Source of the DNA: Sinohyriopsis cumingii
Taxonomy: Eukaryota; Mollusca; Bivalvia; Unionida; Unionidae
Assembly: GCA_028554795.2 (NCBI GenBank)
Contig: CM068839.1
Coordinates: 45,725,440-45,789,439, forward strand
Length of the DNA: 64,000 bases
Reading direction: 5' to 3'
Positions 1-64,000 of the stretch are shown piece by piece. A model generated the notes under the pieces. It saw only the letters and a program-made list of their open reading frames with translations. It was not told the origin of the DNA and ran no database searches. How positions within the stretch are numbered: position 1 is the stretch's first letter; each line of letters begins with the position of its first letter. The position numbers and the translations under genes are program-made.

Positions 1-475
1 AAAATATGAAGTCTTTCAATTGTAATTATCAAAAAGACGCTATCGAATTTAATGTTCATTTCATTTTGAGTGCAGTAAGGAGGATGTAATTGCACTTGGA
101 ATGTAGTCATAAGTACAGTACAATTTCAAAATGTGTAATCAATTAACTTTAGAACCCATGACATGGCTCATGTAACTCGGATTTGCAGAGGTAAGAAAGT
201 ACATTTTGAAGACATTCAAGATGAAAAATTTTAAGTATATATTTTGCCATTCTTACTACCAACTAAAGAAAATGCATTTATGCCTTGTCACTTGTGTGTT
301 ATTTGTAGGAACCCATCAATTGTATGACCTGTCTGGCATCTATCGACAGCCTAAATCTGAAACACTGTATCAAAAAATTTCATACAGTATATTTCAATGC
401 AGCTGGTATGTGGCAGTCCATGAAACATCTGCTTTAGTTCATTCAGAAACAAATTTAATCAACCAAATAGAAAAC
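1..475. other. Host non-coding sequence
   Basis: AT-rich unique sequence. No frame resembles a known protein; a possible 42-codon exon is discussed among the rejected items. Nothing else supported. Confidence 0.4.
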
Positions 476-557
476 AATAATAATATAATAGTATATAATA
501 ATATAATAGTATATAATAATATAATAGTATATAATAATATAATAGTATATAATAATT
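476..557. repeat. 18-bp AT minisatellite
   Basis: Four to five perfect copies of a unit containing ATAATAGTATATAATAAT. The asparagine/isoleucine-rich end of the small open frame over it is a product of the repeat. Confidence 0.9.
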
Positions 558-3230
558 AATAAAACTAGTATCTGATCCCTAAAAGTTTGTATCTTTTACT
601 CCAGTTCTTTCTTTTTCAAAATTCCATCCTCCCATTAGGAATTGGATATGCAGCCTTGAAAAGAGCATAATCTCAGTCCAACCCCTTAGTCATAGCCAAC
701 ATATGGAATATCCTTCCTGACTGATTCTGACCAAAACAGCAGTACATCAGAGCATAGTTGCAGAAAGGAACTTCTGTAATAACTGCAGGCAAGTGCTATG
801 TAAGTAAGGTTAGCTTTGCCACCACCAGGTTCCCGCCCCCATTTGTAAACATAGTACCTGCTGCTAATGCATTAATAAATTTAACAAATGTGGCTTTGTA
901 GACAACTTTTTGACAAGATATTGTGCTGCTTAGACACATTGACTACTCTGAGTTGTTAGATGACTTCATGCCAACATGTTGTGTAGCTATATTACTCAAT
1001 GAATACATAACGTAACACTGCTGTATCAAGAGCAAAGATAAGATGATGAAAAGGTAGTATGAGAGTGTACAATGTCCACTCTTATAAAGTCATGCCCTAA
1101 GAAGTGATTCAAGTAGGCCCATATATATTGTATAATTGCAAGATTCAGCAATAACCCTAACCTGATGGATTACATTTTCATGAAAGAAGGTCCTACTCTG
1201 TGAGGGACTCAGAAGCTCTCTAGATAGTGAGTACAATCAATTTTTGAATTAAAGCCTTGAAGATACAACAGGAATCCCTGAAAGGGACAAAGAGATAATT
1301 CTGACCTTCTCTCTACATTAGTGGGAGCCAGAGAAAACAATAAGGTTCCAAGTGACAAAAGTAGCCTATCATGATCATCGTCAACACGGATATCATCAAA
1401 GACTAGGAATCTCAACAGGGACTTGGGTACTGAAGGTAGACAAATCTTTTTCAAAAGCCATGGATGGTAAGTAAGAAAAACCAAATCGTAGTTTCCACTG
1501 AATTGTATAAAGTATTTTTCCACTGACAAGAGATGAATATCATGCATTCTTGTCAATGCTATGGACAGCAGCAATGTCTTATGGGCAAAGTTCTCAAAAT
1601 AAGCTTTACTCAAGATTCTCAATTGACAATCAGATCCCAGTGTCCAGTAGCTGGAAGAAGTGTGTTGCTGTAACTAGTGACCAGAGTCAGTGAAGGGTAA
1701 CTGTTTGAGACCAGTGACCGGCATACCGGGTGATCAGGGATGTCTCCAGTGACGAAGATCCAACAGATGAATCTGCCTCAGATCTATCCAAACAATATCA
1801 TGACTCGTCCCTATCAGGAAGGACAACACACTAGTACAAAAGAAGCCATTCCATCCTTCCATGTTAAGTGAGATGACTTACTGCTAAGTCCCACATACTG
1901 TCTGACCAAAGGTAAGACATTAGTCCTTGTGTATAAAACCCTTAAATGACAGGGAGGTGGGGTGAGTGACCCACGGATCCTTCTTGTGCCCGCAATCAAC
2001 CACACACTGAGACTCACTATGTTGCTAAAATACAATAAAGTACCAAAGAATACAACTGAAGCAAAAATACAACAAAGAAGGTTAAATTCATTGGACTGTC
2101 CTGATTCATGAACTTGCATAATCAATCCAAAGTTTTAGAAAAGAGCATATTCCATACATTGGCTATGACTAATGAATCAGACTGGAATCATTTTCTTTTC
2201 AATTCTGTGTTACCAATTACAGGATGGAGCAGGGAATAATAGCACAGACTAGCAACCTGGCATCCCAGATAATGAAAGAAACATTAGTAGGTTATGCATT
2301 ACGGCTACTAAAATATTTGTTTTTCAATTGAAGCAAACAGTTTTGTAATGCCACTAATGATTCCTTTTGTCCTTAAAAATCCTCAAATTTACAGAACTCA
2401 TATAATTTCCTAATTGCCTCTCCATCTTCATTCCTGTCATTCTAATGTGCAATGTTTGGAGTATTTTCCCATTCACATACATGCATATTAAGCACAGAAT
2501 GTGGTTTGTTTTGAAAAGAAACCATCTTCAAGACTTGCCAGAGAAAACAAGAGTCCCTCCAAGGGACTGATGCTCTTCTGGCTGAAAAGAAATTTCTAAT
2601 GGAATTTAGATCTGCACCATTTTAACTGATGACCAACTAGACATCATAAGAAGTCTTTTAGTGATAACACCATGGCAACATTTCTTATTGTTCAGGAAGA
2701 GTAGCAATTACATGATTTGTCCAAGCAGTATCATTTTCATTTAGGACCAACTAAACCATGGGATGAATGTGTGTATACAGTTTCATGGTATTCCTCCAAG
2801 TAGTTTAGGAAGAGCAGTAATAACAAACTTGTGCAAAAGGACTGATGGATTACATAAAACAGACCATCATATAAGCTTGTCTGGTCTTTGACCAGTAGAA
2901 CTAAAAATGACATGTAACTATGGCACAAGACAAGAAATGCATACAGACTCCTGCTATGGAAAATGAAACATTAAAACATTTTTCATTTTCTGTCACTAAC
3001 CAGTATTTCGCTCATCTGTTCCTTGGCTCTCCTGAAATGTAAAAAAAATAAATTATTATTATAACTTTAAATGTTTGATAAAGTTTGCATGTATTGTTCA
3101 AAATTGTCTGTTCAGAACTGAAGACTAAATTAGTAATTCTTATTGGTGTTAGAGATATCAAAATTTTATGAAATTTCTACCATGTACACATCAAACCCAA
3201 CGATCAGTTACCTGGGTACCCAATCAAAGG
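558..3230. other. Unique host sequence, no supported gene
   Basis: About 2.7 kb of AT-rich sequence. The longest frames (137 and 103 codons, minus strand) have no recognisable motif and no convincing splice context. I see no RNA gene or mobile element here. Confidence 0.4.
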
Positions 3231-3590
3231 GAAATTGACATGATGTGTGGCATATCTTTCTGATAGCAAGATAGGAAATTTACATGATGTGTGGCATATC
3301 TTTCTAACAGCAAAATGGGAAATTGACATAATGTGTGGCATATTTTTCTGATAGCAAAATGGGAAACTGACATGATGTGTGGCACATCTTTCTGATAGCA
3401 AAATGAGAAATTGACATTATGTGTGGCATATCTTTCTGATAGCAAAATGGGAAATTTACATGATGTGTGGTGCATCTTTCTGATAGCAAAATGGGAAATT
3501 GACATTATGTGTGGCATATCTTTCTGATAGCAAAATGGGAAATTGACATGATGTGTGGCATATCTTTCTGATAGCAAAATGGGAAATTGC
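3231..3590. repeat. 44-bp minisatellite, about 8 copies
   Basis: Unit contains GACATGATGTGTGGCATATC and TTTCTGATAGCAAAATGGG; copy starts are 44 bp apart (3232, 3276, 3320 and so on). Since 44 is not a multiple of 3, the same peptide recurs in three overlapping minus-strand frames, showing that those frames are artefacts. Confidence 0.92.
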
Positions 3591-4135
3591 TGCTATTCAT
3601 CTACAATGAAAATAGTTAACTGCTGAAAAGATGAATCTAACCGAGGTCTGCAAGTCCAGCCCAAACTCTGATAATGAAGGTATTTATTTAGCTATATAAG
3701 TACACAGTGAAGATGGTATTATAACAAAAAGGAAAATTAAAAAATTCAGCATTTCAGTTAAATATGAGGTATTAACAAACAGATGAACACGACTACAGAT
3801 GCCAGATTGCTATGCCAAGCACCCAGCTACCAAGGTGGACATGACATGTCAAGCTTTGTATGGCAGGGTTTAATCTAGGACTAGACTTGACACTGACAAT
3901 GTTGAGTCGACATATTGAAAAGGGTCACCCAAATTGAAAAAGGATCACTATTTTTAATGATGCCATGTATTAATGGACTCAACACTGTCAATAGTGTTTG
4001 CCTAATTATGTACTATGTACAAGTTGTCGTCCAAATTAAGAAAGGATCGATATTTTTCACAATGTAACTGACGGACTAAAAATGTAAATATTCTTTATCT
4101 ATCATACACTGTACTATGCTTAAAAAAAATATTTG

Positions 4136-5790
4136 ATGAGAAAGTGCTCCATGGTACCATGTACAACAATACAGTATTCGACTATTAAATTATCCACGAT
4201 ACTGTTTAAAACACTATTTGATGAGTAAGTGCTCATGATACTATGTACAACACTATTTGATGAGTAAGTGCTCTATGGTACTATGTACAACAATATCTTA
4301 AGAATATATGCTCCATGGTACTATATACATGTACAACTGTTACAATATTTGAAGAGTAAGTGCTCCATGGTACTGTGTACAACAATATTTGTTGTTGTTG
4401 TTGTTGTAGTGTTTTACGCCATTTTTTCACACATGATAGGCTATACATGGCGGCCAGTATTACTGGTGGAGGAAGAACCCGAGAAAACCCCTGGAAAGAA
4501 CCACCGACCCACGAGAAGCTACTGACAAGCTTTCTCACATATCCACATTGGCTGAATCTGAGACTTGAACCATGCAGACAGAGGTGAGATGGCAGTGATC
4601 CGTAATGGAGAGCACTTTAGACTACTCGGCCACTCGCAACAATATTTGAAAAGTGCTCCATGGTACAATGTACAACAATTGTTGAAGAGTAAGTGCTCAA
4701 TGGTTTTATGTATAACACTGTTTGAAAAGTGCTCCATGGTACTATGTACAACAATAGGTGAAGAATCAGTGCTCCATGGTTCAATGTAAAAGAGAGTATT
4801 TGATGAGCAAGTGCTGTATGGTACCACATACAACACTATTTGATGAGTAAGTGCTCCATGGTACTGTGTACAACAATGTTTGAAGAGTAAGTGCTATGTG
4901 GTACTATGTACAGCAATATCTGATGAGTAAGTGCTCTATGGTACCAGTACAACACTATTTGATGAGTAAGTGCTCCATGGTACAACATACAACAATATTT
5001 GAAGAGTAAGTGCTCTATGGTACAATGTACAACAATATTTGAAGAGTAAGTGCTCTATGGTACCATGTACAACACTATTTGATGATTAAGTGCTTCATGG
5101 TACCATGTACAACATTATCTGATGATTAAGTGCTCCATGGTACCATGTACAACATTATCTGATGATTAAGTGCTTCATGGTACCATGTACAATATTATCT
5201 GATGATTAAGTGCTCCATGGTACCATGTACAACACAATTTGATGATTAAGTGATCCATGGTACCATGTACAACATTATCTGATGATTAAGTGCTCCAAGG
5301 TACCATGTACAACATTATCTGATGATTAAGTGCTTCATGGTACCATGTACAATATTATCTGATGATTAAGTGCTCCAAGGTACCATGTACAACACAATTT
5401 GATGATTAAGTGATCCATGGTACCATGTACAACATTATCTGATGATTAAGTGCTCCATGGTACCATGTACAACACAATTTGATGATTAAGTGATCCATGG
5501 TACCATGTACAACACAATTTGATGATTAAGTGCTTCATGGTACCATGTACAATATTATCTGATGATTAAGTGCTCCATGGTACCATGTACAACACAATTT
5601 GATGATTAAGTGATCCATGGTACCATGTACAACATTATCTGATGATTAAGTGCTCCAAGGTACCATGTACAACATTATCTGATGATTAAGTGCTTCATGG
5701 TACCATGTACAATATTATCTGATGATTAAGTGCTCCAAGGTACCATGTACAACACAATTTGATGATTAAGTGCTCCATGGTACAACAGTC
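4136..5790. repeat. 40-bp minisatellite with CATGGTACCATG core
   Basis: About 33 copies of a 40-bp unit carrying GATGATTAAGTGCTCCATGG and the perfect 12-bp palindrome CATGGTACCATG. Copies left of about 5000 are diverged; those from 5040 to 5780 are nearly identical with a few alternating variants (ATTATCT or CAATTTG; TCC or TTC), so the right part expanded recently. A SINE interrupts the left part. Confidence 0.92.
4392..4636 (-). mobile_element. tRNA-derived SINE with 12-bp target-site duplication
   Basis: On the minus strand the element starts with a tRNA-like head: a box-A-like GGCCGAGTAGTCTAAAG and a box-B-like GGTTCAAGTCTC, as in Leu/Ser-type tRNAs. A unique body follows and the end is an ACAACAACAAC tail. 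CAACAATATTTG occurs at 4380-4391 and again at 4637-4648, a textbook target duplication made from one unit of the surrounding 40-bp array. Related copies lie at 41.23-41.48 kb and, more diverged, at 20.38-20.59 kb. That it was mobilised by a partner LINE is family knowledge; no partner is identified here. Confidence 0.8.
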
Positions 5791-5914
5791 ATTTCACACA
5801 TAAATTAATCTGCTGCAGCAACATTAATACAAATTTATATTCTTAATGGATGACAGGCTGATAAAGATGACAGGAGTATTTCACAATTCTAAGCAATTCT
5901 GTCAACAGTGTCGG

Positions 5915-7085
5915 ATAGAGAGTATAATGAAACTAGTTATAATAAGCATGATGCACGATGGAGTTAAAAATGACAATATTGATTATATTATGCAAGTTAA
6001 AAATGACACCAGTGGTAATAAACATGATGGATGATAGAGAGAAAAATGATGCCAGTGATGTGTGTGTGATTTGAATTGTTAACATAGCTTTAACAATTTA
6101 TCAGTCATATCACTATGATGTCTGCAATGTGGCAGTTTATAGCAATGTCTAGCACTGGGGCATCATGCCGAAGACATGTAGCATATGTCCCACCCAGTCA
6201 CATTAAAATGACACCACTGTTAATAAGCATGATATATGATGGACAGAGAAATGACACCACTGATAATAAGCATGATGCATGAAGGATAGAAAAATGAAAC
6301 CTTTGATAATAAGCGTGAGGCATGAGGGAGAGAGAAATGACACCACTGATAATAAGCATAATGCATGAGAGAAAAAATGACATCACTGATAATAAGCATG
6401 ATGCATGATGGATAGAAAAATGACACTACTGATAATAAGCATGATGTATGAAGGATAGAAAAATGACACTATTGATAATAAGCATGATGTATGAAGGATA
6501 AAAAAATGACAATATTTATAATAAGCATGAGGCATGAGGGAGAGAGAAATGACACTACTGATAATAAGCATAATGCATGAAAGAAAAAATGACACCACTG
6601 ATAATAAGCATGATGTATGATGGATAGAAAAATGACACTACTGATAATAAGCATGAGGCATGAGAGAAAAAATGACACTACTGATAATAAGCATAATGCA
6701 TGAGAGAAAAAAAGACACCACTGATAATAAGCATGATGCATGATGGATAGAAAAATGACAATATTTATAATAACCATGAGGCATGAGGGAGAGAGAAATG
6801 ACACTACTGATAATAAGTATAACGCATGAGAGAAAAATATGACACCACTGATAATAAGCATGATGCATGATGGATAGAAAAATGACACTATTGATAATAA
6901 GCATGTTGCAGGAAGGATAGAAAAATGACACTATTGTTAATAAACATGAGGCATGAGAGAAAAACTGACACCACTGATAAAACAACATGATGCATGATGG
7001 ATAGAAAATGACACTATTGATAACAAGCATGATGCATGAGGGAGACAAAAATGACACTACTGATAATAAGCATGATGCATGATGG
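5915..7085. repeat. About 43-bp degenerate minisatellite
   Basis: Roughly 22 imperfect copies of a unit with GATAATAAGCATGATGCATG and GGATAGAAAAATGACAC. Unit length drifts and copies differ by small indels. Several overlapping minus-strand frames rich in Ser, Ile and His come from the repeat. Confidence 0.88.
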
Positions 7086-7089
7086 ATGT

Positions 7090-10000
7090 CCATATTAAAT
7101 TCATTATCTGCTCCGTTTGGGTCTGTCCATACTAAATTCCTTATCTGCTCTATTAGGGTCTGTCCATGTTAAAGTCCTTTACTGCCATCTCAGGGTATAT
7201 CCACATTAAATTTCTTATATGCCATCTCACAGTCTGTCCAAATTAAATTTCTTATATGCCATCTCAGGGTCTGTCCACATTAAATTACTTACCTGCCATC
7301 ACTGGGTCCATCCATATTATATTCCTTATCATGTGTATCAGGGTATCCATACTAAATTCCTTATCTGGTGTATCAGGGTATCCATATTAAATTCCTTATC
7401 TGGTGTATTAGGGTATCCATATTAAATTCCTTATCTGGTGTATCAGGGTATCCATATTAAATTACATATCTGGTGTATTAGGGTATCCATATTAAATTCC
7501 TTATCTGGTGTATCAGGGTATCCATATTAAATTCCTTATCTGGTGTATTAGGGTATCCATATTAAATTCCTTTTCTGGTGTATTAGGGTATCCATATTAA
7601 ATTCCTTATCTGGTGTATCAGGGTATCCATATTAAATTACATATCTGGTGTATTAGGGTATCCATATTAAATTCCTTATCTGGTGTATCAGGGTATCCAT
7701 ATTAAATTCCTTATTTGGTGTATTAGGGTATCCATATTAAATTCCTTTTCTGGTGTATTAGGGTATCCATATTAAATTCCTTATCTTGTGTATTAGGGTA
7801 TCCATATTAAATTCCTTATCTTGTGTATTAGGGTATCCATATAACATTCCTTATCTGGTGTATCAGGGTATCCATATTAAATTCCTTATCTGGTGTATTA
7901 TGGCATCCATATCAAACTCCTTATCTGGTGTATCAGGGAATCCATATTAAATTCCATATCTGGTGTATCAGGGTATCCATATTAAATTCCTTTTCTGGTG
8001 TGTTAGGGTATCCATATTACATTCCTTATCTGGTGTATTAGGGTATCCATATTACATTCCTTATCTGGTGTATCAGGGTATCCATATTAAATTCCTTATC
8101 TGGTGTATTAGGGTATCTATATTAAATTCCTTATCTGGTGTATCAGGGGATCCATATTAAATTCCTTATCTGGTGTATTAGGGTATCGAAATTAAATTCC
8201 TTATCTGGTGTATCAGGGTATCCATATTAAATTCCTTATCTGGTGTATCAGGGTATTCGTATTAAATTCCTTATCTGGTGTATTAGGGTATCCATATTAA
8301 ATTCCTTCTCTGGTGTATTAGGGTATCCATATTACATTCCTTATCTGGTGTATCAGGGTATCCATATTAAATTCCTTATCTGGTGTATTAGGATATCCAT
8401 ATTAAACTCCTTACATTCCTTATCTGGTGTATCAGGGTATCCATATTAAATTCCTTATCTGGTGTATTAGTGAATATACATTCAATTCCTTATCTGGTGT
8501 ATTAGGGTATCAATATTAAATTCCTTATCTGGTGTATTACGGTATCCATATTAAATTCCTTATCTGGTGTATCAGGGTATCCATATTAAATTCCTTATCT
8601 GGTGTATTAGGGTATCGAAATTAAATTCCTTATCTGGTGTATCAGGGTATCCATATTAAATTCCTTATCTGGTGTATCAGGGTATCTGTATTAAATTCCT
8701 TCTCTGGTGTATTAGGGTATCCATATTAAATTCCTTTTCTGGTGTATTAGGGTATCCATATTACATTCCTTATCTGGTGTATTAGGGTATCCATATTAAA
8801 TTCCTTATCTTGTGTATTAGGGTATCCATATTAAATTCCTTATCTGGTGTATTAGGGAATATATATTAAATTCCTTATCTGGTGTATTAGGGTATTGATA
8901 TTAAGTTCCTTATCTGGTGCATTAGGGCATTGATATTAAATTCCTTATCTGGTGTATCAGGGTATCCATATTAAATTCCTTATCTGGTGTATCATGGTAT
9001 CCATATTAAATTCCTTATCTGGTGTATCAGGGAATCCATATTAAATTCCTTATCTGGTGTATTAGGGTATCCATATTAAATTCTTTATCTGGTGTATCCG
9101 GGTATCCATATTAAATTCCTTATCTGGTGTATCAGGGTATCCATATTAAATTCCTTATTTGGTGTATTAGGGTATCCATATTAAATTCCTTATCTGGTGT
9201 ATCACGGTATCCATATCAAATTCCTTTTCTTGTGTATCAGGGTATCCATATTAAACTCCTTATATTCCTTATTAGGTGTATCAGGGCATCCATATTAAAT
9301 TACTTATCTGCTGCATTAGGGTATTGATATTAAATTCCTTATCTGGTGTATCAGGTTATCCATATTAAATTCCTTATCTGGTGTATCAGGGTATCCATAT
9401 TAAATTCCTTATCTGGTGTATTAGGGTATCCATATTAAATTCCTTATCTTGTGTATCAGGGTATCGATATTAAGTTCCTTATCTGGTGTATCAGGGTATC
9501 CATATTAAATTCCTTATCTTGTGTATTAGGGTATCCATATTAAATTCCTTATCTGGTGTATTAGGGTATCCATATTAAATTCCATTTCTGGTGTATTAGG
9601 GTATCCATATTAAATTCCTTATCTGGTGTATTAGGGTATCCATAGTAAATTCCTTATCTGGTGTATTAGGGTTTCCATATTAAATTCTTTATCTGATGTA
9701 TCTAGGTATCCACATTAAATTCCTTATCTGGTGTATCAGGGTATCCATATTAAATTCCTTACCTGGTGTATTAGGGCATTGATATTAAATTCCTTATCTG
9801 GTGTATTAGGGTATCGATATTAAATTCCTTATCTGATGTATTAGGGTATCCATATTAAATTCCTTATCTGGTGTATTAGGGTATCCATATTAAATTCCTT
9901 ATCTGGTGTGTTAGGGTATCCATATTAAATTTCTTATCTGATGTATCAGGGTATCCATATTAAATTCCTTATCTGGTGTATCACGGTATCCATATTAAAT

Positions 10001-13000
10001 TCCTTATCTGGTGTATTAGGGTATCAATATTAAATTCCTTATCTGATGTATTAGGGTATCCATATTAAATTCCTTATCTGGTGTATTAGGGTATCCATAT
10101 TAAATTCCTTATCTGGTGTATTAGGATATTCATATTAAATTCCTGATCTTGTGTATCAGGGTATCGATATTAAGTTCCTTATCTGGTGTATCAGGATATC
10201 CATATTAAATTCCTTAAATTGTGTATTAGGGTATCGATATTAAATTCCTTATCTGGTGTATTAGGGTATCCATATTAAATTCCTTATCTGGTTTATTAGA
10301 GTATCCATATTAAATTCCTTATCTGGTGTATTAGGGTATCCATATTAAATTCCTTATCTGGTATATTAGGGTATTGATATTATATTCCTTATCTGGTGTA
10401 TTAGGGTATCCATATTAAATTCCTTATCTGGCGTATCAGGGAATCATTATTAAATTCCTTATCTGGTGTATCAGGGTATCCATATTAAATTCGTTATCTG
10501 GTGTATTAGGGTATCGATATTAAGTTCCTTATTTGGTGTATTAGGGTATCCATATTAAAATCCTTATCTGGTGTGTTAGTGTATCCATATTAAATTTCTT
10601 ATCTGATGTATCAGGGTATCCATATTAAATTCCTTATCTGGTGTATCTGGGTATCTATATTAAATTCCTTATCTGGTATATCAGGGTATCCATATTAAAT
10701 TTCTTATCTGGTGTATCTGGGTATCCATATTAAATTCCTTATCTGGTGTATCAGGGTATCCATATTAAATTCCTCATCTTGTGTATTAGAGTATCGTTCT
10801 TAAATTCCTTATTTGGTGTATTAGGGTATCAATATTAAATTCCTTATCTGGTGTATTAGGGTATTCATATTAAATTCCTTATCTGGTGTATCAGGGTATC
10901 CATATTAAACTCCTTACATTCCTTATCTGGTGTATCAGGTATCCATATTAAATTCCTTATCTGGTGTATTAGGGAATATATATTCAATTCCTTATCTGGT
11001 GTAATAGGGTATTGATATTAAATTCCTTATCTGGTGTATTAGGGTATCCATATTAAATTCCTTATCTTGTGTATTAGGGTATCGTTATTAAATTCCTTAT
11101 TTGGTGTATTAGGGTATCAATATTAAATTCATTATCTGGTGTATTAGGGTATCCATATTAAATTCCTTATCTGGTGTATCAGGGTATCCATATTAAACTC
11201 CTTACACTCCTTATCTGGTGTACCAGGGTATCCATATTAAATTCCTTATCTGGTGTATTAGGGAATATATATTCAATTCCTTATCTGGTGTAATAGGGTA
11301 TTGATATTAAATTCCTTATCTGGTGTATTAGGGTATCCATATTAAATTCCTTATCTTGTGTATTAGGGTATCGTTATTAAATTCCTTATTTGGTGTATTA
11401 GGGTATCAATATTAAATTCCTTATCTGGTGTATTAGGGTATCCATATTAAATTCCTTATCTGGTGTATCAGGGTATCCATATTAAACTCCTTACACTCCT
11501 TATCTGGTGTACCAGGGTATCCATATTAAATTCCTTATCTGGTGTATTAGGGAATATATATTCAATTCCTTATCTGGTGTATTAGGGTATCCATATTAAA
11601 TTCCTTATCTGGTGTATCAGGGTATCCATATTAAACTCCTTACATTCCTTATCTGGTGTATCAGGGTATCCATATTAAATTCCTTATCTGGTGTATTAGG
11701 GAATATATATTCAATTCCTTATCTGGTGTATTAGGGTATCAATATTAAATTCCTTATCTGGTGTATTAGGGTATCCATATCAAACTCCTTATCTGGTGTA
11801 TCAGGATATCCATATTAAACTCCTTATATTTCTTATCTGATGTATCAGGGTATCCATATTAAATTCCTTATCTGGTGTATTAGGGAATATATATTAAATT
11901 CCTTATCTGGTGTATTAGGGTATCCATATTAAATTCCTTATCTGGTATATTAGGGTATCGATATTATATTCCTTATCTGGTGTATTAGGGTATCGATATT
12001 AAATTCCTTATCTGGCGTATCAGGGAATCATTATTAAATTCCTTATCTGGTGTATCAGGGTATCCATATTAAATTCGTTATCTGGTGTATTAGGGTATCG
12101 ATATTAAGTTCCTTATCTGGTGTATTAGGGTATCCATATTAAATTCCTTATCTGGTGTATCAGGATATCCATATTAAACTCCTTATATTCCTTATCTGGT
12201 GTATCACGGTATCCATATCAAATTCCTTATCTGGTGTATTAGGGAATATATATTAAATTCCTTATCTGGTGTATTAGGGTATTGATATTAAATTCTTTAT
12301 CTGGTGTATCAGGGTATGCATATTAAATTCCTTATCTGGTGTATTAGGGTATCCATATTAAATTCCTTCTCTGGTGTATTAGAGCATCCATATTAAATTC
12401 CTTATCTGGTGTATTAGGGTATCCATATTAAATTCCTTATCTGGTATATTAGGGTATCGATATTAAATTCCTTATCTGGTGTATTAGGGTATCCATATTA
12501 AATTCCTTATCTGACGTATCAGGGTATAATTATTAAATTCCTTATCTGTTGTATCAGGGTATCCATATTAAATTCGTTATCTGGTGTATTAGGGTATCGA
12601 TATTAAGTTCCTTATCTGGTGTATTAGGGGATCGATATTAGATTCCTTATCTGGTGTGTTAGGGTATCCATATTAAATTTCTTATCTGATGTATCAGGGT
12701 ATCCATATTAAGTTCCTTACCTGGTGTATTAGGGCATTGATATTAAATTCCTTATCTGGTGTATTAGGGTATCGATATTAAATTCCTTATCTGATGTATT
12801 AGGGTATCCATATTACATTCCTTATCTGGTGTACTACGGTATCGATATTAAATTCCTTATCTGGTGTATTAGGGTATCGATATTAAATTCCTTATCTGGT
12901 GTATCAGGGTATCCATATTAAATTCCTTAACTGGTGTATTAGGGCATTGATATTAAATTCCTTATCTGGTGTATTAGGGTATCGATATTAAATTCCTTAT

Positions 13001-16000
13001 CTGATGTATTAGGGTATTCATATTAAATTCCTTATCTGGTTTATTAGGTTATCCATATTAAATTCCTTATCTGCTGTATTAGGGTATCCATATTAAATTC
13101 CTTATCTGGTGTATTAGGGTATCGATATTAAATTCCTTATCTGGTGTATTAGGGTATCCATATTAAATTCCTTATCTGGTGTATTAGGGTATCCATATTA
13201 AATTCCTTATCTTGTGTAACAGGGTATCGATATTAAGTTCCTTATCTGGTGTATCAGGGTATCCATATTAAATTCCTTATCTTGTGTATTAGGGTATCCA
13301 TATTAAATTCCTTATCTGGTGTATTAGGGTATCCATAGTAAATTTCTTATCTGGTGTATTAGGGTTTCCATATTAAATTCTTTATCTGGTGTATCCGGGT
13401 ATCCATATTAAATTCCTTATCTGGTGTATCCGGGTATCCATATTAAATTCCTTATCTGGTGTATCAGGGAATCCATATTAAATTCCTTACCTGGTGTATT
13501 AGGGCATTGATATTAAATTCCTTATCTGGTGTATTAGGGTATCGATATTAAATTCCTTATCTGATGTATTAGGGTATCCATATTACATTCCTTATCTGGT
13601 GTATTAGGGTATCCATATTAAATTCCTTATCTGGTGTGTTAGGGTATCCATATTAAATTTCTTATCTGATGTATCAGGGTATCCATATTAAATTCCTTAT
13701 CTGATGTATTAGGGTATCCATATTAAATTCCTTATCTGGTGTATTAGGGTATCCATATTAAATTCCTTATCTGGTGTATTAGGGTATCCATATTAAATTC
13801 CTTATCTGGTGTATTAGGGTATCCATATTAAATTCCTTACCTGGTGTATTAGGGTATTCATATTAAATTCCTTATCTTGTGCATCAGGGTATCGATATTA
13901 AGTTCCTTATCTGGTGTATCAGGGTATCCATATTAAATTCCTTAAATTGTGTATTAGGGTATCCATATTAAAGTCCTTATCTGCTGTATCAGGGTATCCA
14001 TATTAAATTCCTTATCTGGTGTATTAGGGTATAGATATTAAATTCCTTATCTGGTGTATTAGGGTATCCATATTAAATTCCTTATCTTGTGTATCAGGGT
14101 ATCGATATTAAGTTCCTTATCTGGTGTATCAGGGTATCCATATTAAATTCCTTATCTTGTGTATTAGGGTATCCATATTAAATTCCTTATCTGGTGTATT
14201 AGGGTATCCATATTAAATTCCTTATCTGGTGTATTAGGGTATCCATAGTAAATTCCTTATCTGGTGTATTAGGGTTTCGATATTAAATTCTTTATCTGGT
14301 GTATCCGGGTATCCATATTAAATTCCTTATCTGGTGTATCAGGGTATCCATATTAAATTCCTTATCTTGTGTATCAGGGTATCCATATTAAATTCCTTAT
14401 GTGGTGTATTAGGGTATCCATAGCAAATTCCTTATCTGGTGTATTAGGGTTTCCATATTAAATTCTTTATCTGGTGTATCCGGGTATCCATATTAAATTC
14501 CTTATCTGGTGTATCAGGGTATCCATATTAAATTCCTTATTTGGTGTATTAGGGTATCCACATGAAATTCCTTATCTGGTGTATCAGGGTATCCATATCA
14601 AATTCCTTTTCTTTTGTATCAGGGTATCCATATTAAACTCCTTATATTCCTTATTAGGTGTATCAGGGTATCCATATTAAATTCCTTATCTGGTGCATTA
14701 GGGTATTGATATTAAATTCCTTATCTGGTGCATCAGGGTATCCATATTAAATTCCTTATCTAGTGTATCAGGGTATCCATATTAAATTCCTTATCAGGTG
14801 TATTAGGGTATCCATATGAAATTCCTTATCTGGTTTATTAGAGTATCCATATTAAATTCCTTATCTGGTGTATTAGGGTATCCATATTAAATTCCTTATC
14901 TGGTATATTAGGGTATCAATATTATATTCCTTATCTGGTGTATTAACGTATCCATATTAAATTCCTTATCTGGCGTATCAGGGTATCATTATTAAATTCC
15001 TTATCTGGTGTATCAGGGTATCCATATTAAATTCATTATCTGGTGTCTTAGGGTATCGATGTTAAGTTCCTTATTTGGTGTATTAGGGTATCCATATTAA
15101 ATTCCTTATCTGGTGTGTTAGTGTATCCATATTAAATTTCTTATCTGATGTATCAGGGTATCCATATTAAATTCCTTATCTGGTGTATCTGGGTATCTAT
15201 ATTAAATTCCTTATCTGGTATATCAGGGTATCCATATTAAATTCCTTATCTGGCGTATCAGGGTATCATTATTAAATTCCTTATCTGGTGTATCAGGGTA
15301 TCCATATTAAATTCATTATCTGGTGTCTTAGGGTATCGATATTAAGTTCCTTATTTGGTGTATTAGTGTATCCATATTAAATTTCTTATCTGATGTATCA
15401 GGGTATCCATATTAAATTCCTTATCTGGTGTATCAGGGTATCCATATTAAATTCATTATCTGGTGTATTAGGGTATCCATATTAAGTTCCTTATTTGGTG
15501 TATTAGTGTATCCATATTAAATTTCTTATCTGATGTGTTAGGGTATCCATATTAAATTTCTTATCTGATGTATCAGGGTATCCATATTAAATTCCTTATC
15601 TGGTGTGTTAGTGTATCCATATTAAATTTCTTATCTGATGTATCAGGGTATCCATATTAAATTCCTTATCTGGTGTATCTGGGTATCTATATTAAATTCC
15701 TTATCTGGTGTATCAGGGTATCCATATTAAATTCCTTATCTTGTGTATTAGGGTATCATTATTAAATTCCTTATTTGTTGTATTAGGGTATCAATATTAA
15801 ATTCTTTTTCTGGTGTATTAGGGTATCCATATTAAATTCCTGATCTGGTGTATCAGGGTATCCATATTAAACTCCTTATCTGGTGTATTAGGGAATATAT
15901 ATTCAATTCCTTATCTGGTGTATTAGGGTATTGATATTAATTTCCTTATCTGGTGTATTAGGGTATCCATATTAAACTCCTTATATTCCTTATCTGGTGT

Positions 16001-18765
16001 ATCAGGGTACCCATATTAAATTCCTTATCTGGTGTATTAGGGAATATATATTAAATTCCTTATCTGGTGTATTAGGGTATCCATATTAAATTCCTTATCT
16101 GGTGTATTAGGGAATATATATTAAATTCCTTATCTGGTGTATTAGGGTATCCATATTAAATTCCTTATCTGGTGCATTAGAGTACTGATATTAAATTCCT
16201 TATCTGGTGTATCAGGGTATCCATATTAAATTCCTTATCTGGTGTATTAGGGTATCCATATTAAATTCCTTCTCTGGTGTATTAGAGTATCCATATTAAA
16301 TTCCTTATCTGGTGTATTAGGGTATCCATATTAAATTCCTTATCTGGTGTATTAGGGTATCGATATTAAATTCCTTATCTGGTGTATTAGGGTATCCATA
16401 TTAAATTCCTTATCTGGCAAATCAGGGTATCATTATTAAATTCCTTATCTGGTGTATCAGGGTATCCATATTAAATTCGTTATCTGGTGTACTAGGGTAT
16501 CGATATTAAGTTCCTTATCTGGTGTATTAGGGTATCGATATTAAATTCCTTATCTGGTGTGTTAGGGTATCCATATTAAATTTCTTATCTGATGTATCAC
16601 GGTATCCATATTAAATTCCTTACCTGGTGTATTAGGGCATTGATATTAAATTCCTTATCTGGTGTATTAGGGTATCGATATTAAATTCCTTATCTGATGT
16701 ATTAGGGTATCCATATTAAATTCCTTATCTGGTGTATTAGGGTATCCATATTAAATTCCTTATCTTGTGTATCAGGGTATCGATATTAAGTTCCTTATCT
16801 GGTGTATCAGGGTATCCATATTAAATTCCTTATCTGGTGTATTAGGGTATCCATAGTAAATTCCTTATCTGGTGTATTAGGGTATCCATATTAAATTCCT
16901 TATCTTGTGTATTAGGGTATCGTTATTAAATTCCTTATTTGTTGTATTAGGGTATCAATATTAAATTCTTTATCTGGTGTATTAGGGTATCCATATTAAG
17001 TTCCTTATCTGGTGTATCAGGGTATCCATATTAAACTCCTTATCTGGTGTATTAGGGAATATATATTCAATTCCTTATCTGGTGTATTAGGGTATTGATA
17101 TTAAATTCCTTATCTGGTGTATTAGGGTATCCATATTAAATTCCTTATCTTGTGTATTAGGGTATCGTTATTAAATTCCTTATTTGTTGTATTAGGGTAT
17201 CAATATTAAATTCTTTATCTGGTGTATTAGGGTATCCATATTAAGTTCCTTATCTGGTGTATCAGGGTATCCATATTAAACTCCTTATCTGGTGTATTAG
17301 GGAATATATATTCAATTCCTTATCTGGTGTATTAGGGTATTGATATTAAATTCCTTATCTGGTGTATTAGGGTATTGATATTAAATTCCTTATCTGGTGT
17401 ATCAGGATATCCATATTAAACTCCTTATATTCCTTATCTGGTGTATCAGGGTACCCATATTAAATTCCTTATCTGATGTATTAGGGAATATATATTAAAT
17501 TCCTTATCTGGTGTATTAGGGTATCCATATTAAATTCCTTATCTGGTATATTAGGGTATCGATATTATATTCCTTATCTGGTGTATTAGGGTATCCATAT
17601 TAAATTCCTTATCTGGCGTATCAGGGTATCATTATTAAATTCCTTATCTGGTGTATCAGGGTATCCATATTAAATTCATTATCTGGTGTATTAGGGTATC
17701 GATATTAAGTTCCTTATCTGGTGTATCAGGGTATCCATATTAAATTCCTTATCTGGTGTATTAGGGAATATATATTAAATTCCTTATCTGGTGTATTAGG
17801 GTATCCATATTAAATTCCTTATCTGGTGCATTAGAGTACTGATATTAAATTCCTTATCTGGTGTATCAGGGTATCCATATTAAATTCCTTATCTGGTATA
17901 TTAGGGTATCGATATTAAATTCCTTATCTGGTGTATTAGGGTATCCATATTAAATTCCTTATCTGGCGTATCAGGGTATCATTATTAAATTCCTTATCTG
18001 GTGTATCAGGGTATCCATATTAAATTCGTTATCTGGTGTATTAGGGTATTGATATTAAGTTCCTTATCTGGTGTATTAGGGTATCGATATTAAATTCCTT
18101 ATCTGGTGTGTTAGGGTATCCATATTAAATTTCTTATCTGATGTATCACAGTATCCATATTAAATTCCTTACCTGGTGTATTAGGGCATTGATATTAAAT
18201 TCCTTATCTGGTGTATTAGGGTATCGATATTAAATTCCTTATCTGATGTATTAGGGTATCCATATTAAATTCCTTATCTGGTGTATTAGGGTATCCATAT
18301 TAAATTCCTTATCTGGTGTATTAGGGTATCCATAGTAAATTCCTTATCTGGTGTATTAGGGTATCCATATTAAATTCCTTATCTGGTGTATTAGGGTATC
18401 CATATTAAATTCCTTATCTTGTGTATCAAGGTATCGATATTAAGTTCCTTATCTGGTGTATCAGGGTATCCATATTAAATTCCTTATCTTGTGTATTAGG
18501 GTATCCATATTAATTTCCTTATCTGGTGTATTAGGGTATCCATAGTAAATTCCTTATCTGGTGTATTAGGGTATCCATATTAAATTCCTTATCTGGTGTA
18601 TTAGGATATCCATATTAAATTCCTTATCTGGTGTATCAGGGTATCGATATTAAGTTCCTTTTCTGGTGTATCAGGGTATCCATATTAAATTCCTTATCTG
18701 GTGTATTAGGGTATCCATATTAAATTCCTTATCTGGTGTATTAGGGTCTATCCATAATAAATTCC
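7090..18765. repeat. 11.7-kb satellite array, 35-bp unit
   Basis: About 330 tandem copies of a 35-bp unit containing CCATATTAAATTCCTTATCT and GGTGTATTAGGGTAT. Main variant positions are ATTAGGG/ATCAGGG, ATCCATATT/ATCGATATT and TCTGG/TCTTG. Some units carry a 9-bp insertion. Variants recur in blocks (289-bp and 245-bp higher-order units, see findings). The left 200 bp and the last few units are degenerate, as expected at array edges. Small plus-strand frames with a 35-residue period (3 x 35 bp) are artefacts. Confidence 0.96.
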
Positions 18766-19735
18766 TTATTGTCTGTAGCACGGTCGATCCATATTTAATT
18801 TCTTTGAAACAAATGCTTACCATTTCTTTAAATCACAATACTAGCTTTAGTTCCATCTGATCTTCTTACCTATAACTAACAAAAATCAAGGACAACATGC
18901 AGTTTTGTTTGGTATGTATATTTTTGGGGGTGAGTATGGCAAACACCAAAGTATCAAAGCCATCAACTTTTTTATTTTAATTGGAATTAGAGCCAAGTAC
19001 AATGTTGAGTTTTAGTTTTTCATTTAGGTCCCACTTTTTTCAAAACATGGAAATATGACTATAAGGATAAATCCAAATGTTTGTCTAATCACAAGGCAAA
19101 CTTTTAAATGCTTAAGAGGCTTATTATCCCTTTCAATGTCTTTCATTTGTTTGATGCCATTTCTAGAAAATGCTTAGAACAAATATTTACAGCTTGACCA
19201 TGCAGACATTTAGCATTAATATATAGGCAGTTTAAAACATCTGAAGTACTACTGTAAAGTCAGTCTGGTTCCCAGACCAACTTCACTGAATCTGACATGA
19301 AAACTTGATCCAGTTTAAACAAACACTGCAACCAATCTCTGGATCTGACCACAAGGATCCTATTTTTAATTCTGGCTATTATTGTGTAACTCCATAATTT
19401 AAATACCATGTCAGTATAAATTGTAAGAGCTGACAGGTCTGTAATTATATGTGCATGCTGGGATAAATTAGTGCCAGTGGTACAGCCTAAATTATTATAT
19501 ATTTTGCTTTCCGTACATACAGATGCAAACAAAAGATATTCAAAATGATCTAGCCATTCAGATTGTAATCATAGAAAGAAAATGAAATTATTAAGCAAAG
19601 ACCGAAAATTTTAAATTTTTTAATAGGAATAGAGAAAAGACAAGAAAAGAAAACCACCTATGGTATGACGAGATTACAAACCATGAATACTGTAAATTTG
19701 TTTTGATTCATAGGTTACCCATCTTTGTTCTTTTT
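18766..19735. other. Unique host sequence, no supported gene
   Basis: AT-rich, with no recognisable coding or repeat structure. The 90-codon minus-strand frame near 19.4 kb has no motif or splice support. Confidence 0.4.
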
Positions 19736-19970
19736 TTCTTTCTTTAAGCAATGGATTGACACATGTAAATATCAAACTTGTATAACTTGGAAAGCAATAG
19801 TCTGAACCATGGACTGGCATGCGTAAATACCAATTTGTGACTTTACAAACAACAGTCTGGACCATGGATTGATACATGTAAAAACAAACATGTGTGACAC
19901 TTAAAGCAACAGTCTGAACCATTGATTGACAGATGTCAATACAAACATATGTGACTCTACATCAAAACAG
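19736..19970. repeat. About 59-bp degenerate tandem repeat
   Basis: Four diverged copies around CTGAACCATGGACTGGCATG and GTAAATACCAA. A weaker similar motif (ATGAAATATAGG) reappears near 20.05 and 20.21 kb, so the array may once have been longer. Confidence 0.7.
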
Positions 19971-20381
19971 TCGGAAAAATGGCCTAAATGCAAATCATAA
20001 CTATAAAAACCAAGCTCAACCAAAAGGTAAACCCAACCCTCACTGAACCATGAAATATAGGTCTCACTGACATATTTCTCACTGATGGTTGTTGCACTCC
20101 TCATGACATAATAACAGTTTTAAAAAATACACCATGTGACTCGGACCACAGACGTAAGTGCCTGAGAAGATAAGCTCACTGCACAAGTTAAAAAATGTAT
20201 TTCAACCATGAAATACAGGTTACAGTGAAAGGTGCTGTACTCCAACTGGCATATCTAAATACCTACTTATGTGACTACAGACAACATTATCTGAGAAAAA
20301 AAACTAAATCCAAACCCTAACCTAGAAAACTCAGCTTAGTGCAAAAGTATGCACAAATGATTGAACCATGGAAATATAAAT

Positions 20382-20590
20382 GTTATTGTTGTTTGAGGGG
20401 TTTAATGCCATTTGCAAGATAGGCTTATATACTTATATTTGGTGGCCAGTTTAACTGGGGGAGGAAGAATTGGGGAAAACCCCAGAAAGAACCAATATCC
20501 AAAGGAAAGTTACTGTCAGTTTTCTAACATATTCACACTGACCAAGCCCAAGACTAAAATGTAATGTCTGAATTTGGATCCTAAGCGCTG
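20382..20590 (-). mobile_element. Diverged SINE copy
   Basis: Shares the body of the SINEs at 4.4 and 41.2 kb: TGTTGTTTG end, GGTGGCCAGT, GGGGGAGGAAGAA, AAACCCCAGAAAGAACC and a CACATATTCACACTG-like stretch. The tRNA-like head is nearly unrecognisable, so this is the oldest of the three copies. Confidence 0.6.
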
Positions 20591-21564
20591 TAAGCATCAC
20601 ATTTTCTCAATATATTTATCTGGCAAATGAAATGGTTGCATGAACATTTGAAGTTCACAAAGTTATACATTAAAAATGCCTATGACAAGGGGCATAACTC
20701 TACAAAATATCTACACAACCTGAGCTCTTAAGGAAAGAACCTATGTGGCAAATTTGGCTGAAGTCTGGAAGCTTGAATATTCTGAAATTTGTACACAGAC
20801 AACAAGATAATCAAATGGGCATGACACAGTTGTCAATGAACTCATCTTGCATGGTGGTGATGTGAAGCTTCTCATCAAATTTAGTATAAACCTACAAAAT
20901 GTGGAAACTGCTTGTGGGCCACAGCCATGGGAACCACCAGATTTAGGTTTTATCTCTGTATGAAGCCAACAGCTTCTATGATGTCTTAGACTGAAATTCT
21001 GCATTAAACATGAGGCTCATATATATGCTCATATATATATCACTCTAATTTCATGAGCAGAAATCCTCATGTAGCAAATCTGATCTTTTGAGACTTCAGA
21101 GTACATCCTGCAAAACCAGCTTAACATATGAAGACAGGGACTGAGAGCTGATATCCTGCTTTCTTGTCTTCTCATGAGGGTCACTGAACCATCCAATATG
21201 AACTGATGATAGTTCTTGTCAACTTAAACGGTATTTAAATTGCTCACCTAACATCCCGAAGCTAAAGTTGTTATATATGTCCCCTCAATCCCATTTGAAA
21301 CTGACTGATTACAAGTCCAGCAACAAAAGGCCTCCCCAACCATACATAGTGGCATTTGTAAATACTGTCACTTCCAGTTGGTGCTTCTCAAAAGGAATTC
21401 CTGTTGCGAGTTAACCATGACTGCACCAGGCACACACAGGAATAACTATACATCATTCATGATAATGACCTTTCATTCAAGTGTCCCAGTAGAATCAAAT
21501 CAGCTGCCGCATTGAAAAACCACAACAGTTACAAGAACCCTCAATGGAATCCACATCCTGTTGT
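20591..21564. other. Unique host sequence, no supported gene
   Basis: The 87-codon minus frame at about 20.8 kb has no domain signature. No RNA gene or repeat seen. Confidence 0.35.
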
Positions 21565-22448
21565 CATGTATATTTAATTGACCTTGCTTGTTATTTTTTT
21601 TTTTTTTTAAGTTTAATACATGCTATGGATAATCATATTTTGTATTTGACCTTGTCAAAAATCAAGTTCACTTTGTTCCTGATTAGAGACACTGATGGGT
21701 TTTTTGTTTTAGTAAACAAATTATACAAGGCTAATATTTTCTTTATGAGCGAGGGTTTAATCTTAGGATCATTATCAATAGAAGTAAACATATTATTAGG
21801 GTCTCGGTCATAGTTACTGGAATTCTCCCATAAAAAACCTAGCCTGCCTGATGTTTACCACATTCTATATCATCATTTTAGTAACAGAGTGTTCTAGAAT
21901 GGACAATTAGATTAAGCCATATTATTTCCGGAAAAGCTAATTGTGACCTAGGTCAAGTAGAGGGATTTATAATCTTCTTTACCTGAGAAATTAGTAATTT
22001 GTGCTGTAAGATGTTGAAGCAGAATCAGTCATATTGTTGTGTTCAGTATCTGATGTGGGCTAGAATTATTTATTCATATTATTATTCTCTGGAATTACAA
22101 GTGCTCAATAATATTCTTTGTCAGAAACTTGGAATTATATCAAATTTAGAGAAGGATATCTTGGATTATATTATATTTGATTCATCAAAAGACAGCTGTC
22201 ACCATGTCATAAACCACTACAGGAACATCAACACCTTCAGTGCTGGATTTTATTTTGAACACCACTAGACATTAATTACAACTTTATCCATTCAGACTAT
22301 TTTCAGATTTAATTCGCATTGCTATAAGTCCTTTTTAAATTTACACCTTTTATTGAAAAGGAAATAAATTATTTTTTGAATTTTACAAAACTCGTTGGCT
22401 TTCAATCTTTTCTATTACTTAGTGTAAGACCACAGAGTCGTAATACTG
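21565..22448 (+). repeat. Dispersed repeat, copy 1 (about 880 bp)
   Basis: Aligns in order and orientation with 49.915-50.803 kb. Shared blocks include TGACCTTGTC followed by AAGTCAAGTT, TTTAATCTTAGGATCATT (TTTAATATTAGGATCATT in the other copy), AGTAGAGG, GAGCCACTACAGG-like CACTACAGGAACATCAACAC and the end GACCACAGAGTC(G/A)TAATA. Many substitutions and indels separate the two, so it is an old family. No transposase frame or terminal repeat seen. The 89-codon frame inside is not conserved in the other copy. Confidence 0.7.
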
Positions 22449-22785
22449 TTGGAAATGAACTATGAATGTGATCATCTATATGACATAAACATGAGGGAGG
22501 CATACCAGACTGAGATTGGTTATAAACTTCATAATGAGGTGAATAGAACACTGGGACAGCTGAAAGTTGTATTTTCCTCAGTTCAAGATACTAATGAGAT
22601 ACTATTCAAAGGCTCAGTTCAATTATGTCCTTGAGAAGACTAAAAATTACCATGTTTCTGGAGATCATCCAAAAACACCATTTTGCCACAGTGGAAACCA
22701 CCTCGAACAGGGTGGCACCACAACATGTAATTTCAGCAATGACCCAGCGGCTGATATTAGACCAAATTGTAGAACTTGAAATTGG
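22449..22785. other. Unique sequence, no supported gene
   Basis: Three short overlapping plus frames (61-70 codons) share no motif and run into the tandem repeat on the right. I do not call a gene. Confidence 0.3.
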
Positions 22786-22988
22786 TAAACTTTGTCACAG
22801 TAAGCAAACTGATATTAGATTTCATTGAGGCAACTCAGGTATACGATGGGCATACACTTTGTCACAGTAAGCTAACTGACATTAGATTTCATTGAGGCAA
22901 CTCAGGTATACGATGGGCATACACTTTGTCACAGTAAGCTAACTGACATTAGATTTCATTGAGGCAACTCAGGTATATGATGGGCATA
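22786..22988. repeat. 67-bp tandem repeat, 3 copies
   Basis: CATTGAGGCAACTCAGGTAT recurs at 22823, 22890 and 22957, exactly 67 bp apart; the unit also carries CACTTTGTCACAGTAAGC. Confidence 0.93.
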
Positions 22989-23120
22989 AACGTGCCATTG
23001 GCCTTTATCATAAGGAACAGAAAGCCATGAATAGAACTCCAGATATTGTGCTTTTTTCACAATCTCCAAGGCCTATTTGTCGATGGGTGACTGAAGAATA
23101 TCATCCTTCTCCCAATCTGA

Positions 23121-23277
23121 TAGCACATTCATTATGAGGGTGAGGAAGAATGTGGGGGTTGGTCATACGAAATCACATCCATTAGGAGGGTGAGGAAGAA
23201 TGTGGGGGTTGGTCATACGAAATCTGATAGCACATCCATTATGAGGGTGAGGAAGAATGTGGGGGTTGGTCATAAAA
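23121..23277. repeat. 50/60-bp tandem repeat, 3 copies
   Basis: GAGGGTGAGGAAGAATGTGG followed by GGGTTGGTCATA occurs three times; the second and third copies differ by a short insertion (CTGATAG), giving unequal spacing. Confidence 0.88.
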
Positions 23278-23811
23278 AATATGAAGCCCTTGTGAAATGA
23301 TTTGGACTGTCCATTCATTTTTGGGAAATAGGTTGCTGGGGGGGGAGTGGACAAATTTAGTTTCTTATCTCTCTTGTGACGGTGCCTCCTAGACTGGTTC
23401 TGCTGTTGTCTGCTTGCATATTTGTAAAGTTATTGTAAAAGAAGTTGATCAACATTTTCTAAATGTACTGACTACACAAGACTTTTGAAATTAATTTTTT
23501 ATTGTCCAAATATATGATCGAAATAAAAATCACTGATTCTTGAAATTGTATCTGAATGTAAATCACTCTTTACACCTGCTCCCAAAAATCCTAGAATTTT
23601 TAACGACCGTGGACTTTGTATCACATGGACTAGTGTCAACTACCATATCAAGCAGTATCAGTATGTAAAGTTTTGCAAACACAATGTTTTTTTCTGTTTT
23701 ATTTGTTTGTCTTGTCTATGTTTTGTATTTGCCTTTGAAAAAGACTAATTAAGATTTGAAAGCACTCAGGCTAGTTAGATACTAGTTTTTGCACCGTTCA
23801 TTGTAGTTTAT

Positions 23812-23814
<3 letters not shown>
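23278..23814. other. Unique host sequence
   Basis: A G9 run at about 23338 and AT-rich unique sequence. No gene supported. Confidence 0.35.

Positions 23815-23862
<48 letters not shown>
23815..23862. repeat. (AT)24 microsatellite
   Basis: Uninterrupted AT dinucleotides over 48 bp. Confidence 0.98.
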
Positions 23863-23864
<2 letters not shown>

Positions 23865-24224
23865 TTTTTTCAAGTTTTAATTACCCCTATCTAATCATGT
23901 GATTGGTTGACATAAGAAATTGTACAGAATGATAATGAGAACTCATGCATGGGTAACTCTTGAACTTGAAACTCTTGAAAGTTTGTTTCAGTTCAGTCAG
24001 GTATGAATGCAATTTTGTTGTTAAAAATTCTGACGTTTGTCTTTTGTTATTGTTCTATTCACTGCTGGGAGTGTAATATCATTAACATTCATATAATAAT
24101 GAAGCATATTGTGCAATCTGCATCAGAAATAAGGAAATAAATGTGTCTGTACATTCTGATAACTCAGTATTGAGAATAAAATAAGATTCATTACACAAAA
24201 TGTTGTATTAATACACTTTGTGAG

Positions 24225-24312
24225 GAATTGTCATTATGTCTAAAATTTGAATTGGCATTATGTCTAAAATTTGAATTGGCATTATGTCTAAAATTTGAAT
24301 TGGCATTATGTC
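24225..24312. repeat. 24-bp tandem repeat, 3.5 copies
   Basis: GAATTGGCATTATGTCTAAA starts at 24249, 24273 and 24297. Confidence 0.92.
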
Positions 24313-25780
24313 TATTATGTTATCTTCATTAGAACTAGGAAATATTTATAATCAGCTGAATTATTACATTTTTTTCAGTAACCTCTTCAGATCATGCCTG
24401 CAGGAGTCATACACATCGAACTACGCTCATTTGATAGAGACCACGTCAACTCTATGGTTTGTCATCCAAGATGACTCAGCGATAAAGTGTGTTGTGCAGA
24501 GCTATTCTCCATGAGCCACCACGGAAACTCCATCATGACATATGGAGTGGTCGAGACTTTTTTCATATCTTCTCCACTTTCCCTCTCTTTCTCAACCCTC
24601 AACATGATGTGTGTGGTTTCAAAAATTTGCATGAGCTGTACTGTAAGTAGTATATGTGGGCTCTTCTTGAAAACAGTGTTTCATGGTATCCAATGGATTT
24701 TTCTTTTACCTGATTTGAAAATATCTTATAATAAAATGCTACAATTTCCTTTCTTACACTGCAGCAAAATGGAAAGATTACATCTGAAACTTATATAAAA
24801 AACAATATCATGTGGACTGATTTTTTCTGTGCAATTCTTTCATCTTTTAGTTTCTGTCATCATTGTGCTTTCTGCTTTAATTTTAGAAAATGATAACTGT
24901 ATTTGCAACTGAGTTTTTAAGTTTTTGTTCCATTATTTTTTCTGTGCTAAACAAATCTGATCGTCTGATGCCCAGGGCCTGTCTCATTACAGATCGGGCC
25001 CCTCTTAAATTCTAAGTGAGATGCCCATCAGGCATGTAAAAAATCTAACTTACACAATAAAGCTTTGATGGCACTGATGAAATGCTGAATTTTATTAAAA
25101 TGCAATATGTTGACCAGAAATATATAGATGTCTTTTTTATTTTTTAATGGACAGGTGGAAAATGAAATTTTGTGATTTTAAATAGCCCTACCCAATGTCA
25201 AGGTAAAACAACGGAATATATAACAGTTCTCAACTCTTTATTAAACAATTTATCATGAAATTATTTGTGGACATAGAAAAAAACCAAAAGCACATACAAG
25301 ATAAATTGAAATATTATGACTGCCTCCTTGCACATCTGCCAACCTTCCAGGCAGAATTGGGGTTTATTTTTAAACTAAAATTTCAAATCATCTTTAGTGG
25401 TATCAAGGGAGGTCACTCTTTATGGCCTAAATAAGCAACGTACATGAGAATAAGTTATTTACTCATATAAGCATACATAAAATGATTGGGGATTAAAATC
25501 TGAGTAAAAGAATATATTTTCATTAAAACATTAAATAAATTTTTCAGCAAAAGATAATAACCTGTTGACTTAGCGCTGAAGTGTTGCACCTAGGAACCCA
25601 AGGGCAGGGGACAATGTGTTCACCATTCTCCAAATTAAGGATGGAAACACCATTTTAGGACAAAGGAAAGTGGAATATAGTATGTCATACATTAGTAGTG
25701 CTAAAATGAGATAATGTTTTTTGCTTAGAATGTTTGCTACCTAAACTTTGTGATCTGCACTGTGATTTAGTCTTTTCTTT
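24313..25780. other. Unique host sequence, no supported gene
   Basis: Contains a pyrimidine-rich acceptor-like TTTTTTTCAG near 24372 followed by short open frames, but no frame is recognisable and no donor is obvious. Several AATAAA motifs occur (for example near 24730). Could be the 3' end of an unidentified host transcript; not called. Confidence 0.3.
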
Positions 25781-26024
25781 TGGACCCTTACATTACTATA
25801 ATCAGTACTTTCATCTTTTGTTTTGAACCCTTACAATACTGTAATCAGTACTTTCATCTTTTCTTTTGAACCCTTACAATACTGTAATCAGTACTTTCAT
25901 CTTTTCTTTTGAACCCTTACAATACTGTAATCAGTACTTTCATCTTTTCAACCCTTACAATACTGTAATCAGTACTTTCATCTTTTCTTTTGGACCCTTA
26001 CATTACTGTAATTAATACTTTCAT
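25781..26024. repeat. 43-bp tandem repeat, about 5-6 copies
   Basis: ATCAGTACTTTCATCTTTT is spaced 43 bp (25801, 25844, 25887 and so on), alternating with GAACCCTTACAATACTGTA. One copy has a deletion of about 7 bp. A stray fragment of the unit appears at 26.66 kb, to the right of the LINE copy, suggesting the LINE landed inside the array. Confidence 0.9.
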
Positions 26025-26650
26025 CAAATGTATAGACAACTTCCAGGATGCAATGAATAATATAAAGGTTTTAACAATACATGAAAAAATATTTCTTAGA
26101 AAGGCCAAATTGATGTATAAAGTATCCAGAAAAGACATTCCTGTCAATCCATTAAGCAGTATCTTACACCAAACAGGTGCTGATGCTACTCCAAATTTAA
26201 GGCCCAAAAGAAGGAAAAATTATATTATACCAAGGCCAAATAACGAATTGTTTAAAAAATGTTTTCAATATACTGGTCAACTGGCATGGAACAATATTCC
26301 CAGGCTCCTAGCATTTCTTCTTTCCATAATCAATGTCTTAAATGGATGAAATCTTTAGATAATTGAACTGTTCTGGTAAAAAAAATACCGCCTGCTTTTC
26401 TTCAATTTTGCATCATTTTTATGATATTTTATATATGTTCATGTGTTCACAGATCCCTGCGCATATGTTCCAGGCTTGATACTTTGATTTTTAAAATCAC
26501 TTAATTATTTAGTGTCAAGCCAGATTCTTCATGTCATGTTCTATATACTGTATATATTGTACATAACAGATAGAAGGCCTCAGTGTAGATTAGTTCTGTA
26601 ACTAACTGAGTTACCTTCTCTAAATAAAGTCCTTATTATTATTATCAAAT
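26025..26650 (+). mobile_element. 5'-truncated LINE copy (reverse transcriptase tail and 3' UTR)
   Basis: The frame ending at 26349 carries the usual end of a non-LTR retrotransposon polymerase: a basic linker, then FKKCFQYTGQLAWNNIP, matching the (R)SFSYxGxxLWNxLP pattern found after the reverse-transcriptase thumb in CR1/jockey-type LINEs. About 300 bp of 3' UTR follows, ending in AATAAAGTCC and a short ATT microsatellite, a typical LINE end. Catalytic motifs of the reverse transcriptase are absent: only about the last 105 residues remain. The upstream ATG at 25990 lies in the tandem repeat and is not its start. The exact LINE clade cannot be told. Confidence 0.65.
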
Positions 26651-26934
26651 CTTTGGAACCCTTACATTACTGTAATCAGACATTTATCAAGCCCTGAAGT
26701 AAATCAGGAAAACATGAATGGGTCTGAATATCTGATTAATCGCCTGAGAACAAGCTGCACTATGGAATTCTCCATTCTGGATGTTGCTGTCATTTAGCTT
26801 TAGTGTTTGATGACATATAAATAATACAGATTTGAAAGGAATATAGGTGTTTTATCATCCATGATTATTTGGTTGTATTTGGAGGGCTAACATTGGCCCA
26901 TGTTACCTTATCTCCATATAGTTTCCTTAATTAC

Positions 26935-28307
26935 CTGTTCAGCCAACACCACTCTTAACAAGTACTTTTTCAGTTAATGCCATTCATAACAAGTACTTTT
27001 TCAGTCAATGCCATTCATAGTAAGTACTTTTTGTCAATGCCATTCATAGTAAGTACTTTTTGTCAATGCCATTCATAACAGGTACTTTTTGAGTCAATGC
27101 CATTCCTAACAGGTACATTAATTTTTCAGTTAATGCCAGTCATAACAAGTACATGCCATTCATATCATAGCAAAGACTTTTTTAGTCAATGCCATTCATA
27201 ACAAGTACTTTTCAGTCAATGCCATGCATAACAAGTACTTTTACAGTTAATGCCATTCATAACAAGTACTTTTACAGTTAATGCCATTCATAACAAATAC
27301 ATTTACAGTCAATGCCATTCATAACAAGTACTTTTTTAGTCAATGCCATTCATAACAAGTACTTTTTCAGTCAATGCCATTCATAGTAAGTATTTTTTGT
27401 CAATGCCATTCATAACAGGTACTTTTATAGTCAATGCCATTCACAATAAGTACTTTTTCAGTCAATGCCATTCATAACAAGTACTTTTTCAATCAATGCC
27501 ATTCATAACAAGTACTTTTTCAGTCAATGTCATTCATAATAAGTACTTTTTGTCAATGCCATTCATAACAGGTACTTATATAGTCAATGGCATTCACAAT
27601 AAGTACTTTTTCAGTCAATGCCATTCATAACAAGTACTTTTTCAGTCAATGCCATTCATAACAAGTACTTTTTCAGTCAATGCCATTCATACTAAGTACT
27701 TTTTGTCAATGCCATTTATAACAAGTACTTTTACAGTCGATGCCATTCATAACAAGTACATTTACAGTCAATGCCATTCATAACAAGTACTTTTTCAGTC
27801 AATGCCATTCATAACAAGTACTTTTTGTCAATGCCATTCATAACAAGTACTTTTTCAGTCAATGCCATTCATAACAAGTACTTTTTCAGTCAATGCCATT
27901 CATAGTAAGTACTTTTTGTCAATACCATTTATAACAAGTACTTTTATAGTCAATGCCATTCACAATAAGTACTTTTTCAGTCAATGCCATTCATAACAAG
28001 TACTTTTTCAGTCAATGCCATTCATAACAAGTACTTTTTCAGTCAATGCCATTCATAGTAAGTACTTTTTCAGTCAATGCCATTTATAACAGGTACTTTT
28101 ATAGTCAATGCCATTCACAATAAGTACTTTTTCAGTCAATGCCATTCATAACAAGTACTTTTTCAGTCAATGCCATTCATAACAAGTACTTTTTCAGTCA
28201 ATGCCATTCATAGTAAGTACTTTTTGTCAATGCCATTCATAACAGGTACTTTTATAGTCAATGTCATTCACAATAAGTACTTTTACAGTCAATGCCATTC
28301 ATAACAA
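26935..28307. repeat. 31-bp minisatellite, left part
   Basis: About 43 copies of a unit with AACAAGTACTTTTTCAGTCA and ATGCCATTCAT; spacing 31 bp (27841 to 27872). Some units lack CAG or carry TATAG/ACAG in its place, making 28- to 32-bp variants. The array resumes at 29.383 kb after an inserted element. Confidence 0.94.
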
Positions 28308-29382
28308 CAGGGCTGAGCAAATCCCAAAGCCCGACATCCCGGACTAGTCATTTTTGAAGTCGGGCAAGATAAATTTTCCAAGTTGCTAGTCCGGGACAAG
28401 TGCTTTTTAAAAAAGTTGGGCTTTTCCTTATTTTCATGCTTTAATCACTATATCTACCAATCATGCCCTCTGGGTGTACTGAATACTTGATTCTACCACT
28501 CTTCAAGTATATATTTACATCCTGTTACCGCTTGATTGCATATTGGTCTAAACGACCAAATTATCGGCAAATCAAAACACGTCAAACAAAAGAAAGCCAG
28601 TGTGATCAATTAGCAGTGTCATAAGCAGTTTTGTTGCAATGAGTTTACTCAATCTAGATCAAAACGAGCGACTCACTATGATTTTCATCCAGCGAGTCAC
28701 TGTAATTAAATCAATGAAAGGTGCTTTACCGACATCAGTGTTGGTTTCCTTTATGAACTGATTAAATGACAGTAATGATTCGTTAATTTATAATTGATTA
28801 TACAGATGAATCACTTCCACGTGTGATATTGTGTTTGATTCAGCGAAACAATTACACTAATTAATGAGCTGTTTCAGTTCGTATTTAACAATTGCATTAA
28901 TTAATGAGCTGTTTCAGTTCGTATTTAAAAAGAAAATTGATGTTATGATCACTTTAGAAGTAGTTGTCAAGCAAGCTAATAGTTACTCTGTTGATAAAAT
29001 GAGTTTGCTAAATTATTTTCGCAAGGAAGGTAATAACGGCTATTTGGAGAAGGTAAATTTGTTTGAAAATGGAGGGATAAAACGTACATGGACATGTTTT
29101 CAAATCCATCAGCTAAAACATATATACATGAACCTGAAGAAGCCAAATGTATAACAACCAATGTTTATGAAAAATTAAATTCTTTTAAGAAATAATTATG
29201 TTGTATATTATTTTTTTTCTTCTATGGATTAAGTACATATGTCTCATCAAATCTAAGCAAGTGATTACCATTTTGGGACCAGTGAAAAGTAAGGTGGGAC
29301 TAGTGAAGAGAAAGGTGGGATAAGTTAATTTTCTGAACCACTTGTCCTGGACTAGTGGTTTAAAAAAAAATTTGCTCAGCCC
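28308..29382. mobile_element. 1.07-kb element with 13-bp perfect terminal inverted repeats
   Basis: GGGCTGAGCAAAT at 28310-28322 and its exact reverse complement at 29370-29382 bound a unique block within the 31-bp array. Subterminal sequence repeats the theme in both orientations (CCGGACTAGTC, GTCCGGGACAAGT; right end TCCTGGACTAGTGG). The left end reads CAGGGCTG, as in many hAT elements. ACAA lies just outside both ends (28304-28307 and 29383-29386); this could be a 4-bp target duplication, not the 8 bp of hAT, so the superfamily stays open. Inside is a 96-codon plus frame without a transposase signature and a direct repeat of about 46 bp near 28.87-28.93 kb. Probably non-autonomous. Confidence 0.8.
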
Positions 29383-29790
29383 ACAAGTTCATTTACAGTT
29401 AATGCCATTCATAACAAGTACTTTTTCAGTCAATGCCATTTATAACAAGTACTTTTTGTCAATGCCATTAATTACAGGTACTTTTTGTCAATGACATTCA
29501 TAACAAGTACTTTTTCAGTCAATGCCATTCATAGTAAGTACTTTCTGTCAATGCCATTCATAGTAAGTACTTTTTGTCAATGCCATTCATAACAGGTACT
29601 TTTTGAGTCAATGCCATTCCTAACAGGTACATTAATTTTTCAGTTAATGCCAGTCATAACAAGTACATGCCATTCATATCAAAGCAAAGACTTTTTTAGT
29701 CAATGCCATTCATAACAAGTACCTTTTTAGTCAATGCCACTCTTGATAAGTACATTTTCAGTGAATGCTAGTCTTAGCAAGTACTTTTTC
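29383..29790. repeat. 31-bp minisatellite, right part
   Basis: Continuation of the array at 26.9-28.3 kb after the inserted element; grades into the 81-bp array. The block near 29.58-29.70 kb closely repeats the block near 27.06-27.20 kb (both have ACAGGTACATTAATTTTTCA and a compressed ACATGCCATTCATATCA), a segmental copy within the array. Confidence 0.9.
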
Positions 29791-31480
29791 ATCATGCACC
29801 AAAATGTGCAATTAATGACTTTGTCTTTATAGCAATCAATTTTGCCCACTGTGATCCCTGTGATACTTGTGTAATCACACCAAACTGTGCAATTAATGGC
29901 TTTGTCTTCATAGTAATCAATTTTGCCTACTACGATCCTTGCGATACTTTTGTAATCACACCAAACTGTGCAATTAATGGCTTTGTCTTCATAGTAATCA
30001 ATTTTGCCCACTGTGATCCTTATGATACTTTTGTAATCACACCAAAATCTTCAATTAATGGCTTTGTCTTCATAGCAATCAATTTTGCCCACTCACAGTG
30101 ATCCTTATGATACTTTTGTAATCAGACCAAAATGTGCAATTAATGGCTTTCTCTTCATAGTAATCAATTTTGCCCACTATGACCCTTATGATACTTTTGT
30201 AATCACACCAAAATGTGCAATCAATGGCTTTCTCTTCATAGTAATCAATTTTGCCCACTATGATCCTAGATACTTTTGTAATCAGACCAAAATGTGCAAT
30301 TAATGACTTTGTCTTCATAGTAATCAATTTTGCCCACTATGATCCTAGATACTTTTGTAATCACACCAAAATGTGCAATTAATGGCTTTCTCTTCATAGT
30401 AATCAATTTTGCCCACTATGACCCTTATGATACTTTTGTAATCACAGCAAAATGTGCAATTAATGGCTTTGTCTTCATAGTAATCAATTTTGCCCACTAT
30501 GATCCTTGTGATACTTTTGTAATCACACCAAAATGTGCAATTAATGGCTTTGTCTTCACAGTAATCAATTTTGCCCACTATGATCCTTGTGATACTTTTG
30601 TAATCACACCAAAATGTGCAATTAATGGCTTTGTCTTCATAGTAATCAATTTTGCCCACTATGATCCTAGATACTTTTGTAATCACACCAAAATGTGCAA
30701 TTAATGGCTTTGTCTTCATAGTAATCAATTTTGCCCACTATGATCCTTGTGATACTTTTGTAATCACACCAAAATGTGCAATTAATGGCTTTGTCTTCAT
30801 AGTAATCAATTTTGCCCACTATGATCCTAGATACTTTTGTAATCACACCAAAATGTGCAATTAATGGCTTTCTCTTCATAGTAATCAATTTTGCCCACTA
30901 TGACCCTTATGATACTTTTGTAATCACAGCAAAATGTGCAATTAATGGCTTTCTCTTCATAGTAATCAATTTTGCCCACTATGATCCTTGTGATACTTTT
31001 GTAATCACACCAAAATGTGCAATTAATGGCTTTGTCTTCATAGTAATCAATTTTGCCCACTATGATCCTAGATACTTTTGTAATCACACCAAAATGTGCA
31101 ATTAATGGCTTTGTCTTCATAGTAATCAATTTTGCCCACTATGATCCTTGTGATACTTTTGTAATCACACCAAAATGTGCAATTAATGGCTTTGACTTCA
31201 TGGTAATCAATTTTGCCCACTATGATCCTAGATACTTTTGTAATCACACCAAAATGTGCAATTAATGGCTTTGTCTTCATAGTAATCAATTTTGCCCACT
31301 ATGATCCTTATGATACTTTTATAATCACACCAAAATGTGCAATTAATGGCTTTGTTTTTATAGTAATTAATCATGCCCAGTATCATCCTTGTGATACTTT
31401 TGTAATCACACCAAAATGTACAAGTAATGGCTTTGTCTTATAGTAATTAATTCTGCCTACTATGATCTTTGTGATTCTTT
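29791..31480. repeat. 81-bp minisatellite, about 21 copies
   Basis: Unit contains AATCACACCAAAATGTGCAA, TTAATGGCTTTGTCTTCATA and TTTTGCCCACTATGATCC. The standard unit is 81 bp; a variant with GATCCTAGATAC in place of GATCCTTGTGATAC is 79 bp. Because 81 = 27 codons and few stops occur, frames stay open on both strands and are broken only by the 79-bp units. Nothing indicates real coding. Confidence 0.95.
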
Positions 31481-31640
31481 TGTAATTTGTTGATGAAACT
31501 TTACCTTTTGAAAACTGATCTCAATTAGGGCCATATTATTTTCTACATAGTTCACATTAGTACATGTATAATGTGTAACACCTAATGTCTACAAGACCTG
31601 TTTTGGACAGATCTTTACAAGTCTAATTGCTTGTACTCAC

Positions 31641-32204
31641 CTCAAACCAGAATTTCAGCAAATCTTTCGACTCAAGGATGTGACTTGTCTTGTGGGAATG
31701 GCAGGGTACTTTTTCATTCCTTTGGAGCAGTGACACAGCAATCAGACTCTGAAGGCTGTTGGCATCAGAATTAGGACACTGTATATGCAGCTCGAACTCC
31801 ATACTCTTGCCAACATTTTCGATTATCTTTGATAGGTTCTCAAAGATGAAGTTCTTTGCTTCGATGCAAAGCTCTGAAGACAGAGACATATCTGTGACTT
31901 TCATTCTTGTAACTTGAGCGAAGATGACATAGCTTCTGAGATACACAGTCAATCTGTGATGAAGGTCAAGATCAAAAACACAGCAGCCACAGTATATAAG
32001 ATTATCAGACTCCTGTTTCGCGATGGGCCACCGAGTCAAGCAGGCACCAATGAGTCTATGAAAGACTGATGGTGGTAGAAACTTCCCTACACACATGAAA
32101 CTAATAACAGATGTACTTTCCATCTGAGGGCTTGATGCAGGGGAGATGATTTCTTTTGGTGTTGCCTGACGCAGCATGCATGGAGAAAGGAAGTATTTCT
32201 CTTC
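31641..32204 (-). CDS. Internal exon of a COR-domain (ROCO/MFHAS1-like) host gene
   Basis: A 188-codon internal exon, phase 0 at both ends. On the minus strand it follows a good acceptor (TTTCTTGTATTTCAG, ending at 32205) and stops at a strong donor (GAG|GTGAGTACAA, intron from 31640). The protein starts EEKYFLSPCM and contains LPPSVFHRLIGACLTRWP, then a beta-rich stretch (FDLDLHHRLTVYL) and a helical end. This order matches the COR region of mollusc ROCO-type and MFHAS1-like proteins, where COR follows a Ras-like Roc GTPase and often precedes death domains; function is probably cytosolic signalling or innate immunity. Roc, LRR and death-domain exons are not seen, and flanking sequence is repeats, so either introns are very long or this is an isolated exon. 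Family assignment rests on pattern memory. Confidence 0.7.
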
Positions 32205-32364
32205 CTGAAATACAAGAAAGTGGCATTGGTTCAATATCATGAAATAAAATTATTTAAGTAATTAAGATATGTACCCAAATAAACTTTCAAACAAAATTTG
32301 CCTCCATGAGACATGAACCCTTTCTGTACAAACTTGATGATGCCACTGAGATATGAACCATTAA

Positions 32365-32725
32365 CTAACATCAGCCAGTTCTTGGTAGTGTATAACACAT
32401 TAACTGATACCAGGCAGTTAGCATCAACTAACATCAGCCAGTTCTTGGTAGTGTATAGCTCATTAACTGATACCAACCAGTTAGCATTAACTAACATCAG
32501 CCAGTTCCTAGCAGTGTATAGTTCACTAACTGACATCAGTCAGTTCCTAGCAGTGTATAGTTCACTAACTAACATCAGCCAGTTCCTAGCAGTGTATAGT
32601 TCACTAACTGACATCAGTCAGTTCCTTGCAGTGTGTAGGTCATTAACTGATACCAGTCAGTTAGCATTAACTAACATCAGCCAGTTCTTGTTAGTGTATA
32701 GCACATTAACTGACCCAACTGTTTT
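32365..32725. repeat. 39-bp tandem repeat
   Basis: CAGTTCCTAGCAGTGTATAG is spaced 39 bp (32541, 32580); older copies carry TTGGTAGTG and an interleaved TTAACTGATACCAG. Open frames on both strands arise from the repeat (39 = 13 codons). Confidence 0.9.
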
Positions 32726-32811
32726 ACTCAACATAAAAATCATGTAATATCTTCTTTGTGCAAAGTTGTTATATTTTCTCCCAAATCTCTGATTTAGGCT
32801 TATCAACTTAG

Positions 32812-32925
32812 CGATCCAGTTAGACACAAGCATGACTCATTTTGTGCAGCCATCCAATTATACACAAGCATGACTCATTTTGTGCAGAAATCTAATTGGA
32901 CACAAGATTCACTCATTTGTGGAGA
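32812..32925. repeat. Short tandem repeat, 3 diverged copies
   Basis: ACACAAGCATGACTCATTTT followed by GTGCAG occurs twice and a diverged third copy follows. Confidence 0.8.
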
Positions 32926-33099
32926 CATAGAGAGGCTAAAATGGGTCATAGCTCAGTCTGTTATCAAATCAACTCAATGAGTTTGTATATGGATGAAGGT
33001 TGGGAATCTCTAATGTTATGACCCCTGTACTAAAACCTTGGGGTAATACTAGTAATACTTCCTATAGCAAATAATTGTATACAGTTAAGTAATATTGTG

Positions 33100-33365
33100 A
33101 TCTGGATGACACAAGTCCTCTGAGTACTGGATGGCATATATCCACTGATATCTGGATTGCATATGCCCATTGAAATCTGGATTGCATATGCTCATTGAGA
33201 TCTGGATGACTCATATCCTTTGAGATCTGGATTGCATATGCATATTGAAAACTGGATGACACATGTCCTCTGAGTACTGGATGGCATATACCCACTGAAA
33301 TCTTGATTGCATATGCCCATTGAAATCTGGATTGCACATGTCCTTTGAGATCTGATGGCACTTCA
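33100..33365. repeat. About 30-bp tandem repeat
   Basis: Eight to nine copies around GAAATCTGGATTGCATATGC and CCATT, alternating with GATGACACATGTCCTCTGAG variants. Confidence 0.85.
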
Positions 33366-34935
33366 GTTCCAGTCAAGACCACCCTTCTAATACCTACAGG
33401 ACTGGCATAAAATTCTTGAATGTTGTATGTCAGAAGTTTAATATAATATTTTTTCTCCAACTTTTCTGGCACTTTTCAGCATGCATATGCCTGTCCTAAC
33501 TGCTATAGCAACAACGTTGTCTGTGATGTTCTTAAAATATTTTTTTTCTCCAGAGGTTTTCATGATTACTTTAAAAGTCATAAATGAGAGAAATGCAGTC
33601 ATCAAAATACAAGGCAATTTCAGGAATTTATGTTCCCTGCTCTTTGAAGGAAATAAGGGAAGGCAGTTTTGTAAAGAAAAGAGCCAGGAAACTAAGGTGG
33701 TATAAGAAACAAGTTAACAGACATTTGTAAAGGAAGACATTTCTAGTAATATTGACATTAATAATCAAACACACGACTTATAAACCTATTAATATGTATA
33801 CAAAATTTCCTTGAAAAAGAAAAAAATGAGGACTGTAGACTGTGCTGCTCACATATTCAGGGGACATAACTCAATCTACTAAAATGATTGAGAAAGCTGA
33901 TAATGAAACTCGGCTAATTTACATCAACACATAGCTCGATACAAAAGTGTTTTGAAGTCTTCAAATAGTTATCAAAAGAAAAGTTGGTGTGTCCAACCAT
34001 CAGGGGCCATAACTCCATTAAATAATGCTTCAGATAACCCTGAAACATTGAACATGATGCCCAACTGGTCCTGACATCACTCACCAGGCTGATATTTGAA
34101 AATAAAATCCAAATGCTACTGACTGCAAATGTTATGAAAAAAACTGTCAACGTTTTCTTCTGCTTTTACACTTTCATCCATAGCTGATAGTACAGTAACA
34201 TCATTTACCAAATACTAAAAGGCCTGTCTGCCAGTATAATTCTGTCAGAGTTTGGTAAAATTCTGTTACATAACTTTTTTTAAAATAAATAAAGTCATGT
34301 AAACGTTTGTTTATTAAAAGCCACACACCTGATGACATCATTTCTAGAAATTTGACAGAGCATCAAGCCAAGATGTTGCCAAATTTGGACAAATTGTCTT
34401 TAAGGAACTTTGAGAAGAAGTTGTTCTAAGTTTTTTCTCCCATTTTTACTAGCAGCACTAGCCATTATGTTTTGGAGATTGGTATAATTTGTATAAACTT
34501 AAGATCTATTAGAACCAAGACAACTTTCAGTCAAATTAGGTCAAATTCTGTTGAGTGGTTTTTGATATGTTGTAATTAGCAATTTGAACAGATGACCACA
34601 GTGGACAATGAATGACAGATGAAGGACTCAGTCAATGAGTTAAAATGAAGATGACCGACAATACCATATGTCTGCTTGGTCTTATGCTGGTCTTGTGTTA
34701 CTCTGCAGATGGTGATGTAAAATGCTAAAAACTGGGCTAAGGTAAATATCAAGCTGCATGGACATCCTGGCATGGACCAGACTGAACAGACTTAGAACAT
34801 GCATATATAAGTTAGTTATGTGAACACAGACCCTATGACATTGGGCTAGAAACACTATAAATAATTAATCCATACTCAAAGTATGACATCAAATTTTCAT
34901 AAGTTATGATTACACAGAAACAATTGGCCATTTTC
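33366..34935. other. Unique host sequence, no supported gene
   Basis: AT-rich; frames of 65-78 codons without motifs. No mobile element or RNA gene recognised. Confidence 0.35.
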
Positions 34936-34949
34936 GAGAGTGACTGATA

Positions 34950-35160
34950 CTGGATTCAAGAGAATCTCTTTGCAAACATTACATGGATTCAAGAGAATCT
35001 CTTTGCAAACTTTACATGGATTCAAGAGAATCTCTTTGCAAACATTACATGGATTCAAGAGAATCTCTTTGCAAACTTTACATGGATTCAAGAGAATCTC
35101 TTTGCAAACATTACATGGATTCAAGAGAATCTCTTTGCAAACTTTACATGGATTCAGGAG
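34950..35160. repeat. 33-bp tandem repeat with alternating variants
   Basis: About 6.5 copies of GGATTCAAGAGAATCTCTTT plus GCAAACNTTACAT. The N alternates A, T, A, T along the array, so the expanded unit is a 66-bp dimer. AGAGAATCTCT in each unit is a small palindrome. As 33 = 11 codons, three frames stay open; no coding implied. Confidence 0.94.
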
Positions 35161-36365
35161 ATGACAATATATCTAGGGTAAATTTGTCCCTATATATAAA
35201 CATGTCAAAAAAATGACAAAATGAAGAAATGTTTATAAAATATTCATTCATGCATGTATTGTAACTTTTCAATTTGATTATTATTTGCTTATCAATGAAT
35301 GAATCCAAACATTCTACAATATATGAATATATTAGATTTGATGTCCTATAAGTCTTCAGTCAATTGAAAAATACTGAATCTAGGAATTATTTCATAACAT
35401 TTGTATCATTTGCCTTTTCTATGACCCCTGGAAAAGAACAACCAGATGAAAAACTTTGTTCCACAAAATAGTGTAAAGTGGGTAGAAGGGTTATGTAGGA
35501 AAAAACAATTATTTATCACAGTGTACATTTGGTGGCACAAGCCATCAGAACTGTCAGTACATTCTTTAATATTTTAACATGGCTATCCAACTGAACCAGG
35601 TTCAAATCCCATTGCTGATTCTTTCTTTTAAAGCACTTTTTCTTTATCCTGAAACTAAATTGTATGTTTAAAAAAATCTAATTTAAAAAATGTATACAAT
35701 CATAAAATTACCATGTTTATGTTTGATGTTATAATCAAGCATTGTATGCAATAAAATTTATATAAGTCTATTCAATCCTAGACAAAATTAAAAGGTTTGA
35801 TTATAAAAAATAAAAAGAAATAGAAAGACATAATCTCAAGGCATATTTTACTACAGAATAATGAGGTAACTTTGTAACGTACTGCAAAATATTACAGGAT
35901 CCTTTATTCTAAAATTTTCACAAATTTGTTTTAATGGGTGGTTTTAGCAGGTACATTCAGGTAAATACTAAAATTTATGTTAATTGGTATTATCTTTTCT
36001 GTAAAATGAGAAATAGTCAAAAATATTATCCAACTATTTACATTTTAAAACTTTGTCTACAATTTTGGAAAAATGTCTACCTCATATTCAAATAAAATAA
36101 ATGAATGTGTGTGTGTTTGGGGATTTTTAATGTAGCTTTAACAATTTGAGTCACACTGCTATGATGTATTCAGTGTGGCCATCATGCACTCTGTGTGTGT
36201 TTGTGTTTGTGCATGCGTTTGCAAATGACACCAGTGTTTCTGGATAGTTGCTGACACATCTGGTGTAGTGTTTGGCAAGAAAATCTCCGATCAGGAGGAG
36301 AACACAATTAATATTGTGAAATTCCCCAGAAAAGATGATTGAGATCAAAAGGTGTCCAGACCCGA
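35161..36365. other. Unique host sequence, no supported gene
   Basis: Very AT-rich, with a short GT-rich patch near 36105-36115. Nothing recognised. Confidence 0.35.
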
Positions 36366-36367
36366 TG

Positions 36368-36485
36368 CAGTGTGCTGGGCTGAGTGGATATCATCAGAGT
36401 GCAGGGCTGAGTGGATATCATCAGAGTGCAGGGCTGAGTGGATATCATCAAAGTGCAGGGCTGAGTGGATATCATCAAAGTGCTA
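36368..36485. repeat. 27-bp tandem repeat, 4 copies
   Basis: GTGCAGGGCTGAGTGGATAT followed by CATCAGA, 27-bp spacing. Confidence 0.93.
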
Positions 36486-36639
36486 AAATTGATATCAATT
36501 TGGTTTGAAAACATTACTCTATCAGAAAATGCAGAAAAGTAAATATCAAAATTGTACGTCATAAGGCTGGTTTACCCAAGAACTAGTTCGTATAAATGAG
36601 AAAGCAAGAGGAGTGCACAACAGAAGAATTTTATATAAT

Positions 36640-38145
36640 GTTTTGGCAGGCATAGATTCATGCATATAGATGTACCTACACAGAAAGATATATGCAGGCA
36701 TAGTTACTTGCCTATGTATGTACTTACACAGAAAGTTAAATATTATAGCATGCATATGTATGTACCTACACTGAAAGGTATAGGCAGGCACTGATACATG
36801 CATATGGATGTAGGCAGGCATTGATACATGCATATGGATGTAGGCAGGCATTGATACATGCATATGGATGTAGGCAGGCATTGATACATGCATATGGATG
36901 TACCTACACAGAAAGTTATATATTATAGGCAGGCACTGATACATGCATATGGATGTAGGCAGGCATTGATACATGCATATGGATGTACCTACACAGAAAG
37001 CTATATATTATAGGCAGGCACTGATACATGCATATGGATGTAGGCAGGCATTGATACATATGTACATGCATATGGGTGTACCTACACAGAAAGGTTTATA
37101 TTATAGCAGGCATAGATACATGCATATGGATGTAGGCAGGCATAGATGCATGCATATGGATGTACCTAAAGCTATAGATACATGCATACGGATTTACCTA
37201 CACAGAAAGGTTTATATTATAGCAGGCATTGATGCATGCATATGGATGTAGGCAGGCATAGATACATGCATATGGATGTACCTACACAGAAAGGTTTATA
37301 TTATAGCAGGCATTGATACATGCATATGGATGTAGGCAGGCATAGATACATGCATATGGATGTACCTACACAGAAAGGTTTATATTATAGCAGGCATTGA
37401 TGCATGCATATGGATGTAGGCAGGCATTGATACATGCATATGGATGTACCTACATGAATGTTATATATTGTGGCAGGCATTAACACATGCATATGTATGT
37501 ACCTACACAGAAAGGTTCATATTATAGCAGGCATTGATACATGCATATGGATGTACCTAGACACAAAAAGGTTTATATTATAGCAGGCATCGATGCATGC
37601 ATATGGATGTAGGCAGGCATTAACACATGCATATGGATGTATCTACGCAGAATGTTATATATTGTGGCAGGCATTGATACATGCATATGTATGTACCTAG
37701 ACACAAAAAGGTTCATATTATAGCAGGCACTGATACATGCATATGGATGTACCTAGACACAAAAAGGTTCATATTATAGCAGGCATTGATACATGCATAT
37801 GGATGTACCTAGACACAAAAAGGTTCATATTATAGCAGGCATTGATACATGCATATGGATGTATCTACGCAGAATGTTATATATTGTGGCAGGCATTGAT
37901 ACATGCATATGTATGTACCTAGACACAAAAAGATTCATATTATAGCAGGCATTGATACATGCATATGGATGTACCTAGACACAAAAAGATTCATATTATA
38001 GCAGGCATTGATACATGCATATGGATGTACCTAGACACAAAAAGATTCATATTATAGCAGGCATTGATACATGCATATGTATGTACCTACACAGAAAGGT
38101 TCATATTATAGCAGGCATCGATGCATACATATGGATGTACCTAAA
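36640..38145. repeat. Composite 30/54-bp minisatellite
   Basis: Two interleaved modules: GGCAGGCATTGATACATGCA plus TATGGATGTA (30 bp), and CCTACACAGAAAGGTTTATA plus TTATAGC. They alternate irregularly; from 37.54 kb the second module becomes CCTAGACACAAAAAGGTTCA. ATGCAT and GCATGC palindromes are frequent. Confidence 0.9.
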
Positions 38146-38690
38146 GCTATAAATGACTGAGACATACCAGTATATTTAGATACAGCCAAGCACAAAAAAT
38201 CCCACACAGGCTCTTAAGATTGATTGGACTTCTGTATTAGCACTTAAATAATTTCAGGAAATATATACTTAGCTCCATTTTAGATCCATACCAAGAGATG
38301 CTGATTGCTTTATATCATATGCTACATGTATCTTTATAACTCCCATTAATGGCTTTATATCGTATACTACATGTTAGCTTTATAACTCTAATTAACAGCT
38401 TTGTATATTATACTACATGTTATCTTTGTAGCTTTATCAGCTTTATAAAGATAGCATTTAGGGGTTTCGACACAAAATAAAGCAGCAAGTTAAAAAATCA
38501 GCAGTGGGGAGTGGGCAGGTAGAAACACATTTGATAATACTAGGGAAAACACCATTGGTGACGGTAGCAGGGTGGGTGTGATAATTTTCCCTAAAATGGT
38601 GTTGGTGCATCAACACAAGTTAGATTGTCTTAAGAACTAAATATAATGTCATTCAATAAATTGAACATCCTTTGTGCTTTCAATGCATTA
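38146..38690. other. Unique sequence, no supported gene
   Basis: Contains scattered early copies of the TTTATATCGTATGCTACATG motif that builds the array at 39-40.8 kb, and AAATAAAGCAGCAA at 38.47 kb, which recurs at 40.80 kb on the other side of the arrays. The two flanks (about 38.46-38.64 and 40.79-40.98 kb) look like a duplication around the arrays. Confidence 0.5.
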
Positions 38691-39005
38691 TTATAAAACC
38701 AGCCCTGTTGGAACATCCTACAGTATAGGAGTCCCTATTGTATTCTATAGGCCATCGTTATAATTCCAAGTAAAAATACATCCTACAGTATAAGGGTCCT
38801 TATTGTATTCTATAGGCCATCGTTATAATTCCAAGTAAAAATACGTCCTACAGTATAAGGGTCCTTATTGTATTCAATAGGCCATAATTATAATTCCAAG
38901 TAAAAATACATCCTACAGTATAAGGGTCCCTATTGTATTCTATAGGCCATCGTTATAATTCCAATTTTTAAAAAATACATCCTACAGTATAAGGGTCCCT
39001 ATTGT
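38691..39005. repeat. 67-bp tandem repeat, about 4.5 copies
   Basis: ACATCCTACAGTATAAGGGT followed by TATTCTATAGGCCATCGTTA, period about 67 bp. Confidence 0.9.
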
Positions 39006-40785
39006 ATTTTATGTTTTTTCTTTATAGATCTCATTAACAGCTTTATAAAGATAGTATTTTGGGTCCCTATCATATGATATATGTCATTGTTATAATTCCC
39101 ATTAACAACTTTATAAAGATAGTATTTAGGGTCCATATCGTATGCTATATGTCATCTTTATAATTCCAATTATTAGCTTTATAAAGATAGTACTTAGGGT
39201 CCCTAACATATGCTTTATGTCATCGTTATAATTCCCATTAATAATTGTTGTACATCGTATGCTACATGATATCTGTATAACTCCCATTAACAGCTTTATA
39301 AGGATAGTATTTTGGGTCCCTATCGTACGCTTTATGTCATCATTATAATTCCCATTAACAACTTTATAAAGATAGCATTTTGGGTCCCTATAGTATACTA
39401 TATGTCATTGTTATAGTTCCCATTAACAACTTTATAAAGATAGCATTTTGGGTCCCTATAGTATACTATATTTCATCGTTATAATTCCCATTAACAACTT
39501 TATAAAGATAGCATTTTGGGTCCCTATAGTATACTATATGTCATCGTTATAATTCCCATTAACAACTTTATAAAGATAGCATTTTGGGTCCCTATAGTAT
39601 ATTATATGTCATCGTTATAATTCCCATTAACAACTTTATAAAGATAACATTTTGGGTCCCTATCATATGCTATATGTCATCATTATAATTCCCATTAAGA
39701 ACTGTATATCGTATGCTACATGATATCTGTATAACTCCCATTAACAGCTTTATATTGTATGCTACATGATATCTGTATAACTCCCATTAACAGCTTTATA
39801 AGGATAGTATTTTGGGTCCCTATCGTACGCTTTATGTCATCATTATAATTCCCATTAACAACTTTATAAAGATAGCATTTTGGGTCCCTATAGTATACTA
39901 TATGTCATTGTTATAGTTCCCATTAACAACTTTATAAAGATAGCATTTTGGGTCCCTATAGTATACTATATGTCATCGTTATAATTCCCATTAACAACTT
40001 TATAAAGATAGCATTTTGGGTCCCTATAGTATATTATATGTCATCGTTATAATTCCCATTAACAACTTTATAAAGATAGCATTTTGGGTCCCTATCGTAT
40101 GCTATATGTCATCGTTATAATTCCCATTAAGAACTGTATATCGTATGCTACATGATATCTGTATAACTCCCATTAACAGCTTTATATTGTATGCTACATG
40201 ATATCTGTATAACTCCCATTAACAGCTTTATATTGTATGCTACATGATATCTGTATAACTCCCATTAACAGCTTTATATCGTATGCTACATGATATCTGT
40301 ATAACTCCCATTAACAGCTTTATATCGTATGCTACATGATATCTGTATAACTCCCATTAACAGCTTTATATCATATGCTACATGATATCTGTATAACTCC
40401 CATTAACAGCTTTATATTGTGTGCTACATGATATCTGTATAACTCCCATTAACAGCTTTATATTGTATGCTACATGATATCTGTATAACTCCCATTAACA
40501 GCTTTATATCGTATGCTACATGATATCTGTATAACTCCCATTAACAGCTTTATATTGTATGCTACATGATATCTGTATAACTCCCATTAACAGCTTTATA
40601 TGCTACATGATATCTGTATAACTCCCATTAACAGCTTTATATTGTATGCTACATGATATCGGTATAACTCCCATTAACAACTTTATATTGTATGCTATAC
40701 GTTATCTTTATGGTTCACATTAACAGCATTTATATTGTATGTTACATATTATCTTTATTGCTCACATAACATCTTTATAAAAATG
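39006..40785. repeat. Nested 68-bp and 46-bp minisatellites
   Basis: Left part: 68-bp units with AACTTTATAAAGATAGCATT and TTGGGTCCCTATAGTATACT. Right part (40.13-40.68 kb): about 12 units of 46 bp with CCCATTAACAGCTTTATATC and GTATGCTACATGATATCTGT. The block 39.24-39.69 kb is repeated almost exactly at 39.73-40.14 kb, a higher-order copy holding both unit types. Both units share TATAA(T/C)TCCCATTAACA, so one derives from the other. Confidence 0.92.
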
Positions 40786-41124
40786 GCATTATGGGATTTC
40801 AACACGAAATAAAGCAGCAACAAATTCAAAAAGTAATAGTGGCAGTGGCAGGTGGAGAAAACTTTGATGGTTCTGGGGACAACACCATTGGTGATGGTTT
40901 AGGGGACATGGTGTAGCTGGGGTACTTTGCCCTACAATAAACTAAAATGGTATTAGTGTATCATCACAACCTAAATTGTCTCCCCTTGAATAAATCTGAA
41001 ATTTGAGTCAAAATAATTTTGTTGTATTATAGAATTCAGTATAAAATTCATAATGATAATTAATTTCAGGTTTTTTTCTGATAGGTTCCATCTGATTAAT
41101 AAGGAAAATATTATATGCTTAAAC

Positions 41125-41715
41125 ATCAGTGATCTTGATAATGAACCATTACAACATGTCCATTGTTCTTGGAATGGTATGAATTGATATCAATACTGAG
41201 CACTGCAACATGTCCATAGTTCTTAGAATGGTTGTTGTTGTTGTAAGATTTTACACCATTTTTCAGCACACGATGGCTATACATGGCGGCCAGTATTAAT
41301 GGTGGAGGAAGAACCAGAGAAATCCCCGGAAAGAACCATCGACCCTCGAGAAGCTACTGGCAAGTTTTCTCACATACCCACATTGGCCAAATCAGAGACT
41401 CAAACCTACACAGACAGAGGTGAGATGGCAGTGATCCGTAACGGAAAGCGCTTTAGACCACTCGGCCACTCGGGGCCCCTCTTGGAATGGTATGAATTGA
41501 TATCAATACTGACCACTGCAACATGTCCATAGTTCTTGGAATGGTATGAATTGATATCAATACTGACCACTGCAACATGTCCATAGTTCTTGGAATGGTA
41601 TAAATTGAAATCAATACTGACCACTACAACATGTCCATAGTTCTTAGAATGGCATAAATTGAAATCAATACAGACCACTGCAACATATCCATAATTCTTT
41701 GAATATAATTAATTG
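41125..41715. repeat. 53-bp tandem repeat with SINE insert
   Basis: GGTATGAATTGATATCAATA followed by CTGACCACTGCAACATGTCC, period about 53 bp; one and a half copies left of the SINE and about four right of it. Confidence 0.88.
41231..41480 (-). mobile_element. tRNA-derived SINE inside the 53-bp array
   Basis: On the minus strand it begins GGGGCCCCGA, then the box-A-like GGCCGAGTGGTCTAAAGCGC, box-B-like GGTTTGAGTCTC, the shared body (AGAAGCTACTGGCAAG region) and an ACAACAACAAC end. Flanks TCTTAGAATGG (41221-41231) and TCTTGGAATGG (from 41480) could be the target duplication, but they are also array units. Best-preserved tRNA head of the three copies. Confidence 0.8.
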
Positions 41716-42240
41716 GTATTAATACTGAACTGTTGCAATACATCGATAGTTCTTTCAATAGAAAAACTAGTTATACATTACTTAGCTGACAGAAAACCTA
41801 TATACAAAACTAAACGAGATGCATGTGCAAATTCATGTTACCAGGTGGTAAAATAATAACCAAAATGAAAAAGAAAAGATTTTATAAAATTCATGTTGTA
41901 ATTCTAGTTTATCATGAGCTTTAATCTGTTGTAATTATGTCAAACTGTAAGCAAAGTGTTGACATGTCAATTGTCACTGGCATCATTCATACACTTAAAC
42001 AGTAAGCAAGTCAATCTTTTTACAGGATGTTCCTGTCTTTACTGCATAACTGATATAATTCCATCATTATCTGTTAAAATACCCTTTGTTTTATTTATTT
42101 TGTTTTAACTTCATCACTAGGATATAGAGATGAAATGTAAGAACAAACATCAAACATATATGCCATTTCGTTTGCCTCAATGAACATTATAATCTATGGA
42201 CTGTGAGGATGTACAGATGAAATGGAAGAAAAGTCACAGT
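41716..42240. other. Unique sequence, no supported gene
   Basis: AT-rich, nothing recognised. Confidence 0.35.
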
Positions 42241-42244
42241 CCAT

Positions 42245-42555
42245 CAACTCTATATGCCAACCCAACAGAACAATGTTATATGCCAACTCAACAGAACAAT
42301 GTTATATGCCAACTCAACAGAACAATGTTATATGCCTAATCAACAGAACAATGTTATATGCCAACTCAACAGAACAATGTTATATGCCAACTCAACAGAA
42401 CAATGTTATATGCCTAATCAACAGAACAATGTTATATGCCAACTCAACAGAACAATGTTATATGCCAACTCAACAGAACAATGTTATATGCCAACTCAAC
42501 AGAACAATGTTATATGCCAACTCAACAGAACAATGTTATATGCCTAATCAACAGA
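42245..42555. repeat. 26-bp tandem repeat, about 12 copies
   Basis: CAACTCAACAGAACAATGTT plus ATATGC, 26-bp period; some units read CTAATCAACAG. The Gln/Asn-rich frames repeat every 26 residues, the signature of a 26-bp non-coding unit. Confidence 0.95.
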
Positions 42556-42735
42556 AAAGTCCCTGTCCAACAACACTATATAATTACTCAACATAAAAGT
42601 CCCTGTCCAACAACACTATATAATTACTCAACATAAAAGTCCCTGTCCAACAACACTATATAATTACTCAACATAAAAGTCCCTGTCCAACAACACTATA
42701 TAATTACTCAACATAAAAGTCCCTGTCCATCAACA
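42556..42735. repeat. 40-bp tandem repeat, 4 copies
   Basis: AACATAAAAGTCCCTGTCCA plus ACAACACTATATAATTACTC, period 40 bp. Confidence 0.95.
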
Positions 42736-42789
42736 CTGTATGCCACAAGCATGCAAGCAGTAGCCAGGGCATCTGACTCACCGATCAAC

Positions 42790-43885
42790 ATGATCACCAA
42801 CAACATGGAAAACTACACAACTTTCCTTGCCAGCTGCAGTTCATCAATTCATTAGTTTATGAACTCACTCCTGGAAAAGCTAGTGAGTAACCTGATGGCA
42901 GAGAACTTCAAGATCACTCACACTGCTACTGCCCCACCAACACAGACCTCTTGACCAGAAAAGAAGTGTATCTGTATGAGTACATGAATGATTCATGCAA
43001 GTTTGCCGAAACTCAGCTGCAACTAATCAAAGCATTTTGTCACGTGAAGTTATTTCTGCTGATTACTACAAGCACACCAAGAAAGTTTGGTCTGTCCTCA
43101 AATACAAAACCCTCAGCAACTATCACAATCTGTATCTGCTCACAGACGTGCTGTTGCTCATTGACGTGTTTGAGGCATTTCACAACACCACCATGGATAT
43201 GTACAAGCGCAACCATATCCAATACATTTCAACCCCGGGAATGGGCTGGGATGCCTTGTTGTCCAAGACCAATATCGAGCTGGAATTGCTCATGGACATC
43301 TACCAGCATCTGTTTAGTGAATGATCACTTTGCTGCTAAATATCCACATCACATCACCAATATGTTTCTGCCAACAACTCCATACATGCCCAGGTATAAC
43401 CTATAACCTGGCTGCCCCCCACCCCCGATTCATCATGTATCTCGATACCAATAACCTGTATTAGATGGCCATTATGCAACTACTGCCCATGGGTGGATTT
43501 CAGTGGATCAATCCTGCGCACATTGATCTCCACAAGGACATGCACATTACAACACACACGGCAACCAGGGATACTTCTTTGAAGTTAACCTGGAACATCC
43601 TGAGTCCTAGCACACAATGATTATCTACTGGCCCCAGAAGCACTGCCAGTGCTGAGTTCGTGGCTGTCACCATATCAGTGCTTGATTGTGGATGAGTCTG
43701 GCTGCAAATATGCCAAGTGTACTGAACTTCTCCGGGGTCTCAGGACCAAGTACAACTATTGCACTGCACGTATGAAATCTGCAGTTACAATTTTGGCTGG
43801 GCATGCACGTGATTAAGATCCATCAGAGGCTCAAAATCCACTATCAAGCTTGGATGGCTCCATGAACATGGACCTGCCTACCCTT
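42790..43885 (+). pseudogene. Polinton DNA polymerase B relic, N-terminal/palm part
   Basis: Frames scattered over three phases together follow the order of a canonical Polinton protein-primed family B DNA polymerase. First LLEKLVSNL near 42.86 kb, then TRKEVYLYEYMND (42.95 kb), then in another phase KTLSNYHNLYLLTDVLLLID and STPGMGWDALLS (43.1-43.25 kb). Then comes YLDTNNLY followed by a stop and MAIMQLLPMGG at about 43.44-43.5 kb, where living copies have the palm YLDxNNLYGxAMxxxLP. GYFFEVNLEHPES and a SPWMAP-like AWMAPW follow near 43.85 kb. Several frameshifts and stops are present, so it cannot make polymerase. The gene breaks off at a 5.7-kb insertion and resumes at 49.6 kb. Confidence 0.85.
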
Positions 43886-43894
43886 CTGCACATG

Positions 43895-44170
43895 AGATTC
43901 TCACATGAGATCTAACTCAGGTTAGTCTCATGTGCAATTTAACATGCAAATTAGGTAGAACTCACGTGAGCAAATAGATTCTAATAAGAAAATCACATGT
44001 GCAGGAATTGTTAATAAAAGCAATATATTGCTCACGTGAGCCACACCTTGCTCACGTGAGCCACACCTCGCTCATGTGAGCAAGATCTGCTCACGTGAGC
44101 CACACCTCGCTCATGTGTGCAAAATTTTGCTTATGTGAGCAGCATCTTGCTCACATGAGCAAAAACAACA
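43895..44170. repeat. Left cluster of CTCACGTGAG palindromes
   Basis: At least ten copies or variants of (G)CTCACGTGAG(C), several followed by CACACCTCG or CACACCTTG. The 12-bp form is a perfect palindrome around the E-box CACGTG; decayed forms read CTCATGTGAG. Confidence 0.85.
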
Positions 44171-44301
44171 AAAAACAACTATAATGTTTAGTTTTTATTG
44201 AAGACAAGAATTAAACAGTAAGATCAATATTCAAATCTAGTAATCATAAGCATATAATTTGAGTTCGATTATTGATCTTTTAATAAGGTAAGACAACTAG
44301 A

Positions 44302-44328
44302 GTATGTATGTATGTATGTATGTATGTA
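44302..44328. repeat. (GTAT)n microsatellite
   Basis: Six to seven uninterrupted GTAT units. Confidence 0.95.
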
Positions 44329-47300
44329 CCTGTTATATTAATACATCACATTTATTCTAAGCACTTTACGGTCATAATGAAAGATACTGCTGGAAATTTG
44401 CATCACATGAAGACCATTCTTCACTGTTCCAGAAAATTCAAAGCAAAGAAAATGTGTAATTGACATTCCTGCTTCTGAATTTCATTATTTGCCAGTCTGC
44501 AACAATATTTTCACTTGGAGATTGTTTTCTTTGAATCAATGCACTTCCTGTTGACCACTGAATTTAAGTTAGCAGGCTCAGTTTTGAACTGTTGAAAAAT
44601 GAAACCTGAAATGGAAATGAAAAAGTTGGTAGAAGTTTTTTTTCTTCTGATCACAGCATTTGAGACATTATGTAAGGTTGATTTTTAAAGATTCGTTTTA
44701 CAAGGTAAAGGCAAAATACATAATTGTAGTTTGGATTAGATGGCACTTTATCACACTGTGAAAATAGGAGCCAACTGTTTTCCCAAGGACATATTTACGC
44801 AGCCAACCCAGTCTGAAAATTCATCCTTTGGACTATGAGTCAAATAGCTCTACCAACAGAATTACCATAGTTCAGTAGCAGACATAAACTGCACTGTTGA
44901 TGAGATACCTGCAAGTCATGTTGCATATTCCAAATCTGACTACTTCTGGATAAAGATGCCAATGTGTACCTGGGTATTCTCCCATAGATAATAACCTGGG
45001 TAATAAAACGAACAATTGGGTACCCGTTTAAAAAAAAGTGTTCACAGGGGCTCATATGGTTGCTTACAATTTACTTGTCATATGTGGTCTGTATAATAAT
45101 ACAATCCTTTCTCAAGTGACCTATTTAAGAATCAACGCTGACATTTCAAGCCTGACCATCCTAACTTCATGCCTGTCCATGGTTCATGTGCCAATTTTCT
45201 CATGACTTAAAACACTCTCGTTTTCAGATCCTGGTGACATTAACTGGGTCAAATAAAATTAAGCACAATATGAATGTCTGGTTTAACATGGCTACTGTAA
45301 CATGCACTTCTTATACCACCATATTAGGACAAAAAAATGAATGAAATGGACAACTATATAGACTGAAATATAAAGATAAAAAAAAGTTTGCTACTTAATA
45401 ACAGTTTTGAAAGAAACAAATAAAAATTAATGCATTTGTAACTTCTGCATGAATTTTACATCAAACAGTTCCAAGAAAACAGACAGGTTCTTGAATGTGA
45501 AACCATTTGCCCTAGATTCATTCTGTTATGATACTACACACATAGCAGTCCAGCTTAAATAGAAAATAAATGGCACCAGATATCATTTTTAAAAAAAGAA
45601 GAAAAAACAACAACAAAAATAACCTGGGATGTATCAATGCAACTGATGGATGTTATGTAACTGAAAAATGTTAGAGAAAAGAGATTTTGTTAAACTTAAA
45701 AACATGTTGCACTGGACCATCGTTATGGAATGAACCATGGCTAGGTTGAGGATAATACAACAATCAACATTTATGGACTTTATGACGATTCACGAAAGTT
45801 ACTGTAGACATGTACACTAGTCGAAGTGACTGTTATGCACAAATAATTTATCAATTTCTTTTGTGTCTATTCTCATCCATACTACTAATCCACACGAGTT
45901 CAGCTGATTTGTGACAAAAATTATAACTGCATATACATTTTTCATACAGTTTTCTGTAATAATGGCATGTAATTTATACTTGTTGTGCTCAGATTATGAT
46001 TTTTGCCACTTATATTAGTAATAATTATGCTTACTGCTCTTTTTGGGGTTGGAACATGTGAACCTACAACAAAGCAGTTCAGCTTCACATTTAATACAAT
46101 TTTCTTTTGATTGTATATTCTGGTAACCAGTCGTTAGGAATGATGGGTACACATTAGAAATTTCTTAAAAATTGACATCTTTACTTCTGGAACAGTCCTC
46201 TGGAAGATTTCTCCAAAACTTTTAGGATACATTTTTCCAAAATATGTACATTTGCAATATATAAAGAAATTCAAAATCTGGTTTCCAATTTTTATATTTA
46301 AAAAAAAAATGTATTCGGGGTCAAATTTTAGAGTCTGAAATGCATATGTTATCATGTGTATTACATCGAAAGATTTGAAGCGTCTTATACATACCCTTTA
46401 CTGGAGTTGAAATTTCCTCTAGCATGGCAATGCAGTTTTGTCTGACTTCTTCCTGTTGCTGTCAATGTTTTGCACTTCTTTCAAATGATTGCTAACTTTG
46501 TTGTGTTCATTAAATTTTGTGACCTTCATGAAATTTAATCTGTAAAAAGATAAAAATTAGTATAATTGATCTTTTTTTAAATCTATGCAGAACAGAAAGA
46601 ATGCACTGAAATGAGAAAACGATTTGGTTGGCAAAAGAGTCCTAGTCTATAAGTGTATATAAGCATTAAGAAAAGCTGTAATCCTTATCCAATTAAATCT
46701 CTATTTTAAATTTACCAATCAAAATATTTGACAAACAGGGCAAATGTCTTTTAGGAATAAAATCATGAATCAAGCTACTGCATTTGGTTCTCAATCGTGT
46801 ATGCTTATCTTGATCCACCCAATCTGCAATAAAATAATACGAAGAACATTTATGTTTGTACATATTGTTTCAATCGGTAACGCAAGTGCTCCTCACTGAG
46901 GCGCCCGCATTATTATTGGGGGTGGGGGTAAGAGCCAGACATGGTTGCACAGTTGAATTGTGGAAGGCTTAAATATTCGATGATAGTGTGGTGTAGATAT
47001 CATTTTTAGAAACAGGAGGTTGAATTATTATCTTTAAGTAAAATCTGAAACAAACCCTTGGGTCAATTTTAAACGACCATGCGAATTTATGCTTATGCTT
47101 ATAATGTCGATGATTCAGGCTATCCACTTTAATCATTCTATATGCAAAAATTGTAAAAAGAAATGAGAAAAAGTAACTTACCTCTTTCTCAGCAAAGAAC
47201 CAGTCTTTCATAATCTTTGAATCTTCCCTAACAGCACGTCGACGTCTTCTGTTTCGTACTGGACATTAACATCAGTACCCACGTGGATATCTTTAGAAGT

Positions 47301-47567
47301 TGGTGCTGGTTTCTATATTTTAATAATGTCCACACTCTTGCTGTCAGAATGTTTTAAGAGCAAACATGTTGCAGGAGAATATTAAACAACTTTCTTCATA
47401 AACAGCGTGGCCCTTGCTAAGAGAACATGGCCCGCGCGTAAATTTCTGTCTGTTCGGTTTAAAAGTGCTATTCTACATGTACACTGTAGGTCAACATCCA
47501 TCATCTGTCGAGTTTATCTGAGGCGCTACAAAGGGTAAATTATTAGTAAACACGTTGTTGTACGCAT

Positions 47568-47691
47568 AGGGGCTTGTATCATTGATTACAATATAAAAGT
47601 CAGTCATACATTTAGCATAAAAATAATACTTTTATTATTTTATACTATTGTATGACTGACATTTAAATTGTAAGCAACGATGCGAGCCCTT
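47568..47691. repeat. 122-bp snap-back hairpin (MITE- or pre-miRNA-like)
   Basis: The left arm starts AGGGGCTTGTATCATTG and the right arm, read on the other strand, AAGGGCTCGCATCGTTG. Pairing continues through TTACAAT, GTCAGTCATACA and an AT-rich inner stem (AAATAATA with TATTATTT) to a loop of a few bases. Roughly 50 of 60 arm positions pair. No tandem repeat explains it. Confidence 0.85.
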
Positions 47692-48449
47692 CTGGTTTTA
47701 CACTCCTTTGTACACATGTACTCGGGTATTTCTTAATGCTATATTTTATATATCAAATAGATGCTATTTTATTATCTGATGTTTCATAAAAACTGAGCTA
47801 TAAGTGAATTCATATCATTAATAAGTTAATTAATATAGACCAAGTTAATTTTGATGTTTTTACAGTAGCTTGTGCCGACCCGTACCCCATAGGACACTTT
47901 AATGGTTCTAACAAGCCGATTCTTCCACCGTGTACTCAGATAACCTGGGTCACAGAAAAGTTAACGGAAACGTCAGTGATTTGTTTTGTGATTATTTCAA
48001 TAGGCAATTTCTTTTATAAACTTTGAAATGACACGATCAGAACATTTAAAAGGCTGCAAATAAGCAAAATTTTCCATTGCCAAGAATATACACGTGTAAA
48101 ACAGTGCGAAACAGCTACACAACCAAACACGACTGGATTAGGCAGTTTCTTACGGATTTATTAAATTTTATGTACAGTAGATGTTTTTTTATACTGATAA
48201 TGTACATATGCATAGGAAACGGGGTTGGGGTGAAACCTCGATAATAATTTGTCTAATACGTAACCTGTTCGACTGTTCAGTTGGCGTTTGAATTTTGGCG
48301 GACACTAGACAAAATGTTTAATGTTACCCCGCGTATTTCTTTGATGCCAGACATTCAACGTCAGTGGACAATGTTTTATTAAACACGTTAATATTATTAA
48401 TCCATTATGGTTTCTGCGTGGATTAAACATAGGCCGTTTTATAGAATAT

Positions 48450-48530
48450 GGGGAGGGGGGCGTCAAGCGTACGTACGCGGGGGGGGTGGGGGGCGTAAAA
48501 AAATGTATGCATGCGTGGGGGGGGGGGGTC
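48450..48530. other. G-rich tract
   Basis: Several G runs (G6 to about G13) separated by CGTACGTACGCG-like spacers and by ATGTATGCATGCGT. Could form G-quadruplexes on the plus strand, or be the eroded end of a DNA element (CGTACGTAC occurs on both sides). Confidence 0.5.
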
Positions 48531-49257
48531 AAGCTTTGCCTGATTTTTGCGTACGTACTAAATGGATGACCCCTAAGCCGAATTACACAATTCAGTAAGT
48601 ATAAGATTGTATTGACTCTTTGTGCGAATGTTAGGCATGGAAGAAAATGACGTAGTTTATGTAATTCTCCAATTTTTCTGGAAAATGACTTGAGAGTTTA
48701 TCAGGCCAAAAGGACTGTGCATCAGTGTTTATTTTTTTTCCAGATATGTGGCTATGTATTTGTTTTACAATTTTATAGTGGGGGTTTTAGAAGTTTGTGA
48801 ATAAAGGAGTTGCATCATATGTTTATGGAACATAGGATTCATTTTAGGCAAAAGTTTTATTTCCTTTTTATATTTGTAAACTGTGTATTTTGGGGAGAGA
48901 AACATTTCACCTTTTTACGGATTACTTTATTAAACATTAACCACGATCAGTATGCAAGTTATTAACTCTATTCTTTGACAGCTGTTAAAGTTTAATGGGT
49001 AGTCTGGTTATACGAGACCTTAATTCTGAATTGTTTCGTTTTATGAACAGTGAAATGAATCTTAATATGTTCAAATACAAAGAGCCTGTTGGGTCAAAAT
49101 AAGATTAAAACTCACTGTGAGAAAATAAGTTGAAGATGTTTTAAAATTTAAAAAATACAACAAAGCAACATGAACAAGTGCAAAATAGAAATGATGGCTA
49201 TTTGACAATAATGGAGATGCTTGACATTCAACATTTACACAAAATATTTAAGTCCAA

Positions 49258-49600
49258 ATTGCTCATGTGATAACTCACATGAGAAAATCCAACTTTGAAT
49301 AAATTTGAAATAAGTGTTTAATCAGAATCAAAGTCCAAGTTTCTCACGTGATAACTCACGTGAGAAATTAGAACTCTGCCTTATTTTCAAACATGGTTGT
49401 ATGTAATGGAAAAGAATGTTTTCTAAGTTCTACTTTCTCATGTGAAAATTTAGATTCTCACGTGAGCAAAATCTGCTCACGTGAGAATCAGGTTAGTTTT
49501 TCCTTGGCTCACAAGATCTAACAAACTGCACACATGAGCCTGCAAAATCTACCCAATTTGCATACATTTCTAACAAGGTTCTCATGTGCAGCTTATGAGC
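49258..49600. repeat. Right cluster of CTCACGTGAG palindromes
   Basis: Variants CTCATGTGATAACTCACATG, CTCACGTGATAACTCACGTG and GCTCACGTGAGAATC in both orientations; mirrors the left cluster at 43.9-44.17 kb. Confidence 0.85.
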
Positions 49601-49611
49601 AGCTCATGTGA

Positions 49612-49912
49612 ACTGGTGAGATTTTTCTGTACGGGACACACCGACTTGCTGCCGATGCACGTCATGTCCACCGATGACATGTATGTGGACATGGTACAAC
49701 CAAGTTTTGCCAATGAATTTGATGCCAGCAAGTATCTGAAGAAACATCCGCTGTACTCCACCAAGAACAAAAAGGTGGTAGTCAAGTTCAAAGACGAATG
49801 CTCTGGTAAACTGATCAAAGAGTATGTGGGACTGCAGCCCAAAATGTACTCGATTGAGATCAGCTAAAAGAATGTTAAAAAGGCCAAAGGTGTTCCATGG
49901 GTGATTATGCAG
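49612..49912 (+). pseudogene. Polinton DNA polymerase B relic, motif C and thumb
   Basis: Starts at the place of motif C: LYG in one phase and HTDLLPMHVM in the next, corresponding to the YGDTDSLL... of intact polymerases, so a frameshift sits inside the motif. Then DDMYVDM, KNKKVVVKFKDE (usual form VGKNKKVIGLMKDE), EYVGLQPKMYS and, past an in-frame stop at 49865, KNVKKAKGVP, the conserved end of these enzymes. Same strand as the fragment at 42.8-43.9 kb and continuing where it stopped, minus roughly 80-100 residues including the fingers motif. Confidence 0.8.
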
Positions 49913-49914
49913 TG

Positions 49915-50803
49915 TTATGTATCTTTAAACTGCATTATTTGCTAATGTTTTTAAAAATTATTTTTTTATTTCATTATATGCTATTGTAATGTAACACTGT
50001 ATATTGGACTTGACCTTGTCCAAAGTCAAGTTTATTTTCTACTTGACCTGAATTATTGATTTTTAAAGAATTCTGTAAACAACTAATACACAACTAGAAT
50101 ATTTCCTCTGTGTATGTGTTTAATATTAGGATCATTGTTAGCCTACCAGAAATATTACACATCCTTTAATTTAGTAACAGATTTATAATCATACCTAACA
50201 TTTTATTTTGTAAACATTAAAAGTTTCTACAAGGTTATTTTCCATTAGGTATAATGGTTTTTATTAGAAAATGATAGCTGTGACCTGAGGTTAAGTAGAG
50301 GACTATATAATCTTATCACTGGAAAAATTATCAATTTCTGCTTTAAGATCTAGCAGAATAAATTTGTATTATTGCTGTAATTATAGTTTCATTTAGGCAG
50401 GAATTTGTTTATTCGAATTATTTTTTCTCTGGAAATACAAAAGTTCTGATAACATTCTTGGAAATTGAGACTTGAATTTAAAATGACATTTCAAATAAGG
50501 ATTTAATTTTTTAGATTGTATTAGTGTGATTCAACAAAAGACTGGTGTCATATCAACATTTTATGAGCCACTACAGGCACATCAACACTTTCGGCATTAA
50601 TGTGGACTTCCACTAAGTTTATTCATCAGGACTTGTGTCTGTAATTCAAGGATTATTTTGGGATTTAATTTGCAATAATGAAAGTTCTTTTGTTTTCATT
50701 TTCACTTTGTATTCTAGGAAAATAAATTATTTGTTAAATTTTACAAAGCTTGTTGCTTCCCATTTTTTTTATTACTTATTTTGAGACCACAGAGTCATAA
50801 TAG
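49915..50803 (+). repeat. Dispersed repeat, copy 2 (about 890 bp)
   Basis: Homologous to 21.565-22.448 kb in the same orientation, ending GACCACAGAGTCATAATA. Here it lies between the end of the relic polymerase and the end of the relic integrase. Confidence 0.7.
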
Positions 50804-51029
50804 CAGAAAGATCTCAAGCATGCATTGTACATGGAATGCCTTCTAGACCGTCATGAGTTTGTGCACATGGCAAATTGATCCGATCCAAAAACCAGAGCAT
50901 GGATGTTATCAATGCACAAGGTGAGTTTGTCTCCACTGGATACCAAGTGATGGATATTCCACGATCACATTCGGTCATTGTGCCAAAGTGGCTGATACTG
51001 GTTAGTGACATGATAATACAAATCCTGCT

Positions 51030-51865
51030 GGCAGTTCTGTATTTGCTGGAATGACTTGGAATTCCTCTTGCACAAATGCACGGTCAGGAGGTTTTGAGGT
51101 TTTTACCACCAAGTGATAATGGCCCCAATCAGTAACAGGTAGGTTGTCTTGTAGCATCATTCTATTCTAAAATAGTAAACAAGTCTACCGACCATAATGG
51201 GTCAGTGACATGATATTGTGGCCCACTTTCCAACTCTCCAGGTGCATACAAATGTGAAACAAGCTTGTCTCCAATTTATTTTCTGAGTAACCATCACAGT
51301 CTTTTGCCGAATTGCACTGGCTAGTTTTAATCCGCTTGGGTGTGTGATTTCATTGTTCAAGGCTGCTATGACCAATGGAAGTAGGGTTACCCATTCCTAA
51401 GACCATTTTGGTTTTAGCAGCAATTCTTGTGCATACTGATGACTGAATAACCATGCCACAAGAGTGCAGTTAAATTCTTCTATAAAAGCTTGGTCATGAT
51501 GTACTTTGACATGCCTGACACGTACATGCACACAGTGTTTGATTAACAATAGAGCCACAGATCCTAGAAATTCTTTACCAGATCCACTTGCAGCAGTCGT
51601 TGCCATGTGAGTGGGCTGCCTGCATAAATGCACTTCAGTGCAGCATCGGTGACACTAGCAGAATCTTTGGATGTCAGCAACTCTGCTTCCTTGTATTGGC
51701 TGGCCACATTGACAATGGTGAGTGCATATCTGTAAGTGCAAAACTTGCCATGACAACTGATAAGTGAATGAGGTCTCTTTACAGCTGAACAGTCATCAGC
51801 AGCCTTCGAAAAAAATATGACTACTGCGCAGATGCCAATCATATGGCACGTGCATATCACAATAA
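51030..51865 (-). pseudogene. Polinton integrase relic
   Basis: Minus-strand pieces in at least two phases line up with the intact integrase of the neighbouring element. YALTIVNVASQYKEAE (intact copy: YALTVVDVASRYKEAE), WQRLLQVD with the second catalytic Asp region, GKEF, then HHDQAFIEEFNCTL where the intact gene has the catalytic Glu in DQAIVERFNRTL. Downstream are YAPGELESG and DPLWSVD, then EEFQVIPANTELP, the usual integrase end. Frameshifts and stops throughout; the N-terminus is not recognisable. Sequence is nearer to canonical Polinton integrases than to the intact neighbour, so it belongs to the relic polymerase's element rather than being a copy of the intact one. Confidence 0.85.
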
Positions 51866-51982
51866 TTAGTCATACATATACCGGCACCAAATCATCGATA
51901 CCAAAACCTTCTGGTTTTGTCATCAAGACTTTTATATATATGTTGTACTCGCTGTATTACTTTTTACTGGTTCATCTGGAGT

Positions 51983-52254
51983 AGCAGCAGAGGGGCTGTA
52001 CAGACCGAAACTTTTTGCACAATAAACCCCTCCAGGAAACTATTCCTCGATAGAGGGCTTATTTCGACGAAATAAACCCTTCTATTCAGAATACAGGACA
52101 AAAAAAAATGTCCCCCGAAAACTCGAAGAGTTTCCAGGGACAAACTCGTTGAGTTTGCACTGACAACTTGGGTTACTTCAATAAATCTGAAACAGTTTCC
52201 GTGGCGGGGTCGTTATTGAAAAATCCATGGGTCGGGTCCATCCCCTCTGCTGCT
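51983..52254. repeat. Element left-end region: nested inverted repeats
   Basis: AGCAGCAGAGGGG (51983-51995) and its reverse complement (52242-52254) enclose a 27-bp near-perfect palindrome at 52054-52080 (TTATTTCG against CGAAATAA, with AGGG against CCCT) and two AAACTC-N3-GAGTTT hairpins (52119-52133 and 52141-52157). AATAAACCC occurs twice on the plus strand. Could belong to the terminal repeat of the element. Confidence 0.6.
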
Positions 52255-52285
52255 CTGGGAAATGAGTTTCCAAGGAAAAACATTT

Positions 52286-52957
52286 TTATGTTGCAAATAG
52301 TGTATCAAGTCCAATACGGTATCTTGTTCTGGGATCGTGTAAATTTATTGTCACAAATCCGTGAGGTTTTCTTTGAGCATGACTGAAGAAATTTTTAAAT
52401 TTATTTAAATCCATATCGCCACCACACCAGGTTTGATGAATATTTCTCAGTGTATGTGTATCAACTCCATTGAATATCGCAAGAAGATTACAATTATCCC
52501 TGATTACTTTAGGAATTTGTGTATAACGCTGAGTAACATAAATCACATCAGTGTTTTTGTGACGTCCCCGGGAAAATATTCTTGCGGGATTTTTTTGCTT
52601 GTCCAACATAACATCATCATACACTACTAGGTTGTTAATTGATTCATCAAGATCCTCGACGCTGGGGGCTTCTTCGATATCAGTGATAAATTCAACAACA
52701 TCCTCACCGTCTTTACTCAGCGCGCTTGCACTCTCATTAAAATCTTTTATAACGTTATAGCATCGTTGATCATCTACAGATGGAGCTATCAAATACAGTT
52801 TATCCCATTTCATCCACTTCATTATCAAGTTCAGCAACAGCTGTGTTTTACCTGAACCGGATGGCCCAATTATAATCGCGCGGATAGAGTTTGGTAGCAC
52901 TGAATTATGCTTAACTGGCTCTTTCTTTTTTGTCGCAGAAAAATCTGTAATTTCCAT
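52286..52957 (-). CDS. FtsK/HerA-type genome-packaging ATPase (A32-like)
   Basis: Drives DNA into the capsid in Polintons and relatives. 223 residues from the ATG at 52957, within the family's usual 200-280. Walker A GPSGSGKT at residues 31-38, Walker B NLVVYDD at 109-115, then the family-typical FSRGRHKNTDVIYVTQ with the sensor Gln at about 143, and IRDNCN. The frame stays open upstream to 53203, but that part overlaps the divergent gene and reads as low-complexity hydrophobic sequence, so I use the later ATG, just before which the Polinton-like N-terminus begins. Divergent from the zinc-ribbon gene with only 22 bp between starts. No defects seen. Confidence 0.92.
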   Translation of the reverse strand: MEITDFSATKKKEPVKHNSVLPNSIRAIIIGPSGSGKTQLLLNLIMKWMKWDKLYLIAPSVDDQRCYNVIKDFNESASALSKDGEDVVEFITDIEEAPSVEDLDESINNLVVYDDVMLDKQKNPARIFSRGRHKNTDVIYVTQRYTQIPKVIRDNCNLLAIFNGVDTHTLRNIHQTWCGGDMDLNKFKNFFSHAQRKPHGFVTINLHDPRTRYRIGLDTLFAT

Positions 52958-52979
52958 TTGTATATAAAGAATAATAATT
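52958..52979. promoter_or_regulatory. 22-bp divergent start region
   Basis: Only 22 bp separate the two ATGs; it includes TATATAAA (52961-52968). This TATA-like box lies too close to either ATG for a normal 25-30-bp offset, so leader sequences would have to be almost absent or the true promoters lie inside the opposing genes. Confidence 0.35.
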
Positions 52980-53485
52980 ATGGATCTATATTGTGTGAAG
53001 TGTAAGGCACGAACCCCTACGAATGATCTAACAACCATTACAACAAAAAATAACAGACAAGCACTTTCTGGTAAGTGTACGCGATGTGGCACAAAAAAAT
53101 TTAGATTTAAAAAAAAAAGCGAGAATTTAGCGGAGGTGACATTGCAGCCAAACTTGGAAAGCTCCCCGGAACTCCCTGGGCAAAGTATCCCGGAGAAAAA
53201 CATCTCCCAGGATACAATTACTGCGGTCCAGGGACCCGACTAGATATCAGACTTGATGAACAATCTAAACCAAAACCGGGAGAGTATCCGATAAACGCTA
53301 TCGACGCAGCGTGTCACATACATGATGTTGCTTATCGAAGTAAAGATCTACAAGACAGGCATATCGTGGATGTGAAATTAATTCATGCACTAAGCGCCAT
53401 AAAAAATAAATCATTTAAGGAGTCACTCGCTAATTGGTTAGTAAGATCAGCGATGAAATCTAAATTAGTATTAGGCGCTGGATAA
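52980..53485 (+). CDS. Zinc-ribbon plus phospholipase A2 virion protein, interrupted by a -1 offset
   Basis: First part (from 52980): a DUF5679-type zinc ribbon, YCVKCKARTPT ... KCTRCGTKKFRF, two CxxC pairs. Second part, in the -1 phase to the stop at 53483-53485: a parvovirus VP1-type phospholipase A2 domain with calcium loop YCGPGT (53219-53236) and catalytic HDVAY (53321-53335). In Polintons, adintoviruses and parvoviruses such a domain is thought to breach endosomal membranes during entry. The phases meet at an A10 run (53109-53118); the zinc-ribbon frame otherwise runs on to 53243. In other Polintons, as I recall, the two domains form one protein. Either a base is missing at the homopolymer (assembly or mutation) or the run is a slippage site. 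The integrase gene starts 10 bp after the stop. Confidence 0.8.
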
Positions 53486-53495
53486 TTAAATAAAA

Positions 53496-54485
53496 ATGCA
53501 AGCGATTTATTATTCCCCAATCGGATACTGGAGAGGTAACTCAGCAATTAATAAACTCGCCAACGCGGCATCAGTAACACGCGAGGTTGCCAAAAATTGG
53601 CTATCAAAACAAGCAATATGGCAAATCTACTTACCACCACCTCGACAAATCAACTTTGCACATTTTGATGTTAGTGTGCCCAATGAAGTTCATCAGGCTG
53701 ACATACTATTCCTGCCTCATGATACTGTCCGTAGAAAAATATACAAATACGCGCTAACAGTAGTTGATGTTGCCAGTAGATACAAAGAAGCAGAACCGTT
53801 AGCGACTAAAACAGCGTCCGAAGTCGCCTCTGCGTTTAAACGAATTTATCAACGAGGACCTCTAAACTGGCCACGATTATTACAAGTTGATCCTGGCAAG
53901 GAATTTCAGGGCGCGGTGTCATCACTGACAAAGCAGCATAACGTTACCATACGACGAGGACATACTGAAATTCATCGGGATCAGGCAATTGTTGAGCGAT
54001 TTAATAGAACACTCGCTGAGAGATTATTCGCATACCAGTACGCGAGGGAATTCATTTACGATACGAGATCTCGTGAATGGGTTGCAAGACTGCCAAACGT
54101 GATAGCCGCACTGAATAATGAAATTACCAGAACAACAAACATGAGACCTGTAAATGCAATCACAAAAAAATATCTACCCCGCGTCAGTGAACGCGGACAA
54201 CAGCAACAAAATGTTTCAACGCAGCCAGGGACGCTAGCGTCCCCACTGCTGGGTAATGTCACCGTTAGGTATTTATACGAACCAGGCGAACTAGAAGGAG
54301 GAAAAAAAAGAGCAACCGATCCCACATGGAGTGTTACTACACATAAGATATCCAGCATAACCAGATCAACTGGGAGAAACGCAATCTACAGATTAGATTC
54401 GACTGCTCCTCAACGCGGATTTAAACGCGAGCAACTTCAGGTGATTCCCGAGGATACACAATTACCACCCCGATCACTAAAGTGA
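53496..54485 (+). CDS. Retroviral-type (rve) integrase
   Basis: 329 residues. Inserts linear element DNA into host chromosomes. Catalytic D,D-35-E core: Asp69 (HQADILF), Asp132 (QVDPGKEF) and Glu167 (DQAIVERFNRTL), with 34 residues between the last two. Preceded by about 60 N-terminal residues without the usual HHCC zinc motif and followed by a basic C-terminal domain with YEPGELEGG, DPTWSV and FKREQLQVIP, typical of Polinton integrases, which often end in a chromodomain-like fold. Starts 10 bp after the phospholipase frame and ends tail-to-tail with the polymerase, 24 bp away. Intact. A broken paralogue of another lineage lies at 51.0-51.9 kb. Confidence 0.93.
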   Translation: MQAIYYSPIGYWRGNSAINKLANAASVTREVAKNWLSKQAIWQIYLPPPRQINFAHFDVSVPNEVHQADILFLPHDTVRRKIYKYALTVVDVASRYKEAEPLATKTASEVASAFKRIYQRGPLNWPRLLQVDPGKEFQGAVSSLTKQHNVTIRRGHTEIHRDQAIVERFNRTLAERLFAYQYAREFIYDTRSREWVARLPNVIAALNNEITRTTNMRPVNAITKKYLPRVSERGQQQQNVSTQPGTLASPLLGNVTVRYLYEPGELEGGKKRATDPTWSVTTHKISSITRSTGRNAIYRLDSTAPQRGFKREQLQVIPEDTQLPPRSLK

Positions 54486-54487
54486 TC
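54472..54487. terminator. Palindrome across the integrase stop
   Basis: GATCACTAAAGTGATC is a perfect 16-bp palindrome (7-bp stem, AA loop) containing the integrase TGA. It sits between convergent genes; a partial copy (AGTGATTC) follows 6 bp later. A role in ending both transcripts is inference. Confidence 0.4.
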
Positions 54488-54509
54488 CGCACTGAAGTGA
54501 TTCAATCAT

Positions 54510-57500
54510 TTAAATAACTGCAGCAACACCTCTGCGTCGGTTACACTCAAGACAGGTCAACATCACATTTTCACGTGTATGACCGCGACTGCTATCTATT
54601 CTATCTACGGTGAATTGCCTTGGGTCGTTTTTCGAATACTGCCACAGCAATAAACAATTACAACTCGCACAGTGATTATTCTGCTGTTGTTGTAATTGTA
54701 TTACAAATTCAACATCCAAACTTTGTTTGGGATCAAACTCTCTACCATTTTTTTTGTCGCTCTGTTTGTAACCGGCTAATTTCTTTCTTATTGTGTCATC
54801 AGCGATTGAGCTGTCGTTGACAACATCATCTAATACAATTCTTCGTAACTGACCTATCCTTCTTACTCTTGACACGGCTAAATAAACTAAATTTGACCAC
54901 TCGATGCGATCATCAACAATCCAAACTGTTGTATCTGAAATAGTTAGTCCCTGCGAACTGTGGATGGTCATAGCGTATCCTAGCGTCCACGGGGATTTGC
55001 TCATTTTCAGTGCCTGTTCAACAGCATCAACATCAACTGTGACAATATCATTTAATACTAAATTCTGTTTCTCCGGACCCGACGCAGTCAGGCGCCCTGG
55101 AATATCAACATCAATATTCTGCAATCGCGTATCAGCTGGTCTATAACACAACGGCACTGGCAACATGGGAAATTTCTTCTGATGTAACTGAAATAACCGC
55201 TGCTGAAGTGTGTCCCTGACTATCTTTCTACTTGCCACAATTAAATCACCTGGTTTCCACGTTTCCCAAAAGTCGCTCAGCGAAGTCTCTGGAATTATTT
55301 CACGCATTATCTCACACTGGACTTTATTGGTTTGTAGCCTGATCAGTGCCTTAAACTCTTTCAGCGTTTCATCGAGTGCTCTAACATCGTTAGTTATTTC
55401 CTCATAATAATCTACAAAAGTTTTCAGCCACTCGTGTGGAGATTCACCTGTAAATGGGGGTGGTTGACCATGATCGCCGCACATCACCACTGCGGTATTT
55501 TTCTTTAGCAGCCAATCCAGAAACTGTTTTAATGTATCCAACGGCACAGTGTCTATCTCATCCCAGATGATTTTCTCGGGAATATATTTCGTTCCCATTC
55601 GTTCAGGTGTCCACGTGCCGCCGCTGTATTTGAAAAAACTGTGATACGTGCACGCGTTAACATCCCGTTGTCTCATCTCCCTGGCAAGTCTGTGTGTGGG
55701 TGTTAGCACAATCATGTCAGAGTTTCTAAATAATTCAATCGCTCGAGTTGTTTTACCAGAACCACCAGGACCGTTCAGATAAACTGTTTTGTGTCTTGTA
55801 ACAGGATCGTGCACCGGCGGCAACAACGAAGTTGCCCCCGACGAAACCATCGAAGATATTTCTGCGCTGCGATACTCATCCTCGATTTCAACATCAGCCG
55901 ATTTACAATATCCGTGTAACATTTCATTCTTTATTCTCCACGAGCCCCACGATGGATCATCCGATATAACATTATCCAACAGCGCTGAGTGTTTTTTATC
56001 AATATAAAATGAATCCGTTGCAACTCTCACTGCGGCAACAGGGAATCTATTGATCATCGACAACAAATTTATGGATACATAAGCCAGCATCGAAGATCTC
56101 AAATGTATGTACTGAGATGATTCTCCGTCAATATAACTAAAAACAGTCCCTAGTTTTTCCCCGTTTGACAGAAACACATCTTTGCGGTTACAGAACATGT
56201 TGTTCGTGGCTGCATCAGCGACAATAAGATCCAATTCAGTCTTGTCCATGATTAATCGACTGTGATGTTGTTTATGATCATACGCTCCACCTTGAGTGAA
56301 TTTCCCTATTATTCTTCGTCCTAGATCTTTTGCTGTGCTTTCATCATTTCTGAGTTTGCTTTTAAGTACTTCAGGAGCTTTCTTGATGATAGCGTCGATA
56401 GAAGTTTCTGGATATTCTCGTGACCAATCTTCGATGACTTCTTCTAACGTAACCGGCGTTGGAGTTGGCAACCAAACTTCGGTTTGACGACAATAACATA
56501 TAATCGCTTCGCTGACCGTCAGCGACAACAGTATTCGACTGTCAAGCATGTATCGCAATAACACTATCGGTGCCCATCGCTTCTCAACGAAATGTCTGCC
56601 AAACCAAACATAACACACAGGATGTAAATCCTTAGCGAATTTAAACGACGACACACAAGCAAATCCGGTCAAGTCAAAATCGGGTAAAACACCGTTGACA
56701 GCTACTCTTGTCATGGTATTGCCAGCGTGGCCAAACCGTTTAAAATATTCGCTGCATTCTCCACGCCCAAGGAAACTTCCTGGATAACACGCCGTCATGT
56801 CCACGGATATCATACCGCGGTGATCATACTGAGTATTCCACAAACCGCCGTGTCCGTATTCGACACAGCTCTGCTGGATATCAGCAAGAAAACTTTTCGG
56901 AGTTGGTCTCCATGAATTTCGTTCCCGGGCTACATGCGCGACAACACCCGGGACAGTAAAACAGTGTGTCAGTAACGTATCAGTGTTGCCAGCATGATAT
57001 TTTTCTGCGAGTTTTTTCATTTCCTGCTGTAACGCCATTGTTCTGTATATTTCCCCGTTGGGTCTCACAAACTGATCATATTCTCCATCTTCGCTACTTC
57101 TGAATAACCACACAGACACTGGATCGGTTTTACTTATCTGATAAATAAAATCAAACATGCTCCCAGAATTGCTTTGCAATTCCGGATAATACTTCACAAC
57201 ACGGTCTTGCGGAAATATCCTAACCGAGTCAGTCCAGGCGTGACTGTTATGATCGATAATAGTTATTGGTGTTCCACGGGAATTGTATTTACACTCATAC
57301 AATACCTCACCGGTTAACGATGAAACCGTTATAGGAAATTTTAGTAATCGCTCTAGCTCAGCAACATCATTTATTGACGCTCCTTTATCCGCTACTCGTG
57401 TCGCCCACGCTGTTATTTTAGTTTGTCTTAGCGGTGTTAGGCCGTTTCCTCGCATTGCATTTTTAAAATGTTCCATTACTCGCTCAGCTACACAATTCAA

Positions 57501-58055
57501 CACCGACACCTTCATCGGTTTGAGTTTATCAACGCGTGGTTTCTTCATCGGATAAATTCCATAAACAACTGCGGTCACAGGATACGCTCTGGCATAATAT
57601 GGTATATCAATCCCAACAAGTACTCCCGGTTTTGAGTCTTTACTTAACAGAACGGTTTTTCCACGAACGCCTCTGGCATCAAGAACAGGGTCTAGTTTGT
57701 CTCTGATAATCCACGTTCCCTCGCCGACTCCAACAATAAATTTTATCTGTACGAAATATCTTCTATCGTCGAGATACCCAATTATGTTACGCGCGATTGT
57801 ATCGTTCATGGTAGCATCAATGATACGGTCACGAGAAATGCTTTGCATTTCCCGAGAAACGCTCGCGTTTCCGAGGATAATTTTATACGAAGACCACGTG
57901 TGTGCGGCACCATCACGACGAAACTCTTCTTTGGCATTCTTGATAACACCAATTACCTCTGCTAACTCTCTTCGTCGTGGATCAGCGGTTAACCGGTCAA
58001 GATCGAATCTAGAACCTGATATGGGTTTTATTCTGGATAGTCTTTCAAAACCCAT
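54510..58055 (-). CDS. DNA polymerase B - SF1 helicase - HNH nuclease fusion
   Basis: 1181 residues in one uninterrupted frame. Residues 1-410: unassigned, no recognisable 3'-5' exonuclease motifs; contains IIDHNSHAW (266-274). Residues 410-690: family B polymerase palm, motif A VDMTACYPGSF (Asp419), a motif-B-like RRIIGKFTQGG (about 580-590) and motif C VATDSFYI (678-685), where Asp681 keeps the metal-binding position although the first Asp of the usual DTD is Ala. Residues 758-1070: superfamily 1 helicase, Walker A GPGGSGKT (762-769), Walker B IIWDEID, motif III GDHGQPPP, then TIHSSQG and YLAVSRVRR, closest to Pif1/RecD-like enzymes. Residues 1127-1181: HNH domain with CASC, FTVDRIDSSRGH, NVMLTCLECN. 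It would be the element's replicase. The fusion is unlike the usual Polinton polymerase, relics of which lie at 42.8-49.9 kb. Start: first ATG, 42 bp from a divergent gene. Confidence 0.88.
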   Translation of the reverse strand: MGFERLSRIKPISGSRFDLDRLTADPRRRELAEVIGVIKNAKEEFRRDGAAHTWSSYKIILGNASVSREMQSISRDRIIDATMNDTIARNIIGYLDDRRYFVQIKFIVGVGEGTWIIRDKLDPVLDARGVRGKTVLLSKDSKPGVLVGIDIPYYARAYPVTAVVYGIYPMKKPRVDKLKPMKVSVLNCVAERVMEHFKNAMRGNGLTPLRQTKITAWATRVADKGASINDVAELERLLKFPITVSSLTGEVLYECKYNSRGTPITIIDHNSHAWTDSVRIFPQDRVVKYYPELQSNSGSMFDFIYQISKTDPVSVWLFRSSEDGEYDQFVRPNGEIYRTMALQQEMKKLAEKYHAGNTDTLLTHCFTVPGVVAHVARERNSWRPTPKSFLADIQQSCVEYGHGGLWNTQYDHRGMISVDMTACYPGSFLGRGECSEYFKRFGHAGNTMTRVAVNGVLPDFDLTGFACVSSFKFAKDLHPVCYVWFGRHFVEKRWAPIVLLRYMLDSRILLSLTVSEAIICYCRQTEVWLPTPTPVTLEEVIEDWSREYPETSIDAIIKKAPEVLKSKLRNDESTAKDLGRRIIGKFTQGGAYDHKQHHSRLIMDKTELDLIVADAATNNMFCNRKDVFLSNGEKLGTVFSYIDGESSQYIHLRSSMLAYVSINLLSMINRFPVAAVRVATDSFYIDKKHSALLDNVISDDPSWGSWRIKNEMLHGYCKSADVEIEDEYRSAEISSMVSSGATSLLPPVHDPVTRHKTVYLNGPGGSGKTTRAIELFRNSDMIVLTPTHRLAREMRQRDVNACTYHSFFKYSGGTWTPERMGTKYIPEKIIWDEIDTVPLDTLKQFLDWLLKKNTAVVMCGDHGQPPPFTGESPHEWLKTFVDYYEEITNDVRALDETLKEFKALIRLQTNKVQCEIMREIIPETSLSDFWETWKPGDLIVASRKIVRDTLQQRLFQLHQKKFPMLPVPLCYRPADTRLQNIDVDIPGRLTASGPEKQNLVLNDIVTVDVDAVEQALKMSKSPWTLGYAMTIHSSQGLTISDTTVWIVDDRIEWSNLVYLAVSRVRRIGQLRRIVLDDVVNDSSIADDTIRKKLAGYKQSDKKNGREFDPKQSLDVEFVIQLQQQQNNHCASCNCLLLWQYSKNDPRQFTVDRIDSSRGHTRENVMLTCLECNRRRGVAAVI

Positions 58056-58097
58056 TATTATAATTAAGACAAATATTTAAATAGACAAATATATTAT
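58056..58097. promoter_or_regulatory. 42-bp divergent start region
   Basis: AT-rich spacer between the polymerase and zinc-protein starts with TATTTAAATA and ATATATTATAT. Probably holds promoter elements for both, as judged from position and composition only. Confidence 0.4.
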
Positions 58098-58388
58098 ATG
58101 ATGAACCAATGCAAGTGGATCAAACTAAATTCATCAGCGCCGTGTAGCAAACCCTGCAGAGGCGAATACTGTGGACAACATGCTCAACAGGTCCGCGGTG
58201 GGAGTCTAGGACCGATACCGTGTATCAGATGCGGCATTGGAGTACGAGGAAAAACGCAATTATGTTCAGCGTGTGGTGGAAAACGCTATCGAGAACTAAA
58301 ACGGTATTATGATAAAAAAAATCCAGACTGTGATAACGCTCTCAAATGCGAGCGTGATTACATAAATAAGTTTTCAGACAAATTATGA
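58098..58388 (+). CDS. Small double zinc-binding protein
   Basis: 96 residues. First cluster: Cys5, Cys16, Cys20, Cys25 and His28 in CSKPCRGEYCGQHAQQ, a pattern seen in small proteins of Polintons and large DNA viruses. Second cluster: Cys42-x2-Cys45 and Cys56-x2-Cys59. The C-terminal third is basic and helical. No enzyme motif. Divergent from the polymerase, so perhaps co-expressed early. Two ATGs in a row; the second could equally be used. Role unknown; nucleic-acid binding is plausible. Confidence 0.7.
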   Translation: MMNQCKWIKLNSSAPCSKPCRGEYCGQHAQQVRGGSLGPIPCIRCGIGVRGKTQLCSACGGKRYRELKRYYDKKNPDCDNALKCERDYINKFSDKL

Positions 58389-58415
58389 ATTAGACAATGA
58401 TTTGCTTATAGTATA

Positions 58416-58951
58416 ATGAATCAAGAATTCGTCCGACATCCAACTATTCCAAATTATGAGGCAAACCGAGATGGCATAGTGAGAAACTACAGGCTGAGGA
58501 AACAAGTTGGTACAGTTGATAATGCTGGTTATTTAAGAATACTGTTAGGAAAGGGAGGTATTTATGTCATCGTTTCGTCTATGAGGTTTTTAACGGAGAG
58601 ATCCCTAAAGGCCTTGTCATTGATCATATTAACGGGAACAGACTTGATAACAGTATTGAAAACCTTCAAGCGATCACTCAGAGCAAGAATACCATACGAG
58701 GAAGAGTTAAATGTAAAACAGCTATAAGAAGAGCAGTGAAATCTGTGAATGTTGAGACTCGTGAAGAAATAATATTTCAATCAATGAGCGCAGCCGGTAG
58801 GTATTTCGGTATTTGTCCACCTTCTGTACAGCATGTCGCAGATGGGATCTACAAAACAGCATTTTCAAAGAAGCTCAAACAGAAGATTTCATTCTGTTAT
58901 ATAACTCTTATCGTTGACACAAACGACGATAACTCCTCCGAGAGTGTGTAA
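58416..58951 (+). CDS. HNH homing-type endonuclease (NUMOD4-HNH), interrupted by a -1 offset
   Basis: Starts with a NUMOD4-like piece (IPNYEANRDGIVRNYRL). From about 58550 the homologous frame is the -1 phase: CHRFVYEVFNGEIPKGLVID, then HINGNRLDNSIENLQAIT, the HNH core with its Asp-His and Asn residues, and a C-terminal helix-turn-helix (SMSAAGRYFGICPPSVQHVA, IENR1-like). Together about 178 residues, normal for phage and giant-virus HNH homing enzymes. The break lies in the purine-rich stretch near 58547-58558. Starts 27 bp after the zinc protein, same strand. Could be a selfish passenger rather than an element function, and is distinct from the HNH tail of the polymerase fusion. Confidence 0.8.
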
Positions 58952-59272
58952 CGCTTTGCAGAGTTGTCGTTGCTGGTCAGAGGATTTGCTCCCCCTAAGA
59001 AAGCCACCTTGATAAAATATTTTATCGAGTTCATAACATGTAATCATTTATTTACCGTAGAATATATATTTTTTTACAAACAATATCCTCGTTTTACTGA
59101 ATATATCCGACTGTTTTGCTCTTCTGTGCTTGTTATATGACCGCGCTTAAGAAAACATACAATTAAAATATTTTAAACAAGTCCCGCCCACTGCTAGAGC
59201 GAATTTCCAACTCGCAAGTAACAGTTGGGTTATATACGAAATCGCTCCCTAAGACCTTTGGGTCGATCGAAA

Positions 59273-59377
59273 GTCAGCACGCGCAAGCAAAACCATAAAT
59301 TTAATCCGCCAATGGCGGGTGTCTTTTGTGCACCATCCAATGGTCGATTCAATGGATGGTTTTGCTCTGCTGCTGAC
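59273..59377. ncRNA. 105-nt extended hairpin
   Basis: GTCAGCA (59273-59279) pairs with TGCTGAC (59371-59377), GCA with TGC, and AGCAAAACCAT (59286-59296) with ATGGTTTTGCT (59356-59366): 21 paired positions with one internal loop and one bulge. Inside lie CCGCC-AAT-GGCGG (59306-59318) and an alternative 8-bp hairpin ACCATCCA/TGGATGGT (59332-59360). Confidence 0.6.
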
Positions 59378-59437
59378 CGTAGAAAATGACCCACCTGTGT
59401 ATGTTTGTGTCGTCATAGGATAAGGTCTTAGGATAAG

Positions 59438-59692
59438 TTAGGATAAGATTACATGTTCATTGTGCCTTTACTTGCTGTCATACTCGAATCAGAGGTTAAA
59501 GGTTGTCTGTTCTGTACCGTCTCTTAGGATAAGATTACATGTTCATTGTACCTTTGCTTGCTGTGATACTCGAATCAGAGGTAAAGGTTGTCTGTTCTGT
59601 ACCGTCTCTTAGGATAAGATTACATGTTCATTGTACCTTTGCTTGCTGTGATACTCGAATCAGAGGTAAAGGTTGTTTGTGTTGTCAAATAA
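59438..59692 (+). repeat. 85-bp repeat, 3 copies, with conserved stem
   Basis: TTAGGATAAGATTACATGTT recurs every 85-86 bp. Each unit holds a stem around TACTCGAATCAGAG: CCTTTA/TAAAGG (59465-59470/59497-59502) in the first, ACCTTT/AAAGGT in the second and third. The CGAATC part resembles a Pol III box B only weakly. A lone TTAGGATAAG appears again at 59798. Confidence 0.88.
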
Positions 59693-59761
59693 ATGTTTGC
59701 CGGGCCTGCTAGAGAACTCGATCCTAGAAGCCAGGGCTGTCTCGTCTTGTAAATAAATGTG

Positions 59762-59787
59762 CCTCTGAGTCACTTGGCAGTCAGAGG
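59762..59787 (+). ncRNA. 7-bp-stem hairpin
   Basis: CCTCTGA (59762-59768) and TCAGAGG (59781-59787) enclose a 12-nt loop. Confidence 0.5.
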
Positions 59788-59854
59788 GGTCCGTCCTTAG
59801 GATAAGTTACGTGTTATATGTTTGTCCTTGTCAATTCACTAAACACGTCCTCTT

Positions 59855-59890
59855 GAGCCTATAGAACGTTATTTGACGATCTAGAGGCTC
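59855..59890 (+). ncRNA. Hairpin A of a covarying pair
   Basis: GAGCCTATAG pairs with CTAGAGGCTC around the 16-nt loop AACGTTATTTGACGAT; followed by TTGCAGGGGATAAA. See hairpin B at 59953-59985, with the same loop and trailer but different stems. Confidence 0.55.
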
Positions 59891-59952
59891 TTGCAGGGGA
59901 TAAAGTGTTTCGTGTTACATGTTGTATTGTCATGTCGGAAGCAGTCCTCGTG

Positions 59953-59985
59953 GGGTTCTAGAACGTTATTTGACGATCTAGGCCC
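59953..59985 (+). ncRNA. Hairpin B of a covarying pair
   Basis: GGGTTCTAG pairs with CTAGGCCC (one bulge, one wobble) around the identical 16-nt loop AACGTTATTTGACGAT, followed by the identical TTGCAGGGGATAAA. Confidence 0.55.
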
Positions 59986-60085
59986 TTGCAGGGGATAAAT
60001 GTTTCCGACTGTCTCGTTTTGTTTTGGAAAGCTAGCGTTTCTCATGCAAAGTGTTTCTATTAAAAATATAAAAATATATAATAAT

Positions 60086-60502
60086 ATGAATCACGAAAAT
60101 ATAAATACCATACTTGTTGAAATTAAAGAATTACAACAGCGAGGTTTTAATATTTTACTAGACACTGAAACAATTATGTCAGATTTTGAATCCTTGAATG
60201 AGCTATCACGCTTGGGGAAGAACAATCTCCCTGCTCGTTATAGGTTCATTAAGGGTTTGCAAGATCGTGTTTACAGATCACTTGCCGGGATAACTGAAAA
60301 TCAGGTATCTGAATTTATTCCACTGTGCCGTGCAGTTGAGAAGATTCGTCTTGGATTGTCACAAGAGTATGAGACTCGAAAATTAATTAGCACCAGGGTG
60401 AGACGGTTAAAAGGTTATATAAAGAATCTAGACACGGAAATGCCTTGCATTTCTGACAAAAATACTAGTGTTTCTGACTACGAGGCCGACAAGGAAGTAT
60501 AA
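60086..60502 (+). CDS. Helical protein of unknown function
   Basis: 138 residues from the ATG at 60086 (MNHENIN), preceded by an AT-rich leader. The frame opens 29 codons earlier (59999), but that part lies in the structured tract and reads as low-complexity sequence. Predominantly helical and charged, with a basic patch (KLISTRVRRLKGYIKN) and an acidic tail. No domain recognised and no close family comes to mind. Base composition matches the other element genes. Convergent with the next gene. Likely a real but lineage-specific protein. Confidence 0.6.
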   Translation: MNHENINTILVEIKELQQRGFNILLDTETIMSDFESLNELSRLGKNNLPARYRFIKGLQDRVYRSLAGITENQVSEFIPLCRAVEKIRLGLSQEYETRKLISTRVRRLKGYIKNLDTEMPCISDKNTSVSDYEADKEV

Positions 60503-60559
60503 ACCGCATAGCGTGTGACTCACAGCACAAAGTGAAAGTAGAACCTGAGAACGCTAGCG

Positions 60560-60575
60560 CCCCCCCCCCCCCCCC
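60560..60575. repeat. C16 homopolymer
   Basis: Sixteen C residues in the convergent intergenic space; its length is likely to be unreliable in any assembly. Confidence 0.9.
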
Positions 60576-60637
60576 GCTTGGAGTGTAAAGCACATTTCCA
60601 CGGGTAAAAAAAAAAGTGTATTATTTTTTTTGCCCTT

Positions 60638-60656
60638 GGAAACTCAAAGAGTTTCT
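60638..60656. terminator. AAACTC-N3-GAGTTT hairpin after the leftward block
   Basis: GAAACTC-AAA-GAGTTTC, perfect 7-bp stem, 18 bp past the stop of the 60.67-kb gene. Same motif as the two hairpins at 52.12-52.16 kb. An A10 run (plus) and a T8 run lie just beyond. Confidence 0.45.
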
Positions 60657-60672
60657 CAAGTGAAGGGCGCTT

Positions 60673-60960
60673 TCAGATTTTCAGGATTTGCTTAAGCGTT
60701 TCAACATCAATACAGGAATGAGAATAGTTCATAATCTGTTCTCGTTGACACCAAACTATGATCATATGATTTTGCTGTAGCTCTGTTAATTGTGACGGAG
60801 TTAACAAGAAGTCTTCGTCACCATACACGTCAATAACTATTTTAACGGGGAAATACTGTTCTGGGAATGTCTGTATTTGAAATGCGGTTTTTATTGCCTC
60901 GTAAAGAATTTGCTTATCATGAATATGAACTCGTGCATGAATGTACTCGGGTTGATACAT
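60673..60960 (-). CDS. Small protein of unknown function
   Basis: 95 residues from the ATG at 60960 (MYQPEYIHARV); the frame extends three codons upstream to a TTG, which I do not use. Alternates beta-like and helical stretches (VKIVIDVYGDEDF, LTPSQLTELQQNHMIIVW). No signal peptide, membrane segment or known motif. Last gene of the leftward block, 145 bp after the penton-like gene. Unassigned. Confidence 0.6.
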   Translation of the reverse strand: MYQPEYIHARVHIHDKQILYEAIKTAFQIQTFPEQYFPVKIVIDVYGDEDFLLTPSQLTELQQNHMIIVWCQREQIMNYSHSCIDVETLKQILKI

Positions 60961-61105
60961 TATACACAACCGTTTTTTTTTAAATGCGTGCTAGCACTTT
61001 CAACGATAACTTATGCTGGTTTTGATAGGGTATTTGCACGATAAAATGACGAAAATGGATCAGTGCAGAAAAAAAAACTATTATAAATATTATGGATCCC
61101 TTGAC

Positions 61106-62535
61106 TTAGGACTTCACCAGTAAGTTTATACTAACAGTCTCGTCACGCAGGTCCAACAAATTCCCCCTCTGGTCGGTGAGTTTGAAATTTATCGTTGACA
61201 ACCACGGGTTATGACACCGTAGATAGACCGGATTGATTGGTTCTTGCACAATCAGAAAACCAGGGGGGTCTCTTGGTGTGAACGTATACAGGATAAACCC
61301 CTGTTGTGCCGTCGTAGTATCTGATGCACTGTAACTGCCATCGATGACGTCACATACAAGGTTGACCGCAATAACATCTGTGATATTTACGATCCCGGGT
61401 GAGATGTGTCTGCCATCGGATGCTGTACTGTTGTCGTGCTTGAGAATAACAGGTTGTGGTTTTATTCGTTCGTACGCGGCAAGAATATCTTCGAAAGATT
61501 GATCGATGAGATCAGAGACTGATTTTCTCAGCTCGGGCACGTTATATCCAGGAAATTTAAAATCTGAAATATCATTCACTTGAATACCATATTTAATTGC
61601 AAAATCTGCTCTGGCTATCTGTCTATAATTATCATCGATATAGTCTTTAAGATCCAGTAAAGCCTGAATTATTCTTAGATTTATAGTTTCCATGGCCGAT
61701 GCGAGTTTGTTTAGTTTTTCTATGGTTGTGATAATATTATCACGCGGACTTGTTAAATCAGAAATATAATCTTGGAAATATACTCGCAGGAGTTGTAGCT
61801 GTTGTTTATGTACTAGATTGATCGGAATAAATAATTCAGATTCTATATCATCTAGACGGTAAACACGGAGCTCCTGCCCCCCCCCCCCTTAACACGTGGA
61901 GCTTCTATACTCCAAGTATCGGGCATTAAAGTACTTTTTCTTGCTAGTAATTGATCTGCAAGGAGTAAATAATAATTGTACTCGAGGTCGTGTAGTGCTT
62001 CTTTATAGGTCATAAAATCCGATTTTTCAGGTTTTGGTGGACGAGGTTTAACCTCGGGGGCCTTTGGCCATCCTAATAATGTTCGGATTGAGCTGTTATA
62101 AATATCCACGGCGTATCCTGGCGTTGAGATTTCAATGACCGCAGACAGCGTTGGTTCATGAGCTGTTATAGATATTTTGGCTTCCTTGCCGGTGATTCGT
62201 TTTATTTGGCGTTGTATCTCATTATTGATTTCTTCGATCTGATAACTCCCAGTGGGAAGTGTAATTGTATTCCAGTCAAGTTCACCCTGTTCGCCGGAGT
62301 CGGCTTTGCTTTTCCCGAACACGAATGAATTATTTGGCTGCAGACCACCAAATGATGCCGACCTAACATTGGGCCAGCTGTGATACACACTGAGCTTTGC
62401 TAACGCGATTTCACTCACTGGAATTGGAGTTCGAAAATTAATACCGAATTCTGGTGTTGTCGAGGACACTGAGATCATTGTGGTCCTTACCGGTGTTGTG
62501 TTTGTGACTATTTGTTGAAGCAGTTCTATTGACAT
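61106..62535 (-). CDS. Penton/minor-capsid-like protein, interrupted at a G12 run
   Basis: Two frames that look like one gene. First (62535 to the homopolymer): NFRTPIPVSEIALAKLSVYH, WPNV, LPTGSYQIEEINNEI and SSIRTLLGWP, a pattern common in Polinton structural proteins. Second, open from the homopolymer at 61877-61888 through to 61106: a helical middle and a beta-rich end with PRDPPGFLIV and FKLTDQRGNLLDLR, the typical C-terminus of Polinton penton-like minor capsid proteins. Total about 475 residues. The phases meet at a run of 12 G (minus strand) with a -1 offset; without it the first frame ends at 61852. An internal ATG at 61693 could also start the second part alone. The start overlaps the preceding membrane-protein gene by 98 bp. 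The capsid role is inferred from family pattern. Confidence 0.7.
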
Positions 62536-63010
62536 TATTTATTTGTTTAGTTTTCAAATAGTCATTGTACGCATCTGACATTAGTTTGAATTCAGAATCT
62601 GATATCGTAGCGTCGCTACTTTGCACGTCTAACGATGATGATATCAGCGATGATAATTTCTGATATGCGGTCGTGGCTGTATTTAATTTTGTCGTGTAAT
62701 CGTGTAATTTTGTGTTAGCACATGATGATATTTTTTTTGCTATGATGCCGAAAACTCCAGCTGTTGTTGTGGCCGCGGAAACACAGATCGTGGCGGCGAC
62801 TGCTGCAGTTACCGGAGTGACCGCTGATAGTATTGCTCCGGCAGATGCAACAACGGCAGATACTGAATAAACCATAATATCCAGCACTGTTATGCGGCGC
62901 TTGTATTTTTTTACTTTTTGACTAGTTACTTCGATGACAGTTTTTAACTCAGATTGCCACTCACGGACTTGATTGTATCGATATTGTTGAGCATCTGGCG
63001 TCGTTGACAT
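62438..63010 (-). CDS. Two-helix membrane protein of the structural block
   Basis: 190 residues. A charged N-terminal helix (residues 15-40, QVREWQSELKTVIEVTSQKV), then two strongly hydrophobic Ala/Val-rich segments (about 41-63 and 66-90) forming a probable membrane hairpin, then a helical, possibly coiled-coil region (95-160) and a polar tail. The last 98 bp overlap the next gene in another phase, so the tail may be a by-product of that overlap. Starts 7 bp after the fibre gene. Such hairpin proteins recur in Polintons beside capsid genes; their role, perhaps membrane penetration or an internal membrane, is unproven. Confidence 0.7.
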   Translation of the reverse strand: MSTTPDAQQYRYNQVREWQSELKTVIEVTSQKVKKYKRRITVLDIMVYSVSAVVASAGAILSAVTPVTAAVAATICVSAATTTAGVFGIIAKKISSCANTKLHDYTTKLNTATTAYQKLSSLISSSLDVQSSDATISDSEFKLMSDAYNDYLKTKQINNVNRTASTNSHKHNTGKDHNDLSVLDNTRIRY

Positions 63011-63017
63011 TATTCAA

Positions 63018-64000
63018 TTACGCGGTAACCAATTGAGGCGTTGCAGCGACGAATTCCAAACAAAACCAGTAAGATGTTGCTGTTAAACTATCGTCCTCGG
63101 CTTCAAGCATAAATGTTTCCTCGGTTCCGCTGTTTAGTATTACAGTGCAAACCCCGGAATACTTATCGGTGGAATGTCTCCAAGGATATGTTGTGAAGAT
63201 TTCAAATTTAGCGGCTGAAAACACAGACAACCTGTAAACACCGGTGGCTGTTGCTGTATATTTGATAGTGTTATTTTGTCGTGACCATGTTGCGAATCCC
63301 GATGATACCGTGAATACGATGTTGGTGATATGCCCCGGAGTAACTCCAGTGGGAACTTTAATCAAACTGGTTTTGTTAACGATATCAGGAATACCCGATA
63401 CGATATCCTGCTGTGTTTGTTTGATCGTGTTAATGTCGGTCTTTACATCAGCGAGTTTTACATCGACGACTGGAGGAGTCCCAAAGAACTTATCCACGAC
63501 CTCATCAGTTTTTACGAAGTTTCTTCGAAATCTTGTAAACGCGCCCACGTGAACATCATGCTCTGCACGCAGCGTATTTAGTTTACCGTTGACGATGTCC
63601 ACGTATTGTTTGTTTGACGCATCCTGGTCGGATTCGGGATTCGCTAACGCGGTTATTTTGTTGCCGCTCATGCTGAGTTCGCCTGTCATCGTGTCACCGG
63701 CTTTTTTCACACATTTATCAACACCTTTATCAATACTGTCTTTGATGCTTGCGATTGATATATTCGAGTCCTTGATCCGGCCGCCATCACTAAATGCAAC
63801 GAAGTTATCCTTGGTAGCTCCAAGAACTCTGCGAATTATATCATTCCACTTAATGTTGCTCGTTCTTAGTTTTCCTTGCCTGTCTTGGAAAATAGCAACT
63901 TCATCTGGGTCAACTCCAGCTATATTCAAAAGATTATCGACTTCATCTTTGGTCGCATATTTTGAGAGATCAGCATCTGTGCTTGGTTTACCTCCTCGTG
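63018..64000 (-). CDS. Fibre-like protein with phage tail-fibre motif (5' end outside window)
   Basis: The frame is open to the window edge, so the start is missing; an in-frame TTG at 63929 is not a credible start. Contains the tail-fibre repeat GDTMTGELSMSGNKITALA followed by DASNKQYVD (about 63597-63701), as in many phage and some eukaryotic-virus fibres, then a predicted coiled coil (63400-63600). The beta-rich C-terminal head of about 120 residues has TGVYRLSVFSA, reminiscent of C1q/TNF-like folds. By position and architecture probably the receptor-binding spike. First gene of the leftward structural block within the window. Specific receptor unknown. Confidence 0.7.
   Translation of the reverse strand, partial: RGGKPSTDADLSKYATKDEVDNLLNIAGVDPDEVAIFQDRQGKLRTSNIKWNDIIRRVLGATKDNFVAFSDGGRIKDSNISIASIKDSIDKGVDKCVKKAGDTMTGELSMSGNKITALANPESDQDASNKQYVDIVNGKLNTLRAEHDVHVGAFTRFRRNFVKTDEVVDKFFGTPPVVDVKLADVKTDINTIKQTQQDIVSGIPDIVNKTSLIKVPTGVTPGHITNIVFTVSSGFATWSRQNNTIKYTATATGVYRLSVFSAAKFEIFTTYPWRHSTDKYSGVCTVILNSGTEETFMLEAEDDSLTATSYWFCLEFVAATPQLVTA

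What the first reader, a model, noticed from the sequence alone, without database searches (positions are those of the whole stretch)
54510..58055. Polymerase B, SF1 helicase and HNH nuclease in one Polinton protein
An uninterrupted 1181-codon frame carries a divergent family B palm (Asp419 and Asp681 kept, first Asp of the DTD motif changed to Ala), a complete SF1 helicase motif set and an HNH domain. Typical Polinton polymerases are stand-alone with an exonuclease and a protein-priming insertion; here I find no exonuclease motifs in the first 410 residues. This suggests a different replication mode, with built-in unwinding and perhaps nicking or resolution by HNH. I do not know this fusion as a standard Polinton feature.
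Basis: partly seen in the sequence, partly recalled or inferred. Interest (0 to 1): 0.78.

Follow-up and report, generated by a model that had tools for sequence, protein, structure and literature searches.

The report
Fused polymerase-helicase of a mobile element
This is one long protein predicted to copy and unwind the DNA of a virus-like mobile element sitting in a host genome; the same kind of fused enzyme is already described from polinton-like viruses, so it is mainly a new, apparently intact relative, with named kin in molluscs and root-symbiotic fungi.

Summary
A stop-free 1181-codon frame lies at 54510-58055, on the MINUS strand. It carries PolB motif A (Asp419), motif C as ATD (Asp681 kept, Ala679 in place of the first Asp), an SF1B helicase and a C-terminal HNH/endonuclease VII-like domain. 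The order [TP-like]-vOTU-PALM-SF1 helicase-HNH is the published architecture of Tlr1-like helicases (pPolB-S1H fusions; PMC11071308), which also lack the exonuclease and the first Asp of DTD and may end in GIY-YIG or HNH. So it is not a new replicase kind.

What is added: 91 retrieved relatives, 24 of them named (6 sea slug, 1 freshwater mussel, 16 arbuscular mycorrhizal fungi, 1 bacterial bin); catalytic positions rarely substituted; a palm about as conserved as the helicase; an HNH block in 49 of the 51 sequences that reach that far. Neighbours are an rve integrase, an A32-type ATPase and a PLA2 domain. Most likely mechanism (inferred): protein-primed strand-displacement replication with the helicase on the displaced strand and the protease freeing the primer. 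The HNH role is open.

The parts
54510..58055 (-). pPolB-SF1 helicase-HNH fusion protein, 1181 aa, intact frame
   Evidence: 91 relatives
57546..58055 (-). residues 1-170: alpha/beta domain in the place of a terminal protein (TP-like, not proven)
   Evidence: AlphaFold2 secondary structure; position before the vOTU; 4 of the 6 BFVD matches of residues 1-410 with E <= 0.001 are named DNA polymerases
57216..57542 (-). residues 172-280: OTU cysteine-protease fold, Cys188, His269/His272
56826..57212 (-). residues 282-410: region between vOTU and palm; no exonuclease motifs seen, exonuclease remnant not excluded
   Evidence: reading; phi29 polymerase alignment starts at residue 282
55881..56825 (-). 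residues 411-725: family B palm, motifs A (D419), B (K585), C (A679-T-D681)
54828..55814 (-). residues 748-1076: SF1B (Pif1/RecD2/Dda-like) helicase
54525..54803 (-). residues 1085-1177: HNH / endonuclease VII-like domain with four conserved Cys
   Evidence: phrog_1035 E 2.4e-09
53496..54485 (+). rve (retroviral-type) integrase
   Evidence: PF00665 E 1.8e-08; 3547 relatives, 120 listed
53111..53485 (+). phospholipase A2-like domain (PF08398), stop-to-stop frame
   Evidence: PF08398 E 2.1e-13
52286..53203 (-). A32-type packaging ATPase
   Evidence: PF04665 E 8.9e-14
63018..63998 (-). tail-fibre-like protein, probably of the same element (frame runs off the window end)
   Evidence: PF03906 E 8.8e-06; tail-fibre PHROGs

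Best explanation
The protein is the replicase of an integrated polinton-type dsDNA element: a pPolB-S1H (Tlr1-like) fusion ordered TP-like domain, vOTU protease, family B palm, SF1B helicase, HNH nuclease. Proposed working: a hydroxyl residue of the N-terminal domain primes synthesis at the element's ends (inferred); the vOTU cuts the primer domain off the rest (inferred from fold, conserved Cys/His and the published proposal); the palm extends by two-metal catalysis through Asp419 and Asp681 without the first Asp of DTD (inferred); the helicase, of the SF1B group that moves 5' to 3' (recalled), tracks on the displaced strand ahead of the polymerase (inferred). The HNH domain nicks or resolves DNA, or is a homing nuclease that stayed (open). 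Shown here: the domains, their order, their conservation in a family, and the neighbouring rve integrase, ATPase and PLA2 domain.
Confidence: 0.8

Rival explanations
1. The palm is catalytically dead and the protein acts as a helicase-nuclease; a host or helper polymerase copies the element.
For: Ala for the first Asp of DTD in 61 of 64 rows and an unusual motif B; PMC11071308 says its authors earlier judged such palms inactive.
Against: Asp419, Asp681 and Lys585 are not substituted in any aligned row (the rest are gaps), and palm identity is close to the helicase's. The same paper lists active polymerases lacking this Asp.
Confidence: 0.12
2. The HNH domain is a selfish homing endonuclease fused to the replicase and plays no part in replication.
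For: PMC11071308 reads the C-terminal GIY-YIG and HNH of Tlr1-like helicases as homing nucleases. A separate HNH_3 homing-type frame lies next door at 58523-58951. The usual HNH His is an Arg (R1152 in 48 of 64 rows, 14 gaps, 2 others; role recalled). At least one Gigaspora relative that reaches past the helicase (P0060) has a RING-like stretch instead.
Against: A pattern for the HNH block is found in 49 of 92 sequences; of the rest 41 do not reach far enough or show no helicase motif V, and only 2 (P0047, P0060) reach 130 residues beyond motif V without it. The four Cys, D1151, H1159 and N1163 are substituted in at most 2 of 64 aligned rows each.
Confidence: 0.4
3. A canonical stand-alone Polinton pPolB joined to helicase and nuclease genes by chance or assembly error.
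For: None found.
Against: Relatives on many separate contigs share the same order end to end.
Confidence: 0.01

Closest known systems
Tlr1-like helicases = pPolB-S1H fusions of polinton-like viruses, the Tetrahymena Tlr1 element and transpovirons (PMC11071308: abstract, passages and section 10 seen)
   Same: Order [TP]-vOTU-PALM-SF1 helicase; first Asp of DTD missing; no exonuclease; C-terminal GIY-YIG or HNH in some; Tlr1 also has an rve integrase and packaging ATPase (PMC4028283 passages)
   Different: Named relatives found here are molluscs and Glomeromycotina; the HNH is in 49 of 51 sequences that reach it; a PLA2-domain frame is adjacent; sequence similarity to Tlr1 itself untested
Helicase SF1-pPolB of Oxyrrhis marina PLV (PMC12721341, passages seen)
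   Same: SF1 helicase and PolB in one polypeptide of a PLV
   Different: Helicase N-terminal and exonuclease kept; the paper holds it to be independent of Tlr-type fusions
Canonical Polinton and mavirus pPolB (as described in PMC11071308)
   Same: TP-vOTU-palm layout; [quoted passage not shown]
   Different: No fused SF1 helicase; mavirus has a separate S3H helicase

Membership tests
Tlr1-like helicase / pPolB-S1H | family B palm with motifs A, B, C | tested here: met
Tlr1-like helicase / pPolB-S1H | first Asp of DTD missing | tested here: met
   Ala in 61 of 64, Thr 1, Val 1, gap 1
Tlr1-like helicase / pPolB-S1H | SF1 helicase fused C-terminal to the palm | tested here: met
Tlr1-like helicase / pPolB-S1H | vOTU upstream of the palm with catalytic Cys and His | tested here: met
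Tlr1-like helicase / pPolB-S1H | TP-equivalent alpha/beta domain before the vOTU | tested here: inconclusive
   alpha/beta domain in the right place; not matched to a solved TP in the 50 rows listed
Tlr1-like helicase / pPolB-S1H | TPR1 and TPR2 subdomains | tested here: inconclusive
   alignment to phi29 spans 282-722, but the subdomains were not examined; no coordinates at hand
Tlr1-like helicase / pPolB-S1H | exonuclease domain absent | tested here: inconclusive
   no exonuclease motifs seen by eye; a fold remnant in 282-410 not excluded
Tlr1-like helicase / pPolB-S1H | groups with Tlr1/transpoviron proteins in a sequence tree | not tested
   no named member's sequence obtained
Polinton/PLV element | rve integrase and A32/FtsK-type packaging ATPase | tested here: met
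[quoted passage not shown]
   no capsid family among the frames scanned; the element runs off the window end
Polinton/PLV element | terminal inverted repeats | tested here: inconclusive
   two inverted pairs at 44-48 kb lie outside the element and none flanks it; the right end lies beyond the window
Oxyrrhis-type Helicase SF1-pPolB | helicase N-terminal to an exonuclease-bearing pPolB | tested here: not met
   helicase at 748-1076, C-terminal to the palm

The most novel reading that the evidence does not exclude
A Tlr1-type replicase lineage established in molluscs and AM fungi, in which the HNH domain is no longer a homing passenger but a fixed endonuclease VII-like part that processes replication or integration intermediates, so that one polypeptide carries priming, primer release, synthesis, unwinding and junction or end cutting.
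Probability: 0.3. Interest if true: 0.55.

Novelty: new member of a known kind. Interest (0 to 1): 0.32.

Why it matters
It extends a replicase architecture described from protist viruses and giant-virus plasmids to elements whose named relatives lie in molluscs and AM fungi. It gives an intact copy and a 92-sequence family on which activity of the ATD palm, the vOTU and the HNH could be tested. The conservation of the palm bears on the published question whether such palms are active.

Tried and rejected
Viral contig scans with the protein and with alignment A1 gave no relative (5 and 10 pattern matches, none confirmed). The one genome-contig scan gave 1 relative among 41 pattern matches: L001, apparently frame-broken, on a contig titled Diapherotrites archaeon, which I read as misbinned DNA. 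tblastn on phage records gave two weak matches to the helicase/HNH end. Terminal repeats: none flanking the element. A sequence profile search of solved structures found the helicase and no polymerase; a PacI match (E 0.67) and a Cas9 match (E 1.3) are not evidence. NCBIfam gave only weak RecD matches for this protein. Searches are second looks at Foldseek's own matches; a TP was not among the rows, which does not exclude one.

Canonical stand-alone Polinton pPolB was set aside because of the fused helicase; the Oxyrrhis type because of domain order.

Literature: 10 searches, and passages or sections of papers. Polintons/Mavericks as such are on record in molluscs and Rhizophagus (PMC12220804, PMC7805220, PMC8647823, PMC4409740). 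In what I saw, no pPolB-S1H fusion is reported from a mollusc or Glomeromycotina. PMC3671162 lists Hydra magnipapillata among the species of its Figure 7 (helicase and Tlr 6F trees); in which tree was not visible. The 2016 paper by Krupovic, Yutin and Koonin (PMC5499653) and the adintovirus paper (PMC8502044) are not held, so earlier mention there is not excluded.

Confidence figures were not changed.

Full report
What is there. The stretch 54510-58055 holds a stop-free frame of 1181 codons on the minus strand; on the plus strand it is full of stops. In 200 shuffles of the same letters no open frame exceeded 156 codons.

Family. Two searches gave 91 relatives (63, 28 new). 24 bear a name: Elysia crispata 6, Sinanodonta woodiana 1, Glomeromycotina 16, one Thiodiazotropha bin; 67 have none. 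Mean pairwise identity over 32 members is 0.595 for the palm, 0.607 for the helicase, 0.576 for the vOTU, 0.570 for the HNH and 0.507 for 282-410 (pairs overlapping at least 70%: 459, 494, 431, 465 and 487 of 496). A pattern for the HNH block is found in 49 of 92 sequences; 41 do not reach that far or show no helicase motif V; 2 reach it without the block, P0047 and P0060, the latter with a RING-like stretch. In a quick tree of 73 of the 92 sequences (19 under 640 aa dropped) the 14 fungal rows are one side of a branch, and so are the 4 mollusc rows, all Elysia, counted against named rows only. The window groups with P0002-P0005 (support 100). The program warns that long branches meet, the window's among them, so deeper order is not to be trusted. 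The window's host could not be named: the own-genome search did not complete.

Element. Next to the gene lie an rve integrase (53496-54485 +, PF00665 1.8e-08) and an A32 ATPase (52286-53203 -, PF04665 8.9e-14). There is also a phospholipase A2-like domain (53111-53485 +, PF08398 2.1e-13), an HNH_3 homing-type frame split from its neighbour frame (58401-58951 +, 8.8e-18 for the second piece) and a tail-fibre-like protein at the window edge. No capsid protein was recognised; the element leaves the window. Eight of 91 replicase rows share source and longest-contig length with one of the 120 listed (of 3547) integrase relatives; I take this as the two genes lying together elsewhere (inference).

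Comparison. PMC11071308 (abstract, passages, section 10) describes Tlr1-like helicases: TP-vOTU-PALM-S1H, no exonuclease, first Asp of DTD missing, C-terminal GIY-YIG or HNH in some, found in PLVs, Tlr1 and transpovirons, predicted to be active polymerases. PMC12721341 (passages) describes an N-terminal-helicase fusion in Oxyrrhis as separate. PMC12220804 (passages) reports N-terminal HNH-helicase fusions and an SF1 helicase with C-terminal GIY-YIG in cryptophyte PLVs. The best whole-length viral fold match, H6WBE3 (999 aa, 1104 columns, E 1.3e-27, TM 0.21/0.24), is unnamed in the tables; I recall this accession range as a transpoviron of Lentille virus, but no call confirmed it (one search found no paper naming it). 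Of the eight pPolB-S1H features listed, four were met, three are inconclusive (TP, TPR1/2, exonuclease remnant) and one was not tested (sequence tree); none was failed.

Mechanism. Protein-primed start, vOTU primer release, and strand-displacement synthesis helped by a 5'-to-3' helicase on the displaced strand are all inferred from domains and the cited work. The strongest own evidence bearing on activity is that the palm is about as conserved as the helicase, with both metal Asp and the motif B Lys never substituted where aligned. Whether the HNH works in replication or is a homing passenger is undecided; its presence in 49 of 51 sequences that reach it leans mildly towards a function.

Verdict. 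The additions are the named hosts of relatives, the persistent HNH and the family alignment.

Noticed in passing
58401-58951 +: An HNH_3 homing-type endonuclease (PF13392 8.8e-18 for 58523-58951) split over two overlapping frames beside the replicase gene, apparently broken.
   Followed up: partly
51564-51869 -: A degenerate fragment resembling the rve integrase (PF00665 only E 0.14) just outside the element, perhaps from an older copy.
   Followed up: partly
7310-18769: An 11.5 kb array of a 35-base unit (about 325 copies), with many other tandem arrays over the first 43 kb.
   Followed up: no
63018-63998 -: Tail-fibre-like protein with a phage T7-type N-terminus, perhaps an attachment protein.
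   Followed up: partly
L001 1-3152: A contig titled Candidatus Diapherotrites archaeon carries an apparently frame-broken copy of this replicase, so it is probably misbinned; entries named Thiodiazotropha hold relatives of the replicase and of the integrase too.
   Followed up: partly
52980-53243 +: An 87-codon frame beginning MDLYCVKCK with two CxxC pairs (zinc-ribbon-like) lies between the ATPase and PLA2 frames and overlaps both.
   Followed up: no
P0060 (Gigaspora margarita protein): A relative whose part beyond the helicase carries a RING-like stretch in place of the HNH; it may be a gene-model join.
   Followed up: partly
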